Positions 1-64,000 of a stretch of 64,000 bases of DNA are shown piece by piece. A program made the position numbers and the translations under genes. The stretch spans positions 1 through 64,000 of the forward strand of contig NBAY01000071.1 of the NCBI GenBank assembly GCA_002794775.1, given 5' to 3'. The notes under the pieces were generated by a model, which was not told the DNA's origin, ran no database searches, and saw only the letters and a list, made by a program, of their open reading frames with translations. The number at the start of each line of letters is the position of its first letter. Positions within the stretch are counted from its first letter, which is position 1. Origin of the DNA: Porodaedalea pini. Lineage: Eukaryota > Basidiomycota > Agaricomycetes > Hymenochaetales > Hymenochaetaceae.

Positions 1-124
1 ACAAAAATACATCACATGACTTTTTTAATATCTAAATAGGGCAGCTGTTACCAAATTTGGGATTTACTGAGCATGTGCATCTTTCTCTGGGAGAACTTGA
101 TTTTTTGTTACGTTGATATGTCAT

Positions 125-1222
125 AGGACCACATCTGGACCTTAAGTGGACCAGACCGCGGTGATAGGTGATGGTACGGTCTACTGGCAGACTCGGACCT
201 GGTTGAGTTCAGCCACTGGGGGTTCACTCTAACGTGTCTGATGGAGGGGATAGTGTCAGGAAGTGTGGGGAAGTGTAATAGAATACTCGGGGCTAGGTGT
301 CGACTCGAGGACGCGAGTACAAAGGACAACCGGCAAAACGTGCCTAAATGCGGTCGGAGAACAAAGAGCAACTACAATCTTGACAACCCGGGCTCGGAAA
401 CTCGCCAGTGAAGACAGGAATCGATACTATTCGTCGAGACGATTCTGAATCTGAAAAGATCTCGAGACGCGATGCAGAATTGACGGAGATATAGCAGTTG
501 CACTGGTTGCGGCTGGCGGAACGCACGGAACTCCCGGAACCAAAAGCTATTTTCGTAGCTCTACGACACGGGCTCGGAATCGTGCAAGAAAAGACAGTGT
601 TCGAAAGCGATTTTCGACGAGATTAAGAATCTGAAGAGAGCTCGGGAAACGGATAAGAACTGAGGGCGATATAAGCGAAAGCAAGATTTGGCCGAAAACG
701 GGACTCGAGACGGAACGGACGGAACGGACGGAACGACACTGAACGGCGACGGAGACAAGAACTAAAGACTGGGACTGACTCAGGGGAACTAAACTTGTAT
801 TTTTGAGACATTTACATGAGTGTTTAAATAACCAACAGAGGGTTGAGCTCTGAGCGGCATACAAAGGACACAAAGACAGACCGGAGGCTCTAGCCAAACA
901 ACACCAAATAGCTGGAACTCGGAGCCAGAACTCGAGAACATGAGTAATTAAGCTTCGGAGGCTCAGAACAATACCAGATGTGACCCAAAACGGACTTCGG
1001 TGGCTCACTGGTGCAGAACCAAGCTGTATGCGTCGAGTTAATACTGCCAAACACTGAAACTGTCCTGAAATGCGTCGGGGATACTTGTAAGACTGTCCTG
1101 AGTCGAGTCGAACCCAATAGAGCCGATTCCGAGGCCAGCGCATCGGGATCTCCACAGCGGTCCAGTCCACATTGGGTCCGGTCCAGGTCCGGTCCAGGGT
1201 CCAGTGGTCCGTGGACCGGACA
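125..1222 (-). repeat. Repeat R1, GGTCC-rich inverted ends, copy 1
   Basis: About 1.1 kb whose reverse complement matches 14977-15970 over roughly 1 kb. The two ends carry related GGTCC/GGACC-rich stretches in inverted orientation (about 130-165 and 1152-1220), so it may be a non-autonomous terminal-inverted-repeat element. This copy is CpG-rich; the other has TpG or CpA at many of the same places. The 207-codon reading frame on the minus strand is low-complexity (Ser/Arg/Val repeats) and is not called a gene. Confidence 0.6.
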
Positions 1223-1225
1223 ACG

Positions 1226-1360
1226 GCAACTATACTTAATGAGCAGGTACTGCACAGAATTTACAGAGAAAATAGACATTTATTCTATTTTTTTTTGACA
1301 TTTTGGCTCAGACACAGCTCATTTCATGTGACATGCACATGTCGCAGGACTTATGAAAAT
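1226..1360 (-). repeat. 130-bp repeat R3, isolated copy
   Basis: Reverse-complement match to the R3 units at 11713-12219, sharing the block that ends in GCAGTACCTGCTCATTA. It abuts the R1 repeat. Confidence 0.7.
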
Positions 1361-1706
1361 GGCTGTACATAATGCAATTACAGCAGATTATGATTTGTGG
1401 AAGATTCTTCCTTCCTTTTTAGGACACTTCTCAGAATTCAAAGAAGTTCAAACTGAGATTGTTCAAGTTTTGCTAGGTAAGAGTTGCACCAGCATGCATT
1501 TGTAGCTGAACATCAATTACTTCTCTCCATGAAAGTATCCGATACTTTCCTGGTGACGCTGCTCATTGACATGGTTGCGGCTGTTCTGTAAGCATGACTG
1601 AACTCTATTTGAACCGACACAGAGTCACTGGCCATGCGGCGTTGGACTTGTTCAAAAACTTTCTCCCTCTTTCCTCCTGTATCTCATTGAGTGGCTGCTC
1701 CTTGCA
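1361..1706. other. No recognisable gene
   Basis: AT-rich DNA without a convincing reading frame. The last ~80 bases resemble the sequence just upstream of the intact kinase at 9146 and are probably the old leader of the kinase fragment that follows. Confidence 0.4.
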
Positions 1707-1914
1707 ATGTCAAGTATGTCTATAACCTTGTCCTTCATCAGTGCCTCAGACTCGACAACTAATGAGCTATTTTCCAGATGTCAGAACTATCCATAGCACC
1801 CCCAGAGGCAGTACCTTCAAGTTCATCTGCAAAACACAACTCCGAGTCCGACAACACTTTAGGATGCACATCAGGAAAAACCTCCCAGTGGAATATCATG
1901 GAATAATTTTAGAA
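1707..1914 (+). pseudogene. FunK1-type kinase, 5' fragment
   Basis: An ATGTCAA mini-exon (1707-1713) is followed by a GTATGT...CAG intron (1714-1777) and an exon that reads MSNVRTIHSTP, matching the start MSSVKTIHSTP of the kinase at 9146-11483 with the same exon structure. Only about 50 codons remain before a TAG at about 1912; the rest is replaced by GGAATT-type repeats. It is a truncated relic, useful because it supports the 7-nt first exon of the intact gene. Confidence 0.6.
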
Positions 1915-2110
1915 TAGAAAGAAAATTGTAGAATAGTTTGGAATGGCATTAAAATGGGTTTGGACCCTTGGAATTGCACAGAATTTGCACAGAATTGAGG
2001 AACTGTATTTGGAATTTGCTGGAATTGGCAAGGTGGTTTGTGGAATTGCACAGAATTGAGTAGAATAACAAAATTGTATTGGAATTTGCTGGAATTGGCA
2101 AGGTGAGTTA
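1895..2110. repeat. GGAATT-rich diverged tandem repeat
   Basis: Two ~70-bp units share the core GGAATTTGCTGGAATTGG (about 1975-2040 and 2045-2108) within a tract rich in TAGAATAG and GGAAT. No coding content seen. Confidence 0.6.
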
Positions 2111-2810
2111 TGGAATGAGCCAAAAAAAGTTATAGCAAATGTGGCATTTGAGCACCTCAGAAACTTGTAAAATCCATATCTCACTCAATTCTTAACAGAA
2201 TCAGTTCAAAAAAGTTGCTTAATTTATGTTTCAGTGGCTTCTAAATTTATGTGAGCTTAGTGGACAGAAGATGGTTAAGTAAGGCTGCAGTAGTGAGAAT
2301 AGGTGTTTTCCCAGCAAAACTCCTTCCTTGATTTTTCCTGAGCTCAATTTTGAAGCTAATGACATGAAACTTGCTGGAGAATGGTCTGTATACTATATTG
2401 TTGATTTTATGAGGGCTGAACTAGAGTGAATGTCTCTTGTTCTGCTTGACTGTTGTGCTGAAACTCAAATTTGCTTGACTCAGACAGTCTTCAAAAAATT
2501 CCCTGAATTGTTATAAGCCATCTAAAATTCAATATAAATTATACATACCATTCTCCAACAGGTTTCATGACATTAGCTTCACAATTGAGCTCAGGGAAAT
2601 TCAGGGAAGGAGTTTTACTAGAAAAACACATATTCTCACGTCTGCAGCCTCAATATTCCATATTCTGTCCTCTAAGCTCACATAAATTTTAGAAAACATT
2701 GAAACATAAATTAAGCAACTTTTTTGAAGAGTTTGTGTGAAGAATTGAGTGAGATATGCTATATTTTGTATTTGGAGGCACTTCAGGTGACAAAAACTGC
2801 TAAGTCCAAT
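2110..2810. repeat. Foldback repeat with ~300-bp arms
   Basis: The left arm (about 2110-2420) and right arm (about 2530-2800) are imperfect reverse complements. For example, the block beginning CATATCTCACTCAATTCTT on the left recurs inverted near 2735-2760, and the block around CATGAAAC...CTGGAGAATGGT recurs inverted near 2550-2570. About 110 bp separate the arms. It could be a MITE-like element or two copies of one repeat head to head. Confidence 0.65.
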
Positions 2811-2920
2811 CCTGGACGCGTCGTCCACAGAAGAGGTGTGGGAACTTGATCACGTGTATGTTGGTTTTGGCACAACACGCCACACATCGCCTTCACATCT
2901 GCTACCACTCTACTTATACT

Positions 2921-5190
2921 ATGTCTGGCGCTGACGTCTTACAGAATGTCTGAAAAAACCCTCGATTGCACCCACCACAACCATCACACACGAAGTGGTA
3001 GCCTCACCAGCTGCCTGGTGGGGCACACTCACTGCCGCAGGCAACATGCCATCTGAGTTCTGACTTTCAACTTATTAGAACACTCGTCTTCAAGCTGAAA
3101 ACCGTAAAGTCTGCCGCAACAGTTCCTGTTGTCATCATTGCACACATCACCGGACCTACTAAAAGAAAATTTTGTGTTGAACAAGGACTCCCATGAGCAC
3201 AGTCTCTTTATCTGTCCACACACATTGTTAAAGTTCGTCCACTTTCACCATTAGCACTTGACGCAAACACGTTCCCAATTGCCACAGTTCTTGGTGCATC
3301 GCTCACATCATTGACTTCCCTCTTCGCCGTACATGCGCTTGCCTCAGATTTTACTGTCTTCCTCCCTGGAACCACCATTACTTCATACTTGCGTGCTCTC
3401 AAAAACGAGGAGACCAAGCTTCACAAGTTAGATTTTGTGGAACTCAAGGCCAAGGCTTATTTTCAAAAAGGAGCTATGATGGAGAAAGGGCACGCATCTT
3501 TGCATGTCTTTTGCATAATACAACTCCTAATATGCTTTGCATGGAACAGCTACTCCCTCAGAGACGGCGCCTCCTTCGCTGAGCAAGCCTCCGGCACAAC
3601 ATTCGATCTCATCGGCGACGACAGCATTGCAGGTCGACGCTGCTGTAATACACAACTCAAATGGGGCTGGAAGAAAAATAAGTTCGTAAAAGGCAATGGT
3701 GAGGGTGCGGACAACATGAAAATTGTAAACACGGAAGGCGGAACACGCCTTCCCGCAACATACCGCAGCGGACGTTATGGTGAGTGGAAGGCGAAGATGC
3801 TGCGGCGCACACGTCTGCAATTGCCGCACAGGAAGACGCAACGAAAGAGGAAGGGATAACCAATGGCACGGTGAAGATTGCTATTGGCGTGAAGAAAGAG
3901 GTTGACTTTCCGGCTTGGTATACGAACGTGCGTTGGTTGTTCTGTAATCCCTCACTTTGTGCTGACAAGTATTATAGGCGCTGATCAAGGTCGATATGAC
4001 ATGCGTCTTCAGAGGGAGCTCCGAGCTTGAGGAGCTCATAGTAATCCGTCCGACTACAGAAACGGCCATGTATCCCTACTACACCAAATGTATCAAGAGC
4101 TGTCGTGATCTACCCCTCAAGCCCAACCAGTGGATCAGTGTCGCATGCTGCGAGTTCAAGAGCCCCCAGCCGTTCCTCCATATGCGCAAATTCCTATGGC
4201 AGGAAGGCTACACTGCGCATCTCACGAAGGAGGCCGACACTGAAGTACGGGAAATTCTCAATCTACATCGTTGCATGTACGAGGAGCCGCTTACTGTACC
4301 CGTCATCCCAGGCGTCAAGTCCGAGAAGGAGAAGTTTGCCAGTGGTCTTTACATGACGACCGTGGAAGGCTTCATTCCGACGACCAGCCGTGGCATCCAG
4401 GCTGCGATGTCGCATTGCCTTGACCAAGACTTCTCGCGGCCAGAGATGTTCAACATTGTGGCCGAAGACCTGGACAATCCACAGGGTACGGGTCCGAATG
4501 GTGGCAAATTATTGTGTGGTAGAAGTCGTGGGGCCTTAACACGTGCACGATCGGAATCATGATCGTGATTCGCGGCGACAACCAGGGTCTTGTTCTCCCA
4601 TCACATGTTGCTCGCATCCGAGCAATCGCTGTCCCCCTGTGGTATCACCATGCGCACTAATAAGCAGGAGCTCGCAAAGACGCTCAGGAAAGCCAGTATC
4701 TGCACGAAGGCGGACATACGGGACGGCTACACTCCTGGCTACAAGTTCAACAACTGGGATCAAAAGGCACGAAATTTCAATTATTCCTTATTTCTTGGTT
4801 TTCCTGTCGTCTTACAAATGGCTTTTTGTCCGGTGTGTGCCACTTCACCTTGAACTCTGTCCAATCAACATCCAGAAGAAGCAAACACTTCCTGTGCGAT
4901 GTGGTACGGGTGTGAAGGCACCAGTAGCACTTGCAGAACTGGAGACTGCAGTACCTGGACTTCCCGAGACTATCCAACAGGAGATGTTCGAGTGCACGAA
5001 GGCTTTGCACACTCTGTACATGTCTCACCTGCGTGTCATAACCAAATGAGACAATGTCGTGCCGACACTCGACAGCAAATATGTTGCAGTCCTTCCATGG
5101 TGCGAAGAGAAAGTGTGCGAAGACGACATCAAGGAGCACAGTGGACGCAAGTGTGTGTTTCCTCTCCTTCCTCCACTTTGCTAAAGCGAG
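2921..5190 (+). pseudogene. Cytosolic prolyl-tRNA synthetase pseudogene, copy 1
   Basis: Broken copy of a class II prolyl-tRNA synthetase of the eukaryotic cytosolic type, which charges tRNA-Pro with proline. Recognisable blocks in order: an N-terminal YbaK-like region (to about 3480); the catalytic entry VKIAIGVKKEVDFPAWYTNV (about 3870-3930); motif-2 region with RPTTETAMYPYY (about 4045-4085) and FLWQEG (about 4190); [20 protein letters not shown] (about 4320-4380); the anticodon-binding part with GYTPGYKFNNW (about 4730-4760); and a C-terminal block VAVLPWCEEKVCEDDIK (about 5085-5135). An intron corresponding to one in the second copy lies near 3928-3977, so this is a DNA-level copy. It lacks about 300 bp after that intron that the second copy keeps, has a frameshift near 4510, several in-frame stops, and no normal C-terminus. 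A short piece resembling 4920-4960 is duplicated near 5310-5350. Confidence 0.8.
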
Positions 5191-5419
5191 TGAACTGACC
5201 ATTATCCTATTCTACATAGCTCGGAACCATAAGACATACGTGCGCCATCCGCAGGTGCAAAGTCGCGTGCCATTCCCTTCAATCAGGTGCAGTACCCACC
5301 CATCGAGTCTGGTGCCAATAGCACTCACAGAACTGGAGACTGCTGTATCTATGATCAGCATTGTGGCTATTATTCATGGTGATCTTCCTGGTGTGCTCCA
5401 TGACCTGTTTGTTAAGTAG

Positions 5420-5732
5420 GTTGAGTAACTATGGACATGTATGGAATGAGTACGGAATAGCATAATTTATATTGAAGAAAAATTGGAATACACGAATAAA
5501 CAATGAAGAAAAGTTGGAATGCATGAATAAATGATGAAGAACTACTGGAATGCACGAATAAATGATGTGAATGCTAAGAGAATACTAGAGAAAGTCTAGA
5601 ATACAGGTGAAAGATGATAGAATACCACAGAATATGGAATACCCTTATAGAATCTGCCAAGTATGGAATCAGCCGGAATCACCGGCTGATTCCGGCAATT
5701 CCGCTATTTTCCGCCGGGGAGGTTTTTCCTGA
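5420..5732. repeat. AT-rich diverged tandem repeat
   Basis: Roughly 32-bp units built on TTGGAATGCACGAATAAATGATGAAGAA recur about three times between 5477 and 5575, followed by more GGAATA-type sequence and a short GCCGGAATCACCGGC palindrome near 5670-5690. No gene. Confidence 0.6.
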
Positions 5733-7881
5733 TGCAGTGTCATACTGTTCAAGAATGACAGGATACTCTTCATCGAAATGGCCGAGTTATCATTTAAGAT
5801 CAATGACGCGGAGCTGGCTACATTGGCCGCCTGGAATATCAAGAACAACGCGGATTTTCTAGACCAGGAGGTTGGTCTAGGTGGACTCTTTGCTACAAAG
5901 GAAGAGGATGAACCGAATATATACGGCCCACCTATAAAGATGGGAAACCACACAATCCGGCAATTCACTGGGACGTCCGGTCCTCAGGCGAACAAGATAA
6001 AGCTACTCCTTTGTGGGGACAAGGTCCTCGTGTCTCACTTTGCGGGCGGCAAGCCAGACATACTCCTAGTCTCGCAACACGATTACGAATGTGCTTCCTT
6101 TGATGAAAAAGGTAGATGTGTTTATCAGGGTGACCCAGCAGGCGTCGAAATTACACACGGTGATCTTTTTTGGCCGCATGTTTTGCTTCGCTCTGAATTC
6201 AAGGGGAAAAGATACAAAGAGGAAAAGGCTCGGGGAAGAGGCCGTTCGACAGCCTTTCCGAAGAGTGCAACATGAAGAAAAATTGGCCGACCAAGGCGTC
6301 TAGATCATCTACTTCGCGTAGAGGTGCTCGGCCGACTGGAGTTTCATCGTTATTGCGCACAGGTAGACTAAATGACACTGGTACTACGAGAAAAAAGGTC
6401 AACTCGATATCACACACATCCTGTGCGATGCCGAAAGACGTGCCGCTGCGTGGTGATCCAGAAAGTCAACTACACGGCTTTGTGGCGGGAATGTCGAGTG
6501 CAAATGGCGATCATATCTGGCTTTTCCTCAAGGATACGAAGGCATACCTGCGCTACTATCACCAATCATGCGTCATGATGTTCGACGGAATTGACTCCAT
6601 CGAGTGCTTTGCTCCCCTGGCGATCCTTTTCATGCTCTGCGTAATGGGAGGAGATGGTCAAGCAGGCCTCAGCCTCAAACCTGTTCCAGAATGGGTCAAT
6701 CCGTTTTATACGAAGTCTGATAGGATGACGGCGATGCACTGTGAGCAAGTTCTGTGCCATGAATACGGGGCATCGTTTCGGCTAGTCGAAAATGCTGACG
6801 TTCACCACGAAGGGAAATTCCATACCTATTACTCACTTCTGGTTCACGGAACAGATATTCACGATGTCGAAATGCTGGGGAACACCACCAATGATCTGAT
6901 GTTTGTCGTAAGGTCTTCCTGCAAAATGGCGACTCGCGGTCAGGCGCGTGGTTATATTGCGGAGGCAAGAGACATCGAATCAGTATATGTCATTCAGGAC
7001 TTAGGACAAGCTGCTGTTATCAGCGACTGTCTTCCAGACGAGTTGCGGGATAAGTGCTCTCAAAAGTGTCAAGAATACGAGAAGAAGGAAATCAGGTTCT
7101 TCCCGAGAGGAAACACAACTCAATCTCCGAGATAAAAGACCCTGAAATTTTCTGGAAGGTTTTCTGCAATGTTTGCGTAGTGAGTGTACAGTGAATTGCT
7201 TTTTTTTTTTAATAAACTGACTTCGGTTACTTAGGTGCGCATATGCTTTACTCGAAATGTGGCATCCTTCACCGTGATATCAGTTTTCATAATCTACGGT
7301 TTCACATCGACGAGAATGGAGAATATGTCGGCATTCTTCTGGAGTCTGATTTCGTGTCCACAGGGCCAAGCCAGCAATCTAACCTTGTGCACTGTGGCTC
7401 GGTTCCTTTCATGGCTCGCGAGCTCCTCGATAATTTGAAACTGCGCGCGCAGTGCTTCCGTCATGAGCTCGAATCTTTCTTCTATGTTCTTGTCTGGCAC
7501 ACCCTTAGTCGCAGAGACAGGACATCTCCTATTGAAGACCTCCTGCACATATGGAGAGAGGGATCTTGGGAAAAGGTTATGAAAGCTAAGCGTATCTTCA
7601 TCCCGGACGACTGGATTGATATATTCCGCGATTCCGATCCCGACAGTACTAGTGATTTCCTGAATGTTCGATGCGCATCGCTGTGCCATTACTTTTTTAT
7701 GGTAGAGCAAAATCTAATTGATAGGCACTTATCACAGTGGAGTAACCCATTTGACGTGAAACCGAAGGAGAGGCTTGCTAGGGGCGACACGGACTACACG
7801 ACGATTGTGTTCGGGTGCTGGTTGAAGCGTGTTGGAGAGCTGGAGGATTGTGATGTTTGTGATAAGGACTGTTGTGTATGA
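5733..7881 (+). pseudogene. FunK1-type protein kinase, frameshifted
   Basis: Homologous throughout to the intact kinase at 9146-11483, but the 5' end is missing. Readable blocks: 5754-6275; 6272-7135; an intron with GTGAGT...TTAG (about 7180-7234); and a kinase C-lobe exon to 7881. The catalytic loop reads ILHRDISFHN and the hallmark HELESFFYVLVW is present, so family assignment is firm. Alignment with the intact copy implies single-base losses near 6225 (before a segment reading RPFDSLSE), near 7100 (before PERK) and near 7165. The metal-binding DFD of the sister gene has become ESD (residues LLESDFVS). A non-functional decayed paralogue is the simplest reading; one or two shifts could be sequencing errors, all three is unlikely. 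Confidence 0.8.
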
Positions 7882-9145
7882 TGATAGACTAGTGTGATAT
7901 CCACCTACGTACATAGTGCGGTGTGCTTTTAACAAGAAATGGGTCTGTAGATGCTTGCAATTGCTTCCAGTTATCCATGTGGATCGAAACGCGCAAGATT
8001 TCGAATCCACCGAGGAGGATCCTGGTCATTCAACGTTTGAAAAACACATGGATACTGTCAAGGATACAAAGTCCGTGGATCGTTTCCTATGGCACTCTTG
8101 TGTTGTGGCTTAGCTTGTTGAGAGGAGACGGGGAAAAAGGTTTGCCGGCGTACGATGTCCGTAGCGTAGTACGCTAGTAATCGCGAGAGCCAACATGCGC
8201 TGAATACTTACCAGCTTGTTACAGAAGGCGATGGAGCTCTTAGGATTGGGATGCGTGCTTCCGGGAGGAGGCTTGTGCTTTGCATCGCACGGAAGTACTC
8301 TGTGGAATAGAGGAAACGATCGTAAGTACCCTCATGCCAATGTACCATGGCATGCGACCATGGAAAGCGGGGTAGAACTCGTATACAGATATTAGACGCC
8401 ACGGCCGTAGCAAAAAGAGAGAGAAAAGGCTCAGTAAACCAATGTAGTTGCTTATTAGCTTATTCAGTTTTCCACATATCGTGTAATGTCGAATCTGCTC
8501 ACCCATAGTTCATTTTCATTACTCACACATCTAGTTTTTGTCCATGTTGGCTTTCGGCCAGATAAAGAGCTTAAGACATATTTTTCTTTGGTGTTCAACG
8601 CTTTGACAATGTATTTGTCAACTAGGATGGAGCCCAGAGCATCAGTACGTTTTGGATCATGCTCTCGTCAGGTTTTGCGCTCTTGCTGTGGACCCCAGTG
8701 ATACTAGCAGAGCTTCCAGACGACGTGTTTATGATCTGGGGAGAGTTTTCTTCCTGTATCTCTAGAAAGTGCGCCAGCTCGGATCGTGCCATCGTTGTAG
8801 CTCAACTGTAGCTTGAGGTTGAGACAGACAGTCAGAGTGATTCGTGTGAGAAGCTTTACTTCCCTTTTCGGATCGCATCCACGATCGACAATCAAAAAGT
8901 TGATGAAGCCCCTTGAAAAGTCTCCGTTCACGATTCGGGATTGCTACATTGCCTAGCAAACGCCAGTGGATACGTAGCCGTCGAACATCGCGTCTGTCGT
9001 CAAGAAAGATCCAACTGTCTTGCGACTCGTGGTTCAGGTGGTTTGTCGAGCCACGCATGGCCTAAAGTGGCAGCACTTGACTGATTCTTCCAACCGCAAC
9101 CTCTCACTCTCTACCCCCATCTCATCGGACCACTAGTGTCTCATT
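7882..9145. other. Intergenic, no gene identified
   Basis: About 1.26 kb between two kinase copies. It has moderate GC and a few reading frames of 60-98 codons on both strands (for example 8762-9058 minus), but none with a recognisable domain. Occasional GTAAGT sites (for example near 8320) suggest remnants of an unidentified intron-containing gene. Confidence 0.4.
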
Positions 9146-11483
9146 ATGTCAAGTATGCATTTTATCTATCGTTCTTCATTTGGATAGCATCCTCTGTAAC
9201 TAATGCTGGGTTTTCAAGGCGTCAAAACGATCCATAGTACACCTTCGAAGGCGGTTGCCTCGTCGGCGACGTATACGAGGCTTAGCATAGACAATGACTT
9301 GAAGCGCGACGTTGACCTGCTCAAGAACGAGGGTATAAGCTTCGAAGAAATGATCAAAACCTTGTTCGAGGTCAAAGACGCAGAGTACGATGCGATGAAG
9401 GCGACGTTCGCCAGTTGGGATATCGACAAAAGCGAGGAGTTTCTGGCCGGAAAGCTCGAACTTGAGAAAGTACTCACCACGAGGAATAAATACGAGCGAC
9501 ATATGTATTCCCCGTTTGTAAAAATGGGAAACGACGTCGTCCAGCACGCTATCGAAGCGCACGGTCCGCAGGCAAACAAGATCAAGCTACTTTTTTGCGG
9601 GGACAAGGTTCTGAAGTCTCATTTCGCGGAACGTAAACCAGATGTACTTCTGGTTCCGCAATACGACGGTGAATATCCTGCTCCCCCCGATGTAAAAGGG
9701 AAGGGCGCTTGTGAGAGCGAGTCACCAGGCGTCGAGATCACACACGATAACCTTTTCTGGTGGCATGTTCTGCTTTGCCTCGAGTTCAAGAAAGAGAGAT
9801 CAAAGGAGAGCAAGAGCGGACAGAAGAGGCCTCTGGATAGCCTCACCGAGCAGGACGATGTGGAGAAACCCGGCCCAGCCAAGGCGTCTAGATCGTCGGC
9901 TTCGCGTAGTGAGCGTCCGACTGGAGCAGGAGCATCAACGTCATCGCGCAGAGGTAGCAAACGAGGAAGGCCAATAAGGAGCACTGGCTCTGGACGAGAG
10001 AGGAAGGTCACTTCGAGCTCTCGCACGACCTCCTCCGTGTCGAGGGAGCCTAGAGACCCTGAGACTCAGCTTGCTAGCTATGCAGCAGAGATGCTGAGTG
10101 CGAACGGCGATCGGATCTATGCCCTCGGGCTTCTCGTCAAGGATGGAAAAGTATACTTGCGCTATTATCACCAGTCGTGTGTCGTCATGTCGGATGGAAT
10201 TGACTTCCTTGAGGATTTTACTCCTCTCGCGATCCTTTTCATGCTCTACGTCAAGAGAGAAGTTGGTCGAGTAGGCTTTGGGCTCAATCCTGTTACGGGC
10301 TACACCAATCCATTTGACACGAAGTCCGAGAAGACCATGACGATGCACTGCGAGCTAGTTCCTATTCGCGAAAGTGGAACTCCGTTCCAGCTAGTCGAAA
10401 ATGCGAGCATTCATCGCAAGGGGCGCGTCCATACCAATTACTCGCTCTTGGGTCGCGGAACAGCCGTTCACGACATTGAAGCGCCGGGGAATACCAGCAA
10501 AGATCTAAAACTTGTCGTAAAGTCTTCCTGGCAAGTGAGCGACCGTGCACAGGAGCATATTTTCATTGCGGAAGCGAGGAAGATCGATTCAAAACATGTC
10601 GTTCAAGTGTTTGGACAAGCTGTCATTGCCGATAACTCTCCTTCTGATGAGCTGCGGGAGAAATGCTCTCGGAAGTCGCAAGAGTATGAGAAGAAGGAAA
10701 TCCGTCTTCTCCTCGAGAGGAAATACGGTTCAATCTTTGAGATTGAAGACCCGGTACTCTTCTGGAAGGTCTTTATGCAATGCCTACGTTGTGAGTGCAT
10801 TGACAAAAAATTGCTATTTGTAAATTGGCTAACTTCAAATAGGCGCGCATAGGCTTTATTCGAAAGGTCGTATTCTTCATCGTGATATTAGTATCAATAA
10901 TCTCGGGTTTTACATCGACGAGGATGGAGAATATATTGGTGTCCTCCTGGATTTCGATCTCGCGTCCATGGGTCCTACCCAGCAATCTACTCGCGTGCGC
11001 TCTGGCACGGCTCCTTTCATGGCTCGCGACGTACTTGATACTTCGAAACCGTACACGCACCGCTTCCACCATGAGCTTGAGTCTTTTCTCTATGTCCTCA
11101 TCTGGCATGCTCTTGGCTACAGACAGAAAAAGTATCCCGAACAAGACATTCTGCGCGGATGGAGAAAAGGATCTTGGGATAGCATTAAGGATGCTAAGGA
11201 ATTTTTCATCTTGAGCAAGTGGTTTGAAATATTCCCTGATCCTGATCCTGATGATGATTTCCTGCGTATTCGATGCGGATCGTTGTGCTCTTACTTCTAC
11301 ATGGTAGGGATATATGAGAAAGACGAGCACTTATCACAGAGGAAGAGCCGATTTGGCGTGAAACCGAACGAGAGGCTTGCTAGGTCAGGTACGGACTACT
11401 CGGCGATCACATGGAAGCGCTGGTTGGAGCACGCCGGAGAGCCGGAGGACAGTGACCTTTGCAACAAAGACTGTTGTGTATGA
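9146..11483 (+). CDS. FunK1-family fungal protein kinase, intact
   Basis: Predicted gene of three exons: 9146-9152, 9219-10790 and 10843-11483, with introns of 66 bp (GTATGC...AAG) and 52 bp (GTGAGT...TAG). Splicing gives one frame of about 739 residues ending in TGA. The N-terminal half is a regulatory/N-lobe region; a Ser/Arg/Lys/Pro linker runs from about 9810 to 10060; the C-lobe carries the catalytic loop LHRDISINNLG, a DFD metal-binding motif (LLDFDLAS), GTAPFMARDVL and HELESFLYVLIW. These are hallmarks of the FunK1 (Pkinase_fungal) family, expanded in Agaricomycetes; their substrates are largely unknown. The start is chosen because the 7-nt exon and its intron also occur in the 5' fragment at 1707. 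An unspliced start at 9203 is the alternative but would begin inside the predicted intron. Confidence 0.85.
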
Positions 11484-11712
11484 TCATAACAGAATATGAT
11501 ATTCACCTACGGTGCTATATAATGTGTACAAGCGTTAGATCTGATTTTTTACATCGCTTCCAATTATCCATGTAGACTGTTTTCACATCGGATTAGCCAC
11601 ACTTAATTTTTTTTAGCTTCGAGAACTTGCTATGAACAGGAACTCAACAAGAGCTCAATAAATCAGCCCAGTCACCATAGCATATGGGATGTCCGGGCTT
11701 TCTTTCTTTACA

Positions 11713-12219
11713 GCCATTTTCATAAGTCCTGCGACACGTGCATGTCATGTGAAATGAGCTGTATCTGAGCCAAAATGTCAAAAAAATAGAATAAATGTCT
11801 ATTTTCTCTGTAAATTCTGCACAGTACCTGCTCATTACTGCCCTTTTCAGAAGTATTGTCACACATCAAATTCATGTGGTTTTGATGCATCTTGTCGCAT
11901 AACTGCAGAAATTTGAGTAAATGACGACTTACTGTGTCAATTCCTCATGATACATGTTCATTACAGTTGTTTTCATAAGTCCTGTGACATGTGCATTTCA
12001 TGTGAAATGAGCCGTGTCTGAGCCAAAACATTGAAAAATAGAATAAATGTTGATTTTATCTGTAAATTCTGCACAGTACCTGCTCATTACAGCCATTTTC
12101 ATAAGTCCTGCGACACGTGCATGTCACGTGAAGTGAGCCGCGTCAGAGCCAAAGTGTCGAAGAATTAGAATGAATGCCTATTTTCTCTGTGATTTCTGCA
12201 CAGTACCTGCTCATTAAGT
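11713..12219 (+). repeat. Cluster of three R3 repeats
   Basis: Three copies of a ~130-bp unit (11713-11843, 11964-12091, 12092-12219) that begins near TTTCATAAGTCCTG and ends at GCACAGTACCTGCTCATTA. The last two are directly adjacent. The flank 11484-11712 holds no recognisable gene. Confidence 0.75.
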
Positions 12220-12937
12220 ACTCAAAAAAAAGGCACGGTTCTCAGGAGAAGAAATATGTAAAATAGGGAGCAATAAATTGATTGTATAGGCAAGTGGAGA
12301 TCAAACAAGTGCAGCTGGTCTGTTCTCTCACCTATTTCCACTGAGATTCAAAAATTATGGCTCCCCTACATCTAACTATAAAATTCTTTTCTGTATCTGT
12401 AAATTAAGTATATGACTATACCAACATCTCCTGCGAGTTTGAAGCCAATCCATTCAGTATTCATGGTCCAGCAGCAAGATTTGTGTTCTACTCTGCAAGA
12501 CCTGTTGTGAGAAAAGGAGGGTGGAAAGAGCTTGAAGTGGAACACAAATCTTGCTGCTGGACCATGAATACTGAATGGATTGGCTTCAAACTCGCAGGAG
12601 ATGTTGGTATAGTCATATACTTAATTTACAGATACAGAAAAGAATTTTATAGTTAGATGTAGGGGAGCCATAATTTTTGAATCTCAGTGGAAATAGGTGA
12701 GAGAACAGACCAGCTGCACTTGTTTGATCTCCACTTGCCTATACAATCAATTTATTGCTCCCTATTTTACATATTTCTTCTCCTGAGAACCGTGCCTTTT
12801 TTTTGAGTACTTAATGAGCAGGTACTGTGCAGAATTCACAGAGAAAATAGGCATTCATTCTAATTTTTCGACACTTTGGCTCTGACGCGGCTCATTTCAC
12901 GTGACATGCACGTGTCGCAGGACTTATGAAAAAGGCT
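12092..12937. repeat. Near-perfect ~850-bp palindrome
   Basis: The left arm 12092-12488 and right arm 12540-12937 are reverse complements with very few mismatches, around a 51-bp spacer (12489-12539). The outer ~128 bp of each arm is an R3 unit; the inner ~270 bp is a second repeat (R4), which recurs with its own spacer-side sequence at 12945-13260. The structure is therefore two R4+R3 units head to head. Confidence 0.85.
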
Positions 12938-12944
12938 GTAAGTA

Positions 12945-13260
12945 CTCAAAAAATAGGCACAGTTCTCAGGAGTAGAAATATGTAAAATATGGAGCAATAC
13001 ATTAACTGTGTAGGTGGGTAGAGATCAAACAAGTGCAGCCAGTCTGTTCTCTCATACATTTCCACTGAGATTCAAAAATTATGGCTCCCCTACATCTACC
13101 TATAAAATTCTTTCCTGTGTCTGTAAATTAAGTATATGACTATACCAACAGCTCCTGCAAGTTTGAAGCCAGTCCATGCAGTATTCATGGTGCAGCAGCA
13201 AGGTTTGTGTTCCACTTTGAGCTCTTTCCACCTTCCTCTTCTCACAACAGGTCTTGCAGC
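12945..13260. repeat. R4 repeat, third copy
   Basis: Direct-orientation, diverged (roughly 90% by eye) copy of the left palindrome arm (12217-12488). After the arm it continues with the reverse complement of the palindrome spacer, which shows the spacer is part of the R4 unit. The 150 bp after it hold no recognised feature. Confidence 0.7.
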
Positions 13261-13412
13261 ACAGACAAGAAGACTGCTAAGATTATAATTCTTTTTTTGG
13301 AATTATTGAACACGTAAAAGTCATCTTCCCTGCAAGTTTCCTGTCCATTTGCTTTGTGCTTTGACTGCTATGCTCAAATTTCTGTGCATACTACCAACAC
13401 CTGTGAGCACAT

Positions 13413-14680
13413 TGTCAGGCACGGTGCCTGTTTGAGATTAAATTATGCAACTATGATATTAGGATTCTTAATCACATTCACTACACTAAAGCAAGCACAG
13501 TAATTCTAGACGTCCAAGTGGTGAAGGGAATCCCTATGCATATGATTCAGAGACTCAGATATAACAAAACAAAATACAAAGAAAGAAAGAAAGACACACT
13601 CAGAAGGTGAACCCAAGTCAGAAGGCGAACCCAAGTCAGGAGGTGACACGTGGACTTCTATAGAAACTTCCACCATAATTCTGATCATGATGTCAAAATG
13701 TGTGTGTAATAAGTAATCTGATGACTCATACCTTATACATAATGGAACCTCATTAGATGGCTAGAGTGGTCTAGACCATAACTCAGCCAAGCGGTCATGC
13801 AGCATAGAGCGAAGAGCATTAATGTTTAGAAGATAGAGTGATGGCATGGCAGATTGCTGGTAATTAGTGAATATGAAGATGGAAACCAGTATTTAACAAG
13901 TACAATTTTCTCAATATTGTCAGTCCATGCAGATGCATGCAAAGACGGAGTTGTTTTCAGGAACTCACCGAGTGATGGAAGCACAGTCATGAATTCTCCA
14001 TCATTAGTGCTGATCCATAGAAGAAAAGATCAGCCAAGCCATTTAGCAGACAAATGGAAGCACAAAGAAGGTTATGGAAGAATTAGAAGGTCAGGGAATG
14101 TTATAGAACCCCGATGGAGTTGCATGGAACAGTATAGAATATTGATGGAATATGTTAGAATGTCAAAGAAGGTTCTAGAACTTAGTTACCATAGTTACCA
14201 AATCTATAAATATACCACTGTAGTCTATATAAGGAGGGCCTAGCCCCCCAACAATATAACGATTTTACTTGTGATTTATTGTGTGATCAGTCTGACTTGT
14301 TTAGTAAGAGCTTAAGCGCAAGGCTTAAGCAACTAGCAAATTTACTGATCTTATTGTGTGTTAAGACTGACTCATATAGTAAAGCTTAAGTAAGGGGCTT
14401 AAGCAACTAACGCAGTAGTTTAGCATTCATTACATATTACATTGACGTGTACTTAGCTTGAGCACCTGGCTTGAGCACTTAGTGAAATTATCTGAGAAAT
14501 CTGAGCTCTAGAAGATCTAGAGCTAACTGCTATTTGACACCTTAGAAACTAAATAGCATACATCTCAGCCTCTTGACAACCTGAGAAGACGTTTGACTCA
14601 AGACAAGTCCAACTGACTCAGTGGAAATTGTGATTGTGAATATTACACCATTTTATTTCATTACACTTTCCAGCACGACA
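13413..14680 (+). repeat. Solo LTR, family X, copy 1 (1268 bp)
   Basis: Starts TGTCAGGCACGG and ends CCAGCACGACA (TGTC...GACA ends). It contains a TATA-like TATATAAGG (about 14225-14233) followed by a leader-like segment with GCTTAAG-type direct repeats (about 14308-14410) and a short palindrome (14502-14522). A second, almost identical copy exists at 17708-17739 plus 23519-24756. No internal coding region or partner LTR is adjacent, so it is read as a solo LTR. Flanks CACAT and ACGTG are not a clean target duplication. The 129-codon frame at 13854-14243 lies inside the LTR and is identical in both copies; I do not call it a gene. Confidence 0.65.
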
Positions 14681-14739
14681 ACGTGAGCATGTGTTAGCCA
14701 AACCATCACCATGCAAACACAAAAACCAATGCTCTACTT

Positions 14740-16947
14740 CCTCCTCCTCTCAGGTCATTCCATGATGGTTTCAGGCAAGGCACTCTCAGATGATGCAAGA
14801 CACATCATATTCAGACTGTATCAGTCACAACTCTTCACTGTGCATGACCTGGCCAGGGTAATAGATATCCATTGAGCAACAATCCACTGAACTGTTGCTC
14901 AACACAAGTGCATGGGGCATTTACGACAGGAGGGTATGAGGACTGGAAAACCAAGGTTGCTTGATTATGCAGTGTGGAGATCCCAATGCCGCTGGCCTTG
15001 GAATCAGGTCTATTAGGTTCAACTTGACTCAGGACAGCCTTACAAGTATCCCCAATGTATTTCAGGACACTTTCAGTGTTTGGCTGGATTAACTTGATGC
15101 ATACAGCTTGGTTCTGTACTGGTGAGCCACCAAAGTCTGTTTTCGGTCAGGTCTGGTATTGTTCCGAGCCTCCCAAAGCTTAATTGCTTATGTGCCTGAG
15201 TTCTGGCTCTGAGTTCTGGCTGTTTGGTGTTGTTTGGCTAGAGCCTCTGGTCTGTCTTTGTGTCCTTTGTATGCTGCTCAGAGGCTCAACCCTCTGTCAG
15301 TTACTTAAACACTCATGTAAATGTCTCAAAAATAGAAGTTTAGTTCCCCCGAGTCAGTCCCAGTCTTTAGTTCTCATCTCTGTCACTGTTCAGTGTTGTT
15401 CTATCTGTTCTGTCTATTCTGTCTCGAGTCCCATTTTTGGTCAAATTTTGCTTTTGCTATATTGTGCTCAGTTCTAAACCGATTCTTGAGCTCTCTTCAG
15501 ATTCTTAATCTTGTCAAAAATCACTTTCGAACACTGTCTTGTCTTGCACAATTCTGAGCCCATGTCATAGAGCTACTAAAATAGCTTTTTGGTTCCGGGA
15601 GTTCTGTGTGTTCCACCAGCCACAACCAGTGCAACCACTATATCTCTGTCAATTCTGCATTGTGTCTCGAGGTCTTTTTAGATTCGGAATCATCTCAATG
15701 AATAGTATCAATTTCTGTCTTCACTGGCGAGTTTCCAAGCCCAGGTTGTCAAGATTGTAGTTGCTCTCTGTTCTCTGACTGCATTTAGGCACGTTTTGCT
15801 GGTCGTCCTTTGTACTTGCACCCCTGAGTTGACACCTAGCCCCAAGTATTCCCCTACACTTCCCTACACTTCCTGACACTATCCCCTCCATCAGACACAT
15901 TAGAGTGAACCCCCAGTGGCCGAACTCAACCAGGTCTGAGTCTGCCTGTAGACCCATACCATCACCTTTCAGCAGATACACAGGTGAGTGCATTTTTTGA
16001 ATTGTAATGACTCACTGTGGCTAACTGAACTTTAGTATCTCTTGAGCACAATAGAGCATCACAAGGACCAGTACTTAGATGAGGTGAGGGAGGAGCTGGA
16101 AAGGGTAACAGGGAAGAAGGTTTCAGACACTACAGTATGGAGGTCTCTGCGCCAGGCTGGGTTCACTCTGAAGACAGTGCAGTGATGCTTATGGCTTTGC
16201 ATCAGCAAACTTACTCTGCTAAAGATATTGAAAAGGGCACTTGAACACAGTGAGTCTGCTTGGCTCCAGTACAGATTGAGAATGTGATCTTAATATGAGG
16301 CAGAACAGCTTGTCTTCATCAATGAGAGCACATGTGACCGACGTACCTTCTTGAGGAAGAAAGCATGGACTTTGCAGGGTTATCAGGCATATCAGAAAGT
16401 GATCTTTACATGGGGAAAAAAGGTGCGATGCTTATCTTTATGACTGCAGATCTGACTGCTTGCCTCTTTTAGGTATTTGATCTTGCATGCAATCACTTTG
16501 ACTGGCATGCTTGACTGTACAATACTGGAAGGATCCTTCAATGCCACCTCCTTCTCTACATTTATCAGGGATCTCTTGGACCACATGCAACCTTGGCCGG
16601 CCCAAAACTCTGTTGTGATGATAGACAACTGCACAATTCACAAGTCATTGGAAATCTATGAACTCAGAGTCAAGGTCCATCTATTCTGACCTGTCATGCT
16701 GCAACGCAGGGCTCTTACTGATCTGACTCTGCACAGGGGCATGAAGCTGGAATTTCTCTCCACATATTCTTCAGACTTCAACCTGATCAAGCTGGCATTC
16801 TTTCTGCTGAAATCTCAACTTTGTCGGGTTAAATTCAGTGATGAGGAAATGGATGCTTTGGTACTTGCAAAGCTTTATGGTGAAACCATGTCTATCAGTG
16901 CTGCAGATTGTTGTGCTTTCTATCATCATTGCAGTTATCTCTGTTAG
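14740..16947 (+). pseudogene. Tc1/mariner-type transposase, inactivated and interrupted
   Basis: Remnant of a DDE transposase of the Tc1-like group common in basidiomycetes. The N-terminal DNA-binding helix-turn-helix part is at about 14765-14976 (VSGKALSDDARHIIFRLYQS, then GKPRLLDYAV). It is separated from the rest by the R1 repeat (14977-15970) and a likely intron (GTGAGT...TTTAG, about 15985-16031). The catalytic part reads YLDEVREELERV (about 16075), AEQLVFINEST (about 16303), MLDCTILEGSFNATSF (about 16507), VVMIDNCTIHK (about 16617) and YSSDFNLIKLAF (about 16770-16800). Family knowledge expects D, D and E at FVDES, LDN and NPIEEAF. Here the first Asp is Asn and the Glu is Lys, both G-to-A type changes, and several in-frame stops occur. 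It is dead. Confidence 0.75.
14977..15970 (+). repeat. Repeat R1, copy 2, inside the Tc1 gene
   Basis: Reverse-complement counterpart of 155-1150. Shared landmarks include GTGGAGATCCC at its start and ACCATCACCT at its end. The GGTCC-rich outer ends seen in copy 1 are not present here. Many CpG sites of copy 1 appear as TpG or CpA in this copy, implying longer or heavier methylation decay. Confidence 0.7.
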
Positions 16948-17043
16948 TGTCAGGTTTCTTCATCGAGTGGATATAGGCTTCCTTGTCACTGTCTCAACTG
17001 GTCTAACAATGTAATATATTCTGTCTATATGATGTATGCATAA

Positions 17044-17382
17044 CTACTGTTCCTTGATGTGAGAAACATCCTCCTGTGCATATTGAACAATACAATTGAG
17101 TAACCTAATGCTTGCCTCCACTTGAGCATCAATAACTATCTTCTCAAGCCTTCCAAATTCTAAGTAAGCCAAGTCATCCAAGCATTTAACATCATTGGCC
17201 TTGAAAACAGGTAGCAGAGACCTGTATTGGTAGTCATCATGGCCTCTCTCCATGTCATCATGCAATGATTCAATCCAATTCTGAACAGAAGGGTAATCAT
17301 GTGGCCTGTGCTCAGCTACCACCTGGTTATGCATTTGGTAGTGCTGGGCAATGACTGGCTGGTTAAAAGGTTGCATTGGCAC
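17044..17382 (-). CDS. Short hypothetical protein fragment, all-alpha
   Basis: Open frame of 112 codons reading MPMQPFNQPVIAQHYQMHN at its start, with YPSVQNWIESLHDD, a stretch KCLDDLAYLEFGRLEKIVID and a final LLNCIVQYAQEDVSHI. The pattern of helices resembles a SAM-like fold seen in some basidiomycete transposon-associated proteins, but I cannot name it. It ends 5 bp before an LTR, so it may be the stump of a longer gene cut by that insertion. Confidence 0.35.
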   Translation of the reverse strand: MPMQPFNQPVIAQHYQMHNQVVAEHRPHDYPSVQNWIESLHDDMERGHDDYQYRSLLPVFKANDVKCLDDLAYLEFGRLEKIVIDAQVEASIRLLNCIVQYAQEDVSHIKEQ

Positions 17383-17387
17383 TACAG

Positions 17388-17707
17388 TGTTAGGACTTGA
17401 GCTTTTCCCTTTCCTTTATTTTCCCTTTTACCATTTCTTTTCTCTCAATTGCTCCTTTTCATACATTTTACCGTCTTTTTAATCATTTCCCACACTCCCT
17501 TGCACCCAACCTTCATTCGTTCCATTCCGCTCCTTTATGTAATCTCAGACAATTGGGCAACTGGTTCTCATGAGGTGATTGCTGTATATAAAGAAGAGGA
17601 ATTGCATCTGAACACCTGTTCTGCTTTTCCTCTTACCTCCGCAACAACCTAGGTGAGACCCCCCCCCCCTGTACTAGTGTACATTGTATTAATCCTCTTA
17701 CCTCCAC
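17388..17707 (+). repeat. Element A 5' LTR, first part
   Basis: Begins TGTTAGGACTTGAGC and carries the LTR TATA box (TATATAAAG near 17585) and the 11-nt R start GTTCTGCTTTT (17618-17628). It stops after TTACCTCCAC, where the LTR-X insertion begins. The remainder of the LTR resumes at 24757. Confidence 0.85.
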
Positions 17708-17739
17708 TGTCAGGCGTGGTGCCTGTTTGAGATTAAATT
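17708..17739 (+). repeat. LTR-X copy 2, first 32 bp
   Basis: Matches the first 32 bp of the solo LTR at 13413 (TGTCAGGCGTGGTGCC...GATTAAATT). It is then interrupted by the terminal-inverted-repeat transposon and continues at 23519. Confidence 0.8.
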
Positions 17740-18242
17740 CATCAGGAAAATGGCAAACACTATACACTGTTATATGCTACTATATAGCATTTATAGTAGT
17801 CCATAGTTGTTTAGTAGTTAATGGTAACCCCCCCTCTATATAGGACTGTATAGTACCATAGTGCCATAGCTGTATGTTACATAGCACAGAATAGGCCATA
17901 GAGGGATATCACATAGTGTGGATAGACCATAGTGGTATAGTATTATAGCACTGAATAGCACATAGAGTCAAATAGGTCATAATTTCTTAGAGACATATAG
18001 TGATATAAAGGAGTCTATAGCCATGTGACTAGGCAGTGTCATACTTACTAGGGCATCTCAGGACCTCACACTTTTATTCAGATAGCGGGCAGATTGCAAA
18101 AATCATATATTATAATATGCAAATACATTGGATCTACTATTCTACTGGTGTAGCCATGCACTTCTGACTGCCGGCTTATCTCCCTGACTTCCTCATCAGA
18201 CTTGCTCCATGACGATGCACATTAGATACACACATGTGTCTG

Positions 18243-20085
18243 CTATGTTCCTTGATGTCCGACTTCACCCGTTTCCTCTTCGCACCGCGGAAGGACTGCG
18301 ACGCATTTGCTGTGAAGTGTCAGCACGATGCCGTCCCATTTGGTCACGACGCGCAGGCGAGACATGTACAGTGCTTTCGCGCACTCGAACATCTCCGGTT
18401 GGATAGTCTCGAGAAGTGCAGGTATGGCAATCTCCAGTTCTGCGACTCCTATTAGCGCTTGAACGCCTGGATCACGTCGCACAGAAAGTGTTTGCTTCTT
18501 CTGGATATCGAACGGACCGAGTTTGAGGCGAAGTAGCACATTCTGGACAAAGAGTCATTTGTAAGATTACAGGCAAACCGAGGAGCAAGAAATAATTATA
18601 TGTTTACACCTTCTGTTCCCAGTCGTTGAACTTGTAGCCAGGAGTGTAGCCGTCCCGTACATCCACCTTCGCGTGGATACCGGCTCTCCTGAGCGTCTTC
18701 GCAAGCTCCTCACAGCGGTCGTATAATTCCTGCTTATTAGTACGCATGGTGATACCGCAGGGGACAATGATTACTTGGATGCTCGCGACGCGTGGTGGGA
18801 GAACAAGACCTGGTTGTCGTCGTGGATCATGACCATAACTCCGATCGTGCGCGTGCTTAGACCCCATAAGTTCTGCCACGCAAATGATTTGCCACCGTTC
18901 GAACCCGTACCTTGCGGATCGTCCGGGTCTTCGACCATAATGTTAGACATCTCTGGCCGCGAAAAGTTTTGGCCAAGACAATGCGACGTCGCAGCTTGGA
19001 TGCCACGACCGGTCGTCGGAATGAAGCCTTCCACGGTCGTCGTGTACAGACCACCGGCGAACTTCTCCTTCTCGGACTTGATGCCGGGGATGATGGGTAT
19101 GGCGAGCAGCTCCTCGTACACGCGACGATTTAAGCCAAGAATTTCCCGTACTTCAGTGTCGGCCTCTTTCTTCGTGAGATGCGCAGTGTGGCCTTCCTGC
19201 CATAGGAATTAGCGCGTACGGAGGAACGGCTGGGGGCTCTTGGATTCCCAGCGCACAACGCTGTCCCACTGGTTGAGCTTGAGGGGGTAGATCACGATAG
19301 CTCTTGATCTATTCGGCGTAGTAGAGATACATGGCCGTTTCTGCGGTCGGACGGATTGTTGAGCTCCTCAAGCTCGGAGCTCCCTCTGAAGGCGCATGTC
19401 AACATCGAGTTGGAAATCAAAAAAATTGAACACGTACGTCCTGGTCATCCATGCCACTTCCGGACAAAAGCCCTCAATGTGGTCCTTTTCGCGCTCGAGC
19501 ACCTTGAGATGCGAATGTTGGGAAGTCAGAATTCTGAACCATTCTGTGGCGAGTAAGAACCTGAGATGCAGATGCTTGTTTTTTTAATAAATACCTTGGA
19601 CTGCTTTCCAGATGCTGTATGACCAGGGATTAGGAATGTAGCATCCACAAACGCTGTAGTAGTCTAACATACCGGCCTTGATCAGCGCCTATGATACTTG
19701 TCAGCACTAAGTGAGGGATTACAGAACAATCAGCATACGTTCGCATACCAAACCGGAAAGTCGACCTTTTTCTTCACGCCAATAGCTATCTTCACGGCGC
19801 CCTCAAATCTCCCTTCCTCTTTCGTTGCCTTTTCCTGGATGGCAATTGCAGACGTGGACGCAGCAGGCGCCGCAGCATCGGTCTTGAGTGTCGCGAAGTC
19901 TACTTCGTGAAGCTTGATCTCTCCGGTTCCGAGAATGCGCAAGTATGAAGCAATGTCGGTTCCAGAGAGGAAGACAGTAGAATTGGAGGCGAGCGCACGT
20001 ACGGCGAAGGGGGAAGTCGATGATGCGAGCGATGCACCAAGGACCGTGACAACCTTCGGGAACGTGTTGGCATCGGTTTCGACGA
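18243..20085 (-). pseudogene. Prolyl-tRNA synthetase pseudogene, copy 2 (captured)
   Basis: Second copy of the cytosolic prolyl-tRNA synthetase gene, antisense to copy 1. Blocks from high to low coordinates: DANTFPKVVTVLGASLASST (about 20050), VKIAIGVKKKVDFPVWYANV (about 19790-19740), GCYI.PWSYSIWK (about 19640), the motif region [20 protein letters not shown] (about 19110-19050), [34 protein letters not shown] (about 18850), GYTPGYKFNDWEQK (about 18640-18610), and LGPFDIQKKQTLSVRRD (about 18520). At least two GT-AG introns remain (near 19685-19740 and 19560-19600). Frameshifts (for example near 18800) and stops inactivate it. It keeps ~300 bp that copy 1 has lost, so neither derives simply from the other. 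The C-terminus is missing. Confidence 0.85.
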
Positions 20086-20347
20086 GGAAGCGACATTCGC
20101 AGTGAACGGGTTGGTAGCAGCGCTGATACGGTGCACACTCAAACAGGTCGGCAACGAGTTTGGCATCAGCCTCCTTCGCCTCAATAGCAGACATGACAAG
20201 CTTCTCGACGAGAAGATGTCGATGCTCCGAGGGAAGTGCAGAGAAATACTCTTCTGCATCGTTGAGATCGCGGATAGCGAAGAATTCCTTGCGGTCCTGG
20301 TCAGTCTTCTTTTCCGCTTGCTCCTTCGACATCGACAATTTTCCCAT
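19730..20347 (-). other. Chimeric eIF4G-ProRS open frame
   Basis: A single open frame of 205 codons begins in the eIF4G MA3 domain (EFFAIRDLNDAEEYF) and continues without a stop into the YbaK-like N-terminal region and catalytic entry of prolyl-tRNA synthetase (VKIAIGVKKKVDFPVWYA). The join lies near 20080-20130. It shows how capture of adjacent fragments can create a fusion frame. Whether it is transcribed is unknown. Confidence 0.75.
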
Positions 20348-22023
20348 AGTCCTTCTCGAGAATCTCGCCCTCCTCGCCCTCCTCGCTGTTGTGAGTCTCA
20401 GCGGGACTATTCTCCGACTTCTCCTGCATGGGCTTCGAACGCGGAAGCAGGTTGAGTCTGGGACGCTGAGCAGGTTGGACAGGTTCCACAGATGGGTTGT
20501 GGGTCAAGTCGACGCTCATTGTACGGCTTGACGAGCGACTTGGACGAGACGAGGATGCAGTAGGAGCCTCATTAGCGGCCTCAGCGGCCTGCAGCATCTG
20601 GAACATGTTCGTGTTCGAACTTGTCCTTGAAAGGCTCGCACTGTCGTGCTTGCTGTCTCCCTTCTTCGTGAGACGCTGGTCGGTCCGAAGTTCATGGTGC
20701 CACTGCCCTTCTGAATCTTGCCAGAGTTCGTCAGATCACCCGCCTCGTTTGCAGGCCTCGAAGGGCCAGAGGAGACAGCCCATCCGTCGGGACCGACTTG
20801 AGCATATCCGCCACGATCATGGCCACGGCGTGAACCACCGCGAGACATGGCCGACCGCGCTAAGTTATGTTGCTCCTGTTGCGCCTTCTCTTTCGCGGCC
20901 TGTATATTGGTAAGCACAAGTGAAATCGAGTAACAAAGCAAGAGCGCTTACCGTCTCATGAATCTGAGCGATTGTCGACGGAGCAGCGACCAAGTTGCGG
21001 GTAGTCCATTTCCTTTCCCGCAATTCAATCACATCCTGTCCAAGAAAGTCAGCTCAACGAAAGGCTAGGAAACAGAGGGTACGCACTTGTAACATGAACG
21101 GCATACAAGACGACACGTTGCTGCTCTTCGCAAGCTCCTTCATCCGATTGAAATAGACGTCCATGTGTCCGCGAGCCTTAGAGGTATCGAGCGCCTGACC
21201 AACAGTTGTCAGGAGTTTACATAAACTTTCGATTTCTTCCTCCTCGGGATTGTCGACGTTGCTGAGCAGCTTCTTGATACATGATACGTTCCGTGAGCAT
21301 CTGAAGCTTGAAGAGCTCGTCGATGAACTTGACGAGTCCGAGACCTTGACGCTTGGCCTTCTGAGCAGCGTAGTATTCGTCCGAGTACAGCGCACTCTCG
21401 CCAGCCCCCTTGTTTTCTTCCTTTTCGTTGGCATCTTTAACAGCCTGATCCTCTGTCGCCTTCACGAGAGCCGCTGACGCCATCGACTCCTTCTGCGTCC
21501 AGCCGCGCTCGAAGTCTTCCTGACAGCGATTCAGAAGGTACTTACGGAAAAGCAGACCACCTGTAATCGGCTTGCCCTCAGCATTGCGGATACCATCATC
21601 CTGCACGTTCAGACTGATCTACTCCATCATCTTACGGCACAAGCGAGCATATATCTCACTCCAGGCCGCCTCATCCGTCGTCTTCTCGAACACAAGCCGA
21701 ACGACCTGAATGAATGTACGCCCATCCTTCTCACTCTCACTCTTGTTTGCCCACACAATGATCTGGTTTGAGATGGACTCAAACTTCTCCATAGTGAGCT
21801 TGTTGAGTAGCAAACGGACCTTCTTGTTCACAATCTCGGGTGAACCTGGGTCATTCGAGGCCCCACGCCTGGACGTGCTGCCCGCGACCCAGCGGTTCGC
21901 AGACTGCTCGAGCGGCGCGACGTGTTCAAAGGAGGAAGCAGCATTCGCGTTGAACTGATTGGCAGAAGCGCTGATACGATTCGACTCGTCGCGTGTTGAG
22001 CCGCCACGTTTCCTACGCGTACC
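20120..22023 (-). pseudogene. eIF4G pseudogene (captured)
   Basis: Most of the C-terminal half of translation initiation factor eIF4G, the scaffold that binds eIF4A. It starts after an intron acceptor (CAG at 22024-22026) with GTRRKRGG, then APLEQSANRWVAGSTSRR (about 21930-21880), the MIF4G domain (RLLLNKLTMEKFESISNQII, about 21830-21760, to NVDNPEEEEIESLCKLLTTV, about 21255-21195), a linker with RLNLLPRSKP, and an MA3 domain start (EFFAIRDLNDAEEYFSALPS, about 20290-20230) cut short near 20130. Introns at 21036-21086 and 20900-20951 are intact GT-AG. Damage: CAG to TAG nonsense after KMME (about 21619), and frameshifts near 21280 and 20620. In the last part the reading frame runs on into prolyl-tRNA synthetase sequence. 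Confidence 0.85.
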
Positions 22024-22108
22024 CTGGAAAATAGAAAGCATCAAGTAGGAGGGAAGCAGAAATTGGCGTACTCGAAGACAGCGCCAACAAGCCCTTTCCT
22101 TTCCTCTT

Positions 22109-22830
22109 CTAGCTTTCCGTCTTCTTGTGGCATTGCTCGTCTGTAAACTTGCGCCCCGTCTTCATCTTGCCGTGGTTATGCTTGCGCGTCATGACCTCGC
22201 GCCACACGCGTGTCTCGACGCGCGAGGGATCTTGCACAGCGTCGCTGGTCAGCACTTTCGCGAGATTTGCGAGGCGGGCTTTAGACGCGTCAGACGGAGC
22301 AAGACCCATGCGGATGCGGTTGCGCTTGTCCTGCAGTTCTGCCTGCCGGCGCTGCTTGCACATCTTCTGCCCCCTCTTCGTAGCATGAGCGGCTTAATCT
22401 TCGTCTTGTCCTTGTCGCCCGGAGCAGGGATCTTTATGGGGTGTTGCACGTAGATGTTATGGGAGGGTCGAGAGTATGGATATTGAGCACAGATATTGAG
22501 TGCGGATATTCCTGCATTCAAATCATCGTAGGAGTCGTTGGGTAAAAAGGCCATGCTTCACTACTCTGCATTCGGAGCTTCACGCTACATGTAGAGTCAG
22601 AACACATTAATCGGCCATATACAATGACTCACCCTGATGATCTTTTCCGTGGTCTCAAACTCTCCATTCAGACCCGTCTTCCGAGCGCCTTCGGCGATAC
22701 ACTGCTTGAGAGTTTCCAGCTGAGCATCTTGACGGTATTGGTTTGCGATCTGGACATACTTCCCCTTCTGGTTGAAGCGGAACGATCGTAAAGTATTCTC
22801 CTTCGAACGCACCAGGGTGCTGTTGTTGAT
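22109..22830 (-). pseudogene. PRP3 splicing-factor pseudogene (captured)
   Basis: Fragment of the U4/U6 snRNP protein Prp3. Blocks in order: RSFRFNQKGKYVQIANQYRQ (about 22780-22720), ARKTGLNGEFETTEKIIR, an intron (GTGAGT...GTAG, about 22587-22634), then a segment where two tandem Trp codons expected in AEWWD have become TAG TGA (about 22565), AFLPNDSYDDL, YVQHPIKIPAPGDKDKTKIK (about 22450-22400), QRRQAELQDKRNRIRMGLAP, LAKVLTSDAVQDPSRVETRV (about 22265-22200), and a stop after HKKTES. A frameshift lies near 22370. The N-terminus and the C-terminal domain are absent. It lies upstream of, and in the same orientation as, the eIF4G fragment, an arrangement expected from capture rather than from a normal locus. 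Confidence 0.8.
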
Positions 22831-22854
22831 GGGTGGTGTGAAGTTGGCAGTGGC

Positions 22855-22964
22855 ACGCGTCAAAACCAACACACATGTGATCGAGTTCCCACGCTCTTGC
22901 TCGTGGATGGGTGCCCATCCACGAGCAAGAGCGTGGGAAATTGGACTTGTGAATTTTGACGCGT
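22855..22964. repeat. 110-bp hairpin at edge of captured block
   Basis: Terminal ACGCGTCAAAA and TTTTGACGCGT pair, and the centre is a perfect 24-bp stem (22888-22911 with 22914-22937) around a 2-nt loop. It sits immediately outside the PRP3 fragment. It may mark the junction formed when the fragments were acquired. Confidence 0.85.
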
Positions 22965-23500
22965 CTCACTGACTCTCAGATCCCTTACTCACCACCTTTT
23001 ACTTTTACCTGCTTAATGAACCCTTCATCCCAAAGTATTTCTTCAACAACCAGTGTGTCAAGATTGGTGGGTAAAAGAGTAGAGACAATTTAAATTTATA
23101 CAAATAAATGATGCAATGCAGACTTAGGAGCAGCCAAAAACAGTCTCCCAACCATAGTTATTATTTTATGCAGATATTTTTCTGATTGATGAATACAGAT
23201 TCTCAATGCTAGTCATCATTCAGTTGTGACCTCAGGTTGGTTTTCATCCATTGTGCTATTGAGATTCTCTACTCAGCATCATTGTAGATATATACTATAT
23301 AATACTATTACAGCTATATCTGACTATGGATACTATAAACTATATGCTATATAACTTTATGTAACTATGAGAGCCTATGAACTATATAAAACTATAAGCA
23401 CTATATAGCACTCTATCACTATGTACTATGCAACTATACATGACTATAACATGCTATAAACTGCTATGTGACTATATACCACTATGGCTAACTATGAGTT
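22965..23500. other. AT-rich subterminal region of the TIR element
   Basis: No gene seen. From about 23290 it is dominated by CTATA/CTATG repeats mirroring those near the other end (17760-18020). Confidence 0.55.
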
Positions 23501-23518
23501 TTTGCCATTTTCCTGATG

Positions 23519-24756
23519 TTATGCAACTATGATATTAGGATTCTTAATCATGTTCACTACACTAAAGCAAGCACAGTAATTCTAGATGTCCGAGCGGTGA
23601 AGGGAATCCCTATGCATATGATTCAGAGACTCAGATATAACAAAACAAAATACAAAGAAAGAAAGAAAGACACACTCAGAAGGTGAACCCAAGTCAGAAG
23701 GCGAACCCAAGTCAGGAGGTGACACGTGGACTTCTATAGAAACTTCCACCATAATTCTGATCATGATGTCAAAATGTGTGTGTAATAAGTAATCTGATGA
23801 CTCATACCTTATACATAATGGAACCTCATTAGATGGCTAGAGTGGTCTAGACCATAACTCAGCCAAGCGGTCATGCAGCATAGAGCGAAGAGCATTAATG
23901 TTTAGAAGATAGAGTGATGGCATGGCAGATTGCTGGTAATTAGTGAATATGAAGATGGAAACCAGTATTTAACAAGTACAATTTTCTCAATATTGTCAGT
24001 CCATGCAGATGCATGCAAAGACGGAGTTGTTTTCAGGAACTCACCGAGTGATGGAAGCACAGTCATGAATTCTCCATCATTAGTGCTGATCCATAGAAGA
24101 AAAGATCAGCCAAGCCATTTAGCAGACAAATGGAAGCACAAAGAAGGTTATGGAAGAATTAGAAGGTCAGGGAATGTTATAGAACCCCGATGGAGTTGCA
24201 TGGAACAGTATAGAATATTGATGGAATATGTTAGAATGTCAAAGAAGGTTCTAGAACTTAGTTACCATAGTTACCAAATCTATAAATATACCACTGTAGT
24301 CTATATAAGGAGGGCCTAGCCCCCCAACAATATAACGATTTTACTTGTGATTTATTGTGTGATCAGTCTGACTTGTTTAGTAAGAGCTTAAGCGCAAGGC
24401 TTAAGCAACTAGCAAATTTACTGATCTTATTGTGTGTTAAGACTGACTCATATAGTAAAGCTTAAGTAAGGGGCTTAAGCAACTAACGCAGTAGTTTAGC
24501 ATTCATTACATATTACATTGACGTGTACTTAGCTTGAGCACCTGGCTTGAGCACTTAGTGAAATTATCTGAGAAATCTGAGCTCTAGAAGATCTAGAGCT
24601 AACTGCTATTTGACACCTTAGAAACTAAATAGCATACATCTCAGCCTCTCGACAACCTGAGAAGACGTTTGACTCAAGACAAGTCCAACTGACTCAGTGG
24701 AAATTGTGATTGTGAATATTACACCATTTTATTTCATTACACTTTCCAGCACAACA
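23519..24756 (+). repeat. LTR-X copy 2, main part
   Basis: Continues the LTR started at 17708; the two parts add up to the same 1268 bp as copy 1 once the duplicated TT is removed. It differs from copy 1 at only a handful of positions, several being CpG transitions. Ends CAGCACAACA; the element A LTR resumes directly after. Confidence 0.8.
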
Positions 24757-24874
24757 CCGTGACAACCTAGGTGAGACCAGCGCATCCCGAGTCTCTGCTC
24801 AAGTATAGCACATCCCAGATGACAGTCAGCTGAGGCCTGCCCAGTTCGAGCGCCACCTGAACTCCTGCCTAACA
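24757..24874 (+). repeat. Element A 5' LTR, second part
   Basis: Completes the split LTR, ending CTGCCTAACA. The primer-binding site follows one base later. Confidence 0.8.
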
Positions 24875-24875
24875 T

Positions 24876-24886
24876 AAAAGCAGAAC
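24876..24886 (+). promoter_or_regulatory. Primer-binding site, element A
   Basis: AAAAGCAGAAC, the exact reverse complement of GTTCTGCTTTT at the predicted transcript start in the LTR (17618-17628). This implies self-priming of minus-strand synthesis as in Tf1. Confidence 0.75.
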
Positions 24887-25611
24887 CCTACCCAGGCTCA
24901 TCTTCAGCATATGTCATTGCTGTTGACTCACCTTCACTCGGTCTAGAGGAGTGCTCCCCTTGAAGGACTTGATGTGTAAACCCCCTAAATGACAACCCTC
25001 AACCCTGCCCAGACGTTTTCAGATGTTTGTGTATTACATAAACCCTCAACCAACTCTTTCAGCTCTGGCTCTCTACCTTAGCCTCTAGTGGAGAATGCAC
25101 CTGATGTAGATGTGGGTAACCAGACAAGTACAGACATTGTCAACACTATCATTTATCATCTTGTTAAGCTCCTTCCACCTTGTCATCAACTTCACCAATG
25201 AACCTGTTCAACTTCACCGATGAACCTGTTCAACATTGGCGTAACCCCACTTTGAATGAACAACCTATCCCTGTTCCTCTGCCGTCTTAAGTCAAGATAG
25301 ATCTCACTGAGGAACAACAATGGGCTCTCCCCTCTTCTTTGCAGTATGACCCCGATCACGCCTCGTACATTGCAACTGATAACCAAGGTGTTGTCCACAA
25401 CATCTGATGGAGTGACATAAGGAATGCTTGGTACTTGACTGATGACAGAGCACATAGAATCAGGTGGGCTCCTTGTACACCATCATCACCTATTGCCTTG
25501 ACATCTTCAGTCATCCTCCCTCGTGACCCAGGAGGTTACTGCACACTGTGCCAAGACTCATCACCACTGACTCCCTCCAAACCTTTAACACACACACCCA
25601 CAACAATATCA
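24887..25611 (+). other. Element A leader
   Basis: Long leader before the first gag ATG. Its last ~300 bp, from the KIDLTEEQ-like codons at about 25294, are in the gag frame and conserved in related copies. One stop here disrupts the Trp-Trp-Ser part. A 22-bp tandem duplication occurs at about 25189-25230. Confidence 0.5.
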
Positions 25612-26691
25612 ATGGGTTTCACGCAGCAGCAACAACAAGAGATCATGGCAATAGTCGCCGCCACATTCTCCCACATCATGCCACCAGCCCAAGCACCAGC
25701 TCTGACTCCCTCCATTGATGTTGCCCAGCCATGCAAATTCACTGGCAGTGACGACTACCTTGACTTCAAGCATGAAATCCTCCTTTTCGTCTCAGCAAAC
25801 CCAAGCAGGTACCCAATATCGGCAAGTAAGATTTACCTCATGCTCTCATACCTAAAAGGAGGCAATGTGTTGATGTGGGCACAGAACTACATCGAGGAAT
25901 TCACAAAGAATGGTGCAGTGAACCTGATGGAGACTTGGAAAAAGTTCCAAGAGCATCTGGATGCATCATTTGACAATCCAAACCATAAGGTGAAAGTGTT
26001 AGTGAAGATGTGCACACTTGTGCAGAAGGACCTCACCACCGATGAATTCTTCCAGAAGTTTGATGTCCTGTGCACAAAGGCAGGAATGATGGATGCAGCC
26101 CACAACTTTGATGTCTGTACCCAGCTACAACAGGCCCTGAATCTTGAAGTGGTTCGAGGAGTCCTACAGTCAATGCCAGTCCCGACAACATATGAGATGT
26201 GGAAGAAGAAGGCAGTAGAGATTGACTGTGTCAAGCAACAAGTATGCAACATTTAGAAAGGGCACTTCAACTGCCCTCAGCCACCCATTCCCCCATGTCA
26301 GCAAGCAATGCGACAGCCCCCGGTTCGACAACAGCCCAACACCCCCCACGTCAACAAGCATGATGCGACCAGTATAACTTTTGGCAGCGCCAGCCAACCA
26401 ATGGACGTCTCAATGAATGAGATGCAATGACGAGGAGTGTGCTGGCTCTATAAGCAGCCAGGCCACTACCAGGCACAGTGCCCATAGGGCAGGCCAATCA
26501 TGCAGCAAATGCTGTGAATGATGGAGCCAACAGAGCTTCACCTTTTTGCAGATGAGCTTGCCGCGATGAAGGAGTTGGCTTTTGAGGAAGTCATAGACAC
26601 TTGGAAGTCGACAGTGGAAGACTATGTGGAGGAAGAAGGCAATGACAATGAGGTCATCAACTCGCAGGGTTTTGCGAGTGGTCAGGTGTAA
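25612..26691 (+). pseudogene. Gag, element A
   Basis: Nucleocapsid/capsid polyprotein start MGFTQQQQQEI, capsid-like block with DYLDFKHEILLFVSANPSRY (about 25755-25815) and DLTTDEFFQKFD. Stops: TAG at 26254-26256 (CAG or CAA in relatives) and later TGA and TAG codons. The zinc knuckle reads CWLYKQPGHYQAQC, so its second cysteine is Tyr. The frame ends with TAA at 26689-26691. Confidence 0.85.
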
Positions 26692-26709
26692 CCACCAGGG
26701 TGGCTGACT
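26667..26709 (+). promoter_or_regulatory. -1 frameshift signal, element A
   Basis: GGGTTTT (26667-26673, codons G GGT TTT in gag frame), a 6-nt spacer, then GGTCAG (26680-26685) able to pair with CTGACT (26704-26709), the gag stop lying in the loop. Pol lies in the -1 frame. Confidence 0.65.
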
Positions 26710-29700
26710 GAGAAGTTCAAGGGGTTTCAAGTTCGGACTCATTAAAATATAACCAGCTGCCTGTACAATATGTAGATGCAAAAGGCATCAATGGTTTTTC
26801 TGACTACAAAACCCTGACCGGTATGAATGAATATGACAAGAATGAGAAGTTGTTCATGAGGGGAACTAGTGGGCACCAGCTGGACCTTCTCTTGACTGTC
26901 AGGCAAGGAGTAGTGGGTGAAGTGAGGGAGGTGGATGTGCATGCCCTTGTGGATTTGGGGTGTATAGGATCGTGTATTGATGTGGGTTTCATAGAACAAT
27001 ACAGGCTAGAAACTAAGCGCTACGTTTGTCCCCTCACAGTGCTCAATGCTGATGGCACACACAATGAGGCCAGCCTGATCAAGGAATATGTCAATGTTGA
27101 ATTGATAATTGGACACCATAAGGAAAGGATTGTGCTTGTGGTGACATTGCTCACATTGTCGAACATCTTCCTTGGCTATGACTGGCTTCGACGTCACGAC
27201 CTGGAAGTCGACTGGAAATCAGGATTGATTGAATTCACCCATTGCCTGACTGAATGTGCAATGAAGGAGAGTGAAGCAGAAGAGATGAGGAGGATATGAG
27301 AAGTGCAAATAGACAAGACATCCTGGCCCACATATCTCAACGACTACACCGACATCTTCTCAGAGAAAGGGTTCAAAAAGTTACCTGAACATCAATCATG
27401 GGACCACATCATCAACCTGAAGCCTGACTTTAAGCCTAGCGACTGCAAGATCTATCCACTGATGCTGATGGAACAACAGTCATTAAAGGACTTCCTTGAC
27501 AAAGACTTAAAGTCTAGTTGAATCTGAAAATTGATATCTCTAATGGCATCGCCCTTCTTTTTCATCAAGAAGGCCAACAAGTCTCTACATCTGATACAGG
27601 ACTACCTGAAGCTGAATGAGGGCACAACAAAGAACAAGTACCCTCTCCCCCTCATCAACAAACTTGTTGACAAGGTCAAGAAAGAGAAGTTCATCACCAA
27701 GCTTGACCTTTGCTGGGGATATTACAACATCCAGATCCATGAAGGTGATGAGTAGAAGGCAGTGTTCTACATGAACATGGGTCTCTTCAAACCAATGGTG
27801 ATGTTTTTCAGTCTTTGCAATGCACCAGCAATGTTCCAGGCATTCATCAACCACATCTTTAAGGACTTGATATATGCCAACTTGATCATTGTCTACCTCA
27901 ACGACATCCTGATCCTTTCAGAAACCATTGAGGAACACATCAACACATCAACACATGTACTTCAGATCCTTCAAAAGAACAGCCTCTACCTGAAACCAGA
28001 GAAATGCGAGTTCGATGTCAAGGTTGTTAAATACCTCAGTCACATCATTGGTAACAGCAAACTTAAGGCTGACCCAGCAAAGACAGAAGCGATCGCTAGC
28101 TGGCCTGTTCCACGTAATCTCAAGGAGCTCCAAAAGTTCCTCGGCATGAGGAACTGGTTATGGCAGTTTATCAAGGACTACAGCAAGATGGTCCAACTGC
28201 TAACATCATTAACAGGCAAGAAAGGCTGGGTATGGGAGACTGAACAGCAGGAAGCATTCAAGGAGCTGAAGCATCATCTCAGCTCACCTCTAGTCCTGGC
28301 AATTGCCAATGACAAGGGCCCTTTCCATGTCGAAGTGGACTCATCAAACTTCGCTCTAGGAGGTGTGTTGTTGCAGAAGCAGGAAGACAAGTGGAGTGTG
28401 ATCGCCTACCAGTTGGAGGCACTACTACCCGCTGAATGAAACTATGAGATCTATGACAAGGAGATGCTCGTGATTGTCTCAGCACTGAAGGAGTGGCGAC
28501 AGTACCTCCTTGGTGCCCGTCACAAATTTGAGATCTGGTCCAACCACACCAACCTCACATATTTCAGGTTGGCACAGAAGCTGAGCTATCATCAAGCTTG
28601 CTGGTGAACAGAACTCAAGGAATTCGACTTCCACCTCAAGCACAAGTTGGGAAAGATGATGGGCAAGGCAGACCTACTGTCATACAAGGTGGGCTATGAT
28701 GAAGGCAAGGGTGACAATGACAGCGTCATGTTCATCAAGGAGAAGTGGTTGAATTGTGGAGTGGTGAGAACATTGTGTGATGAGGTGTTGGACTGAGTGG
28801 GTAAAGTGCAGAGGGGTGCAGGATGAGTCACAGAGGCTGATGGGACTAACAGAGGTTGAAGGATTGTGGCAGATGAAGGGAAAGATGTATGTTCCATTGA
28901 CAATGAAGGAATCAGTGCTGTGGGAATGCCATGATTCAGTCCTGGCTGGACATCCAGGAGCGTCGAAAACAGTGGAGCTTGTGTGCCGCAATGTCTGGTG
29001 GGCCTCAATGTTCTCAGATGTGAGGTTGTATGTCCAAGGCTGTGATTGCTGCTAATGAACAAAGGTGCTTAGGACATTGAGGTCAAGGCTGCTCCACCCA
29101 AATGCAGTCCTTGAGGGTCCTTGGGAAATCGTTACAGTCGACCTCATCAGAGAACTCCTTAACTCAAAGGGACACAATGCTATCTGTATCTTCATGGACA
29201 GGTTTTCAAAACAGATACATGCAATTCCGGTGATGACAAAACTCTCAGCAGAAGGCATAGCACAGCTATATCAAGATCATGTCTTCCAACTACATGGCCT
29301 CCTGAAGAAGATCATCCACGATCGAGGCACACAGTTTGATGTGTCAATGATGAAGGAGCTATACAAACTCCTGTGCATTGAAGGAAACCCATCAACAGCG
29401 TATCACCTGCAGATGGATAGTCAAACAGAATACATCAACCAAGAGCTCGAACAGTACCTTCAGCTCTTTGTTGACCATTGGCAATCAAATTGGAAGGACT
29501 GGCTCCCCCTTGCAGAGTTCACGTATAATAACCACGAACACTTGGCAATAAAGATGTCTCCCTTCTATGTGAATACAGGATGTCATCCCTTAAGCTTCAA
29601 CACAGTGTGAACCTCTTCCGCAAACATGTCAGCAGAAGAATTCGCAAAGCATATAAAGGAGACTCATCACATTGCAAAGGACAACCTGGTCAAGGCAGCC

Positions 29701-30290
29701 AAGGACATGAAGCGCTACCATGATTGGACAGCAGGGGTATCAGTAGAGTACAAGACTGGTGACAAGGTCTTCCTCAATGGATGAAACATCAGCACAGACT
29801 TGCCTACAAAGAAGCTTGCCAACAAATGGTATGGACCTTTTGAAATCCCTGACAAAATAGGAGTGAGCATGTACAAGCTCAAGCTCCCAAAATGATGGAA
29901 AAAGGTCCACCCTGTCTTCAACGAGGCCTTGCTGAAACCTGCCATAGATCCATCCTTCAAGAGCCAGAAGAAACCACTGCCACCACCACCAGACATCATT
30001 GACAATGAGGAGGAATACAAGGTCAAGGAGATCCTAGACTTGCGCCTGCACCAAGGAAAGCTACAATACCTTGTCAAATGGGTCAGGTACACTGAACCAA
30101 CCTGGCAGCCTGACACGGACTTTAGCAAGAACACAAAGGAGGTGATCGCTAAATTCTATCATAAACATCCTGGTGCACCTCGAAGACTCGATATACCTTG
30201 TCAACGACTCCATCCAATCTTTGTTGACACTGAGCCAAACAACTGCAATCATAGTTGGTCAGGACACCTAACCTTGAGGGGGGGGGGTAA
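26692..30290 (+). pseudogene. Pol, element A (protease-RT-RNase H-integrase-chromodomain)
   Basis: Decayed polyprotein. Protease around 26860-27270, with the active-site DSG changed (VDLGC). RT 27303-28100 (YLNDILIL, where family copies have YLDD). RNase H about 28330-28700. Integrase 28870-29600, with CHDSVLAGHPG and HDRGTQF. Then GPF module and chromodomain (KGKLQYLVKWVRYTEPTWQP-like) at about 30015-30120. Stops include TGA at 27297, 27519, 28437, 28608, TAG at 27753 (a Trp codon in relatives) and TAA at 29053. One +1 frameshift lies near 28815. Most TGA stops align to CGA arginine codons in relatives. Confidence 0.85.
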
Positions 30291-30724
30291 TATTAGGACT
30301 CGAACTTTTCCCTTTCCTTTATTTTCCCTTTTACCATTTCTTTTCTCTCAATTGCTCCTTTTCATACATTTTACCGTCTTTTCAATCATTTCCCACACTC
30401 CCTTGCACCCAACCTTCATTCATTCCATTCCGCTCCTTTATGTAATCTCAGACAATTGGGCAACTGGTTCTCATGAGGTGATCACTGTATATAAGAAAGA
30501 GGAATTGCATCTGAACACCTGTTTTGCTTTTCCTCTTACCTCTGTGACGACCTAGGTGAGACCCCCCCCCCTGTATTAGTGTACATTGTATTAATCCTCT
30601 TACCTCCACGATGACCTAGCCTGAGTACAGCATGTCCTGAGTCCCTACTCGAGTATAGCATGTCCCAGACAACAGTCAGCCGAGGCCTACCCAGTTCGAG
30701 CGCCACCGAAACTCCCGCCTAACA
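30291..30724 (+). repeat. Element A 3' LTR
   Basis: 434 bp from TATTAGGACTCG (the first G of the usual TGTT has mutated to A) to CCGCCTAACA, preceded by a poly-G polypurine tract. Confidence 0.85.
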
Positions 30725-32671
30725 AAGTCACTCTCTTTATCTTGGCAAACCCAACCAGGTACCCTTCATTGTCAAGCAAAATATACCTCACTCTGTTATA
30801 CTTGAAGGGTGGCACAATGCATCAACATGGGCACAAAACTATGTTGAGGAATTCATGACAGCAGGGGTCATATACTTTACAGAGACATGGGAGAAATTCC
30901 AAGAGCGTCTGGATGCATCATTTGATGATCTGAACTGCAAGGCAAGGGCATTACCAAAGATATGCACAATGGTCCAGAAGGACCTCACAACCAACAAGTT
31001 CTTCCAAGACTTTGACATTTTGCACACAAAGGCCGGAATAACAGATGCCGCTCACGACTTCAACATCTGTGACCAACTACAGAGGGCCCTCAATATTGAA
31101 ATGGTCTGAGGAGTCTTAAGGTTGACACCAGTCTCTAAGACGTACAAAGAGTGGAAGAAAAAGGCTATTGAGATCGATCACATTGAACAACAGGTGCATG
31201 ACATTCAGCATAAATGTCAGTTTTGTCCCCTGCCACCTCCTCCATGTCAACAAGCAGTGCAGCTACCTCCGGCTCATCGCCAAATCTCCACTCTGTACAT
31301 CAACAAATGTGACGTGACTGGCATAACCTTTGGAGGTGCTGGCCAACTGATGGATGTCTCTATGAACAAGACATGATGACAAGGAGCGTGCCAGCTCTGT
31401 AGAGGAGAAGGACATTTTTGAGCACAGTGCCCACAAGGCAGACCAATTGTGCAGCATATGTTACAGATGATGGAGCCAGAGAAGCTTCATCTAATCATTG
31501 ATGAGATAGGTGCAATGAAGGAATCAGCATTTGAGGAAGTTGTAGACACTCAGAGGTCAATGGTGGAGAACTATGTAGAGGAAGAAGAGAACAATGATGA
31601 GGTCATCGACTCGCAGGGTTTTGTGAATGGTCAGGCATAGCCACCGAGGTGACTGACTAGGAAGATCAAGAAGTTTTGTGTTCAGACTTGATAAAATATA
31701 GTCAACTGCCTGTACAATATCTAGATGCAAATGGTGTCGATGGCTTTTCTGATAATGAAACTCTTACTGGTGTGAACAAGGACGACAAGTATGAGAAGTT
31801 GTTCATGAGGGAAACTGGCGGATGCCAGCTGGACCTCCTCTTGACCATCAATCAAGGAGTAGCAGGTGAGGTGAAAGAGGTGGATGCACATGCCCTCATG
31901 GATTCAGGGTGTACAGAGTTGTGCATCAATGCAGGATTCATTGAACAATATAGGCTGGAGACAAAACACTACATTCATCTCCTCACGGTGCTTAATGCTG
32001 ATGGTATGCACAATAAGGCCAGCTTGATCAGGGAGTATGTGGACATCAAGTTGATCATCAGACATCATAAGGAAAGAATGGTGCTTGCAGTGATGTCGCT
32101 TGCATCATCAAACATTTTCCTGGGCTACGACTGGCTCCGATGACACAACCTGGAGATCAATTGGTTAGCAGGTTCAATTAAGTTCACTTGTTGCCCGACT
32201 GAGTGTGCAGTGAAGGAAGGTGAGGCAGAAGAGATAAGGAGGGTGTGAGAAGTGTAAATGGACAAGGCATCCTGGCCCACATATCTCAACAATTACACCA
32301 ACGTCTTCTTGGAGAAGGGGTTTGAAAAGTTACTGGAGCATTGTCCCTGGGACCACGTCATTGACCTGAAGCCCGACTTCAAGCCCAGCAACTGTAAAAT
32401 CTATCTGCTCATGTCAACTGAACAGCAGTCACTGAAGAACTTCATCAATAAAAACTTGAAGTCTGGTTGAATATGCAAGTCAATCTTGCTGATGGCATCA
32501 CCCTTCTTCATCAAGAAGGCTGACAAATCCCTGCACCCCATCCAGGACTACCGGAAGCTCAACGAGGATACAATCAAAAACAAGTATCCTCTCCCCTTAA
32601 TCAATGAACTTGTTGACAAAGTCAAGAAAGTGAAGTATATCACTAAACTTGACCTTTGCTGAGGATATTAC
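30725..32671 (+). mobile_element. Gypsy chromovirus B, 5'-truncated and interrupted
   Basis: Starts abruptly within gag (GTCACTCTCTTTATC, matching the VLLFVSANP region) at the end of A, and stops within RT (KLDLCWGYY region) where the LTR of C begins. The gag fragment covers 30725-31640 (TGA at 31107 and 31374; zinc knuckle CQLCRGEGHF*AQC, with motif cysteines and His kept but a stop inside). The pol fragment covers 31641-32671 in the -1 frame, with protease VDAHALMDSGCTE at about 31880-31920 and RT start FEKLLEH. Stops are mostly TGA, including Trp to stop in the CWGY block. The rest of B should lie beyond the C-D-E array, outside the window. Confidence 0.8.
31616..31658 (+). promoter_or_regulatory. 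-1 frameshift signal, element B
   Basis: GGGTTTT (31616-31622), 6-nt spacer, GGTCAG (31629-31634) and CTGACT (31653-31658), same layout as in the other copies. Confidence 0.6.
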
Positions 32672-33112
32672 TGTCAGGACTTGAACTATTCCTTTACCTT
32701 TAATTTCCCTTTATCATTTCTTTTCTTTTAAATCGCTCCCTTTCATTATATTTAACCATCTTTCCAATCATTTCCCATGCTCTCTTACACATGACCTTCA
32801 TTCGTTCCATTCTGCTCCCTTTATGTAATCTTAGACAATTGGGCAACCGGTTCTCATGAGGTGATCACTGTATATAAGGAAGAGGAATTGCATCTGAACA
32901 CCTGTTCTGCTTTTCCTCTTACCTCTGTGACGACCTAGGTGAGACTACATCCCCCCCTTGTAGTAGAGTATATTGTATTAATCCTCTTACCTCCACGACA
33001 ACCTAGCCTGAGTACAGCGTGTCCCGAGTCTCTGCTTGAGTCTAGCATGTCCCAGACAATAGTCAGCCGAGGCCTGCCCAGTCCGAGTCGTCTCCCAGAT
33101 TCCCACCTAACA
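32672..33112 (+). repeat. Element C 5' LTR
   Basis: 441 bp, TGTCAGGACTTGAAC to CCACCTAACA. TATA box TATATAAGG near 32873-32881, R start GTTCTGCTTTT at 32904-32914. Confidence 0.9.
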
Positions 33113-33113
33113 T

Positions 33114-33124
33114 AAAAGCAGAAC
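33114..33124 (+). promoter_or_regulatory. Primer-binding site, element C
   Basis: AAAAGCAGAAC one base after the LTR, complementary to 32904-32914 over all 11 positions. Confidence 0.75.
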
Positions 33125-33821
33125 TCCACCCAGGCTCATCCCCAGTGTACATCGTCGCTGTTGACTCACCTTCACTTGGTCTAGAGGAGCATTCCCCTCG
33201 ACGGACTTGACATGTAAACCCCCTAAACAACAACCCTCAACCCTGCCCGGATGTTTTCGGACATTCGTGTATTACATAAACTTCCAACTGACTTTTCCCA
33301 ACCCTGGCTCTCTGAATCAGCCTTTGGTGGAGTACACACCTGATGTGGACGTGGGTCACTAGATGAGTACAAGCATCAACAACACTATTGTTTGTGATCT
33401 TGCTCAGCTCCTACCGCCTTGTCATCAACTTCACAGACAAACCCGCTCAGCATTGGCGTAACCCCAGGTCAAATGAACAACCAATCCCCATGCCTCTGCT
33501 GTTGTCAAGATAGATCTCACCGATGAACAGCAACGGGCTCTTCCTGCATCCACACACTGGGATCCAAACCAAGCAGGCTACGTCGCAACCAACAATAGCG
33601 GTGTCATATACGATATCTGGTGGAGTGAAATCTGGCACACCTGGTATTTGTCAGATGAACAAGGAAGGAGAGCTAGGTAGCCACCAGCTGTTCCATCATC
33701 GCCTGCACCATCAACGTCTATGGTCCTTCTGCCTCTGGCTCCTGGCCCTTACTGCGAGACTCGAAGAGACCCATCACTGCCAACCCCCCCTGAACCCTTG
33801 ACGCCTTCACCCGAACCAGCA

Positions 33822-34899
33822 ATGTCAATGGAAGGTTTCAGCCAGCAACAGCTGGAACAGATCACGGCCATTGTCGCAGGCACCTTCACCCATCAAGCCG
33901 CCAACACTCCGGTCAGTCAAGTCACTGCCCCCACCCCAAACATTGACATCGCCCAACCACACGAATTCACTGATGGTGACGACTACCTAGACTTTAGGCG
34001 TGAAGTCCTCCTTTTTGTCTCCACAAACCCGAATAGATACCCCACATCAGAAAGCAAAATCTACGTCGCCCTCTCTTACCTAAAGGGTGGTTAATGCAGC
34101 AACATAGGCACAAAACTACATGGAGGAGTCAACGATGGCTGGAGTTGTGACCTTCACTGATAGTTGAACTAGGTTTCAGGAGCGCCTCAATGCCTCGTTC
34201 GATGATCCAAACCGAAAGGAGAAGGCACTAGCAGAATTTTGAACAAAAGTCCAGAAGGACCTCACTGCTGATGAGTTCTTCCAGAAGCTTGATGTGGTCA
34301 TCACAAGGGTGGGTCTAACAGATGACAGCATCATCTACGACCGCCTGAAGCGTGCAATGAATATTGAAGTGGTCCGTGGAGTGTTGAGGTCAACACCAGT
34401 TCCAATGACATATGATGACTGGAAAAAGAAGGCGATTGAGATCAACCAAGGCAAACAGCAGATCTGTGCAATCCAGTGAGGTCGTGCATTTCCACTACCA
34501 CCATGACAGCAACAACAACAGGCACCACCTCCTCGCCATCAGATCGCAGCTCCTCACGTCGACAAGTGTGACACAATGGGCATCACATTTGGAGGTGCTG
34601 GCCAACCAATGGACGTCTCAATGAACGAGGCCCAATGTTGACGAGCGTGCTGGATTTGCGGCCAGTTGGGTCACTTCAAGGATAAATGTCCTCAAGAGAG
34701 AAACATCGTGCAGCGCATACTGCAGATGATGGCACCAGGCAAACATCGTCTACTCACCAACAAACTGGGTGTGATGAAGGAGTCAGCCTTTGAGGAAGTC
34801 GTAGACACTTGGAAAATAACTGTGGAGGACTATGTGGAGGGGGAAGACAATGACGAAGAGGTCATCGACTCGCAGGATTTTGCGAGTGGTCAGGCATAG
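33822..34899 (+). pseudogene. Gag, element C
   Basis: Starts MSMEGFSQQQLEQI. A 1-base insertion near 34090 (after YLKGG) shifts the frame; the remainder runs in the next frame with stops near 34166 and 34241 (Trp codons in relatives). Zinc knuckle CWICGQLGHFKDKC is intact (about 34650-34690). Ends TAG 34897-34899. The slip site has mutated to GGATTTT (34875-34881). Confidence 0.85.
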
Positions 34900-37800
34900 C
34901 CATCAGGGCAACTGACCAAGAAGAACAAGAGGCTTTGTATCTGGACTTGATAAAATATAACCAACTGTCTGTACAATATGTAGATGCAAATGACATCAAT
35001 GGTTTTCCTGATTACGAAGTCCCCACCAGTGTGAATGAGAGTAGCGAGTACGAGCAACTGTTTGTGAGGGGAACTGACAGACGCCAGCTGGACCTCCTCC
35101 TGAACATCAGACATAGTGTGGAGGGTGAAGTGAGAGAGGTGGATGCCCATGCCCTCATGGATTTGGGGTGTATGAGATTGTGCATTGACGTGAGGTTTGT
35201 TGAACAATATGGGTTGGAGACCAAGTGCTATATCAGACCCCTTGTGGTGCTCAATGCAGATTGTATGCACAACGAGGCTGGTTTGATCAAGAGATACGTC
35301 AATGTTGAACTAATGATTGGACATCACAAGGAAAGGATTGTCCTTGAGGTGACATCCCTAGCATCGTCAAACATCTTCCTTGGCTACGACTGGCTTCGAC
35401 ACCACAACCCAGAAGTTGAATGGAAGATGGGTTTGATTGAATTCACCCACTGCCCAGGGGAATGTGCGATCAAGAAGGAGGCCATGGAAGAGATGAGGAG
35501 AGTGTGAGAAGTGCAAATGGACAAGGCGTCCTGGCCCACATATCTCAATGACTATGCTGACATCTTCTCAGAGAAAGGGTTTGAGAAGTTGCTGGAACAT
35601 CGACCATGGGACCACATCATCGACCTGAAACCTGATTTCAAGCCTAGCAACTGTAAAATCTATCTGCTGACACCGACAGAACAGCAGTCACTGAAGGATT
35701 TCCTCGAGGAGAATTTGAAGTCGGGCCACATACGAAAGTTGATCTCACCAATGGCATCACCTTTCTTCTTCATTAAAAAGGCTGACAAGTCCCTATGCCT
35801 GATCCAGGACTACCGGAAACTCAACAAGGGTACAATCAAAAACAAATATCCTCTCCCCCTCATCAATGAACTCGTTGACAAAGTCAAGAAGGTGAAGTTC
35901 ATCACCAAACTTGACCTTTGCTGGGGGTACTACAACATCTGGATCCAAGAAGGTGATGAATGAAAGGCAGCTTTCTGCACAAATATGGGCCTTTTCGAGC
36001 TGACAGTGATGTTCTTCGGACTTTGCAACACCCCAGCAATGTTCCAGGCATTTGTTAATCACATCTTCAAGGACCTGATCTATGCAAACCTAATCATTGT
36101 TTACCTCGACGACATCCTGATCCTCTTAGAAACCATTGAGGAACACATCGAGATGTTGAGGCATGTACTTCAGATCCTTTGAGAGAATGGCCTGTACCTA
36201 AAACCGGAAAAATACAAATTCGATGTAAAGGTCATGAAGTATCTCGAACACATCATCAGCAATGGTGAACTAAAGGCTGATCCGGCAAAGACAGAGGCAA
36301 TCACTAGCTGGCCTGCTCTGAGGAACCTCAAAGAACTTCAAAAGTTCCTCAGCATGGGCAATTGGCTCCGACGGTTCATCAAGGACTACAGCAAGGTGGT
36401 CCTTCCATTAACATCGCTGACGGGCAAGAAGGGCTGGGTATGGGAGACCAAACAGCAGGAAGCATTCGAGGAGCTGAAGCATCGCCTCAGCTCACCTCCA
36501 GTCCTAGCCATTGCCAACAACGAGGGCCCTTTCCGTGTGGAGGCAGACTCGTCAAACTTTGCACTTGGTGGTGTGTTGTTACAGAGGCAGGAAGGGAAGT
36601 GGAGGGTGATCACCTACCAGTCAGAGGCACTACTGCCCACTGGACAAAACTACAAGATCTACGACAAGGAGATGCTCGCAATTGTCTCAGCACTCAAAGA
36701 GTGGCGACAGTACCTCCTTGGTGCCTGCTGTAGTGCTTGATTTGTGCTTAGGTGTCAGCCATCCTAGCTCTATTTATTATAATATACAGATACAAACCCC
36801 ATAAACACAGTCAAGCATTTCATTTCATCACTTTCTATCCTATACTTCGCAGTTCATGCGCTTGAATGGTCACACTCGCCCATTCAAGCGACAGTATACC
36901 TTCGAATCTTTCATATTATCCCTTAGTGATCTCAGACATACACTCAAATACCTTCATACACCCATTCAAACACTCATACCACTTACTATTCGCACTCGAA
37001 TGCTTTGTTTCCTTTATATTTGTCCCATATCCCACTATATACACGCTCAAGGACTCTTTCCACTTCATTTTCATTTGTTCAAACACTTGTAACACAGCCT
37101 GATCATGCGATGGGGGTCAGGGAGAGTATGGAATTCGAGCATGGGTCGCTCGAACGGGCCTCAGGCCATTGACGCTCAATGTATCATGCTCGAATGACCA
37201 GATTCCATCATTCCCCAGGTTCTCCATGTGGTTAGAGCATTATTTATCATCGTCTATCACTCCCATGATGTGCATTTGTCACCATCATGCCCTTAGGGGT
37301 GTTCAGGGATGTTCAAACAGAGCTGTTTGGAGCACACATGATAAGTTTCTTAGTTTCATTGGTCTTTTTGTTGATGTCGAACCACTATTCCCCTTCAAGT
37401 TCATGATTTATCATGTTCTCAAATCATTCCATCCCTAACACATGTCTATTCTGACTTGGACATGCACTGCATGCACTCCTCTACCTCCAAATGTACACTC
37501 AACTTTGGTACCGAGCTCATTTTGCCTACAGTATAAATAGTGTACACCTTTGTACTTGTTCTGTAGAGGGAATACAGCCCCCAGTTCACTCCACAGTACA
37601 CATTTTGAGTCCCATAAGTCATCCACACCTTCAGATTGTCTCTACTCAGCTCTATCAAACCTCCTTGACTGCTCAAACAGTGTGTTCGATTCAGCACATA
37701 CACTTGAAGTTGATATTCCAAGCCTTTGAGCCCCAGACACACCCAACAGGGTATCATAACTGCATATCCCCATCACCCTACACATTTGTTATCTACTAAG

Positions 37801-39938
37801 GAGCCGCTTGAGTGTGTTGGAACATGTACAAGGGCATTCAAGCACATTTTTGAGCCCATTCGAATGCTCGATGAGCATCATCTGGAGACACCAACCACTC
37901 GAGGAAGATTGACATAGCACCACACCTACCTCAACTTCAGACTTCAATCATTCAAGTCACAGAGTCTGCATTAGGAGTTCAATTCTAACAGGTTCGAGCA
38001 CTTTGGCAAAGCCTCTGGACCAGTGGAGCCACCGTTTCAAATGTTCGATCACTCCATTTCTATTTGGTTGTCCCTCCTTGACAATCGAGTCACTGCAGTC
38101 TCCCTTGGGAAGAATATAGATTCGCCCTTGAGTTGACTGCATGGTCCACAATAGAATCTGCATCGCAATACCACCACAAATTTGAGATCTGGTCTGATCA
38201 TGCCAACCTCACATACTTCAGGTTGGCACAGAAGCTGAGCTATCGCCAAGCTCGCTGGTGAACAGAACTCGAGGAATTCAATTTCCACCTCAAATACAAG
38301 TTAGGGAAGATGATGGGCAAGGTGGACCTGCTGTCACACAAAGTGGGATATGATGAGGGCAAGGGTGACAATGATGGTGTCGTGTTCATCAAGGAGAAGT
38401 GGTTGAATCATGGAGTGGTGAGAATGTTGTGTGATGAGGTGTTGGACAGAGTGGGTGAAGCACAGAGGGCACAGGACGAGTTGGAGAGGCTGATGGGACT
38501 AACAAAAGTCAAAGGATTGTGGCGGATGAAGGAAAAGGTGTACGTTCCATCAACAATGAAGGAATTGGTGCTGTGGGAATGCCATGACTCAGTCCTGGCT
38601 AGACACCCAGGAGCATCAAAAACAGTAGAGCTTGTGCACCACAATTTCTGGTGGGCCTCAATGTTCTCAGATGTGAGGTTGTACGTCCAAGGCTGCAATC
38701 ACTGCCAATGAACAAAGGCGTTTAGGACATCAAGATTGAGGCCAGTCTACCCAAACATGGTCCCTGAGGGTCCTTAGGAGATTGTTATGGTTGACCTCAT
38801 TGGAGAACTCCCAGACTCAAAAGGATACAATACTATCTGTGTCTTCATGGACAGGTTCTCGAAGCAGATACACATGATTCTGATGACAATGAAGCTATTG
38901 GCTGAAGGCATGGCACAACTGTATTGGGACCATGTCTTTCATCTGCATGGTCTCCTAAAGAAGATCATCCACAATCGAGGCATGCAGTTTGATGCATCAA
39001 TGATGAAGGAGCTGTATAAACTCCTGCACATTGAAGAGAACCCATCAATGGCATACCACCCACAGATGGATGGTCAGACAGAATGTGTTAACCAAGAACT
39101 TGAACAGTACCTTTGACTCTTCATTGACCATCAGCAATCAAACTGGAAAGATTGGCTCTCACTTGCAGAATTCGCATATAACAACTGTGAACACTCAGTG
39201 ACGAAGATTTCCCCCTTCTATGTAAATACAGGATGTCACCCTGTGAGCTTCAACACAATGTGAACCTCCTCTGCCAACATGTCAACAGAAGAATTTGCAA
39301 AGCACATCAAGAAGACTCATTGCGTCACAAAGGAAAACCTGGTCAAGGTGGCTGAAGACATGAAATACTACCATGACCGGACAGCAGAGGCATCAGTAGA
39401 ATACCAGACTGGTGACAAGGTCTTCCTTGACAGTCAAAACATCAGCATGGACTCACTCACGAAGAAGCTCATCGACAAGTGGTATGGACCCTTTGAAATC
39501 CTCGACAAGGTAGGAGCGAGTGCATATAAGCTCAAGCTCCCAAAGTGATGGAAAAAGGTCCACCCTGTCTTCAACGAGTCTCTGCTGAAACCCACCATAG
39601 AACCATCCTTCGAGAGCTAGAAACAGCCACCACCACCACCACTGGAAATCGTTGACAATGAAGAGGAATACAAGGTCGAGGAGGTCATAGACTCATGTCT
39701 ACACTGAGGGAAACTACAGTACCTCGTCAAGTGGGTCAGGTATAATGAACTGACTTGGCAGCCTGAGATGGACTTTGGCAAGAACGCAAAGGAGGCGATT
39801 GCTGAGTTCTATTGAAAACATCCTGGTGCTCCACAAAAACTTGACATTCCATGACAATGCCTCTATCCGATCTTCATTGACACTGAGCCCGATGACCACA
39901 ACCATGGTTGGTCAGGATGCTCAACCTTGAGAGGGGGT
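34900..39938 (+). pseudogene. Pol, element C
   Basis: Protease (VDAHALMDLGC, active-site Ser lost) about 34935-35507; RT 35511-36400 with YLDDILIL at about 36105; RNase H 36480-36728. Broken by inserted DNA 36729-38169, then resuming in RNase H (FEIWSDHANLTYF). Integrase 38540-39270; GPF and chromodomain 39480-39930. TGA stops at 35505, 35961, 36180 and later, and at about 39116. Without the insert it stays in one frame. Confidence 0.8.
36729..38169. mobile_element. Unidentified 1.44-kb insertion in element C RNase H
   Basis: Unrelated to the gypsy family. The flanking gypsy sequence (GTACCTCCTTGGTGCC on the left, CACAAATTTGAGATCTGG on the right) would be continuous without it. It contains a TATA-like GTATAAATAG near 37531, begins near TGTAGTGC and ends near CACCACA, which could be solo-LTR ends. 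No coding frame is convincing and I found no clean target duplication. Confidence 0.5.
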
Positions 39939-40177
39939 GTCAGGACTCAAACTTTTCCTTTCTTTTATTTTCCTTTTATCATTTCTTTTCTTTTAATTGA
40001 TCCTTTTCATCATAATTAATCATCTTTTCAATCATTTCCCACACTCCTTTCACATGACCTTCATTTGTTCCATCCCGCTCCCTTTATGTAATTATAGACA
40101 ATGGGGCAACCGGTTCTCACGAGGTGATCACTGTATATAAGGAAGAGGAATTGCATCTGAACACCTGTTCTGCTTTT
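39939..40177 (+). repeat. Truncated LTR (U3 plus 11 nt of R) between C and D
   Basis: Starts TGTCAGGACTC and ends exactly at the last T of GTTCTGCTTTT (40167-40177), the 11-nt self-primer. The next base opens a complete LTR. The same compound arrangement is found at 45996-46236. Confidence 0.85.
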
Positions 40178-40615
40178 TGTCAGAACTCGAACTTTCCCTT
40201 CTTTTATTTTCCCTTTTACCATTTCTTTTCTTTTAATCACTCCTTTTCATTATAATTAATCATCTTTTCAATCATTTCCCACACTCCTTTCACATGACCT
40301 TCATTCATTCCATTCCGCTCCCTTTATGTAATTATAGACAATGGGGCAACCGGTTCTCACGAGGTGATCACTGTATATAAGGAAGAGGAATCGCATCTGA
40401 ACACCTGTTCTGCTTTTCCTCTTACCTCTGTGATGACCTAGATGAGACCGTGTCCCCCTCCTGTAGTAGAGTACATTGTATTAATCCTCTTACCTCCATG
40501 ACAACCTAGCCTGAGTATAGTGTGTCCCGAGCCCCCACTCGAGTATAGCACGTCCCAGACGACAGTCAGCCGAGGCCTGCCCAGTCCAAGTCGTTTCCCA
40601 GACTCCCGCCTAACA
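40178..40615 (+). repeat. Element D full LTR
   Basis: 438 bp, TGTCAGAACTCG to CCGCCTAACA. TATATAAGG near 40374-40382; R start GTTCTGCTTTT at 40407-40417. It directly abuts the truncated LTR on its left. Confidence 0.9.
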
Positions 40616-40616
40616 T

Positions 40617-40627
40617 AAAAGCAGAAC
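40617..40627 (+). promoter_or_regulatory. Primer-binding site, element D
   Basis: AAAAGCAGAAC, complementary to 40407-40417. Confidence 0.75.
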
Positions 40628-41325
40628 CTCACCCAGGCTCATCCTCAGTGTGCATCATCACTGTTGACTCGCCTTCACTCAGTCTAGAGGAGCTCTCCCC
40701 TCGATGGACTCAAAGTGTAAACCCCCTAAACGACAATCCTCAACCCTGCCCAGACGTTTTTGGATGTTTGTGTATTATATAAACTTTCAAACTGACATCT
40801 TCCGACCCTGGCGCTCTGCATTAGCCTTTGGTGGAGCACACACCTGACGTGGACGTGGGTGACTAGACGAGTACAAGCCTCGATGACACTATCGTTTGTA
40901 ATCTCGCTCGGCTCCTACCACCTCGTCATCAATTTTGCCGATGAACCCATTCAACATTGGCATAACCCTAGATCGAATGAACAACTGATCCCTGTTCCCC
41001 TGCCATCTTAGACAAGATAGATATCACCGAGGAACAGCATCGAGCCCTCCCTTCATCAGCACGGTGGAACCCAGATAGACCAAGTTACGTCGCAACAGAC
41101 AATAGCGGCGTCATACACGAGATCTGGTACAGCAATATCAACAAACATTGGTATTCGACAACAGCAGAAGGGAAAAGAGCCAGGTGGTCCCCAGCCATCC
41201 CTCCATCACCCACACTATCAACATCGACTGTGACGTTACCATTGACCCTAGGTCCATACCGTGAAACCTGTAGGGACTCATCACCATTGACACCCCCTGA
41301 ACCTTTGACGCCAACACCCAAAACA

Positions 41326-42396
41326 ATGTCAACAGGCTTCAGTCAACAGCAGCTAGAGCAGATTGCAGCAATCGTTGCAGGCGTGTTCACTGCTGCTGCA
41401 GCAAACACCCCGGCAGGTCAAGGGGCTACCCTGACCCCCAATATCAATGTCGCCCAGCCACGTGAATTCACTGGTGGTGACAATTACCTGGACTTCAAAT
41501 GTGAGGTCCTTCTTTTCGTCTCAGCGAACCCAAACAGATACCCCACATCGGAAAGTAAAATCTATGTTGCCCTCTCCTACCTAAAGGGTGGCAATGCGGC
41601 GACATGGGTGCAGAAGTACGTGGAGGAGTCAACAACAGCTGGCATTGTGACCTTCACTGATAGCTGGACAAGATTCCAAGAGCGCCTTGATGCCTCATTC
41701 GATGACCTGAACCGGAAGGAAAAGGCGCTAGCAGAGTTCAGAACCAAGGTTCAGAAGGACCTCACCGCTGATGAGTTCTTCCAGAAACTCGACGTCATCA
41801 TCACAAGAGCGGGTCTGATGGACGACAGCATCATCTGTGACTGCCTGAAGTGTGCGATGAACATCGAGGTGGTCTGTGGAGTACTGAGATCGATGCCAGT
41901 CCCAACAATGTATGATGCCTGGAAGAAGAAGGCCATCAAGATCGACTGAGGTGAACAACAGATCCGGGCCATCCAACGAGGTCACGCGTTCCCGACTCCA
42001 CCACGCCCACAGCAACAGCAGGCACCTCCAGCTCACCATCCAGCTCTGGTCCCACATGTCGACAAGCATGATGTGACAGGCATCACTTTTGGAGGCACCG
42101 GACAACCAATGGACGTCTCAATGAATGAGGCGCAATGACGACGGGCATGCTGGATCTGTGGCCAGCTGGGTCACTTCAAGGACAAGTGCCCGCAAGGACA
42201 GGGGATCATGCAGCGCATGCTGCAGATGATGGCACCAGGTGAACGTCACCTCCTCGCTGACGAGCTAGGCGCGATGAAGGAATCAGCATTTGAGGAAGTC
42301 GTAGACACTCGAAGGACAACAGTGGAGGACTATGTGGAGGAAGGTGATGATGAAGAGGTCGTCGACTCGCAGGATTTTGCGAATGGTCAGGCGTAG
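41326..42396 (+). pseudogene. Gag, element D
   Basis: Starts MSTGFSQQQLEQIAAIVAG; capsid block with DNYLDFKCEVLLFVSANPNR; TGA at 41947-41949 (Arg in relatives) and another near 42136; zinc knuckle CWICGQLGHFKDKC about 42149-42190; TAG at 42394-42396. The upstream frame is open back to the KIDITEEQ block near 41012. The slip heptamer reads GGATTTT (42372-42378). Confidence 0.85.
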
Positions 42397-45300
42397 CCAT
42401 CGGGGTGACTGACTGAGAAGTTCAAGGGGTTTCGAGTTCGGACTCATTAAAATATAACCAACCGCCTGTACAATACATAGATGCAAACAGCATCGATGGT
42501 TTTCCCAACTATGAGACCCCCACCGGTGTGAGTGAGAACAACAAGTATGAGCAGCTATTCATGAGAGGAACTGGTGGATGCCAGCTGGACCTCCTCCTGA
42601 ACGTCGGACACAGTGTGGTGGGTGAAATGAGAGAGGTGGACACGCACACCCTCATGGATTCAGGATGTACAGGATCGTGCATCGACGTGAGGTTTGTGGA
42701 ACAATATGGGTTGGAGACCAAGCGATACATCAGACCCCTCACGGTGCTCAATGCGGATGGCACACACAACAAGGCCGGATTGATTGAGAACTACATCGAC
42801 ATCGAACTAATGATTGGACACCACAAGGAAAGGATCATCCTTGCAGTAACGTCCCTGGCATCATCAAACATCTTCCTTGGTTACGACTGGCTTTGACGCC
42901 ACAACCCAGAAGTCAACTGGAAGACGGGTTCGATTGAATTCACCTACTGTCCTGAGGAATGTGCGATCGAGAAGGAAGCTGTGGAAGAGATGAGGAGGGT
43001 ACGAGAAGTGCAAATGGACAAGGCGTCCTGGCCCACATATCTCAATGACTATGCAGACATCTTCTCAGAGAAGGGATTCGAGAAACTACCGGAACACCGC
43101 CCCTGGGACCACGTTATCGACCTGAAACCTGACTTCAAACCCAGCAACTGTAAGATCTACCCACTGACACCAATGGAACAAGAGTCACTGAAGGATTTCC
43201 TTGAGGAGAACCTGAAGTCAGGCCGCATATGAAAGTCAATTTCACCGATGGCGTCACCCTTCTTCTTCATCAAGAAGGCCGACAAGTCCCTACGCCCGAT
43301 TCAGGATTATAGAAAACTCAATGAGGGTACAATAAAGAACAAATACCCTCTTCCCCTCATCAACGAATTAGTCGACAAGGTCAAGAAAGCAAAGTTCATC
43401 ACAAAGCTTGACTTATGATGGGGATACTACAACATCCAAATCCGTGAAGGTGACAAATGGAAGGCAGCTTTCCACACCAACATGGGTCTTTTCGAACCAA
43501 CGGTGATGTTCTTTGGTCTCTGCAATGCACTGGCAATGTTCCAGGCATTTGTCAACCACATCTTCAAGGACTTGATCTATGCAAACCTGATCATCATCTA
43601 CCTCAATGACATCCTGATCCTCTTGGAAACCATAGAGGAACATATTGAGATGTCGAGACGCGTACTTCAGATCCTTTGAGAAAACGGCCTGTACCTGAAA
43701 CCAGAGAAATGTGAGTTCGATGTCAAGGTCATTAAGTATCTCAGTCATATCATCGGCAACGGCGAACTAAAGGCTGACCCGGCGAAGACAGAAGTGATCA
43801 CTAGCTGGCCCACCCCTCGCAACCTCAAGGAACTCCAAAAGCTCCTTGGAATGGGGAACTGGCTAAGGCGTTTCATCAAGGACTACAGTAAGGTGGTCCA
43901 ACCGCTAACGTCGCTGATGGGAAAGAAGGGCTGGGTATGGGAGACCGAACAGCAGGAAGTGTTCGAGGAGCTGAAGCGTCGTCTCAGCTCACCTCCAGTC
44001 CTGGTGATCACCAACGACGAGGGCCCTTTCCGTGTAGAAGCGGACTCATCGAACTTTGCACTTGGGGGTGTGTTGTTGCAGAAGCAGGAAGGCAAGTGGA
44101 GGGTGATCACCTACAGGTCAGAGGCACTCCTACCGGCAGAATGAAACTACAAGATCTATGACAAGGAGATGCTCGCAATCGTTTCAGCACTCAAGGAGTG
44201 GAGGCAATACCTTCTCGGTGCCCATCATAAGATCGAAATCTGGTTCGACCACGCCAACCTCACATATTTCAGGTTGGCGCAGAAGCTGAGCTACCATCAA
44301 GCTTGCTGGCGAACAGAGCTCGAAGAATTTGACTTCCACCTGGAACACAAGTCGGGAAAGACGATGGGCAAGGCGGACCTGCTATCATGCAAGGCGGGCT
44401 ACAATGAGGGCAAGGATGACAATGATGGGGTTGTGTTCATCAAGGAGAAGTGGTTGAACCGTGGGGTGGTGAGGACATCACATGATGAGGTGTTGAAAAG
44501 AGTGGGTGAAGCGCAGAGGGCACAAGACGAGTCAGAGAGGCCAACAGGACTGACCAAAGTTGACGAGTTGTGGCAGATGAAAGGCAAGGTGTACGTGCCG
44601 TCGATGATGAAAGAAGCAGTGCTAAGGGAATGCCACAACTCGACCCTGGCAGGACACCCCAGAGCGTCAAAGACGGTTGAACTGGTACGTCGAGATTTCT
44701 GGTGGGCGTCAATGTTCTCTGACATCCGAGCATATGTCTGAGGATGTGATCATTGTCAATGAATGAAGGCCCTGAGAACCTCAAGGTCGAGACCCCTCCA
44801 CCTGAACGCAGTCCCTGAGGGTCCTTGGGAGATCGTCACAGTCAATCTCATCAGAGAGCTCCCAGACTCGAAGGGGCACAATGCCATCTGTGTCTTCATA
44901 GACAGATTCTCAAAGCAGATACATGCGATCCCTACGATGATGAAACTGTCAGCAGAAGGCATGGCGCAGCTGTATTGGGATCATGTCTTTCGGCTACATG
45001 GTCTACCCAAGAAGATCATCCATGACCATGGCACGCAGTTTGATGCCTCGATGATGAAGGAGATGTACAAGCTCCTGCACATTGAGGGCAACCCGTCAAT
45101 GGCATATCACCTGCAGATGGATGATCAGATGGAACGCATTAACCAAGAGCTTGAACAGTACCTTCAGCTCTTTGTTAACCATCGGCAATCAGACTGGAAG
45201 GACTGGCTCCCCCTTGCAGAGTTCGCATACAACAACCGCGAACGCTCGGCAACAAAGATGTCTCCCTTCTACGCAAATACAGGACGTCATCCTCTGAGCT

Positions 45301-45995
45301 TCAATGCAACGTGAACTTCATCTGCTAACATGTCAGCAGAAGAATTTGCAAAACACATCAAGGAGACTCATTGCGTCGCGAAGGACAATCTGGTCAAGGT
45401 GGCGGAGGACATGAAGTGCTACCATGACCGAATGGCAGGAACTTCAGTAGAGTACAAAGCTGGAGACAAGGTCTTCCTCGACAGACGAAACATCAGTATG
45501 GATTCGCCGACAAAGAAGCTAGCCGACAAGTGGTACGGCCCCTTTGACATTGTTGACAAGGTAGGAGCAAGCGCATATAAGCTCAAGCTCCCTAAGCGAT
45601 GGAAAAAGGTCCACCCTGTCTTCAATGAGGCCTTACTGAAACCCGCTGTCGAACCGTCCTTCGAAGGTCAGAAACAGCCACCACCACCACCACCACCCGA
45701 CATCATTGACAATGAGGAAGAATACGAGGTTGAGGAGATTCTGGACTCACGTTTGCACTGAGGAAAGCTACAATACCTCGTCAAATGGGTCGGATACAAT
45801 GAACCAACCTGGCAGCCCGAAACGGACTTTGGTGAGAATGCAAAAGAGGTGATCACTGAATTCTATCGAAGACACCCTGGAGCTCCTTGAAAACTTGACA
45901 TTCCTTGCCAACGACTCTGTCCACTCTTCATCGACACCGAACCAGACAACCGCGATCTTGGTTAGTCAGGACGCCCAACCTTGAGGGGGGGGTAA
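42397..45995 (+). pseudogene. Pol, element D
   Basis: -1 frame relative to gag. Protease with LMDSGCTGSCID (about 42652-42690), RT with YLNDILIL (Asp to Asn in YLDD), RNase H about 44020-44390, integrase 44600-45290, chromodomain about 45705-45850. TGA codons at 42894, 43230, about 43418, 43677, 44142, 44739, 44760, 45312, 45759 and later; nearly every one aligns with CGA in relatives. First integrase Asp is Asn (VTVNLI). Confidence 0.85.
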
Positions 45996-46236
45996 TGTCA
46001 GGACTCGAACTTTTCCTTTCTTTTCATTTTCCTTTTATCATTTCTTTTCTTTTAATTGATCCTTTTCATCATAATTAATCATCTTTTCAATCATTTCCCA
46101 TACTCCTTTCACATGACCTTCATTTGTTCCATCCTGCTCCCTTTATGTAATCATAGACAATGGGGCAACCAGTTCTCACAAGGTGATCACTGTATATAAG
46201 GAAGAGGAATTGCATCTGAACACCTGTTCTGCTTTT
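45996..46236 (+). repeat. Truncated LTR (U3 plus 11 nt of R) between D and E
   Basis: Near-identical counterpart of 39939-40177, ending at the same last base of GTTCTGCTTTT and followed immediately by a full LTR. Confidence 0.85.
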
Positions 46237-46674
46237 TGTCAGAACTCAAACTTTCCCTTCTTTTATTTTCCCTTTTACCATTTCTTTTCTTTTAATCACT
46301 CCTTTTCATTATAATTAATCATCTTTTCAATCATTTCCCACACTCCTTTCACATGACCTTCATTCATTCCATTCCGCTCCCTTTATGTAATTATAGACAA
46401 TGGGGCAACTGGTTCTCATGAGGTGATCACTGTATATAAGGAAGAGGAATCGCATCTGAACACCTGTTCTGCTTTTCCTCTTACCTCCGTGACGACCTAG
46501 GTGAGACTGCGTCCCCCTCCTGTAGTAGAGTATATTGTATTAATCCTCTTACCTCCGTGACAACCTAGTCTGAGTATAGCGTGTCCCGAGTCTCCGCTCG
46601 AGTATAGCACGTCCCAGATGACAGTCAGCCGAGGCCTGCCCAGTCCGAGCCATCTCCCGGACTCCCGCCTAACA
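46237..46674 (+). repeat. Element E full 5' LTR
   Basis: 438 bp, TGTCAGAACTCA to CCGCCTAACA. TATATAAGG near 46433-46441; R start GTTCTGCTTTT at 46466-46476. Confidence 0.9.
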
Positions 46675-46675
46675 T

Positions 46676-46686
46676 AAAAGCAGAAC
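46676..46686 (+). promoter_or_regulatory. Primer-binding site, element E
   Basis: AAAAGCAGAAC, complementary to 46466-46476. Confidence 0.75.
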
Positions 46687-47385
46687 CCCACCTAGGCTCA
46701 TCCCCAGCGTACATCGTCGCTGTCAACTCGCCTCCACTCAGTCTAGAGGAGCACTCCCCTCAACGGATTTGAAGTGTAAACCCCCTAAACGACAACCCTC
46801 AACCCAGCCCGGACGTTTTTCGGACGTTCGTGTATAACATAAACCTTGCAACCGACTTTTCCCGACCCTGGCTCTCCGCATTTCTCTTTGGTGGAGAAGC
46901 CACTTTACTTGGACGTGGGTCACAATACGTGTACAGTCGTCAACATCATTGTCGATTGTTATCTCTGCTGCATCTTTCCGCCTGATCATTAACTTTGCCG
47001 ACGAACCCGTCCAACGTTGGCGTAACCCCAGATCAAACGCACAACCAATCCCTGTTCCTCCACCGTCATCAAGATAGATCTCACCGATGAACAGCGGCAG
47101 GCCCTTCCTGCATCAGCTCGTTGGAATCCAGACCGACCAGGCTACGTCACGACCAACAACAGCAGCGTTGTACACGATATCTGGTGGAGTGAAGTCCGGC
47201 ACAGCTGGTATTCGTCAGACGAACAAGGAAGGAGAGCAAGGTGGCCCCCGGCAGCTCCATCATCGCCTGCACCATCGACGTCCACGGTTCTCCTGCCACC
47301 AACTCCTGGCCCTTACTGTGAGACTCATAGAGACCCTTCACCGCCAACCCCCCCTGAACCTTTGACGCTCATGCCCGAACCCGCA

Positions 47386-48468
47386 ATGTCAACAGGAGGG
47401 TTCAGTCAACAACAGATGGAGCAGATCGCGGCCATCGTCGCAAACGCCTTTGCCCATCAGGCGAACAACGCCCCGGCACCGGTCATGGCAGCTAACCCCC
47501 CGACCCCCAACATCGACGTCGCCTGGCCACGTGAATTCACTGGCGGCGATGACTATCTAGATTTCAAACGTGAAATCCTTCTTTTCATTTCGGCAAACCC
47601 GAGCCGATACCCCACGTCGGAGAGTAAGATCTACGTTGCTCTCTCCTACTTGAAGGGTGGAAATGCGGCGACATGGGCGCAGAACTACGTAGAGGAATCA
47701 ATGACGGCTGGCATCGTAACCTTTACCGATAGTTGGACAAGGTTCCAAGAGCACCTAGATGCCTCATTCGATGACCCAAACCGGAAGGAAAAGGTGCTGG
47801 TGAAATTCTGGACCAAGGTCCAGAAAGACCTCACCGCCGATGAGTTCTTCCAGGATCTTGACGTCGTCATTACGAGAGCGGGTCTAACAGATGACAGCAT
47901 CATCTGTGACCGCCTGAAGCGAGCAATGAACATCGAGGTGGTACGAGGGGTGCTGAGGTCAATGCCAGTCCCAACAACTTATGACGACTGGAAGAAGAAG
48001 GCGATTGAGATCGACCAGGGCAAACAACAGATCTGCGCCATACAACAAGGCCGCACGTTTCCACCCCCACCACGCCCGCAACAGCAACATGCACCCCCAG
48101 CCCATCGCCAGGCAGCGGCCCCCCACGTCGACAAATGCGATGCGACTGGCGTCACCTTCGGAGGCACTGGCCAACCAATGGACATCTCGATGAATGAGGC
48201 GCAACACCGATGCGCATGCTGGATCTGCGGCCAGCTGGGTCACTTCAAGGACACGTGCCCTCAAGGAAAGACGATCGTGCAGCGTATGCTGCAGATGATG
48301 GTGCCCGGTGAACATCGCCTCCTCACTGATGAGCTAGGCGCAATGAAGGAATCGGCATTCGAGGAAGTCGTAGACACTCGAAGGTCAACAGTGGAGGACT
48401 ACGTGGAAGAGGAGGGAGAGGACGAAGAGGTTGTGGACTCGCAGGGTTTTGCGAGTGGTCAGACGTAG
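47386..48468 (+). CDS. Gag, element E (intact frame)
   Basis: Complete gag frame of 360 residues starting MSTGGFSQQQMEQI. Capsid-like region with DDYLDFKREILLFISANPSR (about 47545-47605) and DLTADEFFQDLD, a basic/Pro-rich linker, zinc knuckle CWICGQLGHFKDTC (about 48220-48260), and an acidic C-terminus before TAG 48466-48468. The coat protein packages element RNA in cytoplasmic particles. The frame has no stop back to about 47041, and the codons there (KIDLTDEQRQALPAS...) are conserved in other copies, so translation may start upstream by a non-AUG or spliced route. Confidence 0.85.
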   Translation: MSTGGFSQQQMEQIAAIVANAFAHQANNAPAPVMAANPPTPNIDVAWPREFTGGDDYLDFKREILLFISANPSRYPTSESKIYVALSYLKGGNAATWAQNYVEESMTAGIVTFTDSWTRFQEHLDASFDDPNRKEKVLVKFWTKVQKDLTADEFFQDLDVVITRAGLTDDSIICDRLKRAMNIEVVRGVLRSMPVPTTYDDWKKKAIEIDQGKQQICAIQQGRTFPPPPRPQQQHAPPAHRQAAAPHVDKCDATGVTFGGTGQPMDISMNEAQHRCACWICGQLGHFKDTCPQGKTIVQRMLQMMVPGEHRLLTDELGAMKESAFEEVVDTRRSTVEDYVEEEGEDEEVVDSQGFASGQT

Positions 48469-48486
48469 CCACCAGGGCGACTGACC
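48444..48486 (+). promoter_or_regulatory. -1 frameshift signal, element E
   Basis: GGGTTTT (48444-48450), spacer GCGAGT, stem GGTCAG (48457-48462) with CTGACC (48481-48486); the gag stop TAG is in the loop. Confidence 0.7.
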
Positions 48487-48772
48487 AAGAAGAACAAGGA
48501 ACTTTGAATCTGGATTCGCTAAAATATAACCAACCGTCTGTACAATATGTAGAGGCAAATGACGTCGATGGTTTTCCCGATTACAAAGTCCCCACCAGTG
48601 TGAATCAAGAAGGCGAGTACGAGCAGCTGTTCATGAGGGGAACTGGCGGACACCAGCTGGACCTCCTCCTGAATGTTGGACACAGTGTGGAGGGTGAAAG
48701 GAGAGAGGTGGATGCACATGCCCTCGTGGACTCAGGGTGTACAGGATCGTGCATTGACATAAGGTTCGTTGA
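48451..48772 (+). pseudogene. Pol part 1, element E (protease)
   Basis: -1 frame after the slip site. Contains DSLKYNQPSVQYVEANDVDG and protease active site HALVDSGCTGSCID (about 48718-48758). Cut by the insertion of element F after GTTGA. Confidence 0.85.
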
Positions 48773-49197
48773 TGTTAGGACTCATACTTTCACCTTTTCT
48801 TTTATTTCCCCTTTTACCATTTCTTTTCTTTTAATCATCCCTTTTCATCATATTTAATCATCTTTCTAATCATTTCCCACACCCCCTCCACACGACCTTC
48901 ATTCATTCCATTCTGTTTGTTTATGTAACTTTAGATAATATAGTCTCACGGTCGTCGCTATATAAGGTCTCAGGAATCGCATGAACCCCTTGTTCTGCTT
49001 TTCCTCTTACCTCTGCGACGACCTAGGTGAGACTCGTCCCCTTGTATTAGTCTAGTCTTGTATTAATCCTCTTACCTCTGTGATGACCTAGCCTGAGTAA
49101 AGCATGTCCCGAGTCCCCGCTCGAGTATAGCACATCCCAGACGACAGTCAGCAGAGGCCTGCCCAGTCCGAGTCGTCTCCCGGACTCCCGCCTAACA
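48773..49197 (+). repeat. Element F 5' LTR
   Basis: 425 bp, TGTTAGGACTCATAC to CCGCCTAACA. TATATAAGG near 48959-48967; R start GTTCTGCTTTT at 48992-49002. Confidence 0.95.
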
Positions 49198-49198
49198 T

Positions 49199-49209
49199 AA
49201 AAGCAGAAC
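49199..49209 (+). promoter_or_regulatory. Primer-binding site, element F
   Basis: AAAAGCAGAAC, complementary to 48992-49002. Confidence 0.75.
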
Positions 49210-49919
49210 CTCACCCAGGCTCATCCCCAGCATAAGTCGTCGCTGCCGACTCGCCTTCACTCGGTCTAGAGGAGCGCTCCCCTCGAAGGACTTGACGTGT
49301 AAACCCCCTAAACGACAAACCCTCAACCCTGCCCGGACGTTTTCGGACGTTCGTGTATTACATAAACCCTTCAACCGACTTTTCCCGACCCTGGCTCTTC
49401 GAATTAGCCTCTGGTGGAGTACGCACCTGACGTGGACATGGGCAACCAGACGAGTACAAACCTCAACGGCAATCTCATTTGTGATCTCGCTCGGCTCCTA
49501 CCGCCTCGTCATCAACTTCGCCGACAAACCCATTCAACATTGGCGTAACCCGGATCGAATGCACAACCCATCCCTGTTCCCCCTCTGGTCTAGTCAAGAT
49601 AGATCTCACAGAGGAACAACAGCAGGCCCTACCCTCATCCTCACAGTTTGACCCAGGCCGCGCTTCATACATCGCAACCGACAGCGAGCACGTCACCCAC
49701 AACATCTGGTGGAGCGACATCAGACACGCTTGGTACTCGACTAACGAACAAGCTCAATGAGTTCGGTGGGCACCTCGAACCCCTCGCACGCCATCATCAC
49801 CTACGGTCTTGACATCGTCAGTCATCCTCCCAAGCAAACCAGGAGGATATCGTACGCCCCGTAGAGATTCATCACCACCAACACCTCCTGAACACCTATC
49901 CCGCACGCCGGCACTGACA

Positions 49920-50999
49920 ATGTCAACGTCTACGGGTTTCACTCAACAACAACAACGGGAGCTCGCAGCGTTAATCGCTGCGGCCTTCACTCAGCAAGTG
50001 GCGAATGTCCCCACCGCACAAGCCTCGAATGCTCCGCCCCCCAACATTGACGTCGCCCGGCCACGTGAATTTGCTGGCGGTGACGATTACCTCGATTTCA
50101 AGCACAAAGTCCTTCTCTTTGTCTCGGCAAATCCAACGAGATACCCCTCGTCGTCGAGCAAGATCTACGTCGCGCTCTCCTATCTCAAGGGTGGCAACGC
50201 GTCAATGTGGGCACAGAACTACGTCCAGGAATTCATGACAAACGGGGTCATGAGTTTCACGGATAGCTGGGCTAGGTTCCAGGAATGACTGGACGCCTCC
50301 TTTGACGACCCAAACAGAAAGGAGAAGGCGTTGAAGAAGTTCCAGGAAAAGGTCCAGAAAGACCTCTCTGCTGACGAGTTCTTCCAAGACCTCGACGTAA
50401 TAATCAAGGCAGCAGAACTGATAGACGATGGTGTCATCTGCAACTGCCTAAAGCGTGCAATGAACATTGAGGTGGTCCATGGAGTGCTAAGGTCAATGCC
50501 GGTCCTGACAAGGTACGAGGACTGGAAAAAGAAGGCCATCAAAATCGATCATGGCAAACAGCAGATCCGCGCCATCCAACGAGGCTGCGTATTACCTCCA
50601 ATGTGCCAGCAGCTGCAGCAGGCGTCACCCGTCCATCGTCCCTTTGCCGCCCCCCACGTCGACAAACGCGATGCAACTGGCGTCACCTTTGGAGGTGCAG
50701 GCCAGCCAATGGATGTCTCGATGAACGAGGCACAACACTGACGTGTGTGTTGGATCTGCGGTGGGCTGGATCACTTTAAGAGCAAGTGCCCGCAAGGAAA
50801 ACCGATCGTCCAGCGCATGCTGGAGCTGATGGCACTGGGCGAGCGTCGCCTCCTTGCCGACGAGCTCAGCGCAATGAAGGAATCAGCCTTCGAGGAAGTC
50901 ATAGACACTTGGAGGACGACTGTGGAGGATTATGTGGAGGAAGAAGGTGATGGTGAAGAGGTTGTCGACTCGCAGGGTTTTGCGAATGGTCAGGCATAG
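49920..50999 (+). pseudogene. Gag, element F
   Basis: Starts MSTSTGFTQQQQRELAAL. Two TGA codons, at 50286-50288 (Arg in QERLDA of relatives) and about 50740, interrupt an otherwise complete frame. Zinc knuckle CWICGGLDHFKSKC (about 50748-50790). TAG 50997-50999. Confidence 0.85.
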
Positions 51000-51017
51000 C
51001 CACTGGGGCGACTGACC
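50975..51017 (+). promoter_or_regulatory. -1 frameshift signal, element F
   Basis: GGGTTTT (50975-50981), spacer GCGAAT, GGTCAG (50988-50993) pairing with CTGACC (51012-51017). The -1 frame is open from here through the protease. Confidence 0.7.
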
Positions 51018-54000
51018 GAGAAGTTCCAAAGGTTTCAAGTTCGGATCCGTTAAAATATAGTCAACCGCCTGTACAATATCTAGATGCAAACAGCATCGAT
51101 GACTTTTCCGACTATGAAAACCCTACTGGTGTGAACAAAGAAGGCATCGAAGAGAAGTTGTTCATGAGGGGAACTGGCGGACGCCAGCTGGATCTCCTCC
51201 TGAACATCAGACACAGCGTAGTGGGTGAGACGAGAGAGGTGGATGCGCATGCCCTCGTAGATTCCGGATGCACAGGATCATGCATCAATGTGAGGTTCAT
51301 CGAGCGATACGGGTTGGAGACCAAGCGATACATTTGGCCCCTCGCAGTGCTCAATGCTGACGGCACGCACAACGAAGCCGGGTTGATCGAGGAATACGTT
51401 GACGTCGAGCTTATGATTGGGCACCACAGGGAGAGGATTGTCCTTGTGGTGACGTCACTGGCATCATCAAACATCTTCCTTGGTTACGATTGGCTTCGAC
51501 GTCACAACCCGGAGGTCGACTGGAAGACGGGTTTGATTGAATTCACCCGTTGCCCGGAGGAGTGCACAATCGAGAAGGAGGATGTGAAAGAGACAAGGAG
51601 GGTGAGAGAGGTGCAAATGGACAAGGCGTCCTGGCCCGCATACCTCAACAACTACGCCAACGTCTTCTCAGAGAAGGGGTTCGAGAAGTTGCCTGAACAC
51701 CGACCATGGGACCACGTCATCAATCTGAAGCCCAACTTCAAGCCCAGTGACTGCAAGATCTACCCACCCATGCCAACAGAGCAGCAGTCGCTCAAGGACT
51801 TCCTCGACAAGAACTTGAAGTCTGGTCGCATCCGAAGGTCCATATCGCCTATGGCATCGCCCTTCTTCTTTATCAAGAAGGCCAACAAATCGCTACGCCC
51901 GATCCAGGATTACCGTAAGCTTAATGACGGTACGATCAAGAACAAGTATCCCCTCCCTCTCATTGACGAACTTGTCGACAAGGTCAAGAAAGCGAAGTAC
52001 ATCACTAAACTTGACCTTCGCTGGGGATACTACAACGTCCGGATCCGCGAAGGCGATGAGTGGAAGGCAGCCTTTCACACGAATATGGGTCTCTTTGAAC
52101 GACGGTAATGTTCTTTGGTCTCTGCAACGCACCGGCGACATTCCAAGCTTTCGTCAACCACATCTTCAAGGGACTGATCTATGACAACCTGATCATCATC
52201 TACCTCGACGACATATTGATTCTCTCACAAACTCTTGAGGAACATATTGAGACATCGAGACATGTCCTTCAGATCCTGCGAGAGAACGGCCTATACCTGA
52301 AACCGGAGAAGTGCGAGTTTGACACCAAAGTGGTAAAGTACCTCGGCCACATCGTCGGCAATGGCGAGATCAGAGCGGACCCGGCAAAGACGGAAGCAAT
52401 CGCAAACTGGCCCGTCCCACAAAACGTCAAACAGCTGCAACAATTCCTCGGCATGGGCAACTGGCTGCGACGATTCATCAAGGACTACAGCAAGGTAGTC
52501 CATCCGCTGACGTCGCTGACTGGCAAGAAGGACTGGGTATGGGAGACCAAACAGCAGGAGGCGTTCGAGGAGTTGAGACGACGTCTCTGCTCACCTCCAG
52601 TCCTGGCCATCGCGAACGATGAGGGCCCTTTCCGCATCAAAGTGGACTCATCAAACTTTGTGCTTGGAGGAGTGTTGTTGCAGAAGCAGGAAGGCAAGTG
52701 GAGGGTAGTCGCCTACAGGTCAGAAGCACTCCTACCGGCAGAACGAAACTACGAGATCTATGACAAGGAGATGCTCGCGATCATTTTGGCACTCAAGGAG
52801 TGGAGGCAATACCTCCTCGGCGCCCATCATCCCATTGAGATCTGGTCTGATCATGCTAACCTTACCTACTTCAGGTTGGCGCAAAAGCTGAGCTATCGAC
52901 AAGCTCGCTGGCGGACGGAGCTCGAGGAATTCGACTTCCACCTCGAACACAAGTCGGGGAAGATGATGGGTAAGGCGGACTTACTGTCGCGCAAGGCAGG
53001 CTATGATGAGGGCAAGGATGACAACGACGGCGTTGTGTTCATCAAGGACAAGTGGCTGAATCATGGAGTGGTGAGGACATCGGGTGATGAGGTGTTGGAC
53101 AGAGTAGGTGAAGTGCAGAGGGCGCAACACGAGTTGGAGAGGCCGACAGGGATGATAGAGGTCAACGGGTTGTGGCGCATGAAAGGCAAGGTATACGTGC
53201 CATCGTCAATGAAGGAGGCTGTATTGCAGGAATGTCATGACTCGGTTCTGGCTGGACACCCAGGAGCGTCAAAAATGGTGGAGCTCGTCCGTCGAGACTT
53301 CTGGTGGACGTTGATGTTCTCCGACGTCCAAGCGTATGTCCAAGGGTGTGATCGCTGTCAGTGAACAAAGGCTCTGAGGGCGTCAAGGTCAAGGCCACTC
53401 CATCCAAACGCAGTCCCTGAAGGCCCCTGGGAAATCGTCACAGTCAACCTCATTGGAGAACTCCCGGACTCCAAGGGGCACAACGCGATCTGCGTCTTCG
53501 TTGATAGGTTCTCGAAACAGATGCACGCGATCCCGACGACGACAAAGTTGTCGGCGGAAGGCATGGCCCAGATGTACCACGACCATGTCTTCCGCCTCCA
53601 CGGCTTACCAAAGAAGATCATCCATGACCATGGCACACAGTTCGACGCTTTGATGATGAAGGAGCTGTACAAACTCCTGCACATTGAAGGCAACCCGTCA
53701 ACGGCGTATCACCCACAGACGGATGGTCAAACGGAACATGTTAACCAAGAACTCGAACAGTACCTTCGACTCTTCATCAACCATTGTCAATCGGATTGGA
53801 AGGACTGGCTCCCCCTCGCGGAGTTCGCATACAACAACCGCAAACACTCGGCGACAAAAATGTCCCCCTTCTATGCGAACACAGGACGTCACCCCTTGAG
53901 CTTTGACACAACACGAACCTTGTCTACCAACATGTTGGCGGAAGAATTCGTGAAGCACATCAAGGAGACTCATCGCATTGCGAAGGACAACTTGGTCAAG

Positions 54001-54594
54001 GCGGCGGACGACATGAAGCGCTACCACGACCGGAAAGCAGGGACTTCGGTGGAGTACAAGGCTGGAGACAAGGTTTTCCTTGACGGGCAAAACATCAGCA
54101 CAGACTCGCCGATGAAGAAACTCACTGACAAATGGTATGGTCCCTTCGAGATCAATGACAAGGTGGGAGCTAGCACATACAAACTCAAGCTCCCCAAGCA
54201 CTGGAAGAGGGTCCACCCAGTCTTCAACGAGGCCCTGCTAAAGCCTGCCATTGAACCATCCTTCGAAAGCCAGAAACAACCAGCACCGCCCCCACCTGAC
54301 ATTGTCGACAACGAGGAAGAGTACGAGATCGAGGAAGTTCTAGACTCGCGTCTGCACCGAGGGAAGCTACAATACCTCGTCAAGTGGGTTGGCTACAATG
54401 AACCGACTTGGCAGCCCAAGATGGACTTTGGCGAGAACGCAAAGGAGGCGATCGCTGAATTCTATCGAAAACACCCCGGCGCCCCTCGAAAACTCAACAT
54501 CCCTCACCAACGACTTCGCCCACGCTTCATCGACACTGAACCTGATGACCACGATCATGGCTGGTCGGGACGCCCAGCCTTGAGGGGGGGGTAA
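50982..54594 (+). pseudogene. Pol, element F
   Basis: Protease HALVDSGCTGSCIN (about 51249-51290), RT from about 51640 with a 1-base deletion near 52098 (after GLFE), then YLDDILIL (about 52200), RNase H (KVDSSNFVLGG; IEIWSDHANLTYF), integrase zinc-binding CHDSVLAGHPG, TGA at 53362 (Arg in CQRT), catalytic core with VTVNLIGEL (first catalytic Asp replaced by Asn), HDHGTQF and GQTE, GPF motif and chromodomain KLQYLVKWVGYNEPTWQP (about 54365-54418). TAA at 54592-54594 directly abuts the 3' LTR. Confidence 0.85.
54583..54591 (+). promoter_or_regulatory. Polypurine tract, element F
   Basis: AGGGGGGGG run just before the TAA stop and the 3' LTR, the expected site for plus-strand priming. Confidence 0.65.
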
Positions 54595-55020
54595 TGTTAG
54601 GACTCGTACTTTCACCTTTTCTTTTATTTCCCCTTTTACCATTTCTTTTCTTTTAATCGTCCCTTTTCATCATATTTAATCATCTTTCTAATCATTTCCC
54701 ACACCCCCTCCACATGACCTTCATTTGTTCCATTCCGTTCATTTATGTAACTTTAGATAATATAGTCTCACGGTCGCTGCTATATAAGGTCTCAGGAATC
54801 GCATGAACCCCTTGTTCTGCTTTTCCTCTTACCTCTGCAACGACCTAGGTGAGACTCGTTTCCCTTGTATTAGTTTAGACTTGTATTAATCCTCTTACCT
54901 CCACGACGACCTAGCCTGAGTAAAGCGTGTCCCAAGTCCCCGCTCGAGTATAGCACATCCCAGACGACAGTCAGCAGAGGCCTGCCCAGTCCGAGTCATC
55001 TCCCGGACTCCTGCCTAACA
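54595..55020 (+). repeat. Element F 3' LTR
   Basis: 426 bp, TGTTAGGACTCGTAC to CTGCCTAACA, followed by the target duplication GTTGA. Confidence 0.95.
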
Positions 55021-55434
55021 GTTGAGTGATACAGATTAGAAACCAAGCGATACATCTGACCCCTCACGGTGCTCAATGCAGATGGCACGCACAACGAGGC
55101 CGGGTTGATCAAAAACTACATCAATATCGATTTGATGATCAGACACCACAAGGAAAGAATCATCCTTGCGGTAACATCCCTAGCGTCATCAAACATCTTC
55201 CTTGGTTACGACTGGCTTCGACGCCACAATCCAGAAGTTGACTGGAAGACGGGTTCGATTGAATTCACCCGCTGTCCAGAGGAGTGTGCAATTGAGAAGG
55301 AGGTTGCAGAAGAGATGAGGAGGGTGAGAGAGGTGCGAATGGACAAGGTGTCCTGGCCCGCATACCTCAACGACTTCGCCGACGTTTTCAGCGAAAAAGG
55401 CTTTGAGAAACTGCCAGAACATAGACCCTGGGAT
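55021..55434 (+). pseudogene. Pol part 2, element E (protease to RT start)
   Basis: Resumes after F: the split codon GAG is followed by TGA (CGA in relatives) at 55027 and another TGA near 55054, then VLNADGTHNEAGLI, SNIFLGYDWLRRHNPEVDWK and FEKLPEHRPWD. Cut by element G after GGGAT. Confidence 0.85.
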
Positions 55435-55847
55435 TGTTAGGCGGGAGTCCGGGAGACGACTCGGACTGGGCAGGCCTCGGCTGACTGTTGTCTGGGACGT
55501 GCTATACTCGAGCATAGACTTGGGACACGCTTACTCAGGCTAGGTCGTCGCGGAGGTAAGAGGATTAATACAAGTCTAAACTAATACAAGGGGGATGAGT
55601 CTCACCTAGGTCGTCGCGGAGGTAAGAGGAAAAGCAGAACAAGGAGTTCATGCGATTCCTGAGACCTTATATAGCGACGACCGTGAGACTATATTACCTA
55701 ACATTACATAACGAGTGGGAATGGAACAAATGAAGGCAGTGTGGGAGTGATTGTGTAAGATGGGTAAATATAATGAAAAGGACGGATATAATAAAGGAAA
55801 TGGTAAAAGGGAAAATAAAGGAAAAGGTGAAAGTTCAGGTTCTAACA
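55435..55847 (-). repeat. Element G 3' LTR
   Basis: 413 bp reading (minus strand) TGTTAGAACCTGAAC to CCGCCTAACA. Confidence 0.95.
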
Positions 55848-58800
55848 TTACCCCCCCTTCAAGGTTGGGCGTCCCGACCAACCATGATCGCGGTCGTCAG
55901 GTTCAGTGTCGACGAAGAGCGGACGGAGTCGTTGACGAGGGATGTCGAGTTTCCGAGGTGCACTGGGATGTTTGAGGTAGAACTCAGCGATCGCCTCCTT
56001 CGCGTTCTCGCCGAAGTCCGTCTCAGGCTGCCAAGTAGGTTCATTGTAGCCGACCCACTTGACAAGGTACTGTAGTTTCCCTCGGTGTAGACGTGAGTCT
56101 AAGACTTCCTCGAGTTCGTACTCCTCCTCGTTGTCGACGATGTCTGGCGGCGGCGGCGGCGGTTGCTTCTGGCTTTCAAAGGATGGTTCGACGGCGGGTT
56201 TCAATAGGGCTTCGTTGAAGACAGGGTGGACCTTTTTCCATCGCTTCGGGAGTTTGAGCTTGTATGCGCTCGCTCCTACCTTGTCGACTACGTCAAAGGG
56301 GCCGTACCATTTGTCTGCGAGTTTCTTTGTCAGCGAGTCCGTACTGATGTTTCGCCCATCAAGGAAGACCTTGTCTCCAGCCTTGTACTCCACCGAAGCT
56401 CCTGCTGTCCGGTCATGGTATCGCTTCATGTCCTCTGCTGCCTTGACTAGGTTGTCCTTAGCAACGCGATGAGTCTCCTTGATGTGCTTTGCGAATTCTT
56501 CCGCTGACATGTTAGCAGATGAGGTTCGTGTCGTGTCGAAGCTCAAGGGGTGACGTCCTGTGTTCGCGTAGAAGGGGGACATCTTCATTGCTGAGTGTTC
56601 ACGGTTGTTGTATGCGAACTCTGCAAGGGGGAGCCAGTCCTTCCAGTCCGATTGCCGATGGTTAACGAAGAGTCGAAGGTACTGTTCGAGCTCTTGGTTA
56701 ACGCGTTCCGTTTGACCATCCGTCTGTGGATGGTACACTGTTGATGGGTTGCATTCAATGTGCAGAAGTTTGTACAGCTCCTTCATCATCGACGCATCGA
56801 ACTGCGTGCCTCGGTCATGGATGATCTTCTTTGGTAGGCCATGGAGGCGGAAGACGTGGTCGCGGTACAGCTGGGCCATGCCTTCTGCTGACAGCCTCGT
56901 CGTCGTCGGGATCGCGTGCATCTGCTTCGAGAACCTATCCACGAAGACGCAGATCGCGTTGCGTCCCTTGGAGTCCGGGAGCTCTCCGATTAGGTCGACC
57001 GTAACAATTTCCCAGGGTCCTTCAGGGACAGCGTTTGGATGGAGCGGTCTAGACCTCGACGTTCTTAAGGCTTTCGTCCGTTGACAATGGTCGCATCCTC
57101 AGACGTATGCTCGGACGTCGGAGAACATCGATGCCCACCAGAAATCGCGACGGACGAGCTCTACTGTCTTCGACGCTCCCGGATGACCAGCCAGAACCGA
57201 GTCGTGGCACTCCCGCAACACGGCCTCCTTTATTGTCGATGGAACATACACCTTGCCTTTCATTCGCCACAACTCGGCGACCTTCACCAAACCCGTAGGC
57301 CTCTCCGACTCGTACTGCGCCCTCTGCGCTTCACCTACTCGTTCCATCACCTCGTCGCACGATGTCCGCACCACTCCACGGTTCAACCACTTATCCTTGA
57401 TGAACACGACCCCATCGTTGTCATCCTTCCCCTGATCGTAGCCCGCCATGCGCGATAGTAGGTCTGCCTTGCCCATCGTCTTGCCCGACTTGTGTTCGAG
57501 GTGGAAGTCGAATTCTTCAAGTTCAGTCCGCCAGCGAGCTTGGCGATAGCTCAGCTTCTGCGCCGACCTGAAGTAGGTGAGGTTGGCGTGGTCGGACCAG
57601 ATTTCAATCTTGTGGCGAGCGCCAAGGAGGTATTGCTGCCACTCCTTGAGCGCCGAAACGATCGTGAGCATCTCCTTGTCGTAGATCTCGTAGTTTCGTT
57701 CTGCCGGTTCAAGTGCCTCTGACCTGTAGGCGATCACCCTCCACTTCCCTTCCTGCTTCTGCAACAACACACCACCGAGTGCAAAGTTCGACGAGTCTGC
57801 TTCTACGCGGAAGGGGCCCTCGTCATTGGCGATGGCTAGGACTGGAGGTGAGCAGAGACGTTGTCTCAGCTCCTCGAACGCTTCCTGCTGTTCGGTCTCC
57901 CATACCCAGTCCTTCTTGCCCGTTAATGACGTCAACGGTCGGACCACCTTGCTGTAGTCCTTAATAAACCGTCTCAGCCAGTTTCCCATGCCGAGGAACT
58001 GTTGCAGCTCCTTGAGGTTCCGTGGGACTGGCCAGTTCGCAATCGCCTCCGTCTTTGCCGGGTCAGCCCTGATCTCGCCATTGCCAATGATGTGGCCGAG
58101 GTATTTGACGACCTTGGCGTCAAACTCGCACTTCTCCGGCTTCAGGTACAGGCCATTTTCTCGGAGGATCTGGAGTACGCGCCTCGACGTGTCGATATGC
58201 TCCTCAATGGTTTCCGAGAGGATCAGGATGTCGTCGAGGTATACGATGATCAAGTTCGCATAGATTAGGTCCTTAAAGATGTGGTTGACAAAGGCCTGGA
58301 ATGTGGCCGGCACGTTGCAAAGACCAAAAAACATGACCGTTGGTTCGAAGAGGCCCATGTTCGTGCGAAACGCTGCCTTCCATTCGTCACCCTCGCAGAT
58401 CCGGATATTGTAGTACCCCCAGCAAAGGTCAAGCTTAGTGATGTACTTCGCTTTCTTGACCTTGTCGACGAGTTCGTCAATGAGAGGGAGGGGATACTTG
58501 TTCTTGATCGTACCGTCATTGAGCTTACGGTAATCCTGGATCGGACGTAGCGATTTGTTGGCCTTCTTAATGAAGAAGAAGGGCGACGCCATGGGCGATA
58601 TCGACCGTCGAATGCGACCCGACTTCAGATTTTCATCAAGGAAGTCCTTGAGTGACTGCTGCTCAGTTGGCGTGAGCGGGTAGATCTTACAGTCGCTCGG
58701 TTTGAAGTCGGGCTTCAAGTCGATGACATGGTCCCAGGGTCGGTGTTCCGGCAGCTTCTCGAAACCTTTTTCGCTGAAAACGTCGGCGTAGTCGTTGAGG

Positions 58801-59491
58801 TATGCGGGCCAGGACGCCTTGTCCATTCGCATCTCACTCACCCTCCTCATCTGCTCCACCACCTTCTTCACCTTGCCTAGGTCCTCCACCGGCTCTCTCT
58901 CGATCGCACATTCTTCTGGACAGCGGGTGAATTCGATCGAACCCGTTTTCCAGTCGACCTCCGGATTGTGACGTCGAAGCCAGTCGTATCCTAGGAAGAT
59001 GTTTGACGACGCTAGGGATGTTACCGCGAGGACAATCCTCTCCTGGTGACGGCCGATCATGAGCTTGACGTCAACGTACTCCTCGATCAATCCGGCCTCA
59101 TTGTGCGTACCATCGGCGTTGAGCACCACGAGGGGTCGAATGTAGCGTTTCATTTCCAACCCGTACCTCTCGACGAACCTGACGTCGATGCAGGATCCTG
59201 TGCATCCTGAATCCACAAGGGCATGCGCATCTACCTCTCTCGCCTCACCCACTATTTCATGCTCAACGGTCAGGAGAAGGTCCAGCTGGCGTCCACCAGT
59301 TCCTCTCACGAACAGTTGCTCGTACTCTTCATCTTTGTTCACACCGGTGGGGACTTCGTAATCGGGAAAACCATCGACGTCGTTTGCATCTATGTATTGT
59401 ACAGACGGTTGGTTATATTTTAGCGAATCCGGATTCGAAGTCCCTTGTTCTTCTCGGTCAGTCGCCCCGATGGCTATGCCTGACCACTCGC
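55848..59491 (-). pseudogene. Pol, element G (one nonsense codon)
   Basis: Read in the -1 frame from the slip site. Residue numbers count from 59342. Protease DSG at 44-46; RT with [22 protein letters not shown] and YLDD at 368-371; RNase H about 513-635 (FRVEADSSN, IEIWSDHAN, GKADLLSR); integrase zinc-binding HX..H with CHDSVLAGHPG. Then a single TGA at 57099-57101 where relatives have CGA, just before GCDHC. The frame continues with VDLIGEL, HDRGTQF and GQTE (DD35E spacing), a GPF module, and chromodomain KLQYLVKWVGYNEPTWQP, ending TAA 55848-55850. In the life cycle it supplies maturation, cDNA synthesis and chromatin-guided integration. Only the TGA visibly prevents a full-length product. 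Confidence 0.9.
55851..55859 (-). promoter_or_regulatory. Polypurine tract, element G
   Basis: AAGGGGGGG on the sense strand, separated from the 3' LTR only by the pol stop codon TAA. Confidence 0.65.
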
Positions 59492-59498
59492 AAAACCC
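59456..59498 (-). promoter_or_regulatory. -1 frameshift signal, element G
   Basis: GGGTTTT at 59492-59498 (minus), spacer GCGAGT, stem GGTCAG (59480-59485) with CTGACC (59456-59461), loop holding the gag TAG (59474-59476). The -1 frame is open upstream and downstream of the stop. Confidence 0.75.
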
Positions 59499-60541
59499 TG
59501 CGAGTCGACGACCTCTTCGTCATTGTCTTCTTCCTCCACATAGTCCTCCACCGTCGACCTTCGAGTGTCCACGACTTCCTCGAATGCCGACTCCTTCATC
59601 GCGCCGAGCTCGTCAGCGATGAGGCGGCGCTCGCCCGGTGCCATCAGTTCCAACATACGCTGGATGATCGGCTTCGCCTGCGGACATTTGTCCTTAAAGT
59701 GCCCCAGTCCGCCGCAAATCCAGCACGCGCGCTTTCGTTGCGCCTCATTCATCGAGACGTCCATTGGTTGGCCGGCACCTCCGAAAGTGATGCCCATCGC
59801 GTCACGCTTATCGGCGTGCGGGGCTGCTACCTGTTGGCGTGCAGGAGGTCCTTGTCGGGGCGTCGGACGGGGCGTGAACGGCAATGTACGACCTCGTTGG
59901 ATGGCGCGAATCTGCTGTTCGCCCCGATCGATCTCAATGGCCTTCTTTTTCCATGCTTCATACGTTGTTGGCATGGGCGTCGACCTCAACACGCCGCGGA
60001 CCACCTCGATGTTCATCGCACGTTGCAAGCGGTCACAAATGACGCCTTCGTCCTTCAGCTCCGCTGCCTTGATGATCACGTCGAGGTCCTGGAAGAACTG
60101 GTCGGCGGAGAGGTCCTTCTGGATCTTGTCTCGGAACTTCTTCAGCGCCTTCTCCTTCCTGTTCGGATCATCGAAGGAGGCATCCAGTCGTTCCTGGAAC
60201 TTGGCCCAGTCGTCCGTAAAGCTCACGACGCCATTCGTTGTGAATTCCTGGACGTAGTTTTGCGCCCACGTCGACGCGTTGCCACCCTTGAGGTAAGAGA
60301 GGGCGACATAGATCTTGCTCGATGACGAGGGATACCTCGTGGGGTTCACCGAGACAAAGAGTAGGACTTCGCGCTTGAAGTCGAGGTAGTCATCGCCACC
60401 AGCGAATTCGCGTGGCCGGGCGACGTCAATCGAGGGAGCTGGAGCTTGGGCTGCAGGGGCGTTCGTTGCTGCTCGGGTGAAGGCGGCAGCTACGATCGCT
60501 GCGATCTCTTGTTGCTGCCTTTGAGTGAAACCTTCAGCCAT
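59474..60541 (-). CDS. Gag, element G (intact)
   Basis: 355 residues from ATG at 60541, MAEGFTQRQQQEIAAIVA. Capsid-like region residues ~45-215 (DDYLDFKREVLLFVSVNPTR; DLSADQFFQDLDVII), basic/Pro linker ~216-245, zinc knuckle CWICGGLGHFKDKC at 273-286, acidic C-terminus. The frame is also open for more than 100 codons upstream of this ATG with conserved IDLTEEQQQAFPSSS and WWSDTRHAWYS, so the real N-terminus may be longer. Confidence 0.9.
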   Translation of the reverse strand: MAEGFTQRQQQEIAAIVAAAFTRAATNAPAAQAPAPSIDVARPREFAGGDDYLDFKREVLLFVSVNPTRYPSSSSKIYVALSYLKGGNASTWAQNYVQEFTTNGVVSFTDDWAKFQERLDASFDDPNRKEKALKKFRDKIQKDLSADQFFQDLDVIIKAAELKDEGVICDRLQRAMNIEVVRGVLRSTPMPTTYEAWKKKAIEIDRGEQQIRAIQRGRTLPFTPRPTPRQGPPARQQVAAPHADKRDAMGITFGGAGQPMDVSMNEAQRKRACWICGGLGHFKDKCPQAKPIIQRMLELMAPGERRLIADELGAMKESAFEEVVDTRRSTVEDYVEEEDNDEEVVDSQGFASGQA

Positions 60542-61316
60542 CGCTGGTACGGGCGTATGTGTCAGGCGCTCAGGGGGTGTCGGCGGTGACGAGTCTCTAC
60601 GGGGTGTACGATAGCCTCCTGGTTCGCTTGGGAGGACGACCGACGATGTCGAGACTGTCGGTGATGATGGTGCACGGGGAGGTCGAGGCGCCCAACGAGT
60701 TCGCTTGCCGGAAGACGGGTCAGTCGAGTACCAGGCGTGCCTAGTGTCACTCCACCAGAGATTATGAGTGACGTGGTTTCTGTCGTCCGCTACGTACGAT
60801 TGGCGTTCCGCGTCGTAGCGTGAAGAAGAGGGGAAAGCCTGCTGTTGCTCCTCGGTGAGATCTATCTTGACTATGTCGGGGGGGGAACAGGTAGGGGCTG
60901 GTTGTCCGGATGTATGTTACGCTGACGAAGGACAGGTTCGTCGGCGAGTTTGATGACCAAACGGAAGGAGGCGACCGAGATCACAATTGACAACGATGTC
61001 GACGACTGTACACGGTGTGTTACCCACGTCCAGGTCAGATGGTTCCTCCACCAAAGAGAAAGACGGAGGGCCAGGGTGGGAGAGGGTTTCCTGATTAGGA
61101 CGTCAGGTCCTTCAAGGTCGAGTAGGCGCCCGAATGCGGTAAGAGTCGGGGAAAGTCGGATTACTTAATACACAAACGTTCGAAAACGCCCGGGCAGGGT
61201 TGAGGGTTGTCGTTCAGGGGGTTTACACGTCAAGTCCGTCGAGGGGAGCGCTCCTCTAGACCGAGTGAAGGCGAGTCGGCAGCGACGACGTACGCTGGGG
61301 ATGAGCCTGGGTGGCG

Positions 61317-61327
61317 GTTCTGCTTTT
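61317..61327 (-). promoter_or_regulatory. Primer-binding site, element G
   Basis: AAAAGCAGAAC on the sense strand, one base after the 5' LTR, complementary to the LTR segment at 61524-61534 over 11 of 11 bases. Confidence 0.8.
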
Positions 61328-61328
61328 A

Positions 61329-61741
61329 TGTTAGGCGGGAGTCCGGGAGACGACTCGGACTGGGCAGGCCTCGGCTGACTGTTGTCTGGGACGTGCTATA
61401 CTCGAGCGTAGACTCGGGACACGCTTACTCAGGCTAGGTCGTCGCGGAGGTAAGAGGATTAATACAAGTCTAAACTAATACAAGGGGGACGAGTCTCACC
61501 TAGGTCGTCACAGAGGTAAGAGGAAAAGCAGAACAAGGAGTTCATGCGATTCCTGAGACCTTATATAGCGACGACCGTGAGACTATATTACCTAACATTA
61601 CATAACGAGTGGGAATGGAACAAATGAAGGCAGTGTGGGAGTGATTGTGTAAGATGGGTAAATATAATGAAAAGGACGGATATAATAAAGGAAATGGTAA
61701 AAGGGAAAATAAAGGAAAAGGTGAAAGTTCAGGTTCTAACA
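61329..61741 (-). repeat. Element G 5' LTR
   Basis: 413 bp. On the sense strand TATATAAGG (about 61559-61567) lies ~32 nt before GTTCTGCTTTT (61534 down to 61524), the predicted transcript 5' end. Confidence 0.95.
61560..61567 (-). promoter_or_regulatory. LTR TATA box, element G
   Basis: TATATAA-type box in U3, spaced like a normal RNA polymerase II promoter from the 11-nt self-primer; the same spacing is seen in the other LTRs of this window. Confidence 0.7.
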
Positions 61742-64000
61742 GGGATCACATCATCGATTTGAAACCCAACTTCAAGCCTAGCGACTGCAAGATCTATCCG
61801 TTGACACTGACGGAACAACAGTCACTAAAGGACTTTCTTGAAGAAAACTTGAAGTCAGGCCGCATACAAAAATCGATCTCACCAATGGTGTCGCCCTTCT
61901 TTTTCATCAAGAAGGCTGACAAATCGCTACGCCCGATCCAGGACTACCGTAAACTCAATGAAGGCACGATCAAGAACAAGTATCCTCTCCCCCTCATCGA
62001 CGAACTGGTCGACAAGGTCAAGAAGGCAAAGTTCATCACCAAGCTTGACCTTCGCTGGGGATACTACAATGTCTGGATCCGGGAAGGTGATGAATGGAAG
62101 GCAGCATTCCGCACGAACATGGGTCTCTTCGAACTGACAGTCATGTTCTTCGGTCTTTGTAACGCACCAGCGATGTTCCAGGCTTTTGTCAACCACATCT
62201 TCAAGGGATTGATTTACGACAACTTGATCATCGTCTACCTCGACGATATACTGATTCTCTCGCAGACTCTCAAGGAGCATATCAAGACGTTGAGGCACGT
62301 CCTTCAAATCCTGCGAGAAAACGGTCTGTACCTGAAGCCTGAAAAGTGCGAGTTTGATGCCAAAGTCGTAAAGTACCTCGGCCACATCGTCGGCAATGGC
62401 GAGATCAGAGCGGACCCAGCAAAGATGGAAGCAATCGCAGACTGGCCCATCCCACAAAACGTCAAACAGCTGCAACAGTTCCTCGGCATGGGCAACTGGC
62501 TACGACGGTTCATCAAGGATTACAGCAAGGTAGTCCATCCGTTGACATTGCTGACCGGCAAGAAGGACTGGGTATGGGAGACCGAACAGCAGGAAGTGTT
62601 CGAGGAGCTGAGACGACGTCTCTGCTCACCTCCAGTCCTAGCCATCGCGAATGATGAGGGCCCTTTCCGCGTCGAAGCAGACTCATCAAACTTCGCATTT
62701 GGAGGCGTATTGTTGCAGAAGCAGGAAGGCAAGTGGAGGGTAGTCACATACAGGTCAGAGGCGCTCCTACCGGTGGAACGAAACTATGAGATCTATGACA
62801 AAGAGATGCTCGCGATCGTTTCAGCACTCAAGGAGTGGAGACAATACCTCCTCAGCGCCCGTCACCCTATCGAGATCTGGTCCGATCACGCCAACCTCAC
62901 TTACTTCAGGTCGGCACAAAAGCTGAGCTATTGGCAAGCTCGCTGGCGAACAGAGCTCGAGGAATTCGACTTCCACCTGGAACACAAATCAGGGAAGATG
63001 ATGGGCAAGGCGGACCTGCTGTCACAAAAGATGGGCTACGATGAAGGCAAGGATGACAACGACGGGGTCGTCTTCATCAAAGAGAAGTGGCTGAACCAAG
63101 GAGTGGTGAGGACATCGCGTGATGAGTTGTTGGGATGAGTGGGTGATGTGCAGAGGGCGCAGGACAAGTCAGAGAGGCCAACGGGACTGACAGAAGTCAA
63201 CGGGTTGCAGTACATGAAAGGCAAAGTGTACGTGCCGTCGACAATGAAGGAAGCAGTGCTGAGGGAATGCCATGACTCGACCCTGGCAGGACACCCTGGA
63301 TCGTCAAAGATGGTCGAACTGGTACGTCGAGATTTCTGGTGGACATTGATGTTCTCCAACATCCGAGCATATGTCCGAGGATGTGATCGCTGTCAATGAA
63401 CAAAGGCTCTGAGGACGTCGAAGTCAAGGCCACTCCACCCAAACACGGTCCCTGAAGGTCCTTGGGAAATTGTTACGGTCGATCTCATTGGAGAGCTCCC
63501 AGACTCGAAGGGACATAACGCGATCTGCGTCGTTGTGGATAGATTCTCGAAGCAGATGCACGCGATCCCGACGACGACAAGACTGTCAGCGGAAGGCATG
63601 GCTCAGTTGTACCGCGACCACATCTTCCGCCTCCACGGCCTACCGAGGAAGATCATCCATGATCGTGGCACGCAGTTTGATGCGTCGATGATGAAGGAAC
63701 TATACAAACTCCTGCACATCGAAGGCAACCCGTCAACATCATATCACCCACAGACAAATGGTCAGACGGAACGCGTTAACCAAGAGCTCGAGCAGTACCT
63801 TAGGCTCTTCGTGAACCATTGACAATCGGACTGGAAGGACTGGCTCCCCCTCGCAGAATTTGCATACAACAACCGTGAACACTTGGTGACGAAGATGTCT
63901 CCCTTTTACGCGAACACCGGACGTCACCCTATGAGCTTTGATACAGTACAAACTTCCTCTGCCAACATGTCAGCGGAAGAATTCGCGAAGCACATCAAGG
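61742..64000 (+). pseudogene. Pol part 3, element E (RT to integrase), open at window end
   Basis: Continues the frame of 55021-55434 once G is removed (PWD then HIIDLKPNFKPSD). RT with YLDDILIL (about 62238-62262), RNase H (FRVEADSSNFAFGG; IEIWSDHANLTYF), TGA at 63136, integrase zinc-binding, TGA at 63397 and 63820, catalytic VDLIGEL with Asp kept (about 63478), HDRGTQF and GQTE. TGA codons again correspond to CGA in relatives. Truncated by the window edge. Confidence 0.85.

Follow-up and report, generated by a model that had tools for sequence, protein, structure and literature searches.

A transposon of Porodaedalea pini that carries fragments of PRP3, eIF4G and prolyl-tRNA synthetase (ProRS) is very probably (roughly 0.9) a non-autonomous, gene-capturing Pack-type PlavakaB element, that is, a CACTA/EnSpm-like cut-and-paste transposon. 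It lies in a window of 64,000 nucleotides, the whole stretch of DNA analyzed (contig NBAY01000071.1, here C71). A non-autonomous, gene-capturing element had been proposed from the letters alone, and this proposal is supported by the cargo, by the lack of any recognizable transposase inside the element (nine open frames in Pfam returned only PRP3 and MIF4G) and by a second copy on contig C135. That copy is 98.9% identical to the loaded element and occupies an unrelated site with its own target site duplication (TSD), indicating that element and cargo move together. Host-gene fragments are found between terminal inverted repeats (TIRs), they derive from more than one source locus and their parents lie elsewhere, as in Pack-TYPE elements.

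Features of the element and of a related element in the window (coordinates are window positions)
Feature	Position	Strand	Remarks
Probable Pack-type PlavakaB element, family A	17740..23518		5779 bp
Left TIR, CATCAGGAAAATGGCAAA	17740..17757	+	
Right TIR	23501..23518	-	perfect complement of the left TIR
TSD TT, left	17738..17739	+	
TSD TT, right	23519..23520	+	
Empty target site	13423..13472	+	single TT at 13443-13444
Left subterminal region	17740..18039	+	CTATA/TATAG-rich, 12 per 300 bp
Right subterminal region	23219..23518	-	CTATA/TATAG-rich, 13 per 300 bp
Hairpin upstream of cargo	22886..22939		perfect, 26 bp
PRP3 fragment	22021..22805	-	83% to C113:57237-58026, one block
PRP3 intron 1, retained	22585..22632	-	77% to the intact gene's intron
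PRP3 intron 2, retained	22024..22071	-	85% to the intact gene's intron
eIF4G fragment	20130..22023	-	MIF4G domain 21084-21825; lower boundary approximate
ProRS fragments	18228..20085	-	upper boundary approximate; 18748-19217 93.2% to the intact C57 gene
Second PlavakaB-type element, family B	1869..5734		ends CATCAGGAAAAACCTCCC, TSD CA, with ProRS fragment
ProRS fragment of the family-B element	3260..5156	+	4184-4649 87.7% to the intact C57 gene

Ends, target sites and relatives of the element

The perfect 18-bp TIRs with CATCAGG ends and the TT duplication, both claimed by the sequence-only reading, were borne out. Within the window, the 18-mer occurs at the two termini only, even when up to 3 mismatches are allowed (mean chance expectation with 3 mismatches, 0.08 in 100 shuffles of the window), and the TIR arms reach 22 nt at 95% identity. 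The empty site, which is paralogous to the insertion site and lies in the same window, has one TT where the element has two, and the sequence 13443-14686 is 99.4% identical to the right flank of the element (23519-24762). The window mean for CTATA/TATAG is 0.45 per 300, against which the two subterminal regions stand out. The region of the hairpin is also matched in short family-A copies and in the compared family-B copy.

Helitrons are rolling-circle elements without TIR or TSD, and this class was rejected because both are present here. Classical CACTA/EnSpm was rejected as well, since that group has 5'-CAC..GTG-3' ends and a 3-bp TSD (PMC12730594), whereas the ends of this element read CATCAGG and its TSD is 2 bp. 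The same source gives CATCA..TGATG termini and TSDs of 2-3 bp for PlavakaB, and the element has such termini and a 2-bp TSD. Thus, the ends and duplication described in the sequence-only reading stand, and the superfamily that it left unnamed can be given as PlavakaB. Its assignment to a basidiomycete fits too, as Plavaka families were reconstructed from Agaricomycotina in that study (PMC12730594).

In the genome, the 18-mer end occurs 29 times in exact form, compared to 0 for the reversed control, so these ends are not confined to a single element; 11 of the 29 are unpaired within the stretches read. Matching 2-bp flanks were observed at 12 of the 13 independent convergent end pairs with flanks read, a count in which the C24 copy, sharing its flanks with C71, was not entered a second time. 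The 13th, a 38-kb pair on C23, lacks a duplication and consists of two left ends joined together; it was rejected as one simple element. The larger end pairs on C31 (25.7 kb) and C138 (18.9 kb) resembled autonomous elements but were rejected as such on their Pfam content: of nine open frames from their loci submitted to Pfam, eight were Ty3/gypsy-type and one contained a tRNA-synthetase anticodon-binding domain. One open frame on C55 matched gag. Fragments of eIF4G occur at more than 50 loci, and older copies of the element have decayed mainly at CpG.

A search for an autonomous relative with a transposase, proposed as a check on the first interpretation, revealed elements with a Plavaka domain and similar or sister ends. 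Ends CATCAGGAAAAAGG, near-identical to CATCAGGAAAATGGCAAA, have a partial Plavaka domain 3.6-4.2 kb inside at three of four sites, the fourth being too near the contig end to judge. In sister family B, whose ends occur at 226 sites (control, 0), the Plavaka transposase domain lies exactly 1709 bp from the end on C36, C26, C7 and C3, and 1627-1628 bp from the end on C6 and C40. For eight of the 16 strongest Plavaka matches, the distance to a listed family-B end is a recurring one; three have no such end near (C40:286566 and two on C25) and five are on contigs beyond the listed family-B ends. The genome search found no transposase-domain element with the exact 18-bp end, the closest ends of such elements differing from CATCAGGAAAATGGCAAA at 2 of 18 positions, and the 64 Plavaka matches obtained include none on C71. 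The link between transposase and element is one of association, given by Plavaka domains at recurring distances inside closely similar and sister ends.

Gene fragments and their intact counterparts

PRP3, eIF4G and ProRS all lie on the minus strand, in agreement with the single orientation first described, and their reading frames are broken by stops and frameshifts. Pfam recognized the PRP3 cargo (PF08572, E 2.4e-21 and 5.7e-10) and the MIF4G domain of the eIF4G cargo (PF02854, three pieces, best E 1.3e-12). Two ProRS pieces submitted to Pfam matched no family; their identity comes from PDB, where the top match (1.4e-43) is an unnamed protein and prolyl-tRNA ligases follow from 7.1e-43, and from the DNA identity to the C57 ProRS gene. 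As the ORF that spans the eIF4G-ProRS join (19733-20503) had no Pfam or PDB match, this join is supported by DNA similarity and by reading of the residues. At the other join, between PRP3 and eIF4G, the splice acceptor of PRP3 intron 2 abuts the junction.

A search for donors located the closest intact genes, parts of each of which were read, on three separate contigs: PRP3 on C113 (83% identity over 785 bp), eIF4G on C33 (92.8% over 754 bp) and ProRS on C57 (93.2% over 471 bp). Two 48-bp PRP3 introns are common to the intact gene and the element, confirming for PRP3 the intron retention reported earlier, and the stretches read of the intact eIF4G and ProRS genes contain no intron. For PRP3, these introns contradict the idea that processed (reverse-transcribed) copies landed in a TIR element, which we regard as highly improbable. 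Even less credible is that the three genes are ordinary neighbours and the repeats incidental, the arrangement that the sequence-only reading had set against its own proposal: the intact copies are dispersed, exact ends recur across the genome and the empty site lacks the whole block.

History of the cargo

A simulation of capture followed by drift fits the PRP3 and ProRS cargo. In the eIF4G cargo, nonsynonymous changes are fewer than expected under drift from the intact gene; the C71 copy differs from intact C33 by a synonymous divergence of 0.21 and a nonsynonymous divergence of 0.027, and 0 of 300 simulations gave a value as low. This deficit points to a history other than simple capture of the present-day gene followed by drift, and the direct parent may be something other than the intact eIF4G gene. 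A nonsynonymous value below the drift prediction would allow the piece to have reached this genome with the transposon, its capture having taken place in a different lineage or from an allele or paralogue that no longer exists. We nevertheless consider this unlikely: among the 120 of 1148 matches listed in a protein search with family-B eIF4G, all were eIF4G-type proteins, and the best identity outside this genome was 76% at the protein level vs 88-91% for the intact gene. The species named in that search are Agaricomycetes, again in line with a basidiomycete host. Moreover, a second local copy (C33:77036) is farther from the family-B copy (83%) than the intact gene is (88%).

The shortage of nonsynonymous change would also suit an eIF4G-ProRS chimera that functions, or did until recently, as a gene of the transposon under purifying selection during its spread through PlavakaB families, for example by biasing translation or blunting silencing, with PRP3 as a later recruit; the parasite would then have carried a derivative of the host translation machinery. 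In keeping with this, 18 of the 28 full-length family-B eIF4G matches are stop-free over 335-351 codons, a share for which, by a rough estimate, selection seems not to be needed. However, the other 10 contain stops, additional copies are broken into fragments that lie in different frames, and dN/dS among the compared eIF4G copies ranges from 0.28 to 1.63. A frameshift and a stop interrupt the window's own eIF4G copy, and the PRP3 and ProRS cargo conforms to drift, which makes such a gene unlikely.

The elements have a mosaic structure in which ProRS modules have been exchanged. Identity of the element to the copies on C21, C45a and C25 is 90-98% in nine 300-bp blocks (22618 down to 19919) and 73-90% in six (19918 down to 18119), and stretches on C69, C129 and C23 each hold two ProRS copies that fall in different clades. 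For a Pack-type PlavakaB element, the following course is consistent with these observations. Plavaka transposase from autonomous relatives probably recognizes the CATCAGG ends and subterminal repeats and, acting in trans, would insert the element with a 2-bp duplication. eIF4G and ProRS may have been joined first in one element, with PRP3 a later addition in family A, and fusion, re-mobilization or template switching of elements could have transferred cargo between end-families A and B. The present cargo would be drifting and eroded at methylated CpG.

Gene capture by a probable PlavakaB element and by known transposons

Most work on gene capture by TIR transposons concerns plants; the fungal cases found are hAT elements of ascomycetes, each with a single gene. 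The P. pini genome by itself contains most of the series, from transposase-domain PlavakaB and dozens of gene-bearing derivatives to the closest intact genes, an empty site and duplicated or swapped modules, so that the order and mechanism of capture can be reconstructed. In this transposon family, pieces of essential genes have reached copy numbers in the tens, which shows one route by which genomes duplicate and shuffle their own genes; in annotation, transposons inflate the MIF4G, ProRS and PRP3 counts of such genomes. Our literature search found no PlavakaB element described as Pack-type and gene-capturing; histone-H3 hAT elements of fungi and Pack-CACTA elements of plants were known already.

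The element resembles PlavakaB of Agaricomycotina (CMCT clade; PMC12730594) in its CATCA..TGATG termini, its 2-bp TSD and the Plavaka domain of its longer relatives. A search of that text for cargo, capture and gene-fragment terms revealed no gene-fragment cargo; the cargo described there is a TET/JBP dioxygenase gene, in contrast to the housekeeping fragments without transposase observed here. Plant Pack-CACTA/Pack-TYPE elements (PMC8903248) are likewise non-autonomous, with TIRs that enclose coding fragments of multiple loci and with fused and repeated modules, although they have other TIRs and plant hosts, whereas this one is a fungal PlavakaB. Captured genes are also carried by mushroom transposons, the Helitrons of Pleurotus ostreatus (PMC4289320). 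Finally, transduplication of histone H3 by hAT elements in Pyrenophora tritici-repentis (PMC3538342) and Pseudocercospora (PMC6710886) provides fungal DNA transposons that multiplied a housekeeping gene to many copies. Those are ascomycete hAT elements with a single gene, inactivated by RIP in Pseudocercospora (PMC6710886), while the P. pini element joins three genes and its family shows CpG-type decay.

Ends and insertions of the element

Within the window, the 18-mer CATCAGGAAAATGGCAAA is confined to the inverted pair bounding the element, even with 3 mismatches tolerated (expected 0.08), which bears out the perfect 18-bp terminal inverted repeats (TIRs) described in the sequence-only reading. 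TT adjoins the element on both sides, and an unfilled target within the window, with the left flank directly joined to the right flank, carries a single TT, in agreement with the TT duplication claimed there. Because this unfilled target is present, the element was inserted and is not framed by chance repeats. CTATA/TATAG words number 12 and 13 in the two subterminal 300-bp stretches vs 0.45 per 300 bp window-wide. That reading could name no superfamily; the CATCA..TGATG termini and 2-bp target site duplication (TSD) fit PlavakaB, for which PMC12730594 describes TSDs of 2 or 3 bp and such termini.

Features of the window (contig C71, bases 1-64000) and of other contigs of the assembly
Feature	Location	Observation
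Left and right TIR	17740-17757(+), 23501-23518(-)	Bound the element
Unfilled target	13423-13472	Single TT
Repeated flank	13443-14686, 23519-24762	99.4% identity
Perfect 26-bp hairpin	22886-22939	2-nt loop; upstream of cargo; region matched too in compared short A copies and family-B copy
Second element	1869-5734	Family B; own ProRS fragment; TSD CA
Duplicated open stretches	5978-7909, 9562-11511	69.7% identical; fungal-protein-kinase-like by eye
Several Ty3/gypsy-like open frames	25400-63140	Fill right half; judged by eye
Family-B end pair	C24:47691-51556	Same ends and spacing as 1869-5734
Apparent repeat of 1869-23518	C24:30498-51556	A element with same flanks, and family-B end pair of same spacing
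eIF4G-like copies	C33:46161, C33:77036	31 kb apart; opposite orientation; 93% protein identity; open frames >460 codons in both
Pogo/Fot1-like transposase (by eye)	C21:519343-528342, positions 1296-3251 therein	Nested in another A-family copy

The hairpin may be left over from a promoter or regulatory sequence. The apparent repeat on C24 would reflect either segmental duplication or a second haplotype that the assembly did not collapse.

The proposed search for further copies of these ends, carried out on the assembly (53.3 Mb, 201 contigs), yielded 29 exact sites (reversed control, 0). Eighteen could be paired with a second end, including 4 partners carrying 1-2 mismatches; within the stretches read, no partner was found for the other 11. 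Ten pairs of this type (family A) count as nine independent insertions, since C24 shares both flanks with C71. Together with C31, C138 and the window's second element they make 12, and the 2-bp flanks match in all of them (TT, TT, TA, CT, TT, AT, CA, TA, CA, CA, TA, CA). This comparison covered the 12 insertions and a thirteenth convergent pair on C23 (38 kb). The C23 pair was rejected as one simple element because its flanks differ and two left ends are joined. Furthermore, an end-to-end copy with 98.9% identity sits at an unrelated location on C135; the element, cargo included, has therefore moved as a whole.

Origin and divergence of the cargo

The cargo reads PRP3, eIF4G and prolyl-tRNA synthetase (ProRS), all on the minus strand, confirming the single orientation noted earlier. 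Among 18 genomic matches to PRP3, one strong locus was found on C113 (E 5e-76), and all others lie within family-A copies. The fragment aligns with C113 as a single 785-bp block (83%), with exon identities of 88.9% and 86.2%. Both 48-bp introns are common to element and gene (77.1% and 85.4%), so the claim of retained introns stands for PRP3. The eIF4G fragment matches the open frame at C33:46161 (92.8% over 754 bp) and the ProRS fragment C57 (93.2% over 471 bp). These genes were read in part, and the parts read are intact. The candidate donor loci that were to be sought thus lie on three different contigs and are not neighbours.

Our own reading of the sequence places the PRP3-eIF4G join immediately after the splice acceptor that closes PRP3 intron 2; the two sides share 2 bp (GT). 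PRP3 was found in family A only. One copy (C78) of the sister family B, which has different ends, matches the element at 92% over a single 2501-bp block that crosses the eIF4G-ProRS join; this join is therefore common to element families with different ends.

A simple simulation gave both branches equal time, let the cargo drift and allowed the intact gene mostly synonymous change; it predicted nonsynonymous shares of 0.54-0.61. The element's PRP3 (0.57) and ProRS (0.50) fit drift. Its eIF4G (0.34) does not, as 0/300 simulations were so low in each of three settings, nor does that of C78 (0.40; 0, 1 and 2 of 300). This odd deficit may reflect past selection, capture from an allele since lost, or a model that is too simple. 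The second C33 copy fails as an explanation, being more distant from family B than the intact gene (83% vs 88%). Full-length family-B eIF4G matches are stop-free in 18/28 cases and contain stops in 10/28; other family-B matches are broken into pieces in differing frames.

Mosaic history and decay

Compared with the full family-A copies C45a, C25 and C21, the element shows 90-98% identity in nine 300-bp blocks (22618 down to 19919) and 73-90% in the next six (19918 down to 18119). A tree built from the intact ProRS gene and 20/28 matches (21 sequences; eight short, repeated or same-insertion matches omitted) placed it with C135 and C31, apart from C21, C25 and C45a. Stretches on C69, C129 and C23 contain two ProRS pieces each, one of which clusters with family B. 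Mosaic identity and paired pieces are the trace expected if elements fused or switched template among themselves. Plant Pack-TYPE elements likewise have fused and repeated modules (PMC8903248).

PRP3-region differences from the element are mostly CpG to TpG/CpA in other copies (C21, 12/27, reverse 6; C45a, 28/42, reverse 4; C45b, 38/46, reverse 0; C25, 37/57, reverse 1; C79, 50/69, reverse 2); C135 has 1/4 in each direction. This excess suggests cytosine methylation and deamination.

Relatives with a Plavaka domain, amplification and known systems

A related end, CATCAGGAAAAAGG, occurs at 4 sites. Three of them (C3, C17, C87) are followed, 3.6-4.2 kb further in, by a partial Plavaka domain (PF18759) that shares their orientation; at the fourth (C113) the contig end is too near to judge. 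The sister end CATCAGGAAAAACCTCCC occurs at 226 sites with at most 1 mismatch (control, 0). When its first 100 sites were compared with the 16 strongest (at least 138 bits) of 64 Plavaka matches, eight showed recurring distances to an end: 1709 bp (C36, C26, C7, C3), 1627-1628 bp (C6, C40) and 9237-9250 bp (C52, C45). Five lie on contigs outside these 100 ends (C77 twice, C81, C93, C118), and three (C40:286566, two on C25) have none of the 100 nearby. Candidates for the autonomous relative sought are present: Plavaka domains lie inside related and sister ends, and none was found with the exact A-type 18-mer among the matches and ends compared.

Genome matches numbered 136 with the intact eIF4G protein piece and 128 with the family-B piece. 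Of the latter, 54 were taken as separate eIF4G element loci, a count that omits copies in family A, both loci on C33, C24:314520, loci with the N-terminal part alone, and pieces that were shorter or second to another. Within the first 100 of 226 ends, 29 convergent neighbouring family-B pairs lie <30 kb apart; 18 enclose one of the 54 eIF4G matches, 12 a ProRS C-terminal domain and 4 a Plavaka match, and 4 enclose none of the three. A separate group of loci, on C48, C7, C106, C143, C42, C77 and C38, has just the N-terminal portion of this eIF4G piece, set within long stop-free frames (377-432 aa). Shorter A-type elements on C19, C61 and C69 lack similarity to our element's PRP3 and eIF4G part. 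The one open frame tested, on C19, matched PF17667 (fungal protein kinase, E 5.5e-41), the kind of protein that the window's duplicated open stretches also look like by eye.

By their titles and the openings of their abstracts, the mostly open-access works found on Plavaka, fungal Pack-type elements or gene capture, mushroom gene fragments, and eIF4G or ProRS with transposons include neither a Plavaka element that carries gene fragments nor a chimera of this sort. Known relatives include the histone-H3 hAT elements of ascomycetes (PMC3538342).
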